Below are positions 1 through 53,997 of a DNA stretch of 53,997 nucleotides, piece after piece. The stretch lies in assembly GCA_016280445.1 (NCBI GenBank), contig JAEEGS010000040.1, forward strand, positions 1 through 53,997, in the 5' to 3' direction. The notes beneath the pieces are model-generated. The model worked only from the letters and a program-made list of their open reading frames with translations, was not told where the DNA came from and did not search any database. The DNA is from Bacteroidaceae bacterium (lineage in GTDB: Bacteria; Bacteroidota; Bacteroidia; Bacteroidales; Bacteroidaceae). Positions within the stretch are counted from its first letter, which is position 1. Every line of letters starts with the position of its first letter. The position numbers were made by a program, and so were the translations under genes.

Positions 1-24
1 AAAATAAATTAGGAGGACAAAACT

Positions 25-468
25 ATGATGCCTACAGTTTATTCAACACGTAATCAGGGATGGATCCCTTCATTGTTTAACGATTTCTTCGATGACAACT
101 GGATGCCAACCATTAAATATCAGGGAACGACTCCAGCCATCAATGTATCGGAGGACAAAACAGCGTACAAAGTAGAAGTGGCTGCTCCTGGCATGACCAA
201 GGATGACTTCAAGATCCAGCTCACCACTGACGGTGATATCGTCATCAGCATGGAGAAAAAGGCTGAGAACAAAGAGGGTGGCGACAAGAAGACTTACCTG
301 CGTAGGGAGTTCAGCTACAGCAAGTTTGAACAGAGGTTCTCACTGCCAGACAATGTGGAGAAGTCGAAAATTGCCGCAGGCATGGCAGACGGTGTGCTGA
401 CCATCGACATTCCGAAGAAGACGGAAGAGGAAAAAGCAAAGGAGACTTTGAACATCGAAATCAAGTAA
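25..468 (+). CDS. Small heat-shock protein, Hsp20/alpha-crystallin family
   Basis: This 147-residue protein has the Hsp20 layout: a short N-terminal arm (residues 1-40), an alpha-crystallin domain (about 40-138) that ends in the family signature ADGVLTIDIPKK, and a C-terminal I-x-I motif (IEI) of the kind that docks oligomers. Family members are ATP-independent cytoplasmic holdases that keep unfolding proteins soluble during stress. The start at 25 is chosen because a strong AGGAGG lies at 11-16. Such a perfect Shine-Dalgarno site is uncommon in Bacteroidota and suggests high translation. A second ATG follows at 28. The promoter lies outside the window. A hairpin terminator follows at 527-553, so the gene appears monocistronic at its 3' end. 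Confidence 0.95.
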   Translation: MMPTVYSTRNQGWIPSLFNDFFDDNWMPTIKYQGTTPAINVSEDKTAYKVEVAAPGMTKDDFKIQLTTDGDIVISMEKKAENKEGGDKKTYLRREFSYSKFEQRFSLPDNVEKSKIAAGMADGVLTIDIPKKTEEEKAKETLNIEIK

Positions 469-489
469 ACACAAAGGTTTTTTCTTAAA

Positions 490-513
490 AACCACAGATT
501 GAACAGATTAAAA
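490..513. repeat. ACCACAGATT-type intergenic repeat, copy 1
   Basis: The stretch begins ACCACAGATT and continues with a second degenerate ACAGATTAAA unit and AAGGATTT. A related block starts with the same 11 bases at about 38360. It looks like a short intergenic repeat. No function is visible. Confidence 0.4.
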
Positions 514-526
514 AGGATTTAAGTAG

Positions 527-553
527 AGGATGCGCTTCGGTGCATCCTTTTTT
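527..553 (+). terminator. Rho-independent terminator after hsp20
   Basis: A 7-bp stem AGGATGC / GCATCCT (527-533 with 542-548) closes an 8-base loop containing CTTCGG and is followed by a T run to 553. It lies 59 bp after the hsp20 stop and before the next promoter. Confidence 0.8.
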
Positions 554-660
554 GTGCGCAAAGGGAGAAATGGATGCGGATAAGGATGTCGACCTCCGGT
601 GAGTTTCGCCTATTTTTTCACTTTTCACTTTTCTTTTTTTCACTTTTCACTAAAATTTCC

Positions 661-668
661 TACCTTCG
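661..668 (+). promoter_or_regulatory. Probable -7 promoter element for the envelope-sugar cluster
   Basis: TACCTTCG fits the Bacteroidota -7 consensus TAnnTTTG with one change and is followed by CA. It lies 23 bp ahead of the chosen ATG at 691. The preceding A/T-rich tract (616-660) is made of repeated TTTTCACTTTTC and has no clear -33 TTTG. Confidence 0.5.
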
Positions 669-690
669 CACTTTCAAATCTGCGAATTGT

Positions 691-2370
691 ATGACAATGA
701 CAAGACATTCTCTCTGCGTGGGGTTGGCTTTCATGGGCGGTATAGTGTACCGCCTCATGGTGGGTTTGCAGGGGTTCGATGCCATCGACATGGGGTTCAG
801 CATGACGTTCTACCAGAATTTCTTTCAGCATCCCGATGCCATTCCGTTCTACTTCAATTTCTATCTGACTGGACTGCTGGGCGGTCTGTGGCAGTGGGGA
901 CTGGGCGAGTGGGGGCTGGCGGGTTTCCGGGTGCTGGAGACGCTGATGGGTGCGCTGGCCATTGCAGCGCTGTATGGCGCGTTTCGTCCGCAGCCAGGGA
1001 GGACGGGCGTGGAGGTGGTGGCGATTCTGGTGAGTTTCCTATTTCCCACAGTGTTCATCACGTTCTACTACAACACGGTTTCGTTCGTGCTGATGGCGGC
1101 ATCGGTGTGGACGATGCGACGCTGGTTGCGGAATGAGAAACTCCTGCGATGGCTCTGGCTGGCTGGAGTGTGGGTGGGTGTGAGTTTCTGGGCTCGGACA
1201 GTGAATGGCACGTGGGGTGTCTTGGCGGTGGTGCCGTTTGTGGCAGGTTGCCATGCGTCGTGGCAGCAGGGATGGAGAAACGCCTTTACCTACGTGGGAG
1301 GCATCGCCTGTGGAGCGGGGGCAGTGGCTGTGCTCATGGTGTGCATGGGGCATCTGCCTTACTTCGTGGAGGGACTGAATGAGGCGATGGGCACATTGGA
1401 ACACGACGAGGCGACACATTCGTCGGGGAACCTCCTGGTGGTGTATCTGAAGAGCGCACTCAACGTGGGAACTCTCGCCTTGGCAATGATGGCTATCAGT
1501 TGGCTTTACGCATACGGACAAAAGTTCCCGGCAATGGGAAGAAAGGCTTGGTCGGCGCTGCTGATAGCTGGTTTGGGTGTGTTGGTGTTGACGAACAGAC
1601 CTTACGCCTCGGCACTGGCTGGCTGCATAGTGTTGCTGCTAGCAACAGGGATTCCTTCCTTGGGACGGGTGGTGTATGCCCAACGGCCTCCGAGGGAGTT
1701 TGTGGTGATGGCGGCCTATGCACTGGTGGCGGCTTATGTGCTCCCCTTGGGCAGCGACACAGGCATTGAGAGCATCTTCAACAAGTGTGGCGGTCTGCTG
1801 ATTGTGCCTGCGGCTTGTTGCTGGCAGTGGCTGCGTGGAAGATGGCAACGGCAGGTGACTGGATGGCTATGCGTCTTTGTGTGCATCGGCATGCTGACGA
1901 AGACGATGAAAAGGGCGTATGGAGAGATTTATGGCCGTCTGGACACTACGACCGTGGCATTGCCCGGCACGTTGAATGTGATGGTTCACGAGGAGAAGGC
2001 AGCACGCTACCAGAATGTGGTGGCTCGTGTGGCCGAATATGGCGAGGGGTATCCGTGCCTGTTTGTCGGCAACCAGATGGCTGAGTTGTATTATGCCACA
2101 GGGAAATGGCCGTTCACGGGCAACACCATGCTCAACTCGTTCAAGGGAGAGAAACTTATCCATCGTTTGGATGAGCGGGTGGCGAAGCATGGAATGCTGC
2201 CGTTGATTGTGTATGTGAGATACGGGAAAGAGGCTGAAGACCAACACATCAGCGACGCACAGGAGGCGAGAGCCACGATTACTCCGTGGATGGAGATGCA
2301 TCACTATCGTTGTGTATACAAAGATGGCGATGTGGAAATCTTCATTCCCAAATTGAAAAGTGAAAATTGA
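691..2370 (+). CDS. Multi-pass membrane protein, possibly a GT39-like glycosyltransferase
   Basis: The 559-residue product is strongly hydrophobic, with many predicted membrane spans through about residue 430, then a soluble C-terminal part of about 130 residues. The open frame continues upstream to 574, but the promoter-like TACCTTCG at 661 favours the ATG at 691. An acidic first loop (FDAIDMG) after membrane span 1 resembles the position where GT-C fold polyprenyl-phosphate sugar transferases carry their catalytic acid. I did not recognise a specific family by motif. It starts an apparent operon with a GT2 enzyme and WecD/WecE-like enzymes. From this context I infer that it could move a lipid-linked sugar to an envelope acceptor, or be a polymerase or flippase-like component. 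The end overlaps the next open frame. Confidence 0.7.
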   Translation: MTMTRHSLCVGLAFMGGIVYRLMVGLQGFDAIDMGFSMTFYQNFFQHPDAIPFYFNFYLTGLLGGLWQWGLGEWGLAGFRVLETLMGALAIAALYGAFRPQPGRTGVEVVAILVSFLFPTVFITFYYNTVSFVLMAASVWTMRRWLRNEKLLRWLWLAGVWVGVSFWARTVNGTWGVLAVVPFVAGCHASWQQGWRNAFTYVGGIACGAGAVAVLMVCMGHLPYFVEGLNEAMGTLEHDEATHSSGNLLVVYLKSALNVGTLALAMMAISWLYAYGQKFPAMGRKAWSALLIAGLGVLVLTNRPYASALAGCIVLLLATGIPSLGRVVYAQRPPREFVVMAAYALVAAYVLPLGSDTGIESIFNKCGGLLIVPAACCWQWLRGRWQRQVTGWLCVFVCIGMLTKTMKRAYGEIYGRLDTTTVALPGTLNVMVHEEKAARYQNVVARVAEYGEGYPCLFVGNQMAELYYATGKWPFTGNTMLNSFKGEKLIHRLDERVAKHGMLPLIVYVRYGKEAEDQHISDAQEARATITPWMEMHHYRCVYKDGDVEIFIPKLKSEN

Positions 2371-2393
2371 AAGTTGAAAGTTTAGAGAGATAT

Positions 2394-3341
2394 ATGAAGA
2401 TTTCGGTTGTTTCTCCCATTTACAGGGGAGAGAAGATGCTGGATGAACTCGTGGAGCGCATCGAGAAGGCGGTGGAGGGAATTACCTCCGACTACGAGAT
2501 TGTGCTGGTGAACGATTGTTCGCCCGACAACTCGTGGGAGTGCATCGAACGGCGGTGCAAGGCCGACAGGCGTGTGAAGGGGGTGAACCTCAGCAGGAAC
2601 TTCGGACAGCATTATGCCATCACGGCTGGTCTGTCGAAGGCCCAAGGTGAATGGGTGGTGGTGATGGACTGCGACCTGCAAGACCGCCCTGAAGAGATTC
2701 CCAACCTGTACAGGAAGGCGCAGGAGGGATATGACAGCGTGTTTGCTCAGCGTATGGAACGTCAAGACTCGTGGGCAAAGCGGATGTCAAGCACGCTTTT
2801 CTATGGGGTCTTCTCCTTCCTGACAGACTCTCGTCAGGACAAATCGGTGGCTAATTTCGGCATCTACCACAGAAAGGTGGTGGAGGCCATTCTGTCGATG
2901 AACGACAGCATACGGTATTTCCCCATCATGGCGCAGTGGGTGGGATTCAGAAAAGGATACCTGCCTGTACAACACGCCGAGAGCGAAAGGGGAAAGTCGA
3001 GTTACAGCCTCTTCAAACTGTTCCGACTGGCCAGCGACAACATGATTGGCTTCTCGGACAAACCCCTCCGCCTGATGCTGAAGATTGGTTTCTACATCAC
3101 ACTCCTCTCGCTGCTTGTGGCACTCTACTATTTCGTGAAATGGGCAATGGGCTGGATTGAAGTGGACGGCTTCACCACGCTGGTCATTTCGGTATGGTTT
3201 GCCTTGGGCACCATTGCCATGATGCTGGGCGTGACGGGCATCTACATAGGAAAGATTTACGACCGAGTGAAGGGAAGACCCACCTTCATCATCAGCGAGA
3301 CGCTGAACATGGACAAAGACGATGATGATACAACTGGCTAA
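2394..3341 (+). CDS. GT2 family glycosyltransferase, DPM1/GtrB-like, with C-terminal membrane anchor
   Basis: The 315-residue protein has an N-terminal GT-A domain: it opens with ISVVSPIYRGEKML, carries VLVNDCSPDNSW, and has the metal-binding DCDLQDRPEEIP segment typical of polyprenyl-phosphate mannose/glucose synthases. Two hydrophobic segments near residues 225-250 and 260-285 form the usual C-terminal membrane pair. Such enzymes transfer a nucleotide-activated sugar to undecaprenyl phosphate at the cytoplasmic face. The start at 2394 is preferred because the domain begins there; an in-frame ATG at 2367 would add nine residues. It follows the membrane protein by 23 bp and overlaps the acetyltransferase gene by 20 bp, which points to one transcript. 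The donor may be dTDP-Fuc4NAc made by the neighbours; this is inference. Confidence 0.9.
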   Translation: MKISVVSPIYRGEKMLDELVERIEKAVEGITSDYEIVLVNDCSPDNSWECIERRCKADRRVKGVNLSRNFGQHYAITAGLSKAQGEWVVVMDCDLQDRPEEIPNLYRKAQEGYDSVFAQRMERQDSWAKRMSSTLFYGVFSFLTDSRQDKSVANFGIYHRKVVEAILSMNDSIRYFPIMAQWVGFRKGYLPVQHAESERGKSSYSLFKLFRLASDNMIGFSDKPLRLMLKIGFYITLLSLLVALYYFVKWAMGWIEVDGFTTLVISVWFALGTIAMMLGVTGIYIGKIYDRVKGRPTFIISETLNMDKDDDDTTG

Positions 3342-4035
3342 ATGGGATACCGACCACTTTGGACTCAAGGTGGGACACCTTCTCTGGCAAGGGGAGGTGG
3401 ACATGACACGTGTGAAAGAGATGGTGGCTGAGGCACAGAAGGATGGCTACAAATTGCTCTATCTGAAAGGAGTGGCGCTGCCGAAGGAGGAACTGGACAA
3501 GCGATTTGTACTGGCCGACCGAAGGGCAATGTATGAGTTGAGAACGAAGAAGAAGGTGTCTCCATGTGACGGACACGTGAAGAGCATGCTGCACCACGAA
3601 CTGACGAAGGAACTGCTGGAACTGGCATGGGAAAGTGGACTGTACTCGCGCTACAACAGGGACGAGCGGTTCCCCAAGGAGGCTTTCCGCACGTTATACC
3701 GCATTTGGATGGAAAACTCACTGAATGGGACGATGGCAACGGATGTGTTGGCATATGTGGAGGAAGGTGTGCCTGTAGGCATCATCACATACAAGACAGA
3801 AGAGGATGCTGTGGTGATTGGACTGGTGGCCGTGAACGGGAGAATGGCGAACAGAGGTATCGGCACACGGCTGATGCAGGCGTTCCTCTCAAGTTTTGAC
3901 CAGGGAACGTGTGTGAGGGTAGCGACACAGATGGATAACCTTGGAGCGTGTCACTTCTATGAGAAGAACGGGTTTGTGTTGAAGGAAGAGACACCCATCT
4001 ATCACATATGGACTACAGAAGAGACGAAACAATGA
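3322..4035 (+). CDS. GNAT acetyltransferase, WecD/RffC-like (dTDP-fucosamine acetyltransferase)
   Basis: The 237-residue protein opens with AKWDTDHFGLKVGHL, the typical start of WecD-type enzymes, and ends in a GNAT fold (about residues 130-237) with the acetyl-CoA pyrophosphate loop region VNGRMANRGIGTRLMQAF and the C-terminal CHFYEKNGF signature. WecD acetylates the 4-amino group of dTDP-4-amino-4,6-dideoxygalactose using acetyl-CoA. The next gene encodes the matching aminotransferase, which supports this substrate. Translation probably couples to the upstream GT2 gene because the two overlap by 20 bp. A second ATG at 3325 is an equally possible start. The exact amino-sugar is not proven by the sequence. 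Confidence 0.85.
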   Translation: MMIQLAKWDTDHFGLKVGHLLWQGEVDMTRVKEMVAEAQKDGYKLLYLKGVALPKEELDKRFVLADRRAMYELRTKKKVSPCDGHVKSMLHHELTKELLELAWESGLYSRYNRDERFPKEAFRTLYRIWMENSLNGTMATDVLAYVEEGVPVGIITYKTEEDAVVIGLVAVNGRMANRGIGTRLMQAFLSSFDQGTCVRVATQMDNLGACHFYEKNGFVLKEETPIYHIWTTEETKQ

Positions 4036-4054
4036 CTTATACACATAAAACGAT

Positions 4055-5212
4055 ATGACTATGGAAGGATCTGGAATTCCGTTCAACCAACCGCACCTTA
4101 CGGGAAAGGAAGCGCACTACATGTATCAGGCGGTGTACACAGGTAAGTTGTCAGGTAATGGACTCTTCACCAAGAAGTGCCAAAAGTTTTTCGAACAGAA
4201 GTACGGGTTCAAGAAAACGCTGCTGACCACTTCGTGTACGGATGCACTGGAGATGTGTGCCATTCTCTGCAACGTTGGTGAGGGTGACGAGGTGATTGTT
4301 CCTTCGTACACGTTTGTGTCGACGGCACTGGCGTTTGTAAGACAGGGATGCAAGATTGTGTTTGCCGACTCAATGGAGAGCAATCCAAACATAGACGCGG
4401 AGAAACTGGAGGCGCTGATTACACCACGTACAAAGGTGATTGTACCCGTGCACTATGCAGGAGTGGCTTGCGACATGGACCGCATCATGGAGATTGCCAA
4501 CCGCCACGGGTTGTTGGTGGTGGAGGATGCAGCACAGGCCATTGACTCCTACTACAAAGGGCGTCCACTGGGCACCATCGGACATCTGTCGGCATTCTCG
4601 TTCCATGAGACCAAGAACATCATTGCTGGCGAAGGAGGCCTCATCGGCATCAATGACGAACGGTTTGTGCGCCGTGCGGAAATCATCTGGGAGAAAGGCA
4701 CGAACAGGTCAGAGTTCTTCAGAGGAGAGGTGAACAAGTATGGATGGGTGGATACAGGCAGTTCTTTCCTTCCGTCAGAAGTGATTTCGGCATTTTTGTG
4801 GGCTCAGTTGGAGAACATGGAGGACATCCAGCAAAAGCGGAAAACACTCTGGAAGGCCTACCATCAGGGACTTGAAGGACTGGCTCAAGAGGGATTCTTC
4901 CTACTGCCAGAAGTGCCCGACTATGCAACCAACAATGCCCATATGTTCTACATCGTTTGCCGTAATTTGGAGGAACGAAGTGCACTCATCAGCACACTGA
5001 AGGCACAGGGGATTCTAGCGGTATTCCACTACCTCTCCCTTCACAAGAGCGACTACTATGTCAGCCACTACTCCGACATTCCCGACCTGCCACAATGTGA
5101 CAGATATGCCGATTGTCTGGTTCGTCTGCCCCTGTTCTACGAACTGACATTGGAACAAGTGGACAAGATTGTCAACTGCATCAAGGACTTCTTCACGAAG
5201 CCAATAAAATGA
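4055..5212 (+). CDS. dTDP-4-amino-4,6-dideoxygalactose transaminase, WecE/RffA-like
   Basis: The 385-residue protein is a fold-type I PLP-dependent sugar aminotransferase of the DegT/DnrJ/EryC1/StrS group. The PLP lysine lies in SFHETKNIIAGEGG, the exact context seen in WecE, preceded by VVEDAAQAIDSYYKG. It begins GIPFNQPHLTGKE, also WecE-like. The reaction converts dTDP-4-keto-6-deoxyglucose and glutamate to dTDP-4-amino-4,6-dideoxygalactose. The substrate would come from the rfbB product just downstream, and the product would go to the WecD-like enzyme upstream. The stop codon lies inside a 25-bp hairpin at 5206-5230, which is part of a duplicated block. An alternative start is the ATG at 4061. 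Confidence 0.93.
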   Translation: MTMEGSGIPFNQPHLTGKEAHYMYQAVYTGKLSGNGLFTKKCQKFFEQKYGFKKTLLTTSCTDALEMCAILCNVGEGDEVIVPSYTFVSTALAFVRQGCKIVFADSMESNPNIDAEKLEALITPRTKVIVPVHYAGVACDMDRIMEIANRHGLLVVEDAAQAIDSYYKGRPLGTIGHLSAFSFHETKNIIAGEGGLIGINDERFVRRAEIIWEKGTNRSEFFRGEVNKYGWVDTGSSFLPSEVISAFLWAQLENMEDIQQKRKTLWKAYHQGLEGLAQEGFFLLPEVPDYATNNAHMFYIVCRNLEERSALISTLKAQGILAVFHYLSLHKSDYYVSHYSDIPDLPQCDRYADCLVRLPLFYELTLEQVDKIVNCIKDFFTKPIK

Positions 5213-5254
5213 AATAGGCCATTTCATTTTGTAATGTGCTCACTTAATCGTACC
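5206..5254 (+). repeat. Hairpin plus promoter block, first (damaged) copy
   Basis: This 49-bp block is repeated exactly at 5290-5338. It opens with a perfect hairpin (AAAATGAAAT, loop AGGCC, ATTTCATTTT; 5206-5230) and ends in the upstream half of a promoter (CACTTAATCGTACC). In this copy the -7 element is broken: TACC is followed by GTTCG instead of TTTG. It overlaps the wecE-like stop codon. Confidence 0.85.
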
Positions 5255-5289
5255 GTTCGCTCCGCGCAAGGTACTAGCGTTCGACAATA

Positions 5290-5338
5290 AAAATGAAATA
5301 GGCCATTTCATTTTGTAATGTGCTCACTTAATCGTACC
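5290..5338 (+). repeat. Hairpin plus promoter block, second (intact) copy
   Basis: This is an exact 49-bp repeat of 5206-5254, 84 bp downstream. Here the block runs on into an intact -7 element (TACCTTTG, 5335-5342). The hairpin (5290-5314) would act as a weak terminator or roadblock just upstream of the rfbB promoter. Confidence 0.85.
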
Positions 5339-5344
5339 TTTGCA
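5320..5344 (+). promoter_or_regulatory. Promoter of rfbB
   Basis: The -7 element TACCTTTG is at 5335-5342, followed by CA, and sits 33 bp ahead of the rfbB ATG at 5376. The full 25-base string starting GTGCTCACTTAATCG is identical to the one ahead of mnmG at 28411-28435. Confidence 0.75.
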
Positions 5345-5375
5345 CCCAAAATAAAAAAGAATAGTGCTTAACAAT

Positions 5376-6518
5376 ATGGAATTCAAGAGAAACATTGTCA
5401 TCACGGGCGGTGCTGGCTTCATCGGCAGCCACGTGGTTCGTCTTTTTGTGAACAAGTATCCCGAGTACAAAATCATCAACCTCGACAAGTTGACTTATGC
5501 TGGCAACCTCGCCAACCTGAAGGATGTGGAGGATAAGCCGAACTACAAGTTCGTGAAGATGGACATCTGCGACTTCGACGCGTTCTACCAGTTGATGCAG
5601 GACGAGAAGATAGACGGCATCATCCACTTGGCAGCAGAAAGTCATGTGGACAGAAGCATCAAGGATCCCTTCACCTTTGCCCGCACCAACGTGATGGGCA
5701 CACTCTCATTGTTGCAGGCCGCCAAACTCTATTGGGAGAGTCTGCCTGAGAAATATGAGGGCAAGCGGTTCTATCACATCTCAACGGACGAGGTGTATGG
5801 TGCGCTGAAACTGACGAACCCTGAAGGTGTGGAGAGCCCGTTCACCACTACAGCATCAAGCGCGGAACATCATGCTGCCTATGGTACTGATTTCTTCTTG
5901 GAAACCACGAAATACAACCCCCACTCTCCCTATAGTGCCTCGAAGGCAAGCAGCGACCACTTTGTACGTGCCTATCACGACACTTATGGCATGCCGACCA
6001 TTGTGACAAACTGCTCGAACAACTACGGGCCTTATCAGTTCCCCGAGAAACTGATTCCATTGTTCATCAACAACATCCGTCACCGCAAGCCGTTGCCTGT
6101 GTATGGCAAGGGTGAGAATGTGCGCGACTGGCTCTATGTGGTGGATCATGCCCGTGCTATCGACACCATTTTCCATAACGGCAAAGTGGCTGAGACCTAC
6201 AACATCGGCGGTTTCAACGAGTGGAAGAACATCGACATCATCAAGGTGGTCATCAAAACGGTTGACCGTCTGTTGGGTCGTCCTGAAGGGGCAGACCTCG
6301 ACCTCATCACGTATGTGACCGACCGCCTCGGACACGATGCCCGCTATGCCATCGACTCGCGCAAACTCCAGGCAGAATTGGGTTGGGAGCCAAGTCTCCA
6401 GTTTGAGGAGGGCATCGAAAAGACCGTGAAGTGGTATCTCGAGAACGAAGCATGGATGGACAATATCACCAGCGGCGACTACGAGAAATACTACGACGAT
6501 ATGTACAAAGGGAGATAA
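5376..6518 (+). CDS. rfbB: dTDP-glucose 4,6-dehydratase
   Basis: The 380-residue protein is an extended short-chain dehydrogenase. It has the NAD-binding GGAGFIGSH near the N-terminus, the RmlB signature HLAAESHVDRSI, the catalytic TDEVYG segment and the YSASKASSDH motif with the Tyr and Lys of the active site. It oxidises C4 and removes water across C5-C6 of dTDP-glucose to give dTDP-4-keto-6-deoxyglucose. A GTG-initiated frame reaches 5364, but the promoter position and the ATG at 5376 favour the shorter form. It has its own promoter but lies beside the WecE/WecD-like genes that use its product. The rmlA partner (glucose-1-phosphate thymidylyltransferase) is not in the window. Confidence 0.96.
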   Translation: MEFKRNIVITGGAGFIGSHVVRLFVNKYPEYKIINLDKLTYAGNLANLKDVEDKPNYKFVKMDICDFDAFYQLMQDEKIDGIIHLAAESHVDRSIKDPFTFARTNVMGTLSLLQAAKLYWESLPEKYEGKRFYHISTDEVYGALKLTNPEGVESPFTTTASSAEHHAAYGTDFFLETTKYNPHSPYSASKASSDHFVRAYHDTYGMPTIVTNCSNNYGPYQFPEKLIPLFINNIRHRKPLPVYGKGENVRDWLYVVDHARAIDTIFHNGKVAETYNIGGFNEWKNIDIIKVVIKTVDRLLGRPEGADLDLITYVTDRLGHDARYAIDSRKLQAELGWEPSLQFEEGIEKTVKWYLENEAWMDNITSGDYEKYYDDMYKGR

Positions 6519-6537
6519 AGTTGAAAGTTGAGAGATA

Positions 6538-7026
6538 ATGACAACGGAAGAACGAGTAGCAAAGGGTGTGGCCTTTTTCAAGCAAGGTTATAACTGTGCC
6601 CAATCCGTGGTGTTGGCGTTTGCCGACTATTACGGGTTAGACGAGGCATTTGCGGCTCACATCTCCGGCTCTTTCGGAGGCGGCATCGGCAGGATGCGTG
6701 AAACTTGCGGAACAGCGTGTGGCATGTTCATGTTGGCAGGATTGGAGGTGAAGGGTGACTATCCCGACCAGGAACTGAAGAAGAAGAACTATGAGGTGGT
6801 GCAACGTCTCGCTGCCGACTTCAAAGCAGAAACAGGTTCCATCATCTGCAAGGAACTGCTTGGACTCAACAAGCAACGTGCTGACGGCACCATCCCCGAA
6901 ATAAAGATTGTTGCCACTCCTGAAGCCCGAACGGACGAGTATTACAAGAAACGTCCCTGCATCCGCATGGTGGAGACGGCTATCCGCATCTACTGCAATT
7001 ATCTGAACGAAAAAGCAACACTCTAA
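6538..7026 (+). CDS. C_GCAxxG_C_C family redox-type protein
   Basis: This 162-residue cytoplasmic protein carries the conserved cysteine signature that names its family: YNCAQSVV, then ETCGTACGMFMLAG, with a further Cys near residue 101 (IICKELLG) and one near residue 143 (RPCIRMV). Family members are thought to bind metal or carry out redox chemistry, but no defined reaction is established to my knowledge. It starts 19 bp after rfbB and may share its transcript. A bidirectional terminator follows. There is no evidence that it takes part in sugar biosynthesis. Confidence 0.85.
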   Translation: MTTEERVAKGVAFFKQGYNCAQSVVLAFADYYGLDEAFAAHISGSFGGGIGRMRETCGTACGMFMLAGLEVKGDYPDQELKKKNYEVVQRLAADFKAETGSIICKELLGLNKQRADGTIPEIKIVATPEARTDEYYKKRPCIRMVETAIRIYCNYLNEKATL

Positions 7027-7043
7027 TCTTCGTTATATCCCAT

Positions 7044-7088
7044 AAAAAAGGCAGGCCTGCATCGTTTTGATACAGGCCTGCCTTTTTT
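7044..7088. terminator. Bidirectional terminator
   Basis: A 16-bp perfect stem (7044-7059 with 7073-7088) contains GGCAGGCCTG / CAGGCCTGCC, with A6 on one side and T6 on the other. It can stop both the rightward rfbB-side transcript and the leftward kor-yjbQ transcript, and it lies between the two convergent stop codons. Confidence 0.92.
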
Positions 7089-7503
7089 ATTCTCCCATGA
7101 TGGTTGCCACCACCTTCCTTGCTCCACCATAATCACGGAACTCGCAGAGGTAGATGCCTTGCCACGTGCCGAGATTGAGCCGCCCCTGCGTGATGGGAAT
7201 GGTCAAATCGGGACCGATGAGGCTGCATTTGGCGTGGGCAGGCATATCGTCACTCCCTTCGAGCGTATGCTGGTAGTATGGCTCATTCTCACGCACCAGA
7301 CGGTTCATGATTTGTTCCATATCGCGACGCACGTCGGGGTCGGCATTCTCGTTGATGGAGAGGGCACAGGAGGTGTGCTTGATGAAGAGATGCAGCACAC
7401 CTGTGTCGGGCAAAGGCTGAGGGAGGTGACGCATCACCTCCCCCGTTATGAGATGGAAGCCGCGACTCCGTGCTTCCAACGTGAATTCTTTCTGTTGCAC
7501 CAT
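7087..7503 (-). CDS. YjbQ family protein (UPF0047)
   Basis: The 138-residue protein matches the YjbQ/UPF0047 family along its length. It has the metal-site-like HTSCALSINENADPDVRRDME segment, a central GPDLTIPITQGRLNLGTWQGIYL block, and the C-terminal CEFRDYGG. Members have weak thiamine-phosphate synthase activity in vitro, and their true role is unclear. It starts 10 bp after korB and is probably the last gene of the korA-korB transcript, which ends in the terminator at 7044-7088. Confidence 0.9.
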   Translation of the reverse strand: MVQQKEFTLEARSRGFHLITGEVMRHLPQPLPDTGVLHLFIKHTSCALSINENADPDVRRDMEQIMNRLVRENEPYYQHTLEGSDDMPAHAKCSLIGPDLTIPITQGRLNLGTWQGIYLCEFRDYGGARKVVATIMGE

Positions 7504-7513
7504 GCTGTGGGGA

Positions 7514-8521
7514 TTATTTCACCTCCCAAATATCGTTGGTTTCGAGCAGTTCGGCGAAGTTGTGATACTTCTTCTGACCCTTCACCTCTTCAATCTGAGC
7601 AGTGACACAATCATCGTAAGTAGGAGCATCCACATCGCGAATGACACCGAGTGCCACTGGGAAGCCGTCGCCATTGCCCATGAGGGCGAGTTTCAACTGA
7701 AGGGTGTTGTCCTCGCAATGAGCATCATGCACGAGGATGTCCTTCTCCGTGATGCCGTTCTCGCCTATCTTCACCACCTTCAAGCCGAAGCCCTCCTGCA
7801 TGAGACCATACTCGTTGTTCTCGCCGAAGATGAGGGGTTTGCCGTGCTGCACGTAGATGGCATTCTTGGCACGTCCTTCCTTGCTGTAGACAGCGTCGTG
7901 GGTACCGTTGTTGAAGATGACGCAGTTCTGCAGAATCTCACACACGGCTGCACCCTTGTGGTTGTAGGCCGCCTTGAGGATTTCCACCGTACCGGGAGCA
8001 TCTGTCGCAACGGCGCGGGCAAAGAAGTGGCCACGTGCGCCGAAGCAGAGTTCTGCCGGACGGAAGGGGTCTTCCACAGTTCCGTAAGGACTGGACTTCG
8101 ACACGAATCCGCGTGGAGAGGTGGGTGAATACTGCCCCTTCGTCAAACCGTAGATGCGGTTGTTGAGCAGAATCATGTTGAGGTTGATGTTGCGGCGGTT
8201 CGCATGGATGAAGTGGTTACCACCGATGGCGAGTCCGTCGCCATCACCGCTGACCTGCCATACGGTCAAATCGGGATTTGCCACCTTGCAACCGGTTGCG
8301 ATGGCTGCTGCACGTCCGTGGATGGTGTTCATGCCGTAGGTTGCCATGTAGTGAGGCAGACGCGATGAACAACCAATACCAGAAATCACGGCTGTGTTCC
8401 ATGGGTCCACACCAATCTCAGCCATCGCCTTGTGGAGCGATGCGAGGAAGAAGTGGTCGCCACATCCAGGACACCATCTTGGCTGTCCCTTCTTATAATC
8501 ATTTGCAGTGTAATTACTCAT
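7514..8521 (-). CDS. korB: 2-oxoacid:ferredoxin oxidoreductase, beta subunit (thiamine diphosphate subunit)
   Basis: The 335-residue protein begins with the RWCPGCGDH motif of 2-oxoacid:acceptor oxidoreductase beta subunits and has the thiamine diphosphate/Mg site VSGDGDGLAIGGNHFIHA followed by NMILLNNRIYGLTKGQ. Together with the alpha/gamma subunit it decarboxylates a 2-oxoacid, most likely 2-oxoglutarate, to the acyl-CoA and reduces ferredoxin. The frame extends to 8542, but the ATG at 8521, just after an AAGATAAGAG tract, gives the usual N-terminus. It is separated from korA by a unit that encodes a GxxExxY nuclease between inverted repeats, although both subunits keep the same orientation. 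Confidence 0.95.
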   Translation of the reverse strand: MSNYTANDYKKGQPRWCPGCGDHFFLASLHKAMAEIGVDPWNTAVISGIGCSSRLPHYMATYGMNTIHGRAAAIATGCKVANPDLTVWQVSGDGDGLAIGGNHFIHANRRNINLNMILLNNRIYGLTKGQYSPTSPRGFVSKSSPYGTVEDPFRPAELCFGARGHFFARAVATDAPGTVEILKAAYNHKGAAVCEILQNCVIFNNGTHDAVYSKEGRAKNAIYVQHGKPLIFGENNEYGLMQEGFGLKVVKIGENGITEKDILVHDAHCEDNTLQLKLALMGNGDGFPVALGVIRDVDAPTYDDCVTAQIEEVKGQKKYHNFAELLETNDIWEVK

Positions 8522-8531
8522 AACTCTTATC

Positions 8532-9087
8532 TTTTTAAACAACGAATATGTCTAATTTTGCGAATAGTTCTTCTAAATGTCGTGAACGACAACTAATAAA
8601 AACGAATGTTGATGTTACATCAGAACCGGAAGCCTCTCAGCAACCAGACGAGTTTCGCCAAAGTTGATGAGAAGAGCCAAATTAGAGCCTGCAACTTTAG
8701 CATAGTTCAAAGCTTGGGCACGATGCATATCATCAAGTTCTGTAACAGCTTTTAGTTCAACTATTATCTTGTCGTAACAGATAAAGTCTGGGATGAACGT
8801 TGCTGAAAGGGTATTTCCTTTATAAACAGCATGGATTTCTACTTCACGCTGAAAGGGTATCCCCTTTTCTTGAAACTCAATTGCCAGAGCCTCTTGATAC
8901 ACCTTCTCCGTGAATCCACGACCAAGAGCATTATGCACATTCATTGCTGCTCCGATAATCTCGTAAGATTCCTGGGGACATATCAAATCTTTCCGTTGAG
9001 TTTCCATTGCCATTCGATTCTATTCATCGCCGCATGCGGCATTACACCAACTATTCGACTGATTCGAGAAATTCGTTGTTGTTAAAA
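8532..9087 (-). mobile_element. Putative nuclease-encoding unit 1 (GxxExxY gene between imperfect inverted repeats)
   Basis: Left end 8532-8569 and right end 9049-9087 form an imperfect inverted repeat: about 20 of 27 positions match in the inner part, including a shared terminal CGAATAGTT. Inside each end, at nearly the same distance, is a small hairpin: GTCGT-GA-ACGAC at 8579-8590 and GCCGC-AT-GCGGC at 9029-9040. The hairpins differ in sequence yet both pair. A degenerate ATTCGATTC / CGAATG flank continues inward. The unit fills the whole space between korB and korA and holds one gene. No target-site duplication could be defined by eye. Confidence 0.5.
8615..9013 (-). CDS. GxxExxY protein, PD-(D/E)XK nuclease superfamily
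   Basis: The 132-residue protein carries the family-naming motif in GRGFTEKVYQEAL (near residues 32-44) and a PD-(D/E)XK core: IPDFICYDKIIVELKAV supplies the PD and, ten residues on, ELK. The C-terminal half includes the usual HRAQALNYAKVAG and ALLINFGE segments. Family members are assigned to the PD-(D/E)XK nuclease fold, but their target is not established. The start may be ATG 9013 or the in-frame ATG at 9007. It lies between korA and korB in the same orientation, with only 74 bp on one side and 73 bp on the other, and both flanks are inverted-repeat sequence. It is related to, but clearly divergent from, the protein at 11050-11481. Confidence 0.9.
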   Translation of the reverse strand: MAMETQRKDLICPQESYEIIGAAMNVHNALGRGFTEKVYQEALAIEFQEKGIPFQREVEIHAVYKGNTLSATFIPDFICYDKIIVELKAVTELDDMHRAQALNYAKVAGSNLALLINFGETRLVAERLPVLM

Positions 9088-10938
9088 CTACTTGTTGATT
9101 ATCTCTGTAAATGCCTCCACAAGTTCGCTGACCACGAAGGGCTGGCCCTTCACCTGGTTGAACTGCTCGGGTACGAAGTTGTCGACTTTCATGCGGAGCC
9201 AGCCGGCGAGTTGACCCATGTTCTGTTCGGCGACAACCACCTTCTTGTACTTCTTCAGCACCTCAGCCGTGTTGGCAGGCAGCGGGTTGATGTACTTGAA
9301 GTGAGCGAGTGCCACCTTCTTGCCAGCAGCACGGAGTTCGTCCATCGCTGCGTGGAGGTGTCCGTAAGTGCCGCCAAAGCCTACGATGAGGAGGTCGGCA
9401 TCGTCCTTGTCGCCCAGCACCTCAAGGTCTGGCACCTGGATTTTGTTGATTTTCTCCTGACGCAGACGAGTCATCAAGTCGTGATTCTCAGGGTCGGTGG
9501 AGATAGCACCCGTCTTGTTGTCCTTCTCCAATCCGCCGAGGATGTGCTGGAAGCCTTCGCGACCAGGTACTGCCCAGTAGCGCACGCCTGTCTCTGGATT
9601 GCGGAGATAGGGTGCCCAAGAGCCCTTCAGTTCTTCTGGAACGTATGGTGGGTTGATGGCTGGATAGTTGGCCAGGTTTGGCAATTTGAAGGCTGCAGAG
9701 CCGTTGGCAACGTAGGCATCAGTCATGAGGATGACGGGGGTCATGTGTTCCAGCGCCATCTTGGCTGCGGCGTATGCAGCATCGAAGCAATCGGTGGGCG
9801 AGGTGGCCGCAATCACCGGCATCGGGCTTTCACCGTTACGGCCGAAGAGTGCCTGCAAGAGGTCTGTCTGCTCCGACTTCGTGGGAAGACCCGTAGCAGG
9901 GCCACCACGCTGCACGTCGAGCACGACGAGCGGCAACTCCATGATGACCGCGAGGTTCATCGCCTCACTCTTCAGACAGATGCCGGGGCCAGATGTGGAG
10001 GTCACACCCAATGCGCCCGCAAATGATGCGCCTACTGCCGAGGCACATCCGGCAATCTCGTCCTCACACTGAACGGTAGTGACGCCCAGCGACTTATGCT
10101 TGGAGAGTTCGTGCAGCACGTCGGTGGCAGGAGTGATGGGATAAGAGCCGAGATAGAGTTTCAGGCCTGCCTTCTCAGCGGCAGCGATGAAACCGTATGC
10201 GGTGGCCTTGTTGCCCGTGATGTCCATATAGCGTCCAGGCACCTTGTTTTTCGTCTCGATGCGATAGACGTTTGCCACGCTGCTGTGCGTGTTGTGTCCG
10301 TAGTCGTAACCTGCCTGAATCACCTTGATGTTGGCCTCAGCCACACCTGCCTTCTTGGCAAATTTCTCCTTGAGGAAGTTGAAGGCGATGTTCAGGTCGC
10401 GGTCGAAGAGCCAGCACACGAGGCCGAGGGCGAACATGTTGCGGCACTTCAGCATCGCCTTAACGTCCATACCCGAATCGGCCAAGCAGTCCTTCACCAT
10501 CTGCGTGATAGGACAGGCAATCACCCGGTCGGGGTCGATGCCCATCTCGCCGAGGTAGTCCTCTGTGGCGAAGGCCGCCTTCTTCAGGTCGGCAGGGCCG
10601 AACGAGTCGGTATCGATGATGATGGCAGCGCCTGGTTTGGCATACTTGTACTGTGTCTTCAGCGCAGCTGCGTTCATAGCCACGAGCACATCGCACTTGT
10701 CGCCGGGTGTGTACACCATGTCGGCACCGATGTGCACCTGAAAACCGCTCACGCCCGTCAGCGAGCCTTGGGGGGCGCGGATGTCGGCTGGATAATCTGG
10801 AAAAGTACTGATACTGTTGCCCACGGTGGCTGACACCGTGGAGAAGATGTTTCCGGCCAACTGCATGCCGTCGCCAGAATCACCTGAGAATCGAACCGCC
10901 ACTTCGGCCAGTTCCTTCACTTCCAATTTTTCTGCCAT
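9088..10938 (-). CDS. korA: 2-oxoacid:ferredoxin oxidoreductase, fused gamma-alpha subunit
   Basis: The 616-residue protein fuses the gamma domain (about residues 1-190, with VRFSGDSGDGMQLAGNI near the N-terminus) to the alpha/pyrimidine-binding domain (from about residue 230, with GSYPITPATDVLHELS, VQCEDEIAGCASAVGASFAGA and TSTSGPGICLKSEAMN). This is the usual architecture of the Bacteroidota Kor/Vor-type enzyme. Partnered with KorB it converts a 2-oxoacid and CoA to acyl-CoA with reduction of ferredoxin, linking central metabolism to low-potential electron carriers. The ATG at 10938 follows an A/T-rich leader. The nearest good promoter on this strand lies at 11613-11644, beyond the second GxxExxY unit, so korA may be read through that unit. 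Confidence 0.95.
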   Translation of the reverse strand: MAEKLEVKELAEVAVRFSGDSGDGMQLAGNIFSTVSATVGNSISTFPDYPADIRAPQGSLTGVSGFQVHIGADMVYTPGDKCDVLVAMNAAALKTQYKYAKPGAAIIIDTDSFGPADLKKAAFATEDYLGEMGIDPDRVIACPITQMVKDCLADSGMDVKAMLKCRNMFALGLVCWLFDRDLNIAFNFLKEKFAKKAGVAEANIKVIQAGYDYGHNTHSSVANVYRIETKNKVPGRYMDITGNKATAYGFIAAAEKAGLKLYLGSYPITPATDVLHELSKHKSLGVTTVQCEDEIAGCASAVGASFAGALGVTSTSGPGICLKSEAMNLAVIMELPLVVLDVQRGGPATGLPTKSEQTDLLQALFGRNGESPMPVIAATSPTDCFDAAYAAAKMALEHMTPVILMTDAYVANGSAAFKLPNLANYPAINPPYVPEELKGSWAPYLRNPETGVRYWAVPGREGFQHILGGLEKDNKTGAISTDPENHDLMTRLRQEKINKIQVPDLEVLGDKDDADLLIVGFGGTYGHLHAAMDELRAAGKKVALAHFKYINPLPANTAEVLKKYKKVVVAEQNMGQLAGWLRMKVDNFVPEQFNQVKGQPFVVSELVEAFTEIINK

Positions 10939-10975
10939 AAGCTTTATATTTTAATGATAACTTTATCTATTTTTG

Positions 10976-11565
10976 CTCCTGCGACACATTCTGTGTCTTG
11001 GAAAAACGATAATTGCCGATAATTAACGATAATTTGTTCCGATAATTTTTTAGTTTTGTACGTAGTGGTGGAGATTCTCTTTGGAGAGTAGGACATAGCG
11101 ATTCCCCTCTTCATCATACACGTAACGCTCCGCATGAAAATGGTCTTCTCCATAATTGACCAATATCCCATATTTCAATTTCGTGATGCGCAAGTAGTTA
11201 AAGAGTTGAGCACGATGTTCTGATGTCAGTTGACTAACAGACTTGAACTCCACAATCATCTCCTGGCTATAGAAATCTGCCACATAGGTCTTTTGCATCT
11301 TTTTACCTTTGTAATAAGTGTGAAGCACCTTTTCTCGGTAATAGGGAATGCCGCGTTCCTCCAATTCCATTGCCATCGCCTCCTGGTAGAGCGGTTCTTC
11401 CATCCCAAACCCCAACTCATTGTACACCTCCATCGCGGCACCAACAAGTTCGTACATCCGCATATACTCTTCTTTGGTCATCTCTACTATCAAAATTATC
11501 GGAACAAATTATCGTTAATTATCGGCAATTATCGTTTTTCCGAGCCACCAAAGGTGGCAAAGGAG
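10976..11565 (-). mobile_element. Putative nuclease-encoding unit 2 (GxxExxY gene between 50-bp inverted repeats)
   Basis: The ends 11001-11050 and 11491-11540 are inverted copies of each other with 49 of 50 positions matching. Each end contains CGATAATT four times. Just outside each repeat is a hairpin: GACACA-TTC-TGTGTC at 10983-10997 and GCCACC-AAA-GGTGGC at 11544-11558. These differ in sequence while preserving the pairing, and each is followed outward by CTCCT/AGGAG. The GxxExxY frame fills the space exactly: its stop codon overlaps the left repeat at 11050 and its ATG is 9 bp from the right repeat. The architecture is that of a small mobile unit whose only gene is a PD-(D/E)XK nuclease. 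Confidence 0.6.
11050..11481 (-). CDS. GxxExxY protein, PD-(D/E)XK nuclease superfamily (second copy)
   Basis: The 143-residue protein has GxxExxY in the form GMEEPLYQEAM and a nuclease core ADFYSQEMIVEFKSV (D, then EFK). It also has the LTSEHRAQLFNYLRI and GILVNYGED segments shared with the family. It has a longer C-terminal tail than the 8615-9013 protein. A TTG-initiated frame reaches 11493, but the ATG at 11481 (MTKEEYMRMYELVG) is the better start. The gene lies on the same strand as korA and would be co-transcribed from the promoter at 11613-11644. It is bounded directly by 50-bp inverted repeats. The biochemical role is unknown. Confidence 0.88.
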   Translation of the reverse strand: MTKEEYMRMYELVGAAMEVYNELGFGMEEPLYQEAMAMELEERGIPYYREKVLHTYYKGKKMQKTYVADFYSQEMIVEFKSVSQLTSEHRAQLFNYLRITKLKYGILVNYGEDHFHAERYVYDEEGNRYVLLSKENLHHYVQN

Positions 11566-11612
11566 TCACTTTTTATTAGTGAAAACTGCAATTTGCTGAC
11601 ACTTTGCGACTG

Positions 11613-11644
11613 CAAAGTTACGTTTTCTTTTCATTTTGACCAAA
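11613..11644 (-). promoter_or_regulatory. Promoter for the leftward GxxExxY-korA-korB transcript
   Basis: Read on the minus strand, TTTG (11644-11641), a 20-base spacer and TAACTTTG (11620-11613) followed by CA match the Bacteroidota consensus TTTG-N19/20-TAnnTTTG well. The predicted start is near 11606. No comparable promoter is seen between unit 2 and korA, so this is the likely original kor promoter. Confidence 0.7.
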
Positions 11645-11725
11645 TTAGAAGGAGTGTTTTTGCCTTTCACCCACATATTTGACACGAAACGGCGCGTGGA
11701 GCCTACAGCCAAAGGGCAGAGAGGA

Positions 11726-11967
11726 CATTCCACAGCCTCGAAACCCCTCCTTCCACTGCCGCCCTTACGGCACTTCCACTACCGCTCCGTCATTCCTTCC
11801 ACAGCCTCAACGGCGGTGTGACTCACACCGGTAGGGTCGGTGTGACTCAGACCGAGGGGGTCGGTGTGACTCACACCGTTTTCGAGGTAGTGGAAGGGGC
11901 GTGAGGGAGGTGGTGGAAGTGCCGTAAGGGTGGCAGTGGAAGAAGTAAATTGGAGGCTGTTGAAGAA
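11726..11967. repeat. Intergenic three-dyad palindromic element, copy A
   Basis: Three 15-bp dyads of the form GGTGTGACTCACACC lie at 11815, 11839 and 11863, so the period is exactly 24 bp. They are enclosed by inverted arms: an inner CTTCCACAGCCTC versus GAGGTAGTGGAAG, and an outer 30-bp pair (11750-11779 with 11913-11942) with 29 matches. A further CCACAGCCTC / GGAGGCTGTTG pair lies outside. With the promoter of GH127 this accounts for most of the 650-bp gap between 11482 and 12129. Copies B and C are at 39349 and 48917. Confidence 0.85.
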
Positions 11968-12049
11968 GAGAGCAAGGGGAACCTCCATCGGATGCGCTGC
12001 GGAAAACTGACACAAAAGTCCATAAACGTGACTTTATTGTCCAATTGTT

Positions 12050-12079
12050 TTTGGCTTTCATTTTATTTTCATACCTTTG
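12050..12079 (+). promoter_or_regulatory. Promoter of the GH127 gene
   Basis: TTTG at 12050-12053, an 18-base spacer and TACCTTTG at 12072-12079 followed by CA form a good Bacteroidota promoter. The leader to the ATG at 12130 is about 45 bases and A-rich, without a Shine-Dalgarno site. Confidence 0.75.
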
Positions 12080-12129
12080 CAATGACATTCTCGACCAACG
12101 ATACCAACTAACATAAAACTTATATATTA

Positions 12130-14616
12130 ATGAGAAGACTTATTCTGTTGTCGATGGCCGCCATGATGGCCGTCGGAGCGGTAGCCCAAGACAAGAACGG
12201 TGGCTACCCCATCACCCAAGTGCCTTTCACCAAGGTTAAAGTAGCCCAGAAAACCTTCTGGGGACAGCGTCTGCAAGCCAGTCAGGATGTGACCATTCCG
12301 CTCGCCTTCTCGAAGAGCGAGGAGACCGGCCGCTACACCAACTTCAGCAATGCCGCTGCACACCTGAAGGACCCCAGCAAGGTGTTTGACATCAAGAAGG
12401 GCACCTACTCCTTCGACGACACCGACCCCTACAAGACCATTGAGGGTGCCAGCTATCTGCTGCAGACCTACCCCAACGCCAAGTTCAAGGGCGGACGTCT
12501 GGACAAGTATGTGGACAGCGTGATTGCCGTCATCGCCGCCGGTCAAGAGCCCGATGGCTATCTCTACACCTCGCGCACCCAGAACCCCCAGCATCCCCAC
12601 GAATGGGCAGGTGCCAAACGTTGGGAACGTGTGGAAGACCTGAGCCATGAGTTCTACAACCTCGGCCACCTCTGCGAAGCCGCCGTGGCCCACTACTATG
12701 CCACAGGCAAGAAGAACTTCCTCAACGTCGCCATCAAGTATGCCGACTGCGTGTGCCGCGAAGTGGGCGACAAGCCCGGTCAGGCCAGCGTTGTGCCCGG
12801 TCACCAGATTGCCGAGATGGGCCTTGCCAAACTTTATATCGCAACGGGCGACAAGAAATATCTGGAGCAAGCCAAATTCTTCCTCGACAAGCGCGGCAAG
12901 CGCGATGCCGCTTGGAAAGAGACACGACGCGGACTCTACGACAACGACGGCTATTTCCACTCTCTGAGCGACTATAGCCAGAGCCACAAGCCTGTGGTGG
13001 AGCAGGATGAGGCCGTCGGTCATGCTGTCCGTGCCGGTTATATGTATGCTGGTATGGCCGACATAGCAGCCCTCACAGGCGACAGAAGTTACATCGACGC
13101 CATCGACCGCATCTGGGAAAACATCGTGGGCAAGAAGTTCTACATCACAGGTGGTGTAGGCGCTACCGCCTCGGGCGAAGCATTCGGAAAGAACTACGAA
13201 CTGCCCAACATGAGCGCCTACTGCGAGACCTGCGCTGCCATCGCTCAGGTGTATCTCAACTACCGCCTCTTCCTCCTGCATGGTGACAGCAAATATTACG
13301 ATGCGCTTGAGCGTTCGCTCTACAACGGTGTCATCTCGGGCATCAGCATCGACGGCGGCAACTTCTTCTACCCCAACCCTCTGCAGAGCATGGGTCAGCA
13401 CCAGCGTCAGGCTTGGTTCGGCTGTGCCTGCTGTCCATCCAACGCCGCTCGTTTCATTCCTTCGCTGCCTCAGTACATCTATGCAGTCAAGGACAACAGC
13501 CTCTACATCAACCTCTTCAACTCCAATACCGTGAACGTGAAGGTGGGCAAGACCCCCGTGACCCTCTCACAGCAGACAAACTACCCTTGGAACGGCGACG
13601 TGACCCTGAAGATAGACAACGGTGCCGGCAAGTACGCGCTCAACATCCGCATCCCCGGATGGGTGAAGGGTGAGGTGGTGCCCAGCAACCTCTACACCTA
13701 CGCCGACGGCAAGCGCCTCGACTACACCATCAAGGTGAATGGTCAGGAGGTGAAGAGCGACCTGCAACAGGGCTACTTCGTCATCGACCGTGCCTGGAAG
13801 AAGGGCGACAAAGTGGAGATTCACTTCGACATGGAACCCCGCATCGTGCGTGCCAACGGACAGGTGGCAGCCGATAAGGGACGTGTGGCTATCGAGCGCG
13901 GTCCTATCGTCTATTGCGCCGAATGGCCCGACAACCAATGCGATGTGCTCTCTGTGCTCATCAACCAGGAACCTACCTTCCAGATGGGTACCAAGGACAT
14001 CATGAACACGACCGTGCAGACCCTCACCACCGACGCCCAAACCCTCAACTTCGACCAACAGGGCAAACTACAGACGAAGGACGAGCGTCTGGTGCTCATC
14101 CCTTACTATGCATGGGCACACCGCGGTCCTGGCAAGATGACTGTGTGGATTCCACAAGACCTCAACGCCACCACCCCTGCTCTTCCTGCCTCCATCGCTT
14201 CTGAGAGCAAGGTGACAGGCTCCAAACGCAACCTCCCTGCCCTCTCCGCCATCAACGACCGTCTGGTGCCTGCCGACGGAAACGACCGTTCGGTGCCCTA
14301 CACCCACTGGTGGCCAGCCAAGAACTCAACCGAGTGGCTGCAATACGACTTCAAGCAGGAGGAGACCGTCAGCACCTCCACCGTCTACTGGTTCGACGAT
14401 GGTCCTTGGGGCGGTTGCCGCGTGCCCGACAGTTGGAAACTCTACTATAAAACCGCATCAGGCGATTGGGCAGAAGTGAAGAACCCCACCCAATACGGAA
14501 CCGTGAAGGGTGCCGCCAACATCGTCAACTTCGACCCCGTGAAGACCTCCGCCATGAAACTCGAAATCGTCCAAGGCGACTACAGCGCCGGCGTGTTCGA
14601 GTGGAGCCTGAAATAA
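12130..14616 (+). CDS. Secreted GH127 glycoside hydrolase (beta-L-arabinofuranosidase type)
   Basis: The 828-residue protein starts with a signal peptide (MRRLILLSMAAMMAVGAVAQ). The catalytic (alpha/alpha) barrel spans about residues 25-450 and a beta-sandwich region follows. It has the GH127 cysteine-zinc active site: Glu366 and Cys368 in YCETCAA, and Cys434-Cys435 in FGCACCPSN, matching Glu338, Cys340, Cys417 and Cys418 of the bifidobacterial enzyme HypBA1. GH127 enzymes release beta-L-arabinofuranose. Some relatives have other specificities, so the substrate is inferred. The last 110 residues (from TEWLQYDFKQ) look like a discoidin-type carbohydrate-binding domain. It converges with a leftward GH31-GH3-GH5/43 set, and a terminator lies between them. 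Confidence 0.92.
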   Translation: MRRLILLSMAAMMAVGAVAQDKNGGYPITQVPFTKVKVAQKTFWGQRLQASQDVTIPLAFSKSEETGRYTNFSNAAAHLKDPSKVFDIKKGTYSFDDTDPYKTIEGASYLLQTYPNAKFKGGRLDKYVDSVIAVIAAGQEPDGYLYTSRTQNPQHPHEWAGAKRWERVEDLSHEFYNLGHLCEAAVAHYYATGKKNFLNVAIKYADCVCREVGDKPGQASVVPGHQIAEMGLAKLYIATGDKKYLEQAKFFLDKRGKRDAAWKETRRGLYDNDGYFHSLSDYSQSHKPVVEQDEAVGHAVRAGYMYAGMADIAALTGDRSYIDAIDRIWENIVGKKFYITGGVGATASGEAFGKNYELPNMSAYCETCAAIAQVYLNYRLFLLHGDSKYYDALERSLYNGVISGISIDGGNFFYPNPLQSMGQHQRQAWFGCACCPSNAARFIPSLPQYIYAVKDNSLYINLFNSNTVNVKVGKTPVTLSQQTNYPWNGDVTLKIDNGAGKYALNIRIPGWVKGEVVPSNLYTYADGKRLDYTIKVNGQEVKSDLQQGYFVIDRAWKKGDKVEIHFDMEPRIVRANGQVAADKGRVAIERGPIVYCAEWPDNQCDVLSVLINQEPTFQMGTKDIMNTTVQTLTTDAQTLNFDQQGKLQTKDERLVLIPYYAWAHRGPGKMTVWIPQDLNATTPALPASIASESKVTGSKRNLPALSAINDRLVPADGNDRSVPYTHWWPAKNSTEWLQYDFKQEETVSTSTVYWFDDGPWGGCRVPDSWKLYYKTASGDWAEVKNPTQYGTVKGAANIVNFDPVKTSAMKLEIVQGDYSAGVFEWSLK

Positions 14617-14735
14617 AAAAGACTGAGTGTCATTTTCGCTTCAAGCTGGGATGGAAGTAGCTTTCTGGGAGGCAAGGAACGAAGGCGGAAAGCGAACGGA
14701 CATCGGGGGAAAGTGAAGTACACCATAAGAATCAT

Positions 14736-14785
14736 AAAGGGGGAGCCTCATCCGACACATTGGATAAGGCTCCCCCTTTGTTTTT
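14736..14785. terminator. Terminator between convergent GH127 and GH31 genes
   Basis: An 18-bp near-perfect stem (14736-14753 with 14762-14779) contains GGGGGAGCC / GGCTCCCCC and is followed by T5 on the plus side. The A3 on the other side makes it weaker for leftward transcripts. Confidence 0.88.
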
Positions 14786-14797
14786 CTTTCTGTTCAA

Positions 14798-17299
14798 TTA
14801 CAATTTTACACTTACACGTTTGCCCTTGTAGGTCACTTCCTGCTTCTTTCCATCCTTCACAACCACAAAGACTCGCGTTGCAGGCATACCGTCAAATGCG
14901 CCCTTCCGCTTCTCAATGGTCAGCGTCTGCGCGGCTTCGTTCCAATTCATCACGATACGGCTGCACTTGCCCTGCTCGTAGGCATGGGTGACTCCATCGT
15001 CCTCGTAGAGTGTGAACGTGGCATCAGCACCTGGGTAGATACGCAGTTCCATCGGGGCATCAGCCTTATCGGCAGCATATTGCTTGTCGGCTCCCACAGG
15101 CATGATGCTTCCGCCCTTCACGAACACAGGAATATTGGTACGATTGACTGCTGTCTCCACACTCTGTCCTCCTGTATAATGCTGACCTGTGCGGAAATCA
15201 TACCAACCCGCCTTGTTGATGGGCAGATAGGTGCGCCAAGAGGTCACTCCAGGCTCTGTAATAGGATTCACCAAAAGTGACTTGCCGAACATGTACTCAT
15301 GCTTCTGTGCCAACGCCTCCGTGTCGCCCACAAAATCGAAAACAAGCGGACGCATGAGTGTCGAACCATCAAAGGAAACACCTGCCGCATGGCTATAGAT
15401 ATAAGGCAGAAGACGATAACGCTCCTTCAGACAGCCAGCAATGATGTCCTGCGCCTCTTTTCCATAGTTCCAAGGCTCAGTGTTGCTGATGTAGCCATGC
15501 ACACGCATCAAAGGCAGATACACCGATGTCTCTATCCAGCGCAACATACGCTCGATGTATGCCGCATCCTGATATTGATTGCCCGGACGGAAGAAGCCGC
15601 CTGCATCGTAAGTCCACCAAGGGATGCCTGCCGCCTGCATGCCCAAGCCTGCCGTGATTTGTCGACGGAAAGTTTCCCAATCATTGCCCACATCGCCCGA
15701 CCACATAGCCGAACCATAACGCTGGATACCAGGGAACCCGCAACGGGTGAGAATCATCGGCCGCTTCTCGGGTGCATCCTGACGCAGACCTTCATACACC
15801 GTCTTGTTCACCATCAGCGGATAGACATTGCGGAACAACTCGCCCGGGTATTTTCCATCCACCAAACGGCGACCCACCAAGTCGTCATTCTCCGGCTCTG
15901 TGGCATCTTGCCACCACGCATCGATGCCCAAAGGCAACAGACGACTGCTGAAGTTCTTCCAATAGGCTTTAGCGGCTGCAGGATTGAAGAAGTCTATCCA
16001 ATCCGTGCCAGGAATATAGTAGCCCTCGCGCAACATCTGCTTGCCCACCTCTGAACTCTTGTCAATCTTTGACCACACAGACACCATTAGCCGCATGTTC
16101 ATCGCATGAAGGCTATCAGTCATCTGCTTCGGGTCAGGATAGTTGGCCTCGTCAAAGCGCATGGCGTTCCAGCCATACTTGCCCCAATACTGCCAATCCT
16201 GCACCATCACATCGGCAGGAAGTCCTTCGCTGCGGAAACGCTGGGCAACACCCAGCAACTCGGCTTGTGAATGGAAACGTTCGCGGCAATGGATGTAGCC
16301 CAATGCCCACTGAGGCATCAGCGGTGCCTTGCCTGTCAGTTCCCGATAGGTGGCGATGACCTCGTCGGCACTACCCACAAACACGGTGTAATCAACTGCC
16401 TGAGCCACAGGCGAACGGAACACCGTCTCGTTCTTCACCTTGCCATAAAACACCACCGGTTTGTCACCGTTGGATAGTTCTGCCGTCAGCGTGTGTGTGC
16501 CTTTGCTCAAATGCACAAGGGTGGAAGCCGTTGGAGGAAGCCAAAGGTTTTGCATCTCAATGACGGGCTTGCCATCGATGACCAAATTATGCCGACGCGC
16601 CATCTGCTGACCCACATCGAGCAGCAGCGAATAGTCGCCCTCTTCAGCCACATCAATCGTTGCCTCATACAGATTGCGTTCTCTCACCTCCTGTTTGCCG
16701 CCTTCGGTTGAAGTGACATTCACCACCTCTTTGCTCCCAACTCCCGCACGCTTGGTCAGAGCCACTTGACTATCCATCGGATTAAAGTCCGTCAGACCAT
16801 AGTTGTTCCAAAGGAGACCATAACCTCGGCTTGACAGCATCATGGGAATGGATATCTGGGTGTTCACCTGTGTGAGTCGGCGTGAAAGGCCACGAATGTT
16901 GGTGTAGCCATCCTGAAACTGCCCCAAACCATAGAGGAACTCCCCTTCGGGCGAAGCGAACGCCAGACGAGCCTCATAAGTGGACAAACCTGCCACGGTG
17001 GCGGCCTTCAGTTCGTGTTCAGTAGCAGAAAAGACTACTTTCCCAGTCTTGTCCAACACCTCCACACGTTTGCTGTCAGCATCCACCTTCACAGAGATGT
17101 CGCTGCCCTTCACCTCACTATCCTTCACATAAATCCATTCGGGCAATGGCTCGTCAGCCTTTTGTTCCACATATTGGATGCGCACGGCATTCGGAGCCAG
17201 CATCTTCACGATTAAAGTACCCTTACCATAGGGAAACTCTTCCGCAAAGATCCATTGACAGCACACCAGCGCGCACAGCACGAATAAAATCTTTCTCAT
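14798..17299 (-). CDS. Secreted GH31 glycoside hydrolase with PA14 insert (alpha-xylosidase-like)
   Basis: The 833-residue protein has a signal peptide (cleavage near residue 20). An N-terminal beta-sandwich is interrupted by a PA14-like segment at about residues 203-290 (YEATIDVAEEGDYSLLLDVG). A (beta/alpha)8 barrel spans about 325-680. The GH31 nucleophile is Asp465 in WWQDATEPEND and the acid/base is Asp536 in WSGDVGNDWE. PA14-bearing GH31 enzymes of this build are typically alpha-xylosidases acting on xyloglucan oligosaccharides. An alpha-glucosidase role cannot be excluded. It follows the GH3 gene by 28 bp, so they are probably co-transcribed. Confidence 0.93.
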   Translation of the reverse strand: MRKILFVLCALVCCQWIFAEEFPYGKGTLIVKMLAPNAVRIQYVEQKADEPLPEWIYVKDSEVKGSDISVKVDADSKRVEVLDKTGKVVFSATEHELKAATVAGLSTYEARLAFASPEGEFLYGLGQFQDGYTNIRGLSRRLTQVNTQISIPMMLSSRGYGLLWNNYGLTDFNPMDSQVALTKRAGVGSKEVVNVTSTEGGKQEVRERNLYEATIDVAEEGDYSLLLDVGQQMARRHNLVIDGKPVIEMQNLWLPPTASTLVHLSKGTHTLTAELSNGDKPVVFYGKVKNETVFRSPVAQAVDYTVFVGSADEVIATYRELTGKAPLMPQWALGYIHCRERFHSQAELLGVAQRFRSEGLPADVMVQDWQYWGKYGWNAMRFDEANYPDPKQMTDSLHAMNMRLMVSVWSKIDKSSEVGKQMLREGYYIPGTDWIDFFNPAAAKAYWKNFSSRLLPLGIDAWWQDATEPENDDLVGRRLVDGKYPGELFRNVYPLMVNKTVYEGLRQDAPEKRPMILTRCGFPGIQRYGSAMWSGDVGNDWETFRRQITAGLGMQAAGIPWWTYDAGGFFRPGNQYQDAAYIERMLRWIETSVYLPLMRVHGYISNTEPWNYGKEAQDIIAGCLKERYRLLPYIYSHAAGVSFDGSTLMRPLVFDFVGDTEALAQKHEYMFGKSLLVNPITEPGVTSWRTYLPINKAGWYDFRTGQHYTGGQSVETAVNRTNIPVFVKGGSIMPVGADKQYAADKADAPMELRIYPGADATFTLYEDDGVTHAYEQGKCSRIVMNWNEAAQTLTIEKRKGAFDGMPATRVFVVVKDGKKQEVTYKGKRVSVKL

Positions 17300-17327
17300 A
17301 TCAATTCCTTTTGTTAATGACTTTTTC

Positions 17328-19907
17328 TCAGTTCACCTTCCAAGACAACTTCTTCAAGTCCTTGTCTTGTGAACTTGTACCATACAATATCTCAAAATCG
17401 CCCTGCTTCTCATGCACCGTGTTGGTTTCAGGGTCGAAGAACTCAAACGACTTCGATGTCAGTTCCAACACAGCCTCAACCGTCTGACCTGCCTTCACGT
17501 CCACACGCTGGAAAGCACGGAGCGACTTCAGTGGTCCATCTGGGTCGGAAAGGTCACGAATGTACACCTGAACCACCTCGGTACCATCCATCTTGCCCGT
17601 ATTGGTGACAGGCACCGTCAGTTTGTAGCCCTTGCCCTGCTTGCTCATCTTCCCTTCGCCAATTGTGAACTGCGTGTAACTCTGTCCATAACCAAAAGCA
17701 AAGAGCGGGTCGTTGAAGTAGCGGTAGGTACGTCCCTTCATGGAATAATCTTCGTAGTCGGGCAATTGAGCAGAGGTCTTGTAGAAGGTGATAGGCAACT
17801 TGCCACCAGGGTTATAGTCGCCAAAGAGCACATCAGCCACAGCCTGTCCACCTTCCTGACCTGGATACCATGCTTGCAGAATGGCATCACAAGTTTCCGT
17901 TTCTGGCAACAAGGCAATGGCAGAACCAGAGCAGTTGACGAAGATGACCGTCTTGCCAGCCTCTTTCAATGCCTTCAGGAAGTCGCGCTGCACTTTCGGC
18001 AGTTCGATGTGGGTACGGTCACCACCCTTGAAACCATCGATGTTCACAGGCATCTCCTCACCTTCGAGAGCGGCTGCAATACCACCGACAAAGATGACCT
18101 TGTCAATACCTTTCAACTGGGCAATCGCTGCCGCATAGTCGATAGGCAGTTCCTTATCCACACTCAGTTTCATGTTGGCATCCCATGTCTTCACATGCTT
18201 GAAACGCACCTCAATCCGATAGGACTTGCCAGCCTCGGCATTGATGGCGGTGCGAGTGGGTGTAGTGCGCCAGGTGTGATGACGAACCTTGCGTTCTCCG
18301 TCGATATACAGTTCGAAGTCTCCACAACTTTCCATGTTCACCACATATTCACCCGACTCTTTCGGAGTGAAGACGGTCTCATACTTGGCCGAGAAGTCCT
18401 CAAGATTCACATTAGGAGCAAAGTTATGCATACCTGCAGTAGTGACTGCCACAGGAGTGGTGTAGAACTGTGTCGTGACAGGCTTTCCTTCCATCGCCGT
18501 ATTGTTCCAGAAAGTGCCTTTCAAGCCCTTTTTTCCATCTACTTGGCAATTAGTGGCCAAGAGGCAATCCATCACCTTGTCGTAAGTGCGGTCGCAACCG
18601 GCCATATAGACCAAGTTCTTCTGTTTCGTCTTGATGCCATTGAGGATGGAGATGGTGCGGTTTGGAGTACCATTGTAGTTACCCCACATCAATCGCTCGT
18701 CATCAGCATTAGGACCAATCACGGCTATCTTCTCCTTATTCTTCTGAAGAGGCAGCACAGCACCCTTGTTCTGCAAGAGCACCAACGACTGACGTGCCAT
18801 ATCGAGTGAAATCTGGCGATGCTCCTTCGAATCCATCTTCGAGTAAGGAATCTTCGACCACTCCACCAAAGAAGGATCGTCCATCTCACCCAAGTCGAAA
18901 CGGCCTTCCAACAGACGTATCACATGCTTATCCACCTCTGCCTCGGTGATGAAACCACGTTTCACTGCATCGGGGATGCTCTTATAAGCATAACCATAAC
19001 CACATTCCACATCGGTGCCTGCCAATGTTGCCTTTGCCGAGGCGTGAGTGGCATCCGAAGAGGACTTGTGCGAGGTATAGAAGTCGCTGATGGCACCGCA
19101 GTCGCTCACCACCAAATACTCAAATCCCCATTCATCTCTCAAAATCTGCTGCAACAGACGGGTGCTTCCGCAGCATGGGTCATCGTCCAAACGCTGATAA
19201 GCGCACATCACCTCTCTCACCTTTGCATCCTGCACCAATGTCTTGAAGGCGGGCATGTAGGTTTCCCACATGTCGCGTGGAGACACATCCACCAGATTCG
19301 CTGAGTGGCGCGTGTATTCAGGGCCACTGTGCACTGCATAATGCTTGGCACAAGCCCACAATTTCCTGTACTTCGCTGTCTCAGGTCCCTGCAAACCCTT
19401 CACCACCTGTACACCCATCACACTGGTCAGATAAGGGTCTTCACCGTAGGTTTCCTGCCCACGTCCCCAACGGGGGTCACGGAAGATGTTCACATTCGGA
19501 GTCCAAACCGAGAGACTATGGAACTTCTCGTCCTCTCCACCATTCAACATACGGTGGTTATACTGTGCACGGAACTCCGTACTCGTGGCATCAAACACCT
19601 TAAAAAGCAATGCAGGGTTCCACGATGAAGCCATCGCTATTGGCTCTGGAAACACGGTCACATTGCCCATGTTTGCCGCACCGTGCAATGCTTCACTCCA
19701 CCAGAAGAACTTCTTGATGCCCAGCCTTGGGATGGCAGGACTCTCGTCCAGCATCAGCATCGCTTTCTCTTCCAGCGTCAAACGTCCACAAAGGTCAGTG
19801 GCGCGTTCTTTAGGACTCAATTTCGGATTTTGATACGGTAGTGTTTGTGCATTTGCTCCCAATGCCATCATGCAGCACAGGAACAGCGTTGATAAAGGTT
19901 TTCTCAT
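17328..19907 (-). CDS. Secreted GH3 glycoside hydrolase with PA14 domain (beta-xylosidase/beta-glucosidase)
   Basis: The 859-residue protein has a signal peptide (cleavage after ALGANA). The N-terminal GH3 barrel carries the substrate-binding KHYAVHSGPE and the nucleophile Asp269 in VVSDCGAISDFY. The C-terminal GH3 domain is split by a PA14 domain at about residues 462-600 (begins LKGTFWNNTAMEG) and is followed by a fibronectin III-like domain (about 750-859). The WWSEALHG start and PRWGRGQETYGEDPYL are typical of Prevotella/Bacteroides xylan beta-xylosidases, but beta-glucosidases share them. It lies between the GH5-GH43 gene and the GH31 gene on the same strand, which fits release of monosaccharides from hemicellulose oligomers. 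Confidence 0.94.
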   Translation of the reverse strand: MRKPLSTLFLCCMMALGANAQTLPYQNPKLSPKERATDLCGRLTLEEKAMLMLDESPAIPRLGIKKFFWWSEALHGAANMGNVTVFPEPIAMASSWNPALLFKVFDATSTEFRAQYNHRMLNGGEDEKFHSLSVWTPNVNIFRDPRWGRGQETYGEDPYLTSVMGVQVVKGLQGPETAKYRKLWACAKHYAVHSGPEYTRHSANLVDVSPRDMWETYMPAFKTLVQDAKVREVMCAYQRLDDDPCCGSTRLLQQILRDEWGFEYLVVSDCGAISDFYTSHKSSSDATHASAKATLAGTDVECGYGYAYKSIPDAVKRGFITEAEVDKHVIRLLEGRFDLGEMDDPSLVEWSKIPYSKMDSKEHRQISLDMARQSLVLLQNKGAVLPLQKNKEKIAVIGPNADDERLMWGNYNGTPNRTISILNGIKTKQKNLVYMAGCDRTYDKVMDCLLATNCQVDGKKGLKGTFWNNTAMEGKPVTTQFYTTPVAVTTAGMHNFAPNVNLEDFSAKYETVFTPKESGEYVVNMESCGDFELYIDGERKVRHHTWRTTPTRTAINAEAGKSYRIEVRFKHVKTWDANMKLSVDKELPIDYAAAIAQLKGIDKVIFVGGIAAALEGEEMPVNIDGFKGGDRTHIELPKVQRDFLKALKEAGKTVIFVNCSGSAIALLPETETCDAILQAWYPGQEGGQAVADVLFGDYNPGGKLPITFYKTSAQLPDYEDYSMKGRTYRYFNDPLFAFGYGQSYTQFTIGEGKMSKQGKGYKLTVPVTNTGKMDGTEVVQVYIRDLSDPDGPLKSLRAFQRVDVKAGQTVEAVLELTSKSFEFFDPETNTVHEKQGDFEILYGTSSQDKDLKKLSWKVN

Positions 19908-19980
19908 ATTGCAAAAAGATTTTTGATTTTATCTGGTTAATAGAAATAGGTGATTTTTCTTGAGTGTCTTTGAAAGCAGA

Positions 19981-20030
19981 AAAACCCATGCTCGTACAGA
20001 TTCCCATGAATCCGCACGGGCATGAGTTTT
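19981..20030 (-). terminator. Hairpin terminator or attenuator between GH5-GH43 and GH3 genes
   Basis: A 16-bp stem with a few G-U pairs (19981-19996 with 20015-20030) holds an inner GATTC / GAATC stem. On the minus strand it ends in a GTTTTT tract. It lies 20 bp after the GH5-GH43 stop and would reduce read-through into the GH3-GH31 pair. Confidence 0.6.
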
Positions 20031-20049
20031 ATCCAATTACTTTAGCACA

Positions 20050-23000
20050 TCATTGCACTAAGATCTTCTTCGTCTCCACGGTTCCGTCGCTGTAGGTCTT
20101 CTTGATGATGTTAATTCCCTTCTCAGGACGAGCGAGGCGACGTCCATCCAGCGTGGAAATCTCTGTAGAAACACCCATCACCTCCTCGGGCAACTCAATT
20201 CCCTCAATGTCCGTTGCGATGGGATTCGTACCATCCATGGAGAGGAACACATCATCGATATAGATGGAAGAACTACCATTCGTCCAGAAACCAGCGATGT
20301 AGATGTGTGATGGGTCAATCACCTTACCGTTGGATGCCTTCATATCATGCAGGTCAATCTTGATTTTCTTCGATGAACCGAAATCCTTGATGTAGGCATC
20401 ACCCCAGTAGTTGTTAGCGTCGAAGAGACGGAACGAAGGTGCACAACTGGTTGCTGTGTACTTAAGTTTCACTACCAAGTAGTTGTAAGCCGAGAGGTCG
20501 AGGCCAGCCGAATAAGTCCATCCTCCGAATCCGTTCTGACCAGCCTTGAACGTCTTCTTGCTCTCATCGAACGTTCCCGTCGCAAAGATAGAAGGATTGA
20601 AGTTCTCTTTGGTGAGAGGGAATGGAGACACAGACACCTTGATGCTCACCGACTGCGAGTTCTGCATGATGTCGAAGTAAGTGGCGGTGATGGTGGCCTC
20701 ACCATCTTGCAGGGCCACAATGCGTCCACTCTTCACTGTGGCAACCTCTGGATTGCTGCTCACATAAGAGCAAGAAGAGGTCACATCGTTCTGCAGACCC
20801 GATTTCGCCGTGCTGATGACGTGGAACGTCTTGGCAGAGCCAGGCATGAGGCTCACCTTCGACACATCGGCTTTCAGCGACTCCGTGATGAGGTCATCCT
20901 CCGTGAAGGTCTGCAATGTGCCAGGAGCATAGTACATCTCCTCCGTGTATTCAGGTTCGGTGGAGAACCAGTCGATATCCACATATCCACCCAGTTCCTG
21001 CGTAGCGAAGTTGAAGAGGTAGAATCGCTGACCGACAAAGAAGTCAAGCGTATAGTTCATGGTCATCGTCACACCCCACTGTATCCACTGGGCATTATCA
21101 AAACTATAGTAGTATTTGCACGACTTGGTTGCAAAATTGACAATTGCACGCAGGTAGATGACATCGGCATTCACCTCATCACCATTCAGTGTTTCAGCCA
21201 CTGCATGATTCTTTCCGTCGAAGGTACAACGCTGGCTGTAGAGATGCTTCTTGCCATTCTCCATCTTCACAGCAATGAAGGAATAAGGATTCTGGAACAC
21301 GGACAGACCAGCCACATCGCCCTCCTCCATGTGGGAAATGTCCATCTTGATGGTGCCGTAAGAGTTCATGTACTTAATCTGCGAAGTACCTTCAGGCGAG
21401 GTGCCGAAGATGCGCTGTGAGAGCGAGTTGCGAGCCCATACAAGGTAGTCGGTCACGTTGGCTGTGTACAGACGCAAATTGCCCGGATTGGCCATCAGCG
21501 ACCATGCCCCATCGTCGGGATTGTGGTTCCATTGCCACTGCATGCCCAGTCGTGGGCTGGTGAAGGTTTCGTTGGTGGGCAGATAGGTACGCTCATAGAA
21601 AGCACCCACATCAGGCTTCTTGTAATAGGACAGTTTGGTGCTGCTTTTCGCCTTCGAGACATCCACACCATTATTGCCGATGACAGGCCAGCCGTTTTCC
21701 CATACGACAGGCTCCAGATACGGGATGCGGCCAACGGCACCAGCATCCTTAAAGAGCATCGTCCACCATTCGCCCGTCTGTGTCTGCACCAAGGCACCCT
21801 GATGAATGGCACTGTCGTAGAACACACGGTAAGGGCACTCCTCATAAGGTCCCATCGGGTTCGTCGAGCGGAAGATGGTTTGCGAACTGGTGAAATAATC
21901 CACATAATCCCCATGATTGTAAGTGCAATAGAGGTAGTAATAATCCCCTATGTGATACATGTGAGTGCCCTCAAGACCTGCATCGTTCTTAGAAATGACC
22001 GTTTTCCTCTCAATCTCCTTGAAGGTCTTTGGATTCATCTTGATGACATCAATGTTGTTGATGCCAAAAGCCACATAGAGGTTTCCATCACCATTCTCGC
22101 CATCGTCGAAGAGCCACCCTGGGTCGTGATAGATGCCCGACAAACGCGTATCCTCCCACTGTCCCTCAGGATTGGTGGCCGTCAGCAGAATGCTTTGACG
22201 GTCGTTTTCCCATGTGGAGCATGGGAAATAGAGATAGAACTTGCCGTCATGATAACTGAGCGACGAAGCCCACATGCCCTGTGCATAGTGATGCTTACCA
22301 TTCAGCAGGCTATAGTCATCGTTGTCAAGAATCTTTTCCAGCGGATTAGCGCAATACTCCCAGTTCACCAAGTCCTTCGACTTCAGGATGGTGGCACCGG
22401 GGAAGTGATACATCGTCGTGCTGACCATGTAGTAAGTGTCTTCCACACGAATCACGTCCACATCGGGGAAGTCCGCATTGATGATGGGGTTGATGTAGGT
22501 TCCGTTGCCCTGGTCTGCTGTCCAGGCACGTGTGTAGGACGGACAGGGATAATCCTGATGGTAATACTCCTTGTACCACTCGAAGCAAGCCACACCGCAA
22601 GCCTCATAGGGGTCAACGCCATTGGCCTCCATCGCCTTCTTGAAGGCAGGCACCACCTTCCTGTTGTTGATGTATTCATCAATGTCGATGAAGTCGCCCG
22701 TGCCGGTGAGCGTCATGGAGATGTTACCATAGTAATCAAGGATGGCCTTGTAAGCCTTACCCCACTTGCTGGTGGAAGCCGTAGCCCACGTGCCATAGTT
22801 GGGAATCACCCAATTTCCATGCTCATCATAGTGCCCCTGAGCCGACGGCTTGTGAGGACTCCAGTCCACCTCGGTAATCACGATAGGATTCGTGCTCAAC
22901 ACTGGCACAGACTCACCAAACTTTTTGATGGCATTATTAACATCGCAATGATCATCACTATTGTCGTACCACCCAGCGTAGTTGTGCACCGCATAGCCGA

Positions 23001-23796
23001 TGTTGTAACCCTCGATGGGGTAGGTGGCATAGTCACGATAGTTGCTCTGCCAACCCGTGCCAGGTACCAAGATGATACCTGTAAACCCGTTGGCACGAAT
23101 CTTGTCCACGATGGGTTGGAAGAAATCGTGCAGCGCCTTTGACGACGACGAGCCATCATTCATGTACAGGTTCACAGGCTCATTGGCCAGCTCAATGCTG
23201 ATCTGACCGCTATACTTCAAGATGGAGTCATTCTTCGTCACACGATCCCACACATCAAGCAGAAAATTCTGATAGCTGCCACCCACATAAATGTTGTGAG
23301 GACAAACGCCCGGCGGGCGCATGATGACATAAAGTCCATGCTGCATAGCACTTCGGGCGATCGGGAAATAGAGGGACTTCAAGTATGAGTCCAATTTCGT
23401 TCCTGTATAATGGCTGATGTCAGCCTCGCCAGTACCAGACTCCCTCGAATCCTGCGTCCATGCACCTGCATTTCCGTTCGTCCATGCAGGGTCGAGGTGC
23501 AGACGGAACAGGTTGCAGTATGCTCCCTGCGTCGTGTCAGTGATGGCGGTGAAGAGTTTGGTGAAATACGATTTACAGTTGGCTACACCTGTAGAAGTAT
23601 AGCCTCCCGACCATCTACCACCGTTAAAATACTCACTCGGGGTATCCATCACACCATGCAGCACAACCTTGTTGCCATGCTGGTCTTTGAAATACTTCCC
23701 GTCCACATGTAGTGGCGACAAGCGTCCATAGGTAACCTGGGCCATCGCCATCAGCGACAGGCTCCATGTCGTTAAAACAAGTAGTAATTTCTTCAT
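20050..23796 (-). CDS. Secreted bifunctional GH5-GH43 enzyme with Ig-like and carbohydrate-binding modules
   Basis: The 1248-residue protein has a signal peptide (1-20). A GH5 domain (about 25-425) has acid/base Glu206 in ELANEP and nucleophile Glu309 in VITEVDW. A GH43 domain (about 430-745) has base Asp445 (FPDVDVIRV), pKa-modulating Asp558 (YHDPGW) and acid Glu609 (GLEGTHMY). A GH43-associated beta-sandwich follows (745-960), then a bacterial Ig-like domain (965-1060), a probable carbohydrate-binding module (1065-1195) and a C-terminal tail TLDGRRLARPEKGINII that resembles Bacteroidota secretion-sorting tails. The pair suggests endo-cleavage plus removal of xylose or arabinose from the same polymer. 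The exact specificity is inferred. It is first in the leftward GH cluster. Confidence 0.92.
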   Translation of the reverse strand: MKKLLLVLTTWSLSLMAMAQVTYGRLSPLHVDGKYFKDQHGNKVVLHGVMDTPSEYFNGGRWSGGYTSTGVANCKSYFTKLFTAITDTTQGAYCNLFRLHLDPAWTNGNAGAWTQDSRESGTGEADISHYTGTKLDSYLKSLYFPIARSAMQHGLYVIMRPPGVCPHNIYVGGSYQNFLLDVWDRVTKNDSILKYSGQISIELANEPVNLYMNDGSSSSKALHDFFQPIVDKIRANGFTGIILVPGTGWQSNYRDYATYPIEGYNIGYAVHNYAGWYDNSDDHCDVNNAIKKFGESVPVLSTNPIVITEVDWSPHKPSAQGHYDEHGNWVIPNYGTWATASTSKWGKAYKAILDYYGNISMTLTGTGDFIDIDEYINNRKVVPAFKKAMEANGVDPYEACGVACFEWYKEYYHQDYPCPSYTRAWTADQGNGTYINPIINADFPDVDVIRVEDTYYMVSTTMYHFPGATILKSKDLVNWEYCANPLEKILDNDDYSLLNGKHHYAQGMWASSLSYHDGKFYLYFPCSTWENDRQSILLTATNPEGQWEDTRLSGIYHDPGWLFDDGENGDGNLYVAFGINNIDVIKMNPKTFKEIERKTVISKNDAGLEGTHMYHIGDYYYLYCTYNHGDYVDYFTSSQTIFRSTNPMGPYEECPYRVFYDSAIHQGALVQTQTGEWWTMLFKDAGAVGRIPYLEPVVWENGWPVIGNNGVDVSKAKSSTKLSYYKKPDVGAFYERTYLPTNETFTSPRLGMQWQWNHNPDDGAWSLMANPGNLRLYTANVTDYLVWARNSLSQRIFGTSPEGTSQIKYMNSYGTIKMDISHMEEGDVAGLSVFQNPYSFIAVKMENGKKHLYSQRCTFDGKNHAVAETLNGDEVNADVIYLRAIVNFATKSCKYYYSFDNAQWIQWGVTMTMNYTLDFFVGQRFYLFNFATQELGGYVDIDWFSTEPEYTEEMYYAPGTLQTFTEDDLITESLKADVSKVSLMPGSAKTFHVISTAKSGLQNDVTSSCSYVSSNPEVATVKSGRIVALQDGEATITATYFDIMQNSQSVSIKVSVSPFPLTKENFNPSIFATGTFDESKKTFKAGQNGFGGWTYSAGLDLSAYNYLVVKLKYTATSCAPSFRLFDANNYWGDAYIKDFGSSKKIKIDLHDMKASNGKVIDPSHIYIAGFWTNGSSSIYIDDVFLSMDGTNPIATDIEGIELPEEVMGVSTEISTLDGRRLARPEKGINIIKKTYSDGTVETKKILVQ

Positions 23797-23834
23797 TTTC
23801 TATCAGTAATTTGGTACATTATTTATTTTAGGGG

Positions 23835-23842
23835 CAAAATTA
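23835..23842 (-). promoter_or_regulatory. Probable -7 element of the GH5-GH43 gene
   Basis: On the minus strand TAATTTTG at 23842-23835 fits TAnnTTTG and lies 38 bp ahead of the ATG at 23796. No convincing -33 TTTG is visible at the usual distance. Confidence 0.5.
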
Positions 23843-23895
23843 CTGATGATTCTCCTACCCCACTTTTCTCTACATTACATTTATTTGCGGATAGG

Positions 23896-24582
23896 TTACA
23901 CAAGGCGTGAAAGAAGCCGTGCAGCAAGGGCTTTCGGGCTGTCAACAATGATTCGGGCACCACATTCTTTGAGCCAGTCCTTGTCGCGAAATCCCCAACT
24001 GACAGCAATGCACGGAAGCCCCGCGTTTTGAGCCGTCATCAAGTCCACCTCGCTGTCTCCCACATAGACACACTCCCTCTTCCTTATCTCCCGTCCGTGC
24101 AGCAGGGAGAGTTGTCGGATGGCCTCATTCACCATGTCGGGAGCAGGTTTCCGCTTCACGGCGGGAGTCTCTCCGATGGCAACATCGATGCAGTCGGCAA
24201 AAAACGCCCTGTGGAGGTCCTTCACGGCAGCATCCGGTTTGTTGCTCACGATGGCGGTGAAGAGGCCTCTCCGCTTGCATTCGCGGAGCAAGGCAGGAAT
24301 GCCCTCGTAGGGAGCAGTCCTGTCCATCGAGTGCGCCACATAGTGGGCACGGAACGCATCCAGCACACGCTCCTTCAGCACCTCGTCAGCATCGGGACAA
24401 GCCCGTTCCACACTCTGCCACACCAGACGCCTCACGCCATTGCCCAGAAAGCGGCGCGTGTCCTCCTTCGTGTTAGGCGGCAGCCCACCCGCCTCGCGCA
24501 AAGCATAAGACACACTCTCGTGCAAATCGTCGAGCGTGTTCATCAGGGTGCCGTCCAAATCAAACAGAAGGGTCGTCAGCAT
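23896..24582 (-). CDS. HAD-family phosphatase, phosphoglycolate phosphatase-like
   Basis: The 228-residue protein has all HAD motifs: nucleophile DLDGTLMNT near the N-terminus, VSNKPD in the middle, a lysine in KRKPAPD, and VGDSEVDLMTAQNAG for Mg binding. The C1 cap of about 70 residues is like Gph. It hydrolyses a small phosphomonoester, possibly 2-phosphoglycolate. Specificity within this family cannot be read from the sequence. Its start overlaps the end of panE by 7 bp, so the two are co-transcribed and probably translationally coupled. Confidence 0.88.
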   Translation of the reverse strand: MLTTLLFDLDGTLMNTLDDLHESVSYALREAGGLPPNTKEDTRRFLGNGVRRLVWQSVERACPDADEVLKERVLDAFRAHYVAHSMDRTAPYEGIPALLRECKRRGLFTAIVSNKPDAAVKDLHRAFFADCIDVAIGETPAVKRKPAPDMVNEAIRQLSLLHGREIRKRECVYVGDSEVDLMTAQNAGLPCIAVSWGFRDKDWLKECGARIIVDSPKALAARLLSRLV

Positions 24583-25490
24583 ACACGTGTTTCCTCCAAG
24601 AATCTCAACTCCGCCTCCAGCATCTCCAGTTTCTCCATGCGGTAACCCGCCTTGCGCGCCTCCTCGATGGGACGGGTGTAGAGATACTCAATCTCCATCC
24701 GACGCTTGAACTCGAAGTCCAGTTTCATGCTAGGCGAATAAGGAGTCATGTGCACCGTGTTGTATATCATCTTGTCGGCAAACGTCTCGTCGATGTTCTT
24801 CACCCCACATGCCTGTGCCGCCTCAATCACCTCCATCATCTGGTCTTTGATGAGCTGCAAGGTGCTGGGATGCTGCAGCAGGATGTCTGTCTGCGTGTTC
24901 AGCGCCACCGTCATGCCATTGAAGGGCATGTTCCACACAGCCTTCTTCCATCGTGCCTCCAGATACTCCACCTCATTGGCATCGATACCAGCGGCACGGA
25001 AGTCGTTCACCACCTCATCAATCCGCGCCTGATTCTTGCACGAATAGTTGCCGATGTTGATGTAACCATAACACTGATGATTCACCCTTCCTGGCTCTGT
25101 CTTCGCACTACAAATGAATGCCAAACCAGCCGCCAACTGCACTTCTGGGAACATCTTCTGCACATCCTCCTCCACACCGATGCCATTCTGAATCAACACC
25201 ACCAGCGTGTCTTCCTTCAGCAATGGAGGCAGCAAGTTAGGCAGCAAATGGTTGTTCACCGTCTTCAAGCCAATCAGCACAACGTCACACTTCGGCATGT
25301 CTGCAGCATCACCATAAGCATTCACATGTGCAAGGTGGAAACTGCCATCGCAGGAGTCCACCTGAAAGCCACGCTCCTTCACATATTGATAATCACTATG
25401 GGAAAGGAAATGCACCTCCTTACCCGAATGTGCCAACTTGGCTCCATAATAGCCGCCAATGGCACCTGCTCCAATCACTCCGTATCTCAT
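24576..25490 (-). CDS. panE: 2-dehydropantoate 2-reductase (ketopantoate reductase)
   Basis: The 304-residue protein begins with the NADPH-binding GAGAIGGYYGAKLA. It has the family segments VLIGLKTVNNHLLPNLLPPLL, VLIQNGIGVEE and the catalytic-lysine region EARWKKAVWNMPFNG. It reduces ketopantoate to pantoate in pantothenate/CoA synthesis. The frame reaches 25502, but the ATG at 25490 is better because the -7 element at 25513-25520 would put the transcription start next to 25502. It is the first gene of a two-gene leftward operon with the HAD phosphatase. Confidence 0.92.
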   Translation of the reverse strand: MRYGVIGAGAIGGYYGAKLAHSGKEVHFLSHSDYQYVKERGFQVDSCDGSFHLAHVNAYGDAADMPKCDVVLIGLKTVNNHLLPNLLPPLLKEDTLVVLIQNGIGVEEDVQKMFPEVQLAAGLAFICSAKTEPGRVNHQCYGYINIGNYSCKNQARIDEVVNDFRAAGIDANEVEYLEARWKKAVWNMPFNGMTVALNTQTDILLQHPSTLQLIKDQMMEVIEAAQACGVKNIDETFADKMIYNTVHMTPYSPSMKLDFEFKRRMEIEYLYTRPIEEARKAGYRMEKLEMLEAELRFLEETRVC

Positions 25491-25512
25491 GTCGTCAATC
25501 AATTTATGCGTG

Positions 25513-25520
25513 CAAAGGTA
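25513..25520 (-). promoter_or_regulatory. -7 promoter element of panE
   Basis: On the minus strand TACCTTTG followed by CA lies 22 bp ahead of the panE ATG. This fits the TAnnTTTG consensus. A clear TTTG at -33 is not seen. Confidence 0.6.
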
Positions 25521-25643
25521 GTGAAAAAAAAGAATTCAGCCATCCCTTTCGGAGTAAAAATCAAAAAGGGGGAAGGGAGAGAGGTGATAAGTCAACAAAG
25601 GGAAAGGAAGAATTGCCACAACCTCTTTACCGGTTCTTACAGT

Positions 25644-25726
25644 GCCTCTAAACCGACGTCGTCGATGTCGGTTAACCGATGTCGTCGATGTCGACCAACC
25701 GATGTCGACGACGTCGATTCAGAGGC
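25644..25726. repeat. Intergenic three-dyad palindromic element D (different sequence, same plan)
   Basis: Three near-palindromic units built on ACCGATGTCGTCGATGTCG begin at 25652, 25675 and 25698, a strict 23-bp period. The whole is enclosed by arms GCCTCTAA (25644) and TTCAGAGGC (ending 25726), so left and right halves (25644-25672 and 25698-25726) are inverted repeats. The layout is the same as in elements A-C, and even the GCCTC/GAGGC arm core is shared, but the unit sequence differs. Confidence 0.8.
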
Positions 25727-25727
25727 T

Positions 25728-25800
25728 ACGACGTAGAGGAAATCAGAACAACGACGTAGAGGAAATGGAGGATGTGACGTAAAGGAAATGGAGGATGTGG
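25728..25800. repeat. Three-unit tandem repeat D-prime, 23-bp period
   Basis: Units based on ACGACGTAGAGGAAAT begin at 25728, 25751 and, in a changed form (GTGACGTAAAGGAAAT), 25774. The spacing is 23 bp each time, directly after element D. The second and third units share AATGGAGGATGTG. Together with D this occupies about half of the 340-bp gap between panE and the methyltransferase gene. In the rest I see only the panE promoter and A-rich sequence. Confidence 0.7.
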
Positions 25801-25830
25801 AAGAGAATCAGCGGAGGTGGTGGAAGATAG

Positions 25831-27045
25831 TCACCCTTCCACCTTCGTGCATTTGAGCAACACATCACCCATTCCCCTCACTTTGGCACCAAAGAGGTAG
25901 ATGTCGCCACCATCCTTGATGCGCGTGCGTTGACGCAGTTGGTCGGCTGTCATGATGAAGTTTCGGGTGGCAATGTTGGCTTGGGGAATCGCTCGCTGGA
26001 GCAGTTTGAGCGTCTTGGAGGAGAAAGGAATTTGTTCGCCGACGATGAAGGTTCGGCCAGGAAAATCAGGAATCAGGTCATCGGAGGTCATCAGATGCGT
26101 TTCAAAGTCCAGTTGGCACACAGGGAAACGCTGACAGAGAGAACCAAACGCCTGTGCTTTCATGAGCGTGACATCAGGCTCATAAAGGAACCTCCCCACC
26201 CCCTCCGATGCAACAAGAACTTCCATCTCATCGGACAAATGGAAAGAATATGCTATTTTCCCTGAAGAAAGGAAATCCACACAATGCACTACACACTCCG
26301 CATGGGCACCTCCCCCTTCCTCAACAGGGAGGGTCGGGGTGGGTCTCTGTTTCACCAAAACCTCCTTGCACTCGTTCTTCACCCCCACCACATACACATC
26401 CGTCACCCCTTTCAACTTCCGCAAGACATCGGTCAAATCAACCATCGGCGAGAGTTTCACCAGCACCATCCCGGCGTGGCTCAGCAGTTCGTCCTGCCAC
26501 TCCACGATGTTGGGTTCACAATCCTCCATCGCATACACACGACTCCCATCACCCGCACGACGGGCAGGGTCGAGATAGATGACATCCACCGATGGAATGG
26601 GCATTTCCCGTCCATCGCCGCACCTCACTTCCACCTCTGGATGCCGACCGTCGGCCAGCACTCCGAAGTTGTGTCTTGCCATCTCACAAAGCGCCTCGCC
26701 CCGTTCCGTATAGACGGCACGTTCCATCCCCTCCGACATATACCAGAAATCGATGCCCATGCCGCCAGTCATGTCGCAAAGGCTCCTCCCCTCAATGATG
26801 CTCCGCTTATATCGGGCTGTCACCTCCGAACTGCATTGTTCGGCAGGCACTTTGCCACCCATCACCAGATTGGCATTTCCATACCATTCCGGCAACTTCC
26901 CCTTTAACCGCCTCCGAGCCTCAATTTGCTCCACAACAAACGGAACATCCACCCCCTGATAACGTCGAGCCGCCAACAGCAACTCAGCCGTATCATCGTT
27001 CAGATGCTCCTGTATGAAATCACGAAGTTCTAGAGTCCAGTTCAT
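25831..27045 (-). CDS. SAM-dependent methyltransferase with THUMP-like domain
   Basis: The 404-residue protein has an N-terminal helical region, a class I methyltransferase core with the SAM-binding CDMTGGMGIDFWYMSEG and catalytic-loop YLDPARRAG (about residues 90-250), and a C-terminal THUMP-like domain ending IYLFGAKVRGMGDVLLKC. This architecture is common in Bacteroidota. RNA methylation is the likely role and the target is unknown. The start at 27045 follows TAGGAG; a TTG-initiated frame extends five codons more. An odd segment, RPTPTLPVEEGGG, at about residues 237-249 is encoded by a palindromic repeat (26309-26345), probably a later in-frame insertion. It starts 8 bp after the DUF4468-like gene. 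Confidence 0.88.
   Translation of the reverse strand: MNWTLELRDFIQEHLNDDTAELLLAARRYQGVDVPFVVEQIEARRRLKGKLPEWYGNANLVMGGKVPAEQCSSEVTARYKRSIIEGRSLCDMTGGMGIDFWYMSEGMERAVYTERGEALCEMARHNFGVLADGRHPEVEVRCGDGREMPIPSVDVIYLDPARRAGDGSRVYAMEDCEPNIVEWQDELLSHAGMVLVKLSPMVDLTDVLRKLKGVTDVYVVGVKNECKEVLVKQRPTPTLPVEEGGGAHAECVVHCVDFLSSGKIAYSFHLSDEMEVLVASEGVGRFLYEPDVTLMKAQAFGSLCQRFPVCQLDFETHLMTSDDLIPDFPGRTFIVGEQIPFSSKTLKLLQRAIPQANIATRNFIMTADQLRQRTRIKDGGDIYLFGAKVRGMGDVLLKCTKVEG
26309..26345. repeat. GACCC-type GC-rich palindrome inside the methyltransferase gene
   Basis: On the minus strand this reads GACCCACCCCGACCCTCCCT, then TGTTGAGGAAGGGGGAG. It belongs to the same family as the copies at 42839, 45435, 45581 and 48734 and is translated as RPTPTLPVEEGGG. 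Confidence 0.65.
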
Positions 27046-27053
27046 TCCAACTC

Positions 27054-27788
27054 CTACCAATTGTCGTCGTCATTCCCCACAAGCCCGTTCTTCACAGCCT
27101 CCTCCACCTTATCCATCACAGCGTTTGAATAGGCATGAGTCATCACGAGGGCCTTGGCACAGGTGCGCTTCTGGGGGTCTTTCTCCACAAAGGGGTAGTG
27201 ACGGGCAATCTCCCACTGCTCATCGTAGAGGTTGGCGTTCGTCTTGTCATCCTTTTTCCGTTTCGAGTCACCATACGTCTGCCGACTGTTGTCGGTGGGG
27301 CTCAGCCATCCGCCACTGATGTCGGCCAGGATGTCATAACTCTGCACCGTGTATGTCACACGAATGCGCCCGTCCTTGATGTCAAGTCTGATGACAGGCG
27401 TGATGCTGACAGAATACTTGTTGAGGGTGCCCATGTGCTCCGCGATGTTCTGGATGGTGGAAGAAATGATGATACAACCCGCCTCCTTATCGTTCAACGT
27501 AATGGCCTGCTTGTCCTTGAAAGTGGCGGTTGCCCAATAGTTCAGGGCAAGATACAGTTGCTGCTTGCTCTTGCCTGGTGCTTCTATCACCTGCTGATAA
27601 GTCAAAGACTCGTTCTTGTCGAACCTCAATCCGCTGGCCAAGTTGGCAGCAGCATCAAGCCATTTCTCGCCATAGCGTTGCTTGGCATACTTCTCAAGGT
27701 CGGCAGCCTTCACCATTTGTGCCTGAACTTTCATGGTGCCGCAGAAAAGAAGGATGGCGGCAAACATCCAAGAAAAAAACTTTTTCAT
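27054..27788 (-). CDS. Secreted DUF4468-like protein
   Basis: The 244-residue protein has a signal peptide (MKKFFSWMFAAILLFCGTMKVQAQ) and a middle region with alternating strands (LYLALNYWATATFKDKQAITLNDKEAGCIIIS, then VIRLDIKDGRIRVTYTVQSYDI) that resembles the DUF4468 family of Bacteroidota periplasmic or outer-membrane-associated proteins. The function of the family is unknown. The C-terminal third is charged and probably helical. It directly precedes the methyltransferase gene (8 bp gap), which may reflect co-transcription only. I could not find a convincing promoter immediately upstream. Confidence 0.65.
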   Translation of the reverse strand: MKKFFSWMFAAILLFCGTMKVQAQMVKAADLEKYAKQRYGEKWLDAAANLASGLRFDKNESLTYQQVIEAPGKSKQQLYLALNYWATATFKDKQAITLNDKEAGCIIISSTIQNIAEHMGTLNKYSVSITPVIRLDIKDGRIRVTYTVQSYDILADISGGWLSPTDNSRQTYGDSKRKKDDKTNANLYDEQWEIARHYPFVEKDPQKRTCAKALVMTHAYSNAVMDKVEEAVKNGLVGNDDDNW

Positions 27789-28117
27789 CGATATTGTTTT
27801 TGATAGTCAATCACGTTTTGTGTCACGAACCAAAGGTTCAATCCTCTTCATCACCAACGCGCCTTCTGTCGCGTTCTCTGAAGTTGTTTACACTGTAACC
27901 CAACAAGTGGGTTCGTGGCCAAACAGCCTCTGGCACCTTCTTTTTTCTTGGTTGTTTTTCATCATCGGTAATTGGTTTTTTGTCATGTTTATGTTTTGTT
28001 TTTGGCAGTGGGATTATTAGTAATGGGCAAATGTATGACATTCTTTCAAATATACAAAAAAATTAACAAAATTATTTTCATAAAATGTCATTAGCAGGCC
28101 AGTTCTCGGTACAAACA

Positions 28118-28149
28118 CTTGTTTATGTCCTTCTTTTTTTATATCTTTG
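28118..28149 (+). promoter_or_regulatory. Promoter without a following protein gene
   Basis: CTTG at 28118-28121, a 20-base spacer and TATCTTTG at 28142-28149 match the Bacteroidota consensus. No plausible ORF starts downstream for 300 bp. What follows is the hairpin-rich region described as a candidate small RNA. Confidence 0.6.
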
Positions 28150-28155
28150 TCGCGA

Positions 28156-28268
28156 AATAAGAAGTTCATCAGACTCATAAATTGGTACAAGGAATTCATC
28201 AATTCCTTGTACTTACTCATCAATCGGTTCTTTCAATTCATCAATTCTAAGAACCGATTTATTTTTGT
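28156..28268 (+). ncRNA. Candidate small RNA with two perfect hairpins and four TCATCA motifs
   Basis: Downstream of a good promoter lie a 12-bp perfect hairpin (GTACAAGGAATT, loop CATC, AATTCCTTGTAC; 28185-28212) and an 11-bp perfect hairpin (AATCGGTTCTT ... AAGAACCGATT; 28222-28259). The second is followed by TTATTTTTG, which looks like a terminator. The motif TCATCA occurs at 28166, 28196, 28217 and 28238, including in the loops of both hairpins. The predicted transcript is about 110 nt. No known RNA family was recognised. Confidence 0.45.
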
Positions 28269-28285
28269 ACTTACGTTACCATTAT

Positions 28286-28345
28286 GGAGGTTATTACACA
28301 GAGTCGGTGGAGGTTGCTACACCGACGCAGAAGAGGTTGTTACAC
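28286..28345. repeat. Three-unit repeat E, 23-bp period
   Basis: Three units of the form GAGGTTxxTACAC begin at 28286, 28309 and 28332, spaced 23 bp. The middle unit lies within GTCGGTG ... CACCGAC, a 7-bp stem. With the candidate small RNA and the mnmG promoter this covers most of the structured part of the 668-bp gap 27789-28456. In 27789-28117 I see only A/T-rich sequence. Confidence 0.55.
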
Positions 28346-28410
28346 AATGGAAGTGGAGGCAATGGGATTTCGAGGATTTCACGTTAAAAATCAATGATTT
28401 ATTTTGTACT

Positions 28411-28435
28411 GTGCTCACTTAATCGTACCTTTGCA
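28411..28435 (+). promoter_or_regulatory. Promoter of mnmG
   Basis: TACCTTTG at 28426-28433 followed by CA lies 23 bp ahead of the ATG at 28457. The whole 25-base block is identical to that ahead of rfbB (5320-5344), and the eight bases ATTTTGTA just upstream are shared too. Confidence 0.75.
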
Positions 28436-28456
28436 ACTCAATTACGCGTAAAACAA

Positions 28457-30364
28457 ATGATTTTCAACTATGATGTAGTTGTGGTGGGAGCAGGTCACGC
28501 TGGATGTGAGGCTGCTGCCGCCGCTGCTAATTTGGGTGTCAAGACGTGTCTCATCACGATGGACATGAACAAGATTGCACAGATGTCGTGCAATCCCGCC
28601 ATTGGTGGCATTGCTAAAGGACAGATTGTGAGGGAGATAGACGCACTTGGAGGCTACACAGGCATCGTGACAGACCGTTGTAGCCTGCAATTCAGGATGC
28701 TGAACCTCTCAAAAGGGCCAGCGGTGTGGAGCCCCCGTTCGCAATGCGACCGTGCCAAGTTCATCTGGACATGGAGAGAGATTCTGGAGAACACGCCCAA
28801 TCTGCAAATCTGGCAAGACCAAGCGAGAGAATTAATCGTTGAAAATCAAATCGTTAAAGGAGTAAAAACCTATTACGGAGCAGAGTTCCGTGCCCAATGT
28901 GTTATCATCACCGCAGGTACCTTCCTGAACGGATTGATGCACATCGGCAGAGTGAAGATACAAGGTGGCAGATGTGCCGAAGCGGCTTCGCTCGAACTGA
29001 CCGAATCCATCACCAAGCACGGCATCCGTTCCGGCAGAATGAAGACGGGCACCCCTGTGCGCATTGACAAGAGAAGCGTGGACTTCTCGCTAATGGAAAA
29101 GCAGGATGGCGACCACGACTTCCACAAGTTCTCTTATCTGCCTACAGAAAACACTTCTGTGACGGAACGCAACAACCAGCCCTGCTGGATTTGCTATACC
29201 AACACAGAAGTGCACGAGGTGCTGCGTTCAGGTCTCCCCGACTCTCCTCTCTACAACGGACAAATTCAGAGCATCGGTCCCCGCTATTGTCCGAGCATCG
29301 AGACGAAACTCCACACCTTCCCCGACAAGGACGAGCACATGCTCTTCCTCGAACCTGAAGGAGAGACGACCAACGAGATGTACCTGAACGGCTTCTCCTC
29401 CTCCCTCCCCTTAGACATCCAACTGACGGCTCTGCGCAAGATTCCCGCCTTCAAGAATCTGGAGGTGTATCGACCGGGCTATGCCATCGAATATGACTTC
29501 TTTGACCCCACACAACTGAAGCATTCGCTGGAGTCGAAGGTGGTGAAAAACCTCTTCTTTGCAGGACAGGTGAACGGCACAACGGGCTATGAGGAAGCGG
29601 CCGGACAAGGTGTGATTGCAGGCATCAATGCAGCCATCAACAGCCGCCCCACCCTCAACGAGGGAGAACCTTTCACTTTGGGACGCAACGAAGCCTATAT
29701 CGGTGTGCTGATTGACGACCTCGTGACGAAGGGTGTGGACGAGCCTTACCGCATGTTCACTTCCCGTGCCGAATACCGCATTCTGCTGCGTCAGGACGAT
29801 GCCGACATGCGCCTCACAGAACGCAGTTATCAGTTAGGACTGGCCTCAGAGGAACGCTATCAACTGATGAAGACCAAGAAAGAGAAGATAGAGGCCATCA
29901 CCCACTTCATTGAGAACTTCTCCTTGAAGCCGTCACTCATCAACCCATTGCTCGAAACCCTGGGCACCACCCCACTCCGCCAAGGTTGCAAGTTGGAGGA
30001 ACTGCTGGGACGCCCACAAGTCCACATCAGTAACACCGCCCCACACATTAAACCCTTCCGCGAGATGCTGGAGCAACTGCTGGCCGACGAAGACCTTCGA
30101 CGCGAAGAAATCATTGAGGCGGCAGAGATACGAGTCAAATACAAGGGATACATCTATCGCGAACAGCAAATGGCCGACAAGATGATTCGTCTGGAGAACA
30201 TCAAGATTCTGGGCAAGTTCGACTATCCCAACATGACCCAAATCTCCATCGAGGCACGCCAGAAACTACAAGCCATCCAGCCCGTCACGCTGGCACAGGC
30301 CTCACGCATCCCGGGGGTGTCTCCATCCGACATCAACATCATGTTGGTGCTGATGGGAAGATAA
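28457..30364 (+). CDS. mnmG: tRNA uridine-5-carboxymethylaminomethyl modification enzyme MnmG (GidA)
   Basis: The 635-residue protein has the FAD-binding VVVGAGHAGCEAAAAAA at the N-terminus, the MnmG signatures MSCNPAIGGIAKGQIVREID and GPAVWSPRSQCDR, FFAGQVNGTTGYEEAAGQG for the second FAD contact, and the helical C-terminal MnmE-binding domain ending IPGVSPSDINIMLVLMG. With MnmE it installs the cmnm5 group on wobble uridine 34 of several tRNAs. The frame is open upstream to 28394, but the promoter at 28411-28435 fixes the start at 28457. It heads the mnmG-apt-uvrC-dtd-deoC run. A parS site begins 6 bp after the stop. Confidence 0.97.
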   Translation: MIFNYDVVVVGAGHAGCEAAAAAANLGVKTCLITMDMNKIAQMSCNPAIGGIAKGQIVREIDALGGYTGIVTDRCSLQFRMLNLSKGPAVWSPRSQCDRAKFIWTWREILENTPNLQIWQDQARELIVENQIVKGVKTYYGAEFRAQCVIITAGTFLNGLMHIGRVKIQGGRCAEAASLELTESITKHGIRSGRMKTGTPVRIDKRSVDFSLMEKQDGDHDFHKFSYLPTENTSVTERNNQPCWICYTNTEVHEVLRSGLPDSPLYNGQIQSIGPRYCPSIETKLHTFPDKDEHMLFLEPEGETTNEMYLNGFSSSLPLDIQLTALRKIPAFKNLEVYRPGYAIEYDFFDPTQLKHSLESKVVKNLFFAGQVNGTTGYEEAAGQGVIAGINAAINSRPTLNEGEPFTLGRNEAYIGVLIDDLVTKGVDEPYRMFTSRAEYRILLRQDDADMRLTERSYQLGLASEERYQLMKTKKEKIEAITHFIENFSLKPSLINPLLETLGTTPLRQGCKLEELLGRPQVHISNTAPHIKPFREMLEQLLADEDLRREEIIEAAEIRVKYKGYIYREQQMADKMIRLENIKILGKFDYPNMTQISIEARQKLQAIQPVTLAQASRIPGVSPSDINIMLVLMGR

Positions 30365-30370
30365 GACGAT

Positions 30371-30386
30371 TGTTCCACGTGAAACA
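30371..30386. promoter_or_regulatory. parS centromere site 1 (ParB-binding)
   Basis: TGTTCCACGTGAAACA matches the bacterial parS consensus (TGTTnCACGTGAAACA) at every position. It lies between mnmG and apt. parS sites are bound by ParB and cluster near the replication origin. Confidence 0.9.
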
Positions 30387-30463
30387 ATTAGTGCATATCA
30401 AATGCAAAATCAACGGGTTAGAAGATTACATCAAACAAAACATATAATCACAACAGAACAACC

Positions 30464-30994
30464 ATGAACAATCAGTATCTATTAGACCATTTACGTTGCA
30501 TTCCTGACTTTCCACAGAAGGGCATCAACTTCCGCGACGTCACTACTCTCTTCAAAGATGCAAAAGCACTTGAAATCATGGAAGAGGAGCTTTACGAACT
30601 CTACAAGGACAAGGGCATCACGAAAGTGGTGGGGCTTGAAACACGCGGCTATATCATGGGGGCAGTTCTGGCACGCCGTCTGAATGCAGGTTTCGTGATG
30701 GCTCGCAAACCAGGAAAACTCCCCGCTACAACAGTAAGGGAAAGTTTCACGAAAGAATATGGTACCGACGCCATCGAAATACACCAGGATGCGATTGAAC
30801 CCAGCGATGTGGTTCTCCTGCACGATGACTTGCTTGCCACAGGAGGCACCATCAAGGCTGCATGGAATTTGGTGAGGAAACTCAACCCCAAGAAATGCTA
30901 CATGAACTTCTTGGTGGAAATACGCGATGAGGGCTTACACGGAAGGGAGTCGATTGGCGACGGGATAGAGATCACCACGCTTCTTAAGGTTTAA
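30464..30994 (+). CDS. apt: Adenine phosphoribosyltransferase
   Basis: The 176-residue protein is a type I phosphoribosyltransferase with the Apt N-terminus (IPDFPQKGINFRDVTTLFKD), the LETRGYIMGAVLA segment and the PRPP-binding VVLLHDDLLATGGTIKAA. It converts adenine and PRPP to AMP in purine salvage. The start is preceded by an A-rich leader. It is flanked on both sides by parS sites (30371 and 31051), an unusual location in that the gene sits between two ParB nucleation points. Confidence 0.96.
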   Translation: MNNQYLLDHLRCIPDFPQKGINFRDVTTLFKDAKALEIMEEELYELYKDKGITKVVGLETRGYIMGAVLARRLNAGFVMARKPGKLPATTVRESFTKEYGTDAIEIHQDAIEPSDVVLLHDDLLATGGTIKAAWNLVRKLNPKKCYMNFLVEIRDEGLHGRESIGDGIEITTLLKV

Positions 30995-31050
30995 CAGAAC
31001 ATGCAACACGAGTTTGTTTCATGCTGATTTTGCATCAGTTAGGAGTGAAT

Positions 31051-31066
31051 TGTTTCACGTGGAACA
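31051..31066. promoter_or_regulatory. parS centromere site 2 (ParB-binding)
   Basis: TGTTTCACGTGGAACA is the exact reverse complement of parS site 1, so it is also a full consensus match. It lies between apt and uvrC, 680 bp from site 1. Confidence 0.9.
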
Positions 31067-31098
31067 TTAACAGTAGTGAAAGTAACACTTGAAGTGGA

Positions 31099-32919
31099 AT
31101 GACGCGCGAGGAAGAACGTCTACAACGGTTGAAGGTGATTGTCAACAGTCTCACCGAAGAACCTGGATGCTATCAATACTTGGATAAGGATGGCAAGGTG
31201 ATTTATGTGGGTAAGGCAAAGAACCTGAAACGTCGTGTCGCCTCCTACTTCAACAATTCCTTCAAAAACCGCAAGACACAGATACTGGTCAGCAAAATAC
31301 AGGACATCAAATATGTGGTGGTTCCTACTGATGAGGATGCGCTGATTCAGGAAAACAACCTCATCAAAGCACACCAGCCTTTTTACAACATTCTGCTGAA
31401 GGATGGAAAGACTTACCCGTCCGTCTGCATCACTAACGAGTACTTTCCTCGGGTGATTAAGACACGAAACATCGATAAGAAGACGGGCACTTACTTCGGC
31501 CCCTTTAGCCACATTGGTACGCTGAATGCGATGATGGAACTGATTGGCAAAATCTACCAAGTGCGGCTGTGCCACACACCTATCACCCCTGAAAAGATAA
31601 GCCAAGGAAAGTTGAAGAAATGCCTTTATTACGACATTGGTAAGTGTAAAGCGCCCTGTATTGGCCTCCAATCGCACGAGGAATACATGCGACAGATTGA
31701 AGAAGTGAAGCAGATTCTCAGCGGAAACACAGGAAATCTTTGCCAGAAATTGCTGGAAGAGATGCGGGATTTGGCGGAAAAAGAATTGTTCCTGGAGGCG
31801 GAAGCGGTGAAAAAGAAGTATCTGCTGGCCCAAGAATTTGATAGCAAGAGCCGTGTCATCACCAGCACGAACCAAAATATCGATGTTTTCAGCATTGAAG
31901 ACGATGAAAACAAGGCGTATGTCAACTATATGCACGTGGTAAACGGTTGCATCACCCGCGTATTTACCAACGAATACAAGAAAAGGTTAGACGAAACAGC
32001 CGAGGAGATTCTCTCGCTGGCCATCGTCAGTATGCGCGAGCAGTATGGCAACGAATCGAAAGAGATTGTGGTGCCATTTGAACTGGATTTCACGCTGAAG
32101 GACGCCCAATTCATCGTGCCCAAAGCGGGTGACAAGAAGAAACTGCTGTTTCTGTCGGAAGCAAATGTGCGTCAATACCGCATCGACGCGCTGAAACAGG
32201 CGGAACGACTGAATCCTGACCAGCGAAACGTGAACATCCTCAAGGAACTGCAACGGAAGCTGAAATTACCCAAAATCCCAATGCGCATAGAGTGCTTCGA
32301 CAACTCCAACATCATGGGGCAGGATGCTGTGGCAGGTTGTGTGGTGTTCATCGGTGGAAGGAAATCGAAGAATGACTACCGTAAATATAACATCAAAACG
32401 GTGATTGGCCCTGATGATTACGCATCGATGAGCGAGGTGGTGTTCCGTAAATACAGCCGCGCCATCGAGGAAGAAACTCCCCTACCCGACCTCATCATTA
32501 CCGATGGTGGCAAGGGACAAATGGAAGTGGTGAGAAAGGTGATAGAGGATCAACTGCACCTCAACATCCCCATCGCAGGACTCGCCAAAGACAGCCATCA
32601 CCGAACGAACGAATTGCTGTTCGGATCCCCTGCTCAAGTGGTGGGCATCGAGATGGACAGCCCCCTCTTCAAACTGCTCACTCAAATCCAAGATGAGGTG
32701 CACCGCTTTGCCATCACGTTCCACAAGCAGAAACGTGCCAAGCATAACACGGAATCGGAACTGGATGGCATCAAAGGAATCGGCCCAGCCACTAAGACCT
32801 TGTTACTCAAAGAGTTCAAGAGTTTAAGGCGTATTAAAGAGGCTGATTATGAAACACTTAAAAAGATTATAGGGGCTTCGAAGGCACAACTGCTGAAAGA
32901 AGCATTCAACGAAGAATAA
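31099..32919 (+). CDS. uvrC: Excinuclease ABC subunit C
   Basis: The 606-residue protein has the GIY-YIG nuclease domain at the N-terminus (PGCYQYLDKDGKVIYVGKAKNLKRRVASYF), a UVR UvrB-interacting helix near residues 205-240, the UvrC RNase H-like endonuclease domain (IECFDNSNIMGQDAVAGCVVF, then LIITDGGKGQ), and helix-hairpin-helix motifs at the C-terminus (LDGIKGIGPATKTLLL). It makes the 3' and 5' incisions in nucleotide excision repair. Start and end agree with family length. dtd follows after 13 bp, suggesting a shared transcript. Confidence 0.97.
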   Translation: MTREEERLQRLKVIVNSLTEEPGCYQYLDKDGKVIYVGKAKNLKRRVASYFNNSFKNRKTQILVSKIQDIKYVVVPTDEDALIQENNLIKAHQPFYNILLKDGKTYPSVCITNEYFPRVIKTRNIDKKTGTYFGPFSHIGTLNAMMELIGKIYQVRLCHTPITPEKISQGKLKKCLYYDIGKCKAPCIGLQSHEEYMRQIEEVKQILSGNTGNLCQKLLEEMRDLAEKELFLEAEAVKKKYLLAQEFDSKSRVITSTNQNIDVFSIEDDENKAYVNYMHVVNGCITRVFTNEYKKRLDETAEEILSLAIVSMREQYGNESKEIVVPFELDFTLKDAQFIVPKAGDKKKLLFLSEANVRQYRIDALKQAERLNPDQRNVNILKELQRKLKLPKIPMRIECFDNSNIMGQDAVAGCVVFIGGRKSKNDYRKYNIKTVIGPDDYASMSEVVFRKYSRAIEEETPLPDLIITDGGKGQMEVVRKVIEDQLHLNIPIAGLAKDSHHRTNELLFGSPAQVVGIEMDSPLFKLLTQIQDEVHRFAITFHKQKRAKHNTESELDGIKGIGPATKTLLLKEFKSLRRIKEADYETLKKIIGASKAQLLKEAFNEE

Positions 32920-32932
32920 AACACATATAGGA

Positions 32933-33385
32933 ATGAGAACAGTCATACAACGAGTAACACACGCATCCGTCAATATCAATGGTGAGAAAACGGTGACAAT
33001 CGGCAAGGGCTATTTGGTTCTTCTCGGTTGCGAGAATGCTGACAACGAGGAAGATATACAATGGTTGGCGAAGAAAATCTGCAACTTGCGGGTGTTCGAC
33101 GACGAGAATGGCGTGATGAACAAGTCCGTCCTGGATGTGGGTGGCGAGATTCTGGTGGTGAGCCAGTTCACCTTATGGGCCAGTTACAAGAAAGGCAACC
33201 GCCCCTCCTATCTGAGGGCAGGCAGCCACGAAGTAACCATCCCGCTTTACGAGCGCTTTTGTGCGGTTTTATCGGAACAATTGGGAAAACCGATTGCAAC
33301 GGGAGAATTTGGTGCCGACATGAAAGTGGAGTTGTTGAACGATGGCCCTGTGACCATCTGCATGGACACGAAAAACAGAGAATAA
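32933..33385 (+). CDS. dtd: D-aminoacyl-tRNA deacylase
   Basis: The 150-residue protein matches Dtd across its length. It starts MRTVIQRVTHASV, has the catalytic SQFTLWASYKKGNRPSY segment, and ends with the cross-subunit NDGPVTICMDT motif holding the Gly-Pro pair that confers chiral proofreading. It removes D-amino acids mischarged to tRNA. It sits 13 bp after uvrC and 14 bp ahead of deoC. Confidence 0.96.
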   Translation: MRTVIQRVTHASVNINGEKTVTIGKGYLVLLGCENADNEEDIQWLAKKICNLRVFDDENGVMNKSVLDVGGEILVVSQFTLWASYKKGNRPSYLRAGSHEVTIPLYERFCAVLSEQLGKPIATGEFGADMKVELLNDGPVTICMDTKNRE

Positions 33386-33399
33386 AACAATAGAAGAAA

Positions 33400-34287
33400 A
33401 TGGACGAAAACAAGTATTTTGAGGTTCTGAAACAGTATGATTTAGAACTCGACGACGAGCAGGTGAAGCGACAGGTGGAAATCCTCCTGAAGGAGCACTT
33501 GCAAGAGAACAACACACGGGAGGTGAAGCAGTTTCTGCTGAACAGCGTGGAACTCACCACCCTCAAGACAACAGACAGCGAGGATAGTGTGCTGAAGTTT
33601 GTGGAAAAGGTGAACAAATTCGACGATGTGTACCCTGAATTGGGACATGTGGCAACGGTGTGCGTGTATCCCTGTTATGCCAAAATCTGTCACGACGCAC
33701 TGGAGAACGAAGAGGTGGAAATCGCCTGCGTATCAGCCAGTTTCCCCTCAGCACAAACCTTTGTGGAGGTGAAGATTGCAGAGACGGCGCTGGCATTGAA
33801 AGATGGCGCTACGGAGATTGACATCGTCATTCCTGTGGGTAAGTTTCTGGCAGGTGACTATGAGGGGATGTGCGATGAAATCGCTGAAATCAAGGCTGTG
33901 TGTGGCGAGAAAAAACTGAAGACCATTCTCGAAACAGGGTGTCTCAAGACATCCACAAACATCAAGACGGCCAGCCTTCTGGCGATGTATGCAGGTGCTG
34001 ACTACATCAAGACCTCGACGGGCAAACTGGAACCTGCTGCCACCCCCGAAGCGGCCTTCGTGATGTGCCAAGCCATCAAGGAATACTACGACAAAACAGG
34101 CGTTCAGATTGGCTTCAAACCGGCTGGAGGCATGAAGACTGTGGAGGATGCACTCACCTACTACACCATCGTGAAGGAGGTGCTGGGCGAGAAATGGCTG
34201 ACGAACCAATGGTTGCGTCTGGGTACCAGTTCGCTCGCCAACAAACTCCTTTCGGACATAGAAGGAAAGGAAGTGAAGTTCTTCTAA
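33400..34287 (+). CDS. deoC: Deoxyribose-phosphate aldolase
   Basis: The 295-residue protein is the longer DeoC type. The Schiff-base lysine is Lys204 in DYIKTSTGK and the proton-relay lysine is Lys240 in GFKPAGG. The N-terminal 65 residues form a helical extension. It cleaves 2-deoxyribose 5-phosphate to glyceraldehyde 3-phosphate and acetaldehyde in deoxynucleoside breakdown. It is the last gene of the rightward run, and polyprenyl synthase converges from the other side. Confidence 0.96.
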   Translation: MDENKYFEVLKQYDLELDDEQVKRQVEILLKEHLQENNTREVKQFLLNSVELTTLKTTDSEDSVLKFVEKVNKFDDVYPELGHVATVCVYPCYAKICHDALENEEVEIACVSASFPSAQTFVEVKIAETALALKDGATEIDIVIPVGKFLAGDYEGMCDEIAEIKAVCGEKKLKTILETGCLKTSTNIKTASLLAMYAGADYIKTSTGKLEPAATPEAAFVMCQAIKEYYDKTGVQIGFKPAGGMKTVEDALTYYTIVKEVLGEKWLTNQWLRLGTSSLANKLLSDIEGKEVKFF

Positions 34288-34333
34288 ACGTAGATTTTCT
34301 GCAAAGAAATTGTAACATTTGCCGTACACCCGG

Positions 34334-34364
34334 TGTTACATTTGTAACAGTGCTCTCTGTTACA
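34334..34364. repeat. Triple TGTTACA site between convergent genes
   Basis: TGTTACA-TT-TGTAACA (34334-34349) is a perfect dyad, and a third TGTTACA follows at 34358. It lies between the stops of deoC and the polyprenyl synthase gene. It could form a short hairpin. No function is clear. Confidence 0.45.
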
Positions 34365-34393
34365 AACATACAATGACAATACAAAATCAGGGA

Positions 34394-35374
34394 TTACAGC
34401 GTACGGTCGATCACGTAATCGACGTATGCCATCATGGCTTGCTTGACATCGGAATCAGGGAACGATGCAAGCAGGTCTTTTGCTTTTTGGGCATAGTCAT
34501 CCATCTGCTGGATGGCGTATTCGATGCCGCCATTTTTCTTGGTGAAATCGACCAAAACATCGATTTCATCCTGCGACACACTACGATGTTTCACCTTGCT
34601 GGCCAAGGCCATCATTTCGGAATTCTGAGTGGAAAGGAGGGCATGGATGACGGGCAGAGTGAGTTTGCCTTCCTTCATGTCGTTGCCCGTCGGCTTGCCA
34701 ATTTGTTTGTCGTGATGATAGTCGAAAATATCGTCACGAATCTGGAAACAAATGCCGATGTTCTCGCCGAATTGCTTTAAGAGTTGGCGGGTGTTTTCGT
34801 TCGATGAAACCGACAAAGCACCTGCCTCGGCACAAGCAGCGAAGAGGGCAGCCGTCTTGTTACGGATGATGTTGAAATAGACCTCTTCGGTGATGGCTTC
34901 ATTGGCCACATTGTTGAGTTGCAGCAGTTCGCCATCCGCCAGGTCTTGGGCAGCACGGGAAACAATCTCTATCAACTGCGTCTGTCCCGTGCGTGAGGCA
35001 CAAAGCAGAGCGTTTGCGAGGATGAAATCGCCCACCAAAACGGCCACTTTGTTGCCATAGGCATTGTTCACGGAATCTTGCCCACGCCTTTCTTCACTCT
35101 CGTCCACAATGTCATCGTGAATCAGGCTGGCCGTATGGAAAAACTCGAAAGTGGCTGCTGTATAGATGGATTTCTCGTTGATTTCGCCACCATTGGCCAA
35201 CTTAGCCACCAAAAGCGTGAGAATGGGACGCATCATCTTGCCCCTCCTGTTGCCTATGGTACGGAGCACCATGTTGAGCAACGGATTGGTATGCACGAGG
35301 AAAGAGTCAAACACCTCTTTGTATTTGTCCATCTCCATGCCAATTGGCTTTCTTATTTGGGTTAATGCATCCAT
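34394..35374 (-). CDS. Long-chain polyprenyl diphosphate synthase (trans-prenyltransferase)
   Basis: The 326-residue protein has both aspartate-rich motifs of trans-prenyltransferases: DDIVDES (Asp87, Asp88, Asp91) and RDDIFDY (Asp214, Asp215, Asp218). It also has the GxxxRP loop GKMMRPILTL. Bacteroidota homologues make the side chain of menaquinone (octaprenyl or longer). Chain length cannot be read safely from sequence. Its start is divergent from polA. A -7-like TAACTTTG lies on the minus strand at 35394-35401. Confidence 0.92.
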   Translation of the reverse strand: MDALTQIRKPIGMEMDKYKEVFDSFLVHTNPLLNMVLRTIGNRRGKMMRPILTLLVAKLANGGEINEKSIYTAATFEFFHTASLIHDDIVDESEERRGQDSVNNAYGNKVAVLVGDFILANALLCASRTGQTQLIEIVSRAAQDLADGELLQLNNVANEAITEEVYFNIIRNKTAALFAACAEAGALSVSSNENTRQLLKQFGENIGICFQIRDDIFDYHHDKQIGKPTGNDMKEGKLTLPVIHALLSTQNSEMMALASKVKHRSVSQDEIDVLVDFTKKNGGIEYAIQQMDDYAQKAKDLLASFPDSDVKQAMMAYVDYVIDRTL

Positions 35375-35451
35375 CTTTTTCGAAAAACAGCTGCAAAGTT
35401 AGTGTTTTTTCAAATATTATTCGTAAGTTTACACGCAAAATAAAAAAAGAC

Positions 35452-38340
35452 ATGTCAAAATTGTTCCTTCTCGATGCTTATGCATTGATTTATAGAGCTT
35501 ATTATGGCTTCATCAAAAACCCGCGCATCAACAGCAAAGGGGAAAACACGTCGGCCGTTCTTGGCTTTGTCAATACGCTCGAAGAGATTCTCACAAAGGA
35601 GAATCCCGATTATATCGGCGTGGCTTTCGACCCCCACGGACCCACCTTCCGCCATGAGGCTTTTGCCGACTACAAGGCACAACGGGAAGAGACTCCTGAG
35701 GGCATCCGCTTTGCCGTCCCCATTATAAAGGATGTGCTGAAGGCCTACCGCATCCCCGTGCTTGAGGTGACTGGCTTCGAAGCCGACGACGTGATTGGCA
35801 CTTTGGCCAAACAGAGCGAATCCATCGATGGAATCGAAACCTACATGATGACCCCCGACAAGGACTATGGGCAGTTGGTGGCAAAGAACGTGAAGATGTA
35901 CAAACCCCGATTTGACGGTGGTTTCGACATTTTGGGCGAGGAGGAAGTAAAAGCGAAATACGGCATCAACGACGTGAAGCAAGTCATTGACCTTTTGGGG
36001 CTGATGGGCGACTCGTCGGATAACTATCCCGGATGTCCTGGTGTGGGCGAAAAGACCGCTGTGAAACTCATCAACGAGTTCGGTAGCATCGAAGAACTTC
36101 TGGCCAACACGGAACAATTGAAGGGTGCCATGAAGAAGAAGGTGGAAGAGCATGTGGAAGACATCAAGATGTCGAAGTTCCTGGCAACCATCAAAACCGA
36201 TGTGCCCATCACCCTCGACCTCAACAGCCTGAAACGGGAACCGGTCGATGAAATGGCACTCAAAGAGATTTTCGAACGATTGGAGTTCCGCACTTTGAGC
36301 AAACGCAAGTTTGGCGGTACTGAAAATGGAGCACCCTCTCTCACCCTTTCAAGTCCAACAAGCGGAAAGAAGGCAAAGCCTCAACAAGGCGACCTTTTCA
36401 GCGGCGACCTCTTCGGCGAACCTGTTTCACCCACTCCAAACCCCTCTTCTCAAGCCCCTGAGAAGCCCGAATTTGCGGACACGGGGCAAGGTGACTTATT
36501 TTTCTCGAATCTCAACGACTTGAGCAACACACCCCACAATTATCAACTCGTTGATTCGGAGGAAGGAATAAAGAAATTATCTGCAAAATTATTGACTTTC
36601 GACTTTATCAGTTTAGACACGGAAACGACTTCTGTGGATGCGATGTCAGCAAAATTGGTCGGATTGAGCTTCTCCGTGCTTGAAGGCGAGGCATTTTATG
36701 TGCCTGTGCCAAATCATGAGGAGTGGTCGGGCAATGATTTCGAAAAAGCCTTAAAAATTGTTAACGCATTCAAGGAGGTGTATGAATCGGAAAAAATTGT
36801 GAAGGTGGGACAAAACATCAAGTACGACATGATGGTGTTGGCCAACTACGGCATCCACCTTGCCGGCAAAATGTTCGACACGATGATTGCACATTATATT
36901 ATTGCACCAGAGTTGCGTCACGGCATGGATTATCTGGCCGAGGTGTACTTGAAGTACCTCACCATCCACATTGACTCCCTCATCGGGTCGGGCAAGAAAC
37001 AACGGTCGATGCGGGAACTCTCCCCAAAAGAGGTGTATGAATACGCAGCCGAGGATGCCGATGTGACGCTGAAACTGAAGAATCTCCTCGAGAAAGAACT
37101 GCACGAAAAAGGACTTTTCCATCTTTTCGACGAAGTGGAAATGCCGTTGGTGCCTGTGTTGGCAAGGATGGAGATGAATGGTGCCAAAATCGACGAAGCA
37201 TCATTGGCTGAGACCTCCCGCGTGTTCACAGAGCGCATGGAAGCCATCGAAAGAGACATCCGCGAAGTGGCAGGACAGGAACTCAACATCAGTTCCCCAA
37301 AACAGATTGGCGAACTCCTCTTCGACCAACTCAAGATTGACTCAAAACCGAAGAAGACAAAGAAAGGGCAATATGTGACTGACGAAGCCACCCTGCTCTC
37401 TCTGAAAAGCAAGCATCCGGTGGTGGAGCAAATCCTCGAATACCGTGGGTACAAGAAGTTGTTGAGCACCTACATTGATGCCCTACCCCAACTCGTCAAT
37501 CCACGGACGGGACACATACACACATCTTACAATCAGGCGGTTACAGCAACTGGAAGACTCTCCAGCAGCAACCCTAATTTGCAAAACATCCCTATCCGCG
37601 ACGAGAACGGCAAGGAGGTGCGCAAAGCCTTCATTCCCGACGATGGAGACCTCTTCTTCTCTGCCGACTACAGCCAGATAGAACTGCGTCTCATGGCCCA
37701 TCTGAGCCAAGATAAAAACATGCTCGAAGACTTCAACTCCGGGCACGACATCCACCAAGCCACAGCGGCTAAAATCTTCAAGGTGGACATCCACGATGTG
37801 ACCAGCACCATGAGAAGAAAAGCCAAAACCGCCAACTTCGGCATCATCTACGGCATCTCCGCCTTCGGCCTCGCCGAACGCATGGAGGTGAGCCGAGGGG
37901 AAGCCCGACAACTCATTGACGACTATTTTGCCACCTATCCGGGTGTGAAACAATACATGGACAAGAGCATCGAAAAGGCTCGTGAACTGGGCTACACAGA
38001 GACACTTTTAGGCCGCCGATGCCAACTGCCCGACATCAACTCCAGAAACGCCGTCGTGCGCGGCTATGCCGAACGAAACGCCATCAACGCACCCATCCAA
38101 GGAACGGCTGCCGACATCATCAAAGTGGCCATGATTAACATCGACCGACGGATGCGTGAAGAAGGGCTCCGCTCGAAGATGATTCTGCAAGTGCACGACG
38201 AACTCAACTTCTCCGTAGTTCCCGAGGAGAAAGAGCAGTTGCAGGCATTGGTTATCAATGAGATGCAAAATGCCATCAAACTATCTGTTCCCCTCGTGGC
38301 CGACTGCGGATGGGGAACCAACTGGCTGGAGGCACACTAA
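35452..38340 (+). CDS. polA: DNA polymerase I
   Basis: The 962-residue protein has three domains. A 5' nuclease (about 1-290) has FLLDAYALIYRAYYG and VTGFEADDVIGTLA. A 3'-5' proofreading exonuclease (about 360-560) retains its acidic residues in SLDTETTS, QNIKYDMMVL and YAAEDADVTLKL. The family A polymerase domain has SADYSQIELRLMAHLS, the O-helix RRKAKTANFGIIYG and ILQVHDELNF. A variable linker at about 290-350 contains low-complexity SPTPNPSSQAPEKPEF. The open frame extends to 35344 but the ATG at 35452 gives the canonical N-terminus. It fills gaps and removes RNA primers. It is divergent from the polyprenyl synthase gene. Confidence 0.98.
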   Translation: MSKLFLLDAYALIYRAYYGFIKNPRINSKGENTSAVLGFVNTLEEILTKENPDYIGVAFDPHGPTFRHEAFADYKAQREETPEGIRFAVPIIKDVLKAYRIPVLEVTGFEADDVIGTLAKQSESIDGIETYMMTPDKDYGQLVAKNVKMYKPRFDGGFDILGEEEVKAKYGINDVKQVIDLLGLMGDSSDNYPGCPGVGEKTAVKLINEFGSIEELLANTEQLKGAMKKKVEEHVEDIKMSKFLATIKTDVPITLDLNSLKREPVDEMALKEIFERLEFRTLSKRKFGGTENGAPSLTLSSPTSGKKAKPQQGDLFSGDLFGEPVSPTPNPSSQAPEKPEFADTGQGDLFFSNLNDLSNTPHNYQLVDSEEGIKKLSAKLLTFDFISLDTETTSVDAMSAKLVGLSFSVLEGEAFYVPVPNHEEWSGNDFEKALKIVNAFKEVYESEKIVKVGQNIKYDMMVLANYGIHLAGKMFDTMIAHYIIAPELRHGMDYLAEVYLKYLTIHIDSLIGSGKKQRSMRELSPKEVYEYAAEDADVTLKLKNLLEKELHEKGLFHLFDEVEMPLVPVLARMEMNGAKIDEASLAETSRVFTERMEAIERDIREVAGQELNISSPKQIGELLFDQLKIDSKPKKTKKGQYVTDEATLLSLKSKHPVVEQILEYRGYKKLLSTYIDALPQLVNPRTGHIHTSYNQAVTATGRLSSSNPNLQNIPIRDENGKEVRKAFIPDDGDLFFSADYSQIELRLMAHLSQDKNMLEDFNSGHDIHQATAAKIFKVDIHDVTSTMRRKAKTANFGIIYGISAFGLAERMEVSRGEARQLIDDYFATYPGVKQYMDKSIEKARELGYTETLLGRRCQLPDINSRNAVVRGYAERNAINAPIQGTAADIIKVAMINIDRRMREEGLRSKMILQVHDELNFSVVPEEKEQLQALVINEMQNAIKLSVPLVADCGWGTNWLEAH

Positions 38341-38359
38341 GATTCTTTGATTCTTTCAG

Positions 38360-38390
38360 AACCACAGATTACACCGATTTAACGGATTTT
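38360..38390. repeat. ACCACAGATT-type intergenic repeat, copy 2
   Basis: ACCACAGATTACACCGATTT followed by AACGGATTTTT lies between polA and the next gene. It resembles the copy at 490-513. Confidence 0.4.
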
Positions 38391-38393
38391 TGT

Positions 38394-39347
38394 ATGCATC
38401 GAAAGGCTGTCATAGGTCTGATTTTATTGACTATGTACGCGCATGCAGCGCAGGCGCAAGAGGTTTTCACTTGCATGTCCTACAATATCGAAAACGCCTT
38501 CGACACCATTCACGACGAAGGGAAAAACGACTATGAGTATTGTGCTGGTGGCGAACGGAAATGGAGCAAATTCCGTCTCTTCAAGAAGTTAAAGGGCATC
38601 AGCAAGGTGATTGCGGCTGCCGATGAGAAACGACCCGTTGACCTTGTGGGACTTTGCGAAGTGGAGAACGACACCGTGATGAGATACCTCACCCAAAACA
38701 CCCCCTTGAAACAATTAGGTTACCAATATGTGATGACCCATTCCGAGGATGACCGAGGCATTGATGTCGCCCTACTCTACTCTCCTTTCACCTTCCATCC
38801 CGTAGAAATTCAGAGCGTTAAGCCATCCATTCAGAAACAAAAGACAAGAGATATCCTGCATGTGGCCGGCACCATCAAGGGAGGCGACACCCTTGATGTC
38901 TATGTGCTTCATCTCCCCTCGAAACGAGGCGGCGGAGAGGCACAGAAACTGAGCATGCGCATCTGTCAGCAAGTACAAGCCCACGTGGATTCTGTACGCG
39001 CGGTGAGACATCACCCCAACCTCATCCTCATGGGCGATTTCAATGCCGAAACCAACTCTCCTCAACTCAAATTGCTCACCCGCAGCCATCATCTCGTCGA
39101 CCGCACAGCACGCTTACAACCAGGTACTTACAAATATCAAGGCGAATGGTCCACCCTTGACCATATTCTCACCCACACCACCACCCTTTCTCACCAAGAA
39201 ACGCGCATCCTCGCCCTACCCTTCCTCACAGAACCAGATGCCACCAACGGAGGAAACAAACCACATCGCACCTATCTCGGCCCCATCTATCAGGGTGGCC
39301 TCAGCGACCATCTTCCTGTTTTCTCTATTTTACAACTCAAACAATAG
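38394..39347 (+). CDS. Secreted endonuclease/exonuclease/phosphatase (EEP) family protein
   Basis: The 317-residue protein has a probable signal peptide (MHRKAVIGLILLTMYAHAAQAQ) and an EEP fold: SYNIENAFDT with the metal-binding Asn and a downstream Glu in GLCEVENDTV, HLPSKRGG, the MGDFNAET motif and the terminal SDHLPVF with the catalytic His. The fold hydrolyses phosphodiester bonds of nucleic acids or lipids. The substrate is unknown. The frame is open to 38310, overlapping polA, but the ATG at 38394 yields the signal peptide. A three-dyad element begins 2 bp after the stop. Confidence 0.9.
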   Translation: MHRKAVIGLILLTMYAHAAQAQEVFTCMSYNIENAFDTIHDEGKNDYEYCAGGERKWSKFRLFKKLKGISKVIAAADEKRPVDLVGLCEVENDTVMRYLTQNTPLKQLGYQYVMTHSEDDRGIDVALLYSPFTFHPVEIQSVKPSIQKQKTRDILHVAGTIKGGDTLDVYVLHLPSKRGGGEAQKLSMRICQQVQAHVDSVRAVRHHPNLILMGDFNAETNSPQLKLLTRSHHLVDRTARLQPGTYKYQGEWSTLDHILTHTTTLSHQETRILALPFLTEPDATNGGNKPHRTYLGPIYQGGLSDHLPVFSILQLKQ

Positions 39348-39348
39348 A

Positions 39349-39451
39349 CCTTCCACAGCCTCGTTGGCGGTGTGACTCAGACCGAGGGGGTCGGTGTGAC
39401 TCAGACCGGGGGTGGCGGTGTGACTCACACCGTTTTTGAGGCTGTGGAAGG
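39349..39451. repeat. Intergenic three-dyad palindromic element, copy B
   Basis: Arms CCTTCCACAGCCTC (39349-39362) and GAGGCTGTGGAAGG (39438-39451) are perfect inverted repeats. Between them are three dyads of the GGTGTGACTCAGACC type at 39369, 39393 and 39417, spaced exactly 24 bp. From 39366 to 39450 it differs from copy C (48981-49065) at one base only. Confidence 0.9.
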
Positions 39452-39599
39452 GAGTGTTTTGTGTGAGTGTCGGTTTCGTATCGGTGGCAACGGCGTAAAA
39501 GATGGCTTGATGGGCTATGAGTAGCAGATTATAGCGTGCATAAGCCGTAAAAATCGTTAATATTAAGCCGCAGGAGTGTGAAGAAAGCGGAAAAAGTTG

Positions 39600-39607
39600 T
39601 ATCTTTG
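39600..39607 (+). promoter_or_regulatory. -7 element for the GNAT-like gene
   Basis: TATCTTTG at 39600-39607 fits TAnnTTTG and lies 19 bp ahead of the ATG at 39627. Confidence 0.6.
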
Positions 39608-39626
39608 CCAAAAATTTTGTGAACTC

Positions 39627-40790
39627 ATGGTAACAATTAAGAAGGTTGAGACGAAAAAGGAACTGAAGAAGTTCATCCGCTTCAACTATGAACTCTATAA
39701 GGATAACCCGTATTCTGTGCCTGACCTCTATGAGGATATGCTCAACACGTTCTCTGAGAAGAATGCAGCAATGGAGTTTTGCGAGGCAGCTTATTTTCTT
39801 GCTTATAAGGAAGATAAGTTGGTGGGGCGCGTGGCAGCCATCATCAACAAGAAGGCCAACAAGACGTGGAACCTGAAGAATGTGCGCTTCGGATGGATTG
39901 ACTTTGTGGATGATGAGGAAGTGAGCGAGGCGTTGCTGAAGACGGTGGAAGAGTGGGGTAGAGAGCGTGGCATGGACACGATTCAGGGACCCTTGGGCTT
40001 CACCGATATGGATGCCGAGGGCATGCTGATTGAGGGCTTCGATGAGTTGTCGACGATGGCGACCATTTACAATTATCCTTACTACCAGAGGCATGTGGAA
40101 AGACTTGGTTTTGAGAAGGATGCTGACTGGATTGAGATGAAGATGGTGGTGCCGAAGGAGCAGGGGTTGCCTGACAGGTTGAAGCGTGTGGCGGAGATTG
40201 TGATGAAGAAGTACGACCTGCGCATCAAGAAGTACACATCGGCGAAGAAGATTGCGAACGATTATGGGCAGGAGATTTTCAGCGTGATCAATGAGGCATT
40301 CAAGCCGCTGTTCGGATATAGCGAACTGAGCCAGAAGCAGATAGACCAATATGTGAAGATGTACCTGCCTGTGTTGGATTTGAAGATGGTGAGCCTCATC
40401 ACGGAGGCAAACGGCAGATTGGTTGCGGTGGGCATCTCTATGCCATCGATGTCGGAGGCGCTGCAAAAGGCGAAAGGAAAGTTGACTCCTTTCGGATGGT
40501 GGCATCTGTTGAAGGCTTTGAAATTCTGTAGGCCTAAGATTCTGGATTTGATGCTGGTGGGCGTTCTGCCTGAATATCAGGGGAAGGGAGTCAACTCGCT
40601 GCTGTTCTACGACCTTGTTCCCATCTACATCAGCGAGGGTTATGATTATGTGGAGACGAATCCTGAACTGGAATCGAACGACAAGGTGCAGCAGCAGTGG
40701 ATTTATTTTGAAAGGCGGCAGCACAAACGGAGAAGGTGCTATAAGAAAAGCATTGGCAGTGGAAAGGGAACTGAGAAAAGTGATAAGTGA
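39627..40790 (+). CDS. GNAT-fold protein of unknown substrate
   Basis: The 387-residue protein starts [19 protein letters not shown] and belongs to a Bacteroidota family with a GNAT-like fold. The clearest acyl-CoA-binding feature is near residue 315 ([20 protein letters not shown]), followed by [17 protein letters not shown]. An earlier half (residues 20-150, with [18 protein letters not shown]) may be a second, degenerate GNAT domain. It is probably cytoplasmic. No substrate is evident. The C-terminus is strongly basic ([12 protein letters not shown]). It is followed by parE, whose ATG lies 23 bp after this stop. The promoter sits after three-dyad element B. Confidence 0.78.
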
Positions 40791-40813
40791 TCAATAGGCT
40801 ATCGCAGGAAACA

Positions 40814-42817
40814 ATGGAAGAGCTGAACCTGAATTACAATACCCCAGAAAATAATTATGATGATGCTAACATCATCACGCTGACGGGTGTAGAACACATC
40901 CGCCTGCGCCCTGGTATGTACATCGGCCGACTGGGTGATGGAAGCCATGCGGAGGACGGCATTTATGTGCTGCTGAAGGAAATCATCGACAACAGTATCG
41001 ACGAGTTTAAGATGCAGGCGGGAAAGCGCATCGAGGTGGAGGTGAAAGACAATCTGTGCGTGACGGTGCGCGACTATGGGCGCGGCATCCCTCAAGGCAA
41101 GATGATTGAAGCGGTGAGCATCCTGAATACGGGTGGCAAATATGACTCGAAGGCGTTCCAGAAGTCCATCGGCTTGAATGGTGTGGGTACAAAAGCCGTA
41201 AATGCATTGTCGAACCATTTTGAGGTGAGAAGTTACCGCGATGGGGTAGTGCGCAAGGCTGTGTTTGAGAAAGGAAAACTGGTGGACGACCAGACGGAGG
41301 ACACTACCGAGGAGAATGGTACCTACATCTTCTTCCAGCCCGATGACTCGCTGTTCCTCAACTACAAGTTCCAGGACGAGTTTGTGAGCAACATGCTGCG
41401 CAACTACACTTATCTGAATACAGGCCTGGAGATTTACTATAACGGAAGCCGCATTGTGAGCCGCAACGGTCTTAAAGACCTCTTGAAGGACACGATGGAT
41501 GCCACACCGCTCTACGACATCGTCCATCTGAAGGGTGACGATATCGAGATTGCGTTCACCCACACGAATCAGCAGTATGGCGAAGAGTACCACTCGTTCG
41601 TGAATGGTCAGCACACCATCCAAGGCGGTACACATCAGAGCGCATTCAAGGAGCACATCGCCCGCACCATCAAAGAGTTCTACGGGAAGAACTATGAGTA
41701 CAGCGACATCCGTTCGGGCATCATCGCGGCGATTGCCATCAACGTGCAGGAGCCGCAGTTTGAATCGCAGACAAAGATTAAGTTGGGTTCTCTCACGATG
41801 GAGCCAAACGGCGGCATCAGCGTGAACAAGTTCGTGGGAGACTTCATCAAGACCGAAGTGGACAACTTCCTGCATAAGAACCTGGATGTGGCCGAAATCA
41901 TTGAGGAGAAAATCAAAGACAACGAACGGGACAGGAAAGCGATTGCAGGTGTGACGAAACTGGCACGCGAACGTGCGAAGAAAGCCAACCTGCACAACCG
42001 CAAACTGCGCGATTGCAAAATACACCTCAACGATGTCAAGGGCAACCTGAAGGAAGATAGTTCCATCTTCATCACCGAGGGTGACTCCGCCAGCGGAAGC
42101 ATCACGAAGAGCCGCGATGTGATGACCCAAGCCGTCTTCTCATTGCGAGGAAAGCCGCTGAACTCGTATGGATTGACGAAAAAGGTGGTGTATGAAAACG
42201 AGGAGTTCAACCTGCTGCAAGCCGCCCTTAACATAGAGGATGGCATTGACGGATTGCGATACAACAAAGTCATCGTGGCCACCGATGCCGATGTGGACGG
42301 CATGCACATCCGACTGCTGATGATCACCTTCTTTCTCCAGTTCTTCCCCGAACTGGTCAGGACAGGACACGTTTATATCCTCCAGACGCCGCTCTTCCGT
42401 GTGAGAAACCGAAAGAAACGCATCAAGAAAGCGGTGCTCGAAAAATACATGGAAGAGCATCCCGACAACAAGAGCGACTTCATCACCATGTATTGCTACA
42501 GCGATGAAGAACGCCAGAAAGCCATCGAGATGTTGGGTCCTGACCCAGAAATCACACGATTCAAAGGACTGGGCGAGATTTCCCCCGACGAATTCAAGAA
42601 CTTCATCGGCCCTGACATGCGGCTGGAATCTGTCACGCTGCGCAAGACCGACCAAGTGAAGGAACTGCTCGAATACTACATGGGCAAAAACACCATGCAG
42701 CGCCAGAACTTCATCATCAACAATCTGGTCATCGAGGAAGACAAGCCCGAGGAAGAAGAAGAGAGCCTCTCCTCACCCTCTACGGAGGGAGAGAGTGGTA
42801 TCTCCGAAACGGAATAA
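40814..42817 (+). CDS. parE: DNA topoisomerase IV subunit B (ParE/GyrB family)
   Basis: The 667-residue protein has a GHKL ATPase domain (IIDNSIDEF with the Mg-binding Asn, [24 protein letters not shown]), a transducer domain, and a TOPRIM domain with [12 protein letters not shown] and [14 protein letters not shown]. Length and features fit the Bacteroidota topoisomerase IV B subunit, which decatenates chromosomes with ParC. The frame extends to 40787, but ATG 40814 follows AGGAAACA. The C-terminal tail [17 protein letters not shown] comes partly from a GC-rich palindrome (42766-42795). parC is not in the window. coaD starts 6 bp later. Confidence 0.93.
42766..42795. repeat. GC-rich palindrome at the parE 3' end
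   Basis: CCTCTCCTCACCCTCTACGG followed by AGGGAGAGAG resembles the GACCC-type palindrome family, but it is the weakest copy. It encodes the tail [11 protein letters not shown]. Confidence 0.4.
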
Positions 42818-42823
42818 AGAAAT

Positions 42824-43312
42824 ATGAACAAAGTAAATGCTCCCTCCATTCAGGGAGGGCAGGGGAAGGGTCTTAAAATTGCCTTATTTGCCGGTAGTTT
42901 CGACCCATTCACCATTGGACATCAGAACATTGTCGACCGCGCGCTCGAAAGCGTGGCCGATGAAGTGATTGTGGCCATCGGCATCAACCACGAGAAGAAG
43001 TACATGTTCTCGCTCGAAGAACGGCAAGAAGCCATCCGGAAAATCTATCAAAACGAGCCACGAGTACGTGTGGAGACCTACACTGGATTGACCACCGACT
43101 TCGCCAAGAGGGTAGGGGCAAGTTTCCTGTTGAGAGGAGTGAGAAGCGTGAAAGACTTCGAGTTTGAAAGAGATATAGCTGAAGTGAACCACCGCCTCAC
43201 AGGCATAGAGACCGTACTGCTCTTCACCGATCCAAAATACTCATGTGTCAGTTCAAGCATCGTGCGTGAACTGATCACTTATCATCAAGACGTAAAAGAT
43301 TTTCTCCCATGA
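42824..43312 (+). CDS. coaD: Pantetheine-phosphate adenylyltransferase
   Basis: The 162-residue protein has the nucleotidyltransferase motif GSFDPFTIGH (residues 24-33), LLRGVRSVKDFEFERDIAEVN, and the CVSSSIVREL segment. It adenylates 4'-phosphopantetheine to dephospho-CoA. Compared with the family it carries about 16 extra N-terminal residues (MNKVNAPSIQGGQGKG) before the usual IALFAGSFD. These are encoded by a GC-rich palindromic repeat (42839-42872), and no internal start codon would avoid it. The stop overlaps the start of the S41 protease gene (ATGA). Confidence 0.95.
   Translation: MNKVNAPSIQGGQGKGLKIALFAGSFDPFTIGHQNIVDRALESVADEVIVAIGINHEKKYMFSLEERQEAIRKIYQNEPRVRVETYTGLTTDFAKRVGASFLLRGVRSVKDFEFERDIAEVNHRLTGIETVLLFTDPKYSCVSSSIVRELITYHQDVKDFLP
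42839..42872. repeat. GACCC-type palindrome within the coaD start region
   Basis: CTCCCTCCATTCAGGGAGGG forms a stem CCCTCC/GGGAGGG, followed by CAGGGGAAGGGTC. The reverse complement starts GACCCTTCCCCTGCCCTCCC, the same family as 48734 and 26309. It lies 15 bp after the coaD ATG and would fold in the mRNA. Confidence 0.7.
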
Positions 43313-44997
43313 AGATAAAAATGACAACACATCACACAAAGACACTCGCCACTGCACTGATGCTCTTGGTATCGGTGCCACTCCTGGCGCAGCAGAAGAA
43401 CAACGCACTGGACATGCAGATTCGCAAGATGGTATTCGCCCAAGGCACCATCAGCCAACTCTATGTGGACGAAGTGGACATGGAAAAGATGACAGAAGAT
43501 GCCATACGCGGCATGCTGAAAGAACTTGACCCACACTCCACCTACACACCCGCCAAAGAGGTGCAGGCACTGAACGAACCACTCACAGGCTCTTTCGAAG
43601 GCATTGGTGTACAGTTCAACATGAACGAAGACACGTTGGTCGTCATACAACCCGTCAGCGGCGGTCCTTCCGAAAAGGTCGGCATTCTGGCAGGCGACAT
43701 GATTGTGTCGGTGAACGACTCTGCCATCGCAGGTGTGAAGATGTCGAAAGAAGATATCATGAAGCGGCTCCGCGGCCCCAAGGGAACCAAAGTGAACCTT
43801 GGCATCATCCGTCGAGGCGTGAAAGGGATACAAAAGTTCACGGTCACACGTGATAAGATTCCTGTCTATACCATCGACGCTGCCTACATGGTCGATCCCA
43901 CCACTGGATACGTCCGCATCAGCAGTTTTGGCGCCACCACCAACGCCGAGTTCATCAAGGCGGTGACTCGACTGTTGCCGGAAGGCATGAAAGACCTTAT
44001 TATCGACCTGCAGGGCAATGGTGGCGGCTACCTGCAAGCAGCGGTGGACTTGTCCAATGAGTTCCTCGACAATGGCGAGATGATTGTCTATACCGAGGGG
44101 CGCAAAGTGGGAAGACACGAATACCACGCAGAAAAGGGCAAGATGAACATCAACAAGGTGGTCATCCTTGTCGATGGCTACACCGCCTCAGCCGCTGAAA
44201 TCCTCTCAGGAGCCTTGCAAGACAACGACCGAGGCATCATCGTAGGTCGACGTACCTTTGCAAAAGGTCTTGTGCAACGACCTATCGACCTGCCCGACGG
44301 CTCTCTCATCCGCCTGACTGTGGCACATTACTACAGCCCTGTAGGACGTTGTTTCCAGAAGCCCTACGTGAAAGGCGACAGAAAGAGTTACGACATGGAT
44401 ATGCTTGACCGCCTGAACAGCGGTGAACTGACCAGCGCCGACAGCATCCATTTCCCCGATTCACTCAAATACACCACCGTGGGAGGACGTACCGTCTATG
44501 GCGGCGGAGGCATCATGCCCGATGTCTATGTGCCACTCGACACAACCCGCTACACCCGTCTGCATCGCGAGATGGCTGCCAAAAGTTGCATCAACACTTC
44601 CGTCCTCACATGGATTGACCGCCATCGCAAACAGCTCGACAAAACATACGACGTGGCGACTTATCGCAAGGCCAAAACACGCCAAATCGACAACAAGATG
44701 TATAACCCTGCAGACTTGCGCACGGGTTTCGAACGCTTCAGAAACGAGTTCACGGTGCCGCAAGACCTAATTGACATCCTTGTAGCCAAGGCCAAAGAGC
44801 AGAAAATCGAGTACACCGACTCCGACTTCCAGGCTTCAATGCCTATGCTGCAGGTACAACTCAAGGCACTCATCGCCCGCGACCTCTTCGACATGTCCGA
44901 ATATTTCGAAATCATCAACCCGACGAACGAAATCTATGTAAAAGGACTCGAGGCACTCAAGGACGAAAACCTCTTCCAAGGCATCCATTCCAACTAA
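43309..44997 (+). CDS. S41 family carboxy-terminal processing protease
   Basis: The 562-residue protein has a signal peptide (cleavage near residue 27) and a PDZ domain (about 95-175, with GIGVQFNM and VGILAGDMIVSVND). The S41 catalytic core has Ser294 in DGYTASAAEILSG and Lys319 in FAKGLVQ, the usual Ser-Lys dyad. The C-terminal 190 residues are mainly helical. Such proteases act in the periplasm on C-termini of envelope proteins. The ATG at 43309 overlaps the coaD stop, so translation is probably coupled. ATG 43321 is an alternative start. Confidence 0.95.
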   Translation: MKIKMTTHHTKTLATALMLLVSVPLLAQQKNNALDMQIRKMVFAQGTISQLYVDEVDMEKMTEDAIRGMLKELDPHSTYTPAKEVQALNEPLTGSFEGIGVQFNMNEDTLVVIQPVSGGPSEKVGILAGDMIVSVNDSAIAGVKMSKEDIMKRLRGPKGTKVNLGIIRRGVKGIQKFTVTRDKIPVYTIDAAYMVDPTTGYVRISSFGATTNAEFIKAVTRLLPEGMKDLIIDLQGNGGGYLQAAVDLSNEFLDNGEMIVYTEGRKVGRHEYHAEKGKMNINKVVILVDGYTASAAEILSGALQDNDRGIIVGRRTFAKGLVQRPIDLPDGSLIRLTVAHYYSPVGRCFQKPYVKGDRKSYDMDMLDRLNSGELTSADSIHFPDSLKYTTVGGRTVYGGGGIMPDVYVPLDTTRYTRLHREMAAKSCINTSVLTWIDRHRKQLDKTYDVATYRKAKTRQIDNKMYNPADLRTGFERFRNEFTVPQDLIDILVAKAKEQKIEYTDSDFQASMPMLQVQLKALIARDLFDMSEYFEIINPTNEIYVKGLEALKDENLFQGIHSN

Positions 44998-45011
44998 GTT
45001 CCGATCAACTC

Positions 45012-45494
45012 ATGATTACATATACCACCGATGGCGTCAAGATGCCTTCTATCCGACGCCGCGACACCAATGCATGGATTAAGGCCGTAGCCGCCACCTA
45101 TGGTAAAAGGGTGGGGGATATCGGTTACATCTTCTGCAATGACGAGAAAATTCTGGAAGTGAACCGTCAGTATCTCCAACACGATTACTATACTGACATC
45201 ATCACTTTCGACTATTGCGATGATGAATTTCTCACTGGCCGCAAGGACACCATCTCCGGCGACCTCTTCATCAGCCTCGACACTGTACGCAGCAACGCTG
45301 AACAACAAGGCACCGCTTATGAGGAGGAACTCCACCGTGTCATCATCCACGGCATTCTCCACCTCTGCGGCATCAACGACAAAGGCCCGGGTGAACGTGA
45401 AATCATGGAAAGGGAAGAGAATAAAGCACTAGAAGACCCCCTCTGTCCTATCGGACATCTCCCCCTCTATGGGGAGAACCATGCGGGGTGTTAA
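45012..45494 (+). CDS. ybeY: Endoribonuclease YbeY, with repeat-derived C-terminus
   Basis: The 160-residue protein has the UPF0054 zinc site HGILHLCGINDKG and the upstream DIITFDYCDD and SGDLFISLDTV segments of YbeY. It takes part in 16S rRNA 3'-end maturation and ribosome quality control. The family would normally end shortly after EREIMEREENKAL. Here the frame runs on for about 20 residues (EDPLCPIGHLPLYGENHAGC) that are encoded entirely by a GC-rich palindromic repeat (45435-45480). It sits 14 bp after the protease gene. Confidence 0.93.
   Translation: MITYTTDGVKMPSIRRRDTNAWIKAVAATYGKRVGDIGYIFCNDEKILEVNRQYLQHDYYTDIITFDYCDDEFLTGRKDTISGDLFISLDTVRSNAEQQGTAYEEELHRVIIHGILHLCGINDKGPGEREIMEREENKALEDPLCPIGHLPLYGENHAGC
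45435..45480. repeat. GACCC-type palindrome, left member of an inverted pair
   Basis: GACCCCCTCTGTCCTATCGG is followed by ACATCTCCCCCTCTATGGGGAG. It contains two small hairpins (GTCC/GGAC and CTCCCC/GGGGAG). It is an inverted copy of 45581-45622 and is translated as the tail of YbeY. Confidence 0.8.
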
Positions 45495-45495
45495 G

Positions 45496-45537
45496 CAATA
45501 GTACAAAAACAATAGTACAAAAAGTAATAGTATTAAC
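45496..45537. repeat. 14-bp tandem repeat between the two palindromes
   Basis: CAATAGTACAAAAA occurs at 45496 and 45510, and a partial third unit (GTAATAGTATTA) follows. This A/T-rich core lies between the two inverted GC-rich palindromes. Confidence 0.6.
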
Positions 45538-45580
45538 ATAAAAAGCAAGTTACCCCCACTTGACAAACAAGCCGGACGGC

Positions 45581-45622
45581 TCTCCCCATAGAGGGGGAGA
45601 TGCCTGCAAGGCAGAAGGGGTC
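45581..45622. repeat. GACCC-type palindrome, right member of an inverted pair
   Basis: TCTCCCCATAGAGGGGGAGA is followed by TGCCTGCAAGGCAGAAGGGGTC. It is the inverted counterpart of 45435-45480 and ends 7 bp ahead of the argF' start codon. Confidence 0.8.
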
Positions 45623-45629
45623 TTTTATT

Positions 45630-46658
45630 ATGAGAATTTTCCAGCACGTATCAGACATTGGCGACCTTCGCAAGGCTCTTGACGAGGCTTTCGAAATCAA
45701 GGCCGACCGCTATAAGTACCAATCGCTTGGCAAGAACAAAACTGCCATGCTCATTTTCTTCAACAATTCCCTCCGCACCCGTCTATCCACACAGAAGGCA
45801 GCCCTCAACCTCGGCATGAACGTCATTGTGCTCGATGTGAACCAAGGTGCCTGGAAACTGGAAACCGAACGTGGTGTTATCATGGAAGGCGACAAGAGTG
45901 AGCATCTCTTGGAAGCCATTCCCGTGATGGGATGCTACTGCGACATCATCGGTGTGCGTTCCTTTGCCCGTTTCGAATCTCGCAAGGATGACTACGAAGA
46001 GAAGATTCTCCAGCAGTTCATCCAATATAGCGGCCGACCTGTCTTCTTCATGGAGAGTGCCACAGTACACCCCTTGCAGGCATTTGCCGACCTCATCACC
46101 ATCGAGGAGTACAAGGACAGGACGCTCATTGAGCCAAACCCACTCTTTGGCGGCAAAGCCATCCAGCGCACTCCCAACCGTCGTCCGAAGGTGGTGCTCT
46201 CATGGGCTCCACATCCCAGAGCACTCCCGCAGGCAGTGCCCAACTCCTTTGCCGAGTGGATGAATGCTGCCGATGTTGATTTCGTGGTCACACATCCTGA
46301 GGGATATGAACTCGACCCGCAGTTTGTGGGCGATGCCAAGGTGGAGTATGACCAGATGAAAGCCTTCGAGGGTGCCGACTTCATCTATGCCAAGAATTGG
46401 AGTTGCCCCGGTGTGACGCGTCCTGAAGATTACGGAAAAGTGCTGGGCGACTATCACGATTATGCTGATTGGACCGTTTCTGACCGTCAGATGGCAGCGA
46501 CCAACAACGCATTCTTCATGCATTGCCTGCCCGTTCGCCGCAACATGATTGTGACGGATGATGTGATTGAGGCTCCCACCTCCATCGTCATCCCTGAAGC
46601 CGCCAACCGCGAGATTTCGGCTACGGTGGTGCTGAAGCGGATGCTGGAGGCGTTATAA
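45630..46658 (+). CDS. N-succinyl-L-ornithine carbamoyltransferase-like (ArgF')
   Basis: The 342-residue protein is a carbamoyltransferase of the Bacteroidota ArgF' type: FFNNSLRTRLSTQKAA for carbamoyl phosphate, AWKLETERGVIM, ESATVHPLQAFADL, SWAPHPRALPQAVPNSF and FMHCLPVRRNMIV. Pro98 in EAIPVMGCYCD fits the position where the Bacteroides fragilis enzyme has the Pro that selects succinyl- over acetyl-ornithine. This alignment was made by eye. It acts in arginine biosynthesis. The frame extends to 45600 but the ATG at 45630 is the family start. The upstream spacer is a repeat, so its promoter is unclear. Confidence 0.92.
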   Translation: MRIFQHVSDIGDLRKALDEAFEIKADRYKYQSLGKNKTAMLIFFNNSLRTRLSTQKAALNLGMNVIVLDVNQGAWKLETERGVIMEGDKSEHLLEAIPVMGCYCDIIGVRSFARFESRKDDYEEKILQQFIQYSGRPVFFMESATVHPLQAFADLITIEEYKDRTLIEPNPLFGGKAIQRTPNRRPKVVLSWAPHPRALPQAVPNSFAEWMNAADVDFVVTHPEGYELDPQFVGDAKVEYDQMKAFEGADFIYAKNWSCPGVTRPEDYGKVLGDYHDYADWTVSDRQMAATNNAFFMHCLPVRRNMIVTDDVIEAPTSIVIPEAANREISATVVLKRMLEAL

Positions 46659-46682
46659 GGCTAGATGAACTAGATAGGATAG

Positions 46683-46723
46683 GGTGACTAGAATAACTCG
46701 ATAAAGGTGACTAGAATAACTCA
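46683..46723. repeat. Tandem 17-bp repeat upstream of the argF'/lgt terminator
   Basis: GGTGACTAGAATAACTC occurs twice (from 46683 and from 46707), 24 bp apart, between argF' and the terminator. It looks like a small local duplication. Confidence 0.6.
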
Positions 46724-46726
46724 ACA

Positions 46727-46765
46727 AAAAGAAAGGCGGCAATCAATTTGCCGCCTTTTTCTTTG
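46727..46765. terminator. Bidirectional terminator between argF' and lgt
   Basis: Stem GGCGGCAA (46735-46742) pairs with TTGCCGCC (46748-46755) and is extended by A-rich and T-rich flanks on both sides. The leftward lgt stop codon lies in its loop. Confidence 0.92.
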
Positions 46766-47624
46766 CCCGTATCATGCACCATGTTCCCAATATCACGAAC
46801 GGGATGCTGAGGAGTTGTCCCATGTCTAAAGGCATCCCCTGCTCAAAATCCACTTGTTCTTTCTTCAGAAACTCGATGAAGAAACGGAAGGTGAAGATGG
46901 TGGCGAGGCAGAAACCGAAATAAAAGCCCGTTCCGACCGCTGTGGGCGACTTTTCGTCGGCACCCTTGCCCTTGTACCACCGCCAGTAAATCGTCGCTCC
47001 TGCAACGAAAAATATCAGGTAGGCGATGGCTTCGTAGAGTTGTGCCGGGTGGCGAGGCACGTTCACGCCGTCCACCAACGACTCGCCGCTGTGGAAGATG
47101 AATGCCCAAGGCACATCCGTCACATTGCCCAGAATCTCCGAGTTCATCAAGTTGCCCAGACGGATGCAGCAAGCAGCAATGGGCGTGGCCAACGCAAGCA
47201 CATCCAGCACGAACCAGGGGCTTAACTTCACTTTTTTCCAATAAAGCACCATCGCGATGATGAGGCCTATGGTGCCGCCGTGAGAAGCCAAACCCTCATA
47301 TCCAGTGAATTTCCACGACCCATCGGCCATCTGGTGAAAGGGGATGAGCATCTCGATGAAACCCTTCCCGCTGGTCAGGTAGTAACTGGGTTCGTAGAAG
47401 ATGCAATGACCCAATCGCGCGCCTATGAGGATGCCGATGAAGCAATAGAAGAACATCGGCTCAAACTTCTCGTCAGCGACCTTCATCTGCTTGAAGATGC
47501 GCTGAGCCACCAGATAGGAAAACAACAGGCCAATGCACCACAGCAGCGAGTACCACCGCACGCTGAAAGACCCCAGCGAGAAAGCCTCCACAGAAGGCTG
47601 CCAATCAATAAATAAAGCAGTCAT
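46743..47624 (-). CDS. lgt: Prolipoprotein diacylglyceryl transferase
   Basis: The 293-residue multi-pass membrane protein matches Lgt. It has FYCFIGILIGARLGHCIFYEP, the GLASHGGTIGLIIA segment with the essential His, the signature CIRLGNLMNSEILG (GRxGNFxNxExxG form) and HPAQLYEA. It transfers diacylglycerol from phosphatidylglycerol to the lipobox cysteine of prolipoproteins in the inner membrane. Its start lies 2 bp after the ychF stop, so they form a leftward operon. Confidence 0.95.
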   Translation of the reverse strand: MTALFIDWQPSVEAFSLGSFSVRWYSLLWCIGLLFSYLVAQRIFKQMKVADEKFEPMFFYCFIGILIGARLGHCIFYEPSYYLTSGKGFIEMLIPFHQMADGSWKFTGYEGLASHGGTIGLIIAMVLYWKKVKLSPWFVLDVLALATPIAACCIRLGNLMNSEILGNVTDVPWAFIFHSGESLVDGVNVPRHPAQLYEAIAYLIFFVAGATIYWRWYKGKGADEKSPTAVGTGFYFGFCLATIFTFRFFIEFLKKEQVDFEQGMPLDMGQLLSIPFVILGTWCMIRAKKKAAN

Positions 47625-47626
47625 GT

Positions 47627-48730
47627 TTATACATTAAACCTAAAGTGCATGATGTCGCCGTCCTGCACCACATAATCCTTACCTTCCACACCCAATTTGC
47701 CGGCTTCTCTCACGGCTGCTTCGCTGCCATACTTGATGTAGTCCTCATACTTGATGACCTCGGCGCGGATAAAGCCTTTCTCGAAGTCGGTGTGAATGAC
47801 GCCTGCGCATTGCGGAGCCTTCCATCCCTTGCGGAATGTCCACGCCTTCACCTCCATCTCGCCTGCGGTGATGAAGGTCTGCAGGTTCAGCAGCGCGTAA
47901 ATCGCCTTAATCAGTCGGTTGCAGCCGCTTTCCTCAAGGCCCATGTCCTCGAGGAACATCTGCTTCTCCTCGTAACTCTCCAGTTCGGCGATGTCCGCTT
48001 CGGTTTGGGCGCTGATGATGATGAGTTCCGCCTCCTCACCCTTGATGGCTTCGCGCACGCTGTCCACGTAGGCATTGCCCGTCTTCGCGCTTGCATCGTC
48101 CACATTGCACACATACAGCACGGGCTTGGTGGTGAGCAGGAACATGTTCTTGGCCGCCTGCACTTCTTCCTCATTTTCAGGCACTACGGTGCGGGCCGAG
48201 AGCCCCTTCTCCAGAGCCTCCTTATAGCGCAGCAGCAAGCCGTATTCCACTTTGGCGTTCTTGTCGTGACCGACGTTGGCCAACTTCTCCGTCTTCTTGA
48301 TGCGGGCCTCCACCGTTTCGAGGTCTTTCAACTGCAACTCCGTGTCGATGATTTCCTTATCCCTCACAGGGTCAACCGAGCCATCCACATGCACAATGTT
48401 TCCGTTGTCGAAGCAGCGCAGCACGTGAATGATGGCATCGCATTCGCGGATGTTGCCCAAGAACTGATTGCCAAGACCTTCGCCCTGGCTGGCTCCCTTC
48501 ACCAGACCTGCTATATCGACAATGTCGCACACGGCCGGCACAATCCTGCCCGGATGCACCAGTTCAGCCAGTTTCGTCAGTCGCTCGTCAGGCACACTCA
48601 CCTGTCCGAGTTGCGCGTCAATCGTACAAAAAGGAAAGTTTGCCGCCTGCGCCTTTGCGCTCGACAAACAATTGAAAAGTGTTGACTTGCCCACGTTTGG
48701 CAAACCCACAATACCTGCTTTCAAAGCCAT
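47627..48730 (-). CDS. ychF: Redox-responsive ATPase/GTPase YchF (OLA1 family)
   Basis: The 367-residue protein begins with the P-loop GIVGLPNVGKSTLFNCLS, followed by ANFPFCTID, the DxxG switch DIVDIAGLVKGASQGEGLGNQFL, a non-canonical G4 region (VCNVDDAS, which explains ATP preference in this family), a helical coiled insert and a C-terminal TGS domain ending DYVVQDGDIMHFRFNV. YchF binds ribosomes and affects stress responses. A GC-rich palindrome (48734-48765) lies directly upstream of the start. Confidence 0.96.
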   Translation of the reverse strand: MALKAGIVGLPNVGKSTLFNCLSSAKAQAANFPFCTIDAQLGQVSVPDERLTKLAELVHPGRIVPAVCDIVDIAGLVKGASQGEGLGNQFLGNIRECDAIIHVLRCFDNGNIVHVDGSVDPVRDKEIIDTELQLKDLETVEARIKKTEKLANVGHDKNAKVEYGLLLRYKEALEKGLSARTVVPENEEEVQAAKNMFLLTTKPVLYVCNVDDASAKTGNAYVDSVREAIKGEEAELIIISAQTEADIAELESYEEKQMFLEDMGLEESGCNRLIKAIYALLNLQTFITAGEMEVKAWTFRKGWKAPQCAGVIHTDFEKGFIRAEVIKYEDYIKYGSEAAVREAGKLGVEGKDYVVQDGDIMHFRFNV

Positions 48731-48733
48731 AAA

Positions 48734-48765
48734 GACCCTTCCCCCGCCTCCCCTGAAACGGGAGG
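48734..48765. repeat. GACCC-type palindrome upstream of ychF
   Basis: GACCCTTCCCCCGCCTCCCC is followed by TGAAACGGGAGGAG. It closely matches the reverse complement of the coaD copy. A further AGTAGAAT / ATTCTACT stem lies at 48766-48795. Confidence 0.7.
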
Positions 48766-48916
48766 AGTAGAATGTTTGTGGGGGAGAATTCTACTTGGTA
48801 ACATGATAAAATCGGCTGCAAAGGTACGGAATATTTTGGAAAGAATGGGAAAACACACCCACAAAATCACTTTTTCGCCTATCGGGAGGGGGAAAGAAAC
48901 ACCTCCTCCGCACCTC

Positions 48917-49113
48917 CACTTCCACTGCCACCCTTTCCTCTGTTGCAGAACCACCTGGACGATGCTTCCACTGCCTCTTTGGCGGTGTGACTCAGACCGA
49001 GGGGGTCGGTGTGACTCAGACCGGGGGTGGCGGTGTGAGTCACACCGTTTTTGAGGCTGTGGAAGCATCGAAAAAGAGGCAGTGGAAGTGTCGAAAGGGT
49101 GGCAGTGGAAGTG
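48917..49113. repeat. Intergenic three-dyad palindromic element, copy C
   Basis: An outer arm pair of 21 bp (48917-48937 with 49093-49113) is perfectly inverted. An inner pair ATGCTTCCACTGCCTC / GAGGCTGTGGAAGCAT has one mismatch. Between them are three dyads at 48984, 49008 and 49032, spaced 24 bp. The third has G in place of the central C and so remains palindromic. With the palindrome near 48734 and the purL promoter this covers most of the 508-bp gap 48731-49238. Confidence 0.9.
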
Positions 49114-49205
49114 TCGAAATAACAAATGAGGAAGGGTAAGCGTGTTTTTTCGCGAAATAATGTAAGTTCACAGGGTTTTGTGGTGGGTTTTCGAAGAAAA
49201 AGTCG

Positions 49206-49213
49206 TACCTTTG
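49206..49213 (+). promoter_or_regulatory. -7 promoter element of purL
   Basis: TACCTTTG followed by CA lies 25 bp ahead of the purL ATG. The TCG before it is the same as in the rfbB and mnmG promoters. Confidence 0.7.
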
Positions 49214-49238
49214 CAGGAAATTTTACATTCGTAACTTT

Positions 49239-52200
49239 ATGATTTACTTTTTCAGAACACCAGCCCAGAGTGTGATTGCCACGCAGGTGAATCACGAGCT
49301 CTCAGCTGATGAAACCAAGGAGCTTTGCTGGCTGTATGGCGAAGCCCAACCCGAAGACGAGAACAATTTACAGGGATTTTTTGTCGGCCCACGCCGAGAG
49401 ATGATTACGCCTTGGAGCACCAACGCTGTGGAGATTACACAGAACATGGCCATCACGGGTGTGCAGCGCATCGAGGAATATTTCCCGGTGGACAACGAGG
49501 ATGCCGAACACGACCCCATGCTGCAACGCATGTACAAGGGGCTGAACCAGGACATCTTCACGGTGAACATCGAGCCTGCACCCATTCTGCATATTGAGAA
49601 CCTGGAGGAGTATAACGAGCAGGAAGGCCTTGCACTCTCTCCTGAGGAAATCGAATATCTGCACAAGGTGGAAGGCCAGTTGGGCAGAAAGTTGACCGAC
49701 TCTGAGGTGTTCGGTTTCGCGCAGATTAACTCCGAGCACTGCCGCCACAAGATTTTCGGCGGCACCTTCATCATCGACGGCAAGGAGAAGGAGAGTTCGC
49801 TCTTCCAGATGATTAAGAAGACCACACAGGAGAACCCCAACAAGATTCTCTCAGCATACAAGGACAATGTGGCGTTCAGCCAAGGCCCCGTGGTGGAGCA
49901 GTTCGCTCCTGCCGACCACTCGACGAGCGATTACTTTGAGGTGAAGGACATCGAGTCGGTCATCTCGCTGAAGGCCGAAACGCACAACTTCCCAACGACT
50001 GTGGAGCCATTCAACGGCGCCGCAACGGGTACCGGCGGTGAAATCCGCGACCGTATGGGCGGTGGTGTCGGCTCTTGGCCGATTGCAGGTACTGCTGTGT
50101 ATATGACCAGCTACCCACGCAACGGTGTTGCACCCAGCCAGCCACACAGTTATCCGAAGTGGACAAAGTCGGACAAAGCGGGCGACATCCGTCCCTGGGA
50201 AGAGATTCTTCCTATCCGTCAGTGGCTGTATCAGACACCAGAACAAATTCTCATCAAGGCATCGAACGGTGCTTCTGACTTTGGCAATAAGTTCGGCCAA
50301 CCGCTCATCTGCGGTTCTGTGCTGACATTCGAGCATGCCGAACAGCAGGGCGACACCACCGAAGAATACGGCTACGACAAAGTCATCATGCTGGCAGGCG
50401 GTGTGGGTTACGGCACCAAGCGCGACTGCCTGAAAGGTACGCCTGAAAAGGGCAACAAGATTGTGGTGGTCGGTGGCGACAACTACCGCATCGGTCTTGG
50501 TGGCGGTTCCGTCTCTTCTGTGGACACGGGTCGCTACTCGTCGGGCATCGAGTTGAACGCCGTTCAGCGTGCCAACCCAGAGATGCAGAAACGTGCCAAC
50601 AACCTCGTTCGCGCCTTGTGCGAAGAGGATGTCAACCCTGTGGTGAGCATCCACGATCACGGCTCAGCCGGACACGTCAACTGTCTCTCTGAATTGGTGG
50701 AAGAATGTGGTGGCCTCATCGACATGACGAAGTTGCCCATTGGCGACCAAACCTTGTCTTCCAAAGAGATTATCGCCAACGAGAGCCAGGAGCGCATGGG
50801 CTTGCTGATTGACGAAAAGCATATCGAACACGTGCGTCAGATTGCCGAACGCGAACGTGCGCCGCTGTATGTGGTGGGTGAAACCACCGGCGACGCTCAC
50901 TTTGCCTTCCAGCAGGGTGACGGTGTGCGTCCGTTCGACTTGGATGTGGCGCAGATGTTCGGCCACTCGCCCAAGACCTACATGCGTGATGAAACCGTGG
51001 TGAGGAAGTATGAGGATGTGACTTATTCCTACAAAGAGATAGAATCTTATCTGGAGAACGTGCTGCAACTGGAGGCTGTGGCTTGCAAGGACTGGTTGAC
51101 CAACAAGGTGGACCGCTCCGTGACCGGTAAGATTGCCCGCCAGCAATGTCAGGGCGAGATTCAGTTGCCATTGAGCGACTGCGGCGTTGTGGCATTGGAT
51201 TATCGCGGCGAGAAGGGTATCGCTACAGCCATCGGACATGCTCCACAGGCAGGTCTGGCTGACCCGAAAGCGGGTTCTGTGCTCTCCGTCGCCGAATCAT
51301 TGACCAACCTTGTTTGGGCACCTCTGGCAGAAGGTCTTGACTCTGTGAGCCTGTCTGCCAACTGGATGTGGCCTTGCCGCTCGCAGAAGGGTGAGGATGC
51401 ACGTCTCTACGAGGGAGTGCAGGCATTGAGCGACTTCTGCTGTGCCTTGCAGGTGAATGTTCCAACGGGTAAGGACTCTCTCTCCATGACCCAGAAGTAT
51501 CCCGATGGAAGCAAGATTATCTCTCCGGGAACGGTGATTGTGTCATCGGGCGGTGAGGTGTCTGACGTGAAGAAAGTGGTCAGCCCTGTGCTGGTCAACG
51601 ATAAGGAAACAACCCTCTATCACATCGACTTCTCATTCGACACCCTCAAGTTGGGCGGTTCCGCTTTTGCACAGAGCCTCGGCAAAGTGGGCAGCGATGT
51701 GCCAACGGTGAAGAATCCTGAGTATTTCCGCGATGCCTTCCTGGCTGTGCAGGAACTGGTGAAGGAGGGACTTCTCCTGGCTGGTCACGACATCAGCGCC
51801 GGCGGTTTGATTACGACACTCCTGGAGATGACGTTCGCCAACCAGAAGGGCGGCATCAAGGTCAATCTCAACGGCATCGTGGAGAACGACCCTGTGAAAC
51901 TGCTGTTCGCCGAGAACCCCGGCGTCATCATTCAGGTGAAGAACGCTGACAAACGTGAGGTGGAGTTCTTGCTGAACAAGGCAGGTGTGGGCTTCGTCGA
52001 AATCGGTCAGCCCATTGAAGAACGACAGATTGTGGTGAAGAAAGGTGGACGCAACCGCTACTTCGACATCGACAAACTGCGCGACATCTGGTACAGCACT
52101 TCTTACCGTCTCGACACCAAGCAGTCGTTCAACGGTACGGCCAAGGAGCGTTTCGAGAACTATAAGAACCAACCCATCGAACATCAATTCCCCGCTTCCT

Positions 52201-53024
52201 TCACAGGTAAGATGGAACAGTACGGCATCAGCGCCGACCGCCGTGAGCGTACAGGCATCAAGGCGGCCATCATCCGCGAGAAGGGCACGAACGGCGAGCG
52301 CGAAATGGCTTACTCGCTCTATCTGGCAGGCTTCGACGTGAAGGACGTGATGATGACCGACCTCGTAAGCGGTCGCGAGACGCTGGAAGACGTCAACATG
52401 ATTGTGTTCTGCGGCGGTTTCTCCAACTCCGACGTGCTCGGCAGTGCGAAGGGATGGGCAGGCGCCTTCCTCTTCAACCCCAAAGCCAAGGCTGCACTCG
52501 ACGCATTCTATGCTCGTGAGGACACGCTTTCACTGGGCATCTGCAACGGTTGCCAGTTGATGGTGGAACTCGGTCTCCTCAATCATAACCACGCTGTGAC
52601 CGATGCAAAGGATTATGCACAGATGCTGCACAACATCAGCCACAAGTTCGAGAGTGAGTTCGTCACCTTGCAGATTCCTGAGAACAAATCCGTGATGTTC
52701 GGCTCGTTGAGCGGCAGCAAACTCGGTTTGTGGGTGGCTCACGGAGAGGGCAACTTCCGTCTGCCAAAGGCTGAGAAGGACTACAACATCGTGGCTAAAT
52801 ACAACTACTCTGGCTATCCAGGCAACCCGAACGGCTCCACATACGATGTGGCTGGCATCGCCTCGGCTGATGGTCGTCATCTGGCCATGATGCCACACTT
52901 GGAGCGCGCCATCTTCCCTTGGCAGCAGGCCAACTATCCTGCCGACAGGAAGGGTGACGAAGTGACTCCATGGGTGGAAGCCTTTGTGAATGCACGAAAG
53001 TGGGTGGAAGCAAAGAAGAAGTGA
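49239..53024 (+). CDS. purL: Phosphoribosylformylglycinamidine synthase (large, fused form)
   Basis: The 1261-residue protein is the long PurL that joins all functions. It has an N-terminal PurS-like region (about 1-150), a linker with GFAQINSEHCRHKIF, two AIRS-type ATP-binding halves (LKAETHNFPTTVEPFNGAATGTGGEIRDRMGGG and the later SLSANWMWPC / VNVPTGKDSLSM part), and a C-terminal glutaminase domain from about residue 1000 with the nucleophile Cys in LGICNGCQLMVELG. It converts FGAR, glutamine and ATP to FGAM in purine synthesis. It has its own promoter and is not in a pur operon here. Confidence 0.98.
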   Translation: MIYFFRTPAQSVIATQVNHELSADETKELCWLYGEAQPEDENNLQGFFVGPRREMITPWSTNAVEITQNMAITGVQRIEEYFPVDNEDAEHDPMLQRMYKGLNQDIFTVNIEPAPILHIENLEEYNEQEGLALSPEEIEYLHKVEGQLGRKLTDSEVFGFAQINSEHCRHKIFGGTFIIDGKEKESSLFQMIKKTTQENPNKILSAYKDNVAFSQGPVVEQFAPADHSTSDYFEVKDIESVISLKAETHNFPTTVEPFNGAATGTGGEIRDRMGGGVGSWPIAGTAVYMTSYPRNGVAPSQPHSYPKWTKSDKAGDIRPWEEILPIRQWLYQTPEQILIKASNGASDFGNKFGQPLICGSVLTFEHAEQQGDTTEEYGYDKVIMLAGGVGYGTKRDCLKGTPEKGNKIVVVGGDNYRIGLGGGSVSSVDTGRYSSGIELNAVQRANPEMQKRANNLVRALCEEDVNPVVSIHDHGSAGHVNCLSELVEECGGLIDMTKLPIGDQTLSSKEIIANESQERMGLLIDEKHIEHVRQIAERERAPLYVVGETTGDAHFAFQQGDGVRPFDLDVAQMFGHSPKTYMRDETVVRKYEDVTYSYKEIESYLENVLQLEAVACKDWLTNKVDRSVTGKIARQQCQGEIQLPLSDCGVVALDYRGEKGIATAIGHAPQAGLADPKAGSVLSVAESLTNLVWAPLAEGLDSVSLSANWMWPCRSQKGEDARLYEGVQALSDFCCALQVNVPTGKDSLSMTQKYPDGSKIISPGTVIVSSGGEVSDVKKVVSPVLVNDKETTLYHIDFSFDTLKLGGSAFAQSLGKVGSDVPTVKNPEYFRDAFLAVQELVKEGLLLAGHDISAGGLITTLLEMTFANQKGGIKVNLNGIVENDPVKLLFAENPGVIIQVKNADKREVEFLLNKAGVGFVEIGQPIEERQIVVKKGGRNRYFDIDKLRDIWYSTSYRLDTKQSFNGTAKERFENYKNQPIEHQFPASFTGKMEQYGISADRRERTGIKAAIIREKGTNGEREMAYSLYLAGFDVKDVMMTDLVSGRETLEDVNMIVFCGGFSNSDVLGSAKGWAGAFLFNPKAKAALDAFYAREDTLSLGICNGCQLMVELGLLNHNHAVTDAKDYAQMLHNISHKFESEFVTLQIPENKSVMFGSLSGSKLGLWVAHGEGNFRLPKAEKDYNIVAKYNYSGYPGNPNGSTYDVAGIASADGRHLAMMPHLERAIFPWQQANYPADRKGDEVTPWVEAFVNARKWVEAKKK

Positions 53025-53074
53025 AAAACTGGTGAGACGAGTGCCACTGGTAAAACTAGAATAACAAACGACGC

Positions 53075-53608
53075 ATGGGCATCTACACAGACATCTTTCT
53101 CACGTTTGCCAAGATTGGTAGTTTCACCTTAGGGGGAGGCTATGCGATGGTGCAAATCATGGAGAAGGAAGTGGTGGACAAGAAACACTGGCTGGACAAA
53201 GAGGAATTTATGGACACGCTGGTGGTGGCACAGAGCACTCCTGGCCTCTTTGCCATCGACATGGCCTCGCACATCGGTCTGAAACTGAAAGGTGTGAGGG
53301 GTGGCATCGTCGGGGCATTAGCCACTGCATTGCCGTCCATCATTGCCATCTTGCTCATTGCCATCTTCTTCCAGGCATTCAAAGACAACGTGTACGTGGA
53401 GAAAATCTTCATGGGTGTACGTCCCTGCGTTGTGGCACTTATCCTCGCCCCTTGCTTCGGCATGGCGAAAAAGGCGAAACTCAATAAGTTCAACTGGTGG
53501 ATTCCCTTGGTGACTGTCGTGTTGATTGCAGCGTTTGGGGTGTCGCCTATATGGTGCATCCTGGCTGCTGGCATCGGTGGATTCATTTATGGGAGATTGA
53601 AGAAGTGA
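53075..53608 (+). CDS. Chromate transporter-family half protein (first gene)
   Basis: The 177-residue membrane protein matches one half of ChrA: FLTFAKIGSFTLGGGYAMVQIMEKEVVDKKHWLDKEEFMD, then VAQSTPGLFAIDMASHIG, and four to five further hydrophobic segments. ChrA-type carriers move chromate or sulfate-like anions. In many Bacteroidota the protein is split into two half-size genes, as here. The second half follows 37 bp downstream. The true substrate is unknown. Confidence 0.9.
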   Translation: MGIYTDIFLTFAKIGSFTLGGGYAMVQIMEKEVVDKKHWLDKEEFMDTLVVAQSTPGLFAIDMASHIGLKLKGVRGGIVGALATALPSIIAILLIAIFFQAFKDNVYVEKIFMGVRPCVVALILAPCFGMAKKAKLNKFNWWIPLVTVVLIAAFGVSPIWCILAAGIGGFIYGRLKK

Positions 53609-53645
53609 AGAGTTGAAGAATTGAAAAATTGAAGTTTTTGAAGCG

Positions 53646-53997
53646 ATGATATTCTTAGAATTGTTCTACGTTTTTTCCAAAATAGGCATCTTCAATTTTG
53701 GGGGTGGCTATGCGATGCTATCACTTATTCAGGACGAAGTGGTGAACAAGCATCATTGGATGACCATCAACGAATTCACGGATATCGTGGCCATCAGCCA
53801 ATCAACACCCGGTCCTATCGGCATCAACTGCGCCACCTATACGGGCTACACGGCGGTGCTTCACGCTGGCTATCCCACATGGGCAGCCATCTTAGGTGCT
53901 GTGCTGGCTTCGCTGAGCGTGATTTGGCTTCCCTTCATCCTGATGGTGAGCATCAGCCAATACCTCATCAAGCACCACAACTCAAAGGCGGTGACAA
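53646..53997 (+). CDS. Chromate transporter-family half protein (second gene, cut by window end)
   Basis: The frame starts MIFLELFYVFSKIGIFNFGG and continues GYAMLSLIQDEVVNKHHWMT and VAISQSTPGPIGIN, the same domain as the gene just upstream. 117 codons are visible before the sequence stops at 53997, still in frame. The stop codon is not in the window. The pair probably forms a heteromeric carrier. The 37-bp spacer is a GAAGTTGAAGAATTGAAAAA-like tract. Confidence 0.9.
   Translation, partial: MIFLELFYVFSKIGIFNFGGGYAMLSLIQDEVVNKHHWMTINEFTDIVAISQSTPGPIGINCATYTGYTAVLHAGYPTWAAILGAVLASLSVIWLPFILMVSISQYLIKHHNSKAVT

Follow-up and report, generated by a model that had tools for sequence, protein, structure and literature searches.

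A gene for a small GxxExxY nuclease stands between two inverted arrays of a short motif in the window, the whole stretch of 53,997 nucleotides of Bacteroidaceae DNA (contig JAEEGS010000040.1, from a rumen-type bacterium) that was analysed. This first unit is probably the nuclease-bearing member of a REPIN-like repeat family with ties to the GxxExxY nuclease. Beyond this one locus, the data suggest a little-noticed bacterial repeat family that is tied to a GxxExxY-type nuclease.

The kor units and their nucleases

The first-pass annotation had described a nuclease gene enclosed by 50-bp inverted repeats, each with four copies of CGATAATT, and the enclosure and the four copies per arm are borne out by an inverted-repeat search and by shuffled controls. 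The length is not, because the inverted repeat runs on through the outer hairpins to a CTCCT end, which makes each arm about 74 nt long (Table 1). The two arms, placed by the search at 10976-11049 and 11492-11565, are 89% complementary with 442 nt between them (the gene without its stop codon runs over 11053-11481), and they pair with a local score of 58, compared to a maximum of 15 in 30 shuffles of their own flanks. Copies of CGATAATT start at 11007, 11017, 11027 and 11040, a spacing of 10, 10 and 13 bp, and are mirrored in the other arm. The reading frame fills the interior, as had been stated; its longest listed version begins at TTG 11493, but the start common to relatives is the ATG given in the table. 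The description of hairpins that differ in stem sequence and still pair fully also held, and in the relatives that make up the protein group of the first unit the stem sequence again changes with pairing kept. The unit lies between the promoter-like sequence and korA with its gene in sense, probably within the 5' leader of the kor operon.

Table 1. Positions of the two GxxExxY units and of adjacent host features in the window
Feature	Position	Strand	Remarks
Arm downstream of first gene	10976..11050	-	CTCCT end, hairpin, four CGATAATT copies at 11007-11047
Outer hairpin GACACA-TTC-TGTGTC	10983-10997	.	0/100 shuffles of own window reach the stem score
First GxxExxY / PDDEXK_3 (Cas4-like) nuclease gene, 143 aa	11050..11481	-	ATG 11481, stop 11050-11052
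Arm upstream of first gene	11491..11565	-	Inverted copy, four CGATAATT (as AATTATCG, 11494-11534), CTCCT end
Outer hairpin GCCACC-AAA-GGTGGC	11544-11558	.	0/100 shuffles reach the stem score
Promoter-like sequence, Bacteroidota type (putative)	11613..11644	-	CAAA and CAAAGTTA on + strand
korA, 2-oxoacid:acceptor oxidoreductase alpha subunit (presumed)	9088..10938	-	Host gene for site comparison
Upstream arm of second unit	9014..9087	-	CGAAT array, internal hairpin GCCGC-AT-GCGGC
Second GxxExxY gene, 132 aa, between korA and korB	8615..9013	-	Profile matches
Downstream arm of second unit	8533..8607	-	CGAAT array, hairpin GTCGT-GA-ACGAC

Another large inverted repeat (11728-11964, with 118-nt arms that match at 74% and lie 1 nt apart) adjoins the kor promoter-like sequence upstream and holds three 24-bp copies of CGGTGTGACTCACACCG-type palindromes. 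A second unit is found between korA and korB, with inverted arms of a motif different from that of the first unit and with the hairpin inside the array.

The assignment of the encoded protein to the PD-(D/E)XK nucleases, also made in the first-pass annotation, agrees with profile searches (PF13366 PDDEXK_3, E 2.2e-32; TIGR04256 GxxExxY, E 6.8e-34), and both window proteins pass the curated cut-off for these two profiles only. An alignment of 98 diverse members (of 101 references listed) has E, Y, D, E, K, Q and Y as invariant residues, or GxxE..D..ExK..QxxxY, a set which we take to be of the Cas4/RecB type and to form the putative active site. The predicted fold (pLDDT 94) has SSO0001 (4ic1, E 4.7e-4), which we take to be a Cas4, as its nearest solved structure, followed by lambda exonuclease. 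Weak matches to the Pfam families Cas_Cas4 and phage endonuclease I were obtained for 37 and 13 of the 98 proteins, respectively, and no transposase family is among the 22 families listed for them at E 0.1. A weak sequence match to T7 endonuclease I (E 0.026) was not relied on. With the second window protein as query, eight plasmid records out of 72,556 matched, six with a length of 0.4-1.6 Mb and the other two of 25 and 42 kb. No match came from 50,697 phage records, and none of the members of a separate alignment was confirmed to lie in a viral contig, so that we set aside a phage-borne element.

Comparison of 30 korA loci, drawn from matches in 43 of the 45 genomes of the genus, shows presence and absence of the unit upstream of korA in related species, a point that supports the reading of the first-pass annotation. 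By tblastn, a GxxExxY gene lies upstream of korA in 5 of these loci (genomes G000, G011, G014, G030 and G041) and between korA and korB in 9; at the kor sites of the remaining loci, which represent most relatives, none was found, and in a few the gap holds other sequence. The two 41-nt arrays of the leader unit are identical to each other in G000, G041 and G014 and differ at 2 positions in G030. Differences between species in the left arm are mirrored in the right arm in 6 of 6 cases for G000/G030, 4 of 4 for G014/G030 and 2 of 2 for G000/G014, with two extra differences in the right arm of G030 only. The arms of this unit have changed motif in concert in G000, G014 and G030. Synonymous divergence between the enclosed genes of these three genomes is high (dS at least 2.8, or undefined), with a dN/dS near 0.04 for the pairs that allow a value; among nine gene pairs, dN/dS is 0.03-0.06 in six, dS is undefined in two, and one pair is identical. 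Nine korA-korB genes are adjacent in protein tree order; at this one place their arms are of ACGAAT, ACGGATT or CACAGATT type. A tenth, from G024 (L033), groups with other proteins, which means that the korA-korB site was hit more than once or that the gene was replaced.

Arm motifs across the genus and the phylum

PF13366 has matches in 35 of the 45 genomes of the genus (0-7 per genome) and in 151 of the 296 genomes of a phylum sample. Merging of duplicates gave 95 and then 94 distinct genus units, which were ordered by protein tree and had their flanks read, 93 of them with enough flank. This set omits frames of at least 500 aa, short or stop-containing fragments, and some full-length places with lower PF13366 scores (for example G035:C1, G001:C48, G014:C42, G037:C4, G024:C44 and G002:C50); the seven loci L005-L011, from named contigs, coincide with records of genus-set genomes. 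By local alignment, an inverted flank score of at least 16 was reached by 70 of the 93 units, with 23 below it; in direct orientation 31 of the 93 did so, and of 465 mispaired flanks 24. Fixed 6-mer counting was a weaker test than this alignment. The same score was reached by 18 of 30 loci in inverted and 7 of 30 in direct orientation in the phylum set, a non-random set of the best 30 loci of a longer match list, and by 19 of 150 mispaired flanks. Eight units on plasmid or chromid records, 3 inverted and 4 direct, are a small set that gives the rule of inverted arms no support.

Most genus units have inverted arrays of an 8-11 bp motif that adjoin the gene, and the motif differs by protein clade: C(G/A)ATAATT, AAAAATA(T/A)AA, AAAACARR, (C)ACGAATT, ACGGATT, CACAGATT, CACAGAGAA, CATGAATTAT and others. 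A similar motif, CACAGAG, lies beside the gene in Bernardetia, and in Treponema single copies of CACGGATT do. Only 12 of the 74 units with an inverted score of at least 16 over longer flanks have a significant outer hairpin on each side, so that we set aside the hairpin as a universal part of the units.

Among the 66 genus units with arms (arm score at least 18), and after removal of 91 same-site pairs, the Spearman correlation of arm similarity with protein distance is -0.379, and 0 of 999 permutations were as low. Arm similarity exceeds 0.5 in 70% of the different-site pairs with a protein distance below 0.5 (n=33), and in at most 8% of the pairs in each of the more distant classes. The arm motif follows the protein clade, also at different genomic sites. 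The first-pass annotation had named the same ends around GxxExxY genes elsewhere as support for mobility, and within the genus, genes of the protein group of the first unit do have C(G/A)ATAATT arms next to four or more different flanking sequences. The gene is in sense with the neighbouring longest open frame downstream in 84 of 89 and upstream in 70 of 91 genus units.

Two observations concern single units. The flanks of two phylum units (L204 and L219) form long direct repeats with scores of 104 and 66, possibly tandem duplications. Units seem to decay in place, as there are split or stop-containing GxxExxY genes (G029:C28:10649, G043:C9:22662-23002 and G039:C4:95904-96201).

Gene-less pairs and their sites

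Ends without other copies in any genome, which according to the first-pass annotation would speak against a mobile unit, are not what the genomes contain. Gene-less pairs with the ends of the first unit occur in its own genome (L043, L044, L308-L310, among others), and relatives have many, including two with zero spacer (L236, L250); in G014 there is an outward arrangement of gene-less arms (L229, L256, L257). The motif of another unit of the same genome, L004, has 54 pattern matches there and 28 in the near relative G011, some of which overlap, and 0-7 in each of the 43 other genomes. Many of these matches are array-hairpin-array elements, with three and a half in a row at L304.

For three motifs, gene-less arms were counted in the 45 genomes after subtraction of the units' own arms. 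Carriers of a unit of the respective type have more of them: a mean of 6.0 in 8 carriers vs 0.97 in 37 others for CGATAATT (p 1.7e-4), 19.0 in 5 vs 0.7 in 40 for CACAGAAA (p 4.6e-5), and 8.9 in 8 vs 0.43 in 37 for GCGGCAAGCCGC-AAAAATA (p 4.6e-6), in tests that ignore phylogeny, count related and hence non-independent genomes, and use carrier classes made after seeing the arms. Carriers were assigned by arm motif for CGATAATT (with the CAATAATT variant) and GCGGC-AAAAATA (with G026 counted for a partial gene), and partly by protein kinship for CACAGAAA, where G022, G036 and G040 have only related motifs. Strict carriers number 4 (mean 10.0 vs 1.07, p 1.1e-4), 2 (39.5 vs 1.02, p 0.0045) and 6 (10.3 vs 0.64, p 1.1e-4) for the three motifs, respectively, and the reversed patterns had 0 matches in all 45 genomes. 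Gene-less pairs are commonest where a resident GxxExxY unit has that motif. Exceptions are G007 and G043, with 25 and 6 CGATAATT arms and no gene of that type detected (in G007 in an assembly that is 83% complete), and the carriers G008 and G019, 2 of the 8, with zero CGATAATT gene-less arms by the pattern used. In the genome of the window, CGATAATT clusters avoid open frames (0 of 14 vs 142 of 320 random points), and CACAGAAA clusters are not clearly depleted in them (6 of 20 vs 99 of 280).

A 23-nt sequence, AACCTTTAGYTCGRCGKAGYCAA, is found inside or next to arrays of more than one motif type, with 22 occurrences in 18 distinct contexts among the fetched loci (L299:1105, L004, L043, L106, L121, L165, L182, L229, L255, L257, L259, L290, L302, L303 and L312); L299 has a similar array both with and without it, and its mini-stem shows paired variation (GAC-GGA-GTC or GGC-GTA-GCC). 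Some AAAACA-type pairs (L180-L184, in G030 and G007) seem to be nested in another dispersed inverted repeat, with GTGAGTTCGRTATAAGA or similar on one side and the complement on the other.

Elements of different motif share an intergenic site in related species (L274 and L044; L137 and L144/L146; L125/L129/L130 and L008). Next to a terminator-like hairpin, G000 and its near relative G011 share one intergenic position for pairs that differ in motif (CGATAATT and CACAGAAA). G011 has an AAAACA-type gene unit at the L137 site, where G014 and G015 have a gene-less pair of CATGAATT type; neither is present there in G000 and the other loci compared. Downstream of one particular gene, a place identified by eye is occupied by AAAAATA-type units in three genomes (G036, G040 and G043) and by a CAATAATT-type unit in G019. 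Either hot spots or selection for harmless places could account for such sharing. Reading by eye of the kor sites, the L137 and L082 sites, and L044/L274 revealed no general target duplication, with one possible 7-bp duplication (AAATTAT, L137 vs L142) among the sites read, and no movement event was seen among the sites and genomes compared.

Model, rival explanations and meaning

The first-pass annotation had proposed a minimal mobile unit in which a nuclease replaces a classical transposase. Of this, presence and absence at kor and the occurrence of the ends elsewhere stand, and a self-moving nuclease transposon is not supported. Mobility is partly supported: it is mainly the gene-less pairs that are dispersed, and gene-bearing units often keep one site across species. 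Since the numerous elements are gene-less inverted pairs, the better fit is REPIN-like dispersal tied to a nuclease in residence, and not a classical transposon in which the transposase has been exchanged. No consistent target-site duplication was found at the sites read, and gene-bearing units often occur at one site in several species, as if inherited, which also speaks against such a transposon.

We infer a nuclease that recognises the arms of its own unit and has a part in the copying or homogenisation of the pairs. In the model that we favour, each family would consist of short inverted arm pairs dispersed over the chromosome and of a GxxExxY gene inside one pair, with arms in which some three or four motifs of 8-11 bp are arrayed in phase, joined in some groups by a hairpin. 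The protein, a putative minimal Cas4/RecB-like PD-(D/E)XK nuclease encoded by a chromosomal gene, would bind to the phased array, with its hairpin, of the matching type and cut at the palindrome, either as a cruciform or as a single-stranded hairpin at the replication fork, and repair or replication may then copy the pair to new sites. The gene itself would usually be inherited in place, in sense within host transcription units, and would rarely change site.

A minimal nuclease transposon, in which the arm-gene-arm unit excises or copies itself to insert elsewhere and gene-less pairs are its deletion derivatives (MITEs), would account for sites without the unit and for genes with C(G/A)ATAATT arms that lie 5' of korA in five genomes and beside other sequences in G019, G008 and G001. 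However, no consistent target duplication was found at the sites read, several units keep one site across species (the nine korA-korB genes even stand together in tree order), and gene-bearing copies of one type are few per genome where gene-less ones can be many, so that we consider this explanation unlikely. Less likely still is homing, in which the nuclease cuts existing gene-less pairs centrally and repair copies the gene in. The position of the gene at the centre of the palindrome and the zero-spacer gene-less pairs of the same arm type (L236, L250) would fit, but no pair of the same motif is gene-less in one species and gene-bearing in another at the few sites compared, and homing leaves the spread of the gene-less pairs unexplained.

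The arms might instead act as operators or terminators, both for the nuclease gene and for operons of the host, with the nuclease in the host's service. Such autoregulation or transcript structure agrees with units in sense with their neighbours, with the hairpins and with strong purifying selection; what it does not predict is that an inverted array also lies downstream of the gene, or that gene-less pairs matching the resident unit are numerous, and we find it quite improbable. The least probable account regards the pairs as MITEs of an unrelated transposase, with the nuclease gene a captured passenger, given that the arm motif tracks the nuclease clade at different sites and that, for three motifs, gene-less arms go with the type of nuclease that resides in the genome.

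The closest parallel to the repeat family proposed here is the REPIN/RAYT system. REPINs, as described in the sources cited, consist of two inverted short repeats with a variable spacer and are dispersed and clustered, and each RAYT type has one chromosomal enzyme gene beside the same repeats, with more repeats where the gene is present and no occurrence on plasmids (PMC3116915, PMC8049555). The GxxExxY system likewise has dispersed inverted pairs of short repeats and a gene that is flanked by the same repeats and correlated with their number, apart from G007 and G043. Unlike RAYT, an HUH Y1 transposase, the enzyme here is a Cas4-like PD-(D/E)XK nuclease; the arms are phased arrays of 8-11 bp motifs, unlike REPINs; and GTAG, CGTC and their complements, which tag REP sequences beside the hairpin, are absent from both arms of the first unit of the window. 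With an enzyme of another superfamily, the GxxExxY system falls outside the REPIN/RAYT family, though it appears to work like one.

The enzyme resembles Cas4/RecB-like QxxxY nucleases such as SSO0001 and lambda exonuclease in its fold and in the residues E, D, E-x-K and Q-x3-Y. In Cas4, the motifs are GxxE, D, E-x-K and QxxxY, and four cysteines hold an iron-sulphur cluster. The first window protein has zero cysteines, which makes a four-cysteine cluster of this type impossible, and the second has one; unlike Cas4, the window proteins are without this cluster and their genes are embedded in inverted arrays. Rpn / PD-(D/E)XK family transposase proteins are PD-(D/E)XK nucleases linked to mobility, but GxxExxY belongs to another Pfam family. 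Terminal inverted repeats around an enzyme gene and presence or absence at sites are shared with insertion sequences and transposons. In type III toxin-antitoxin systems the tandem repeats are confined to one side, upstream of the toxin gene; we set such systems aside, since GxxExxY arrays lie on both sides and are inverted. The BrickBuilt MITE of Porphyromonas gingivalis is also short and intergenic, with terminal inverted repeats and internal repeats; its terminal repeats resemble those of known IS elements, and the word nuclease is absent from the main text of its description (PMC4596501). A MITE of a known IS such as BrickBuilt was set aside, as the ends differ.

In the literature searched, mainly open-access journal papers, the name GxxExxY is rare, in one case mentioned in passing, and no paper was found that links it to repeats. 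The present evidence gives this common family, so far without a role, a concrete and testable partner in its own arm array. We see an even balance for and against the broader proposal that GxxExxY, present in about half of the sampled Bacteroidota genomes and in several other phyla, is a second, independent enzyme class that makes and maintains REPIN-like populations; these would be stand-alone Cas4-like nucleases whose DNA specificity coevolves with palindromic phased-array targets, with several mutually specific nuclease-repeat populations per genome. If this is true, REPIN-type repeat populations have also arisen with a different enzyme superfamily. A large class of short palindromes in Bacteroidota would find its explanation in the link to GxxExxY, and the many pairs of nuclease and motif would be a natural data set for the evolution of DNA specificity in small nucleases.
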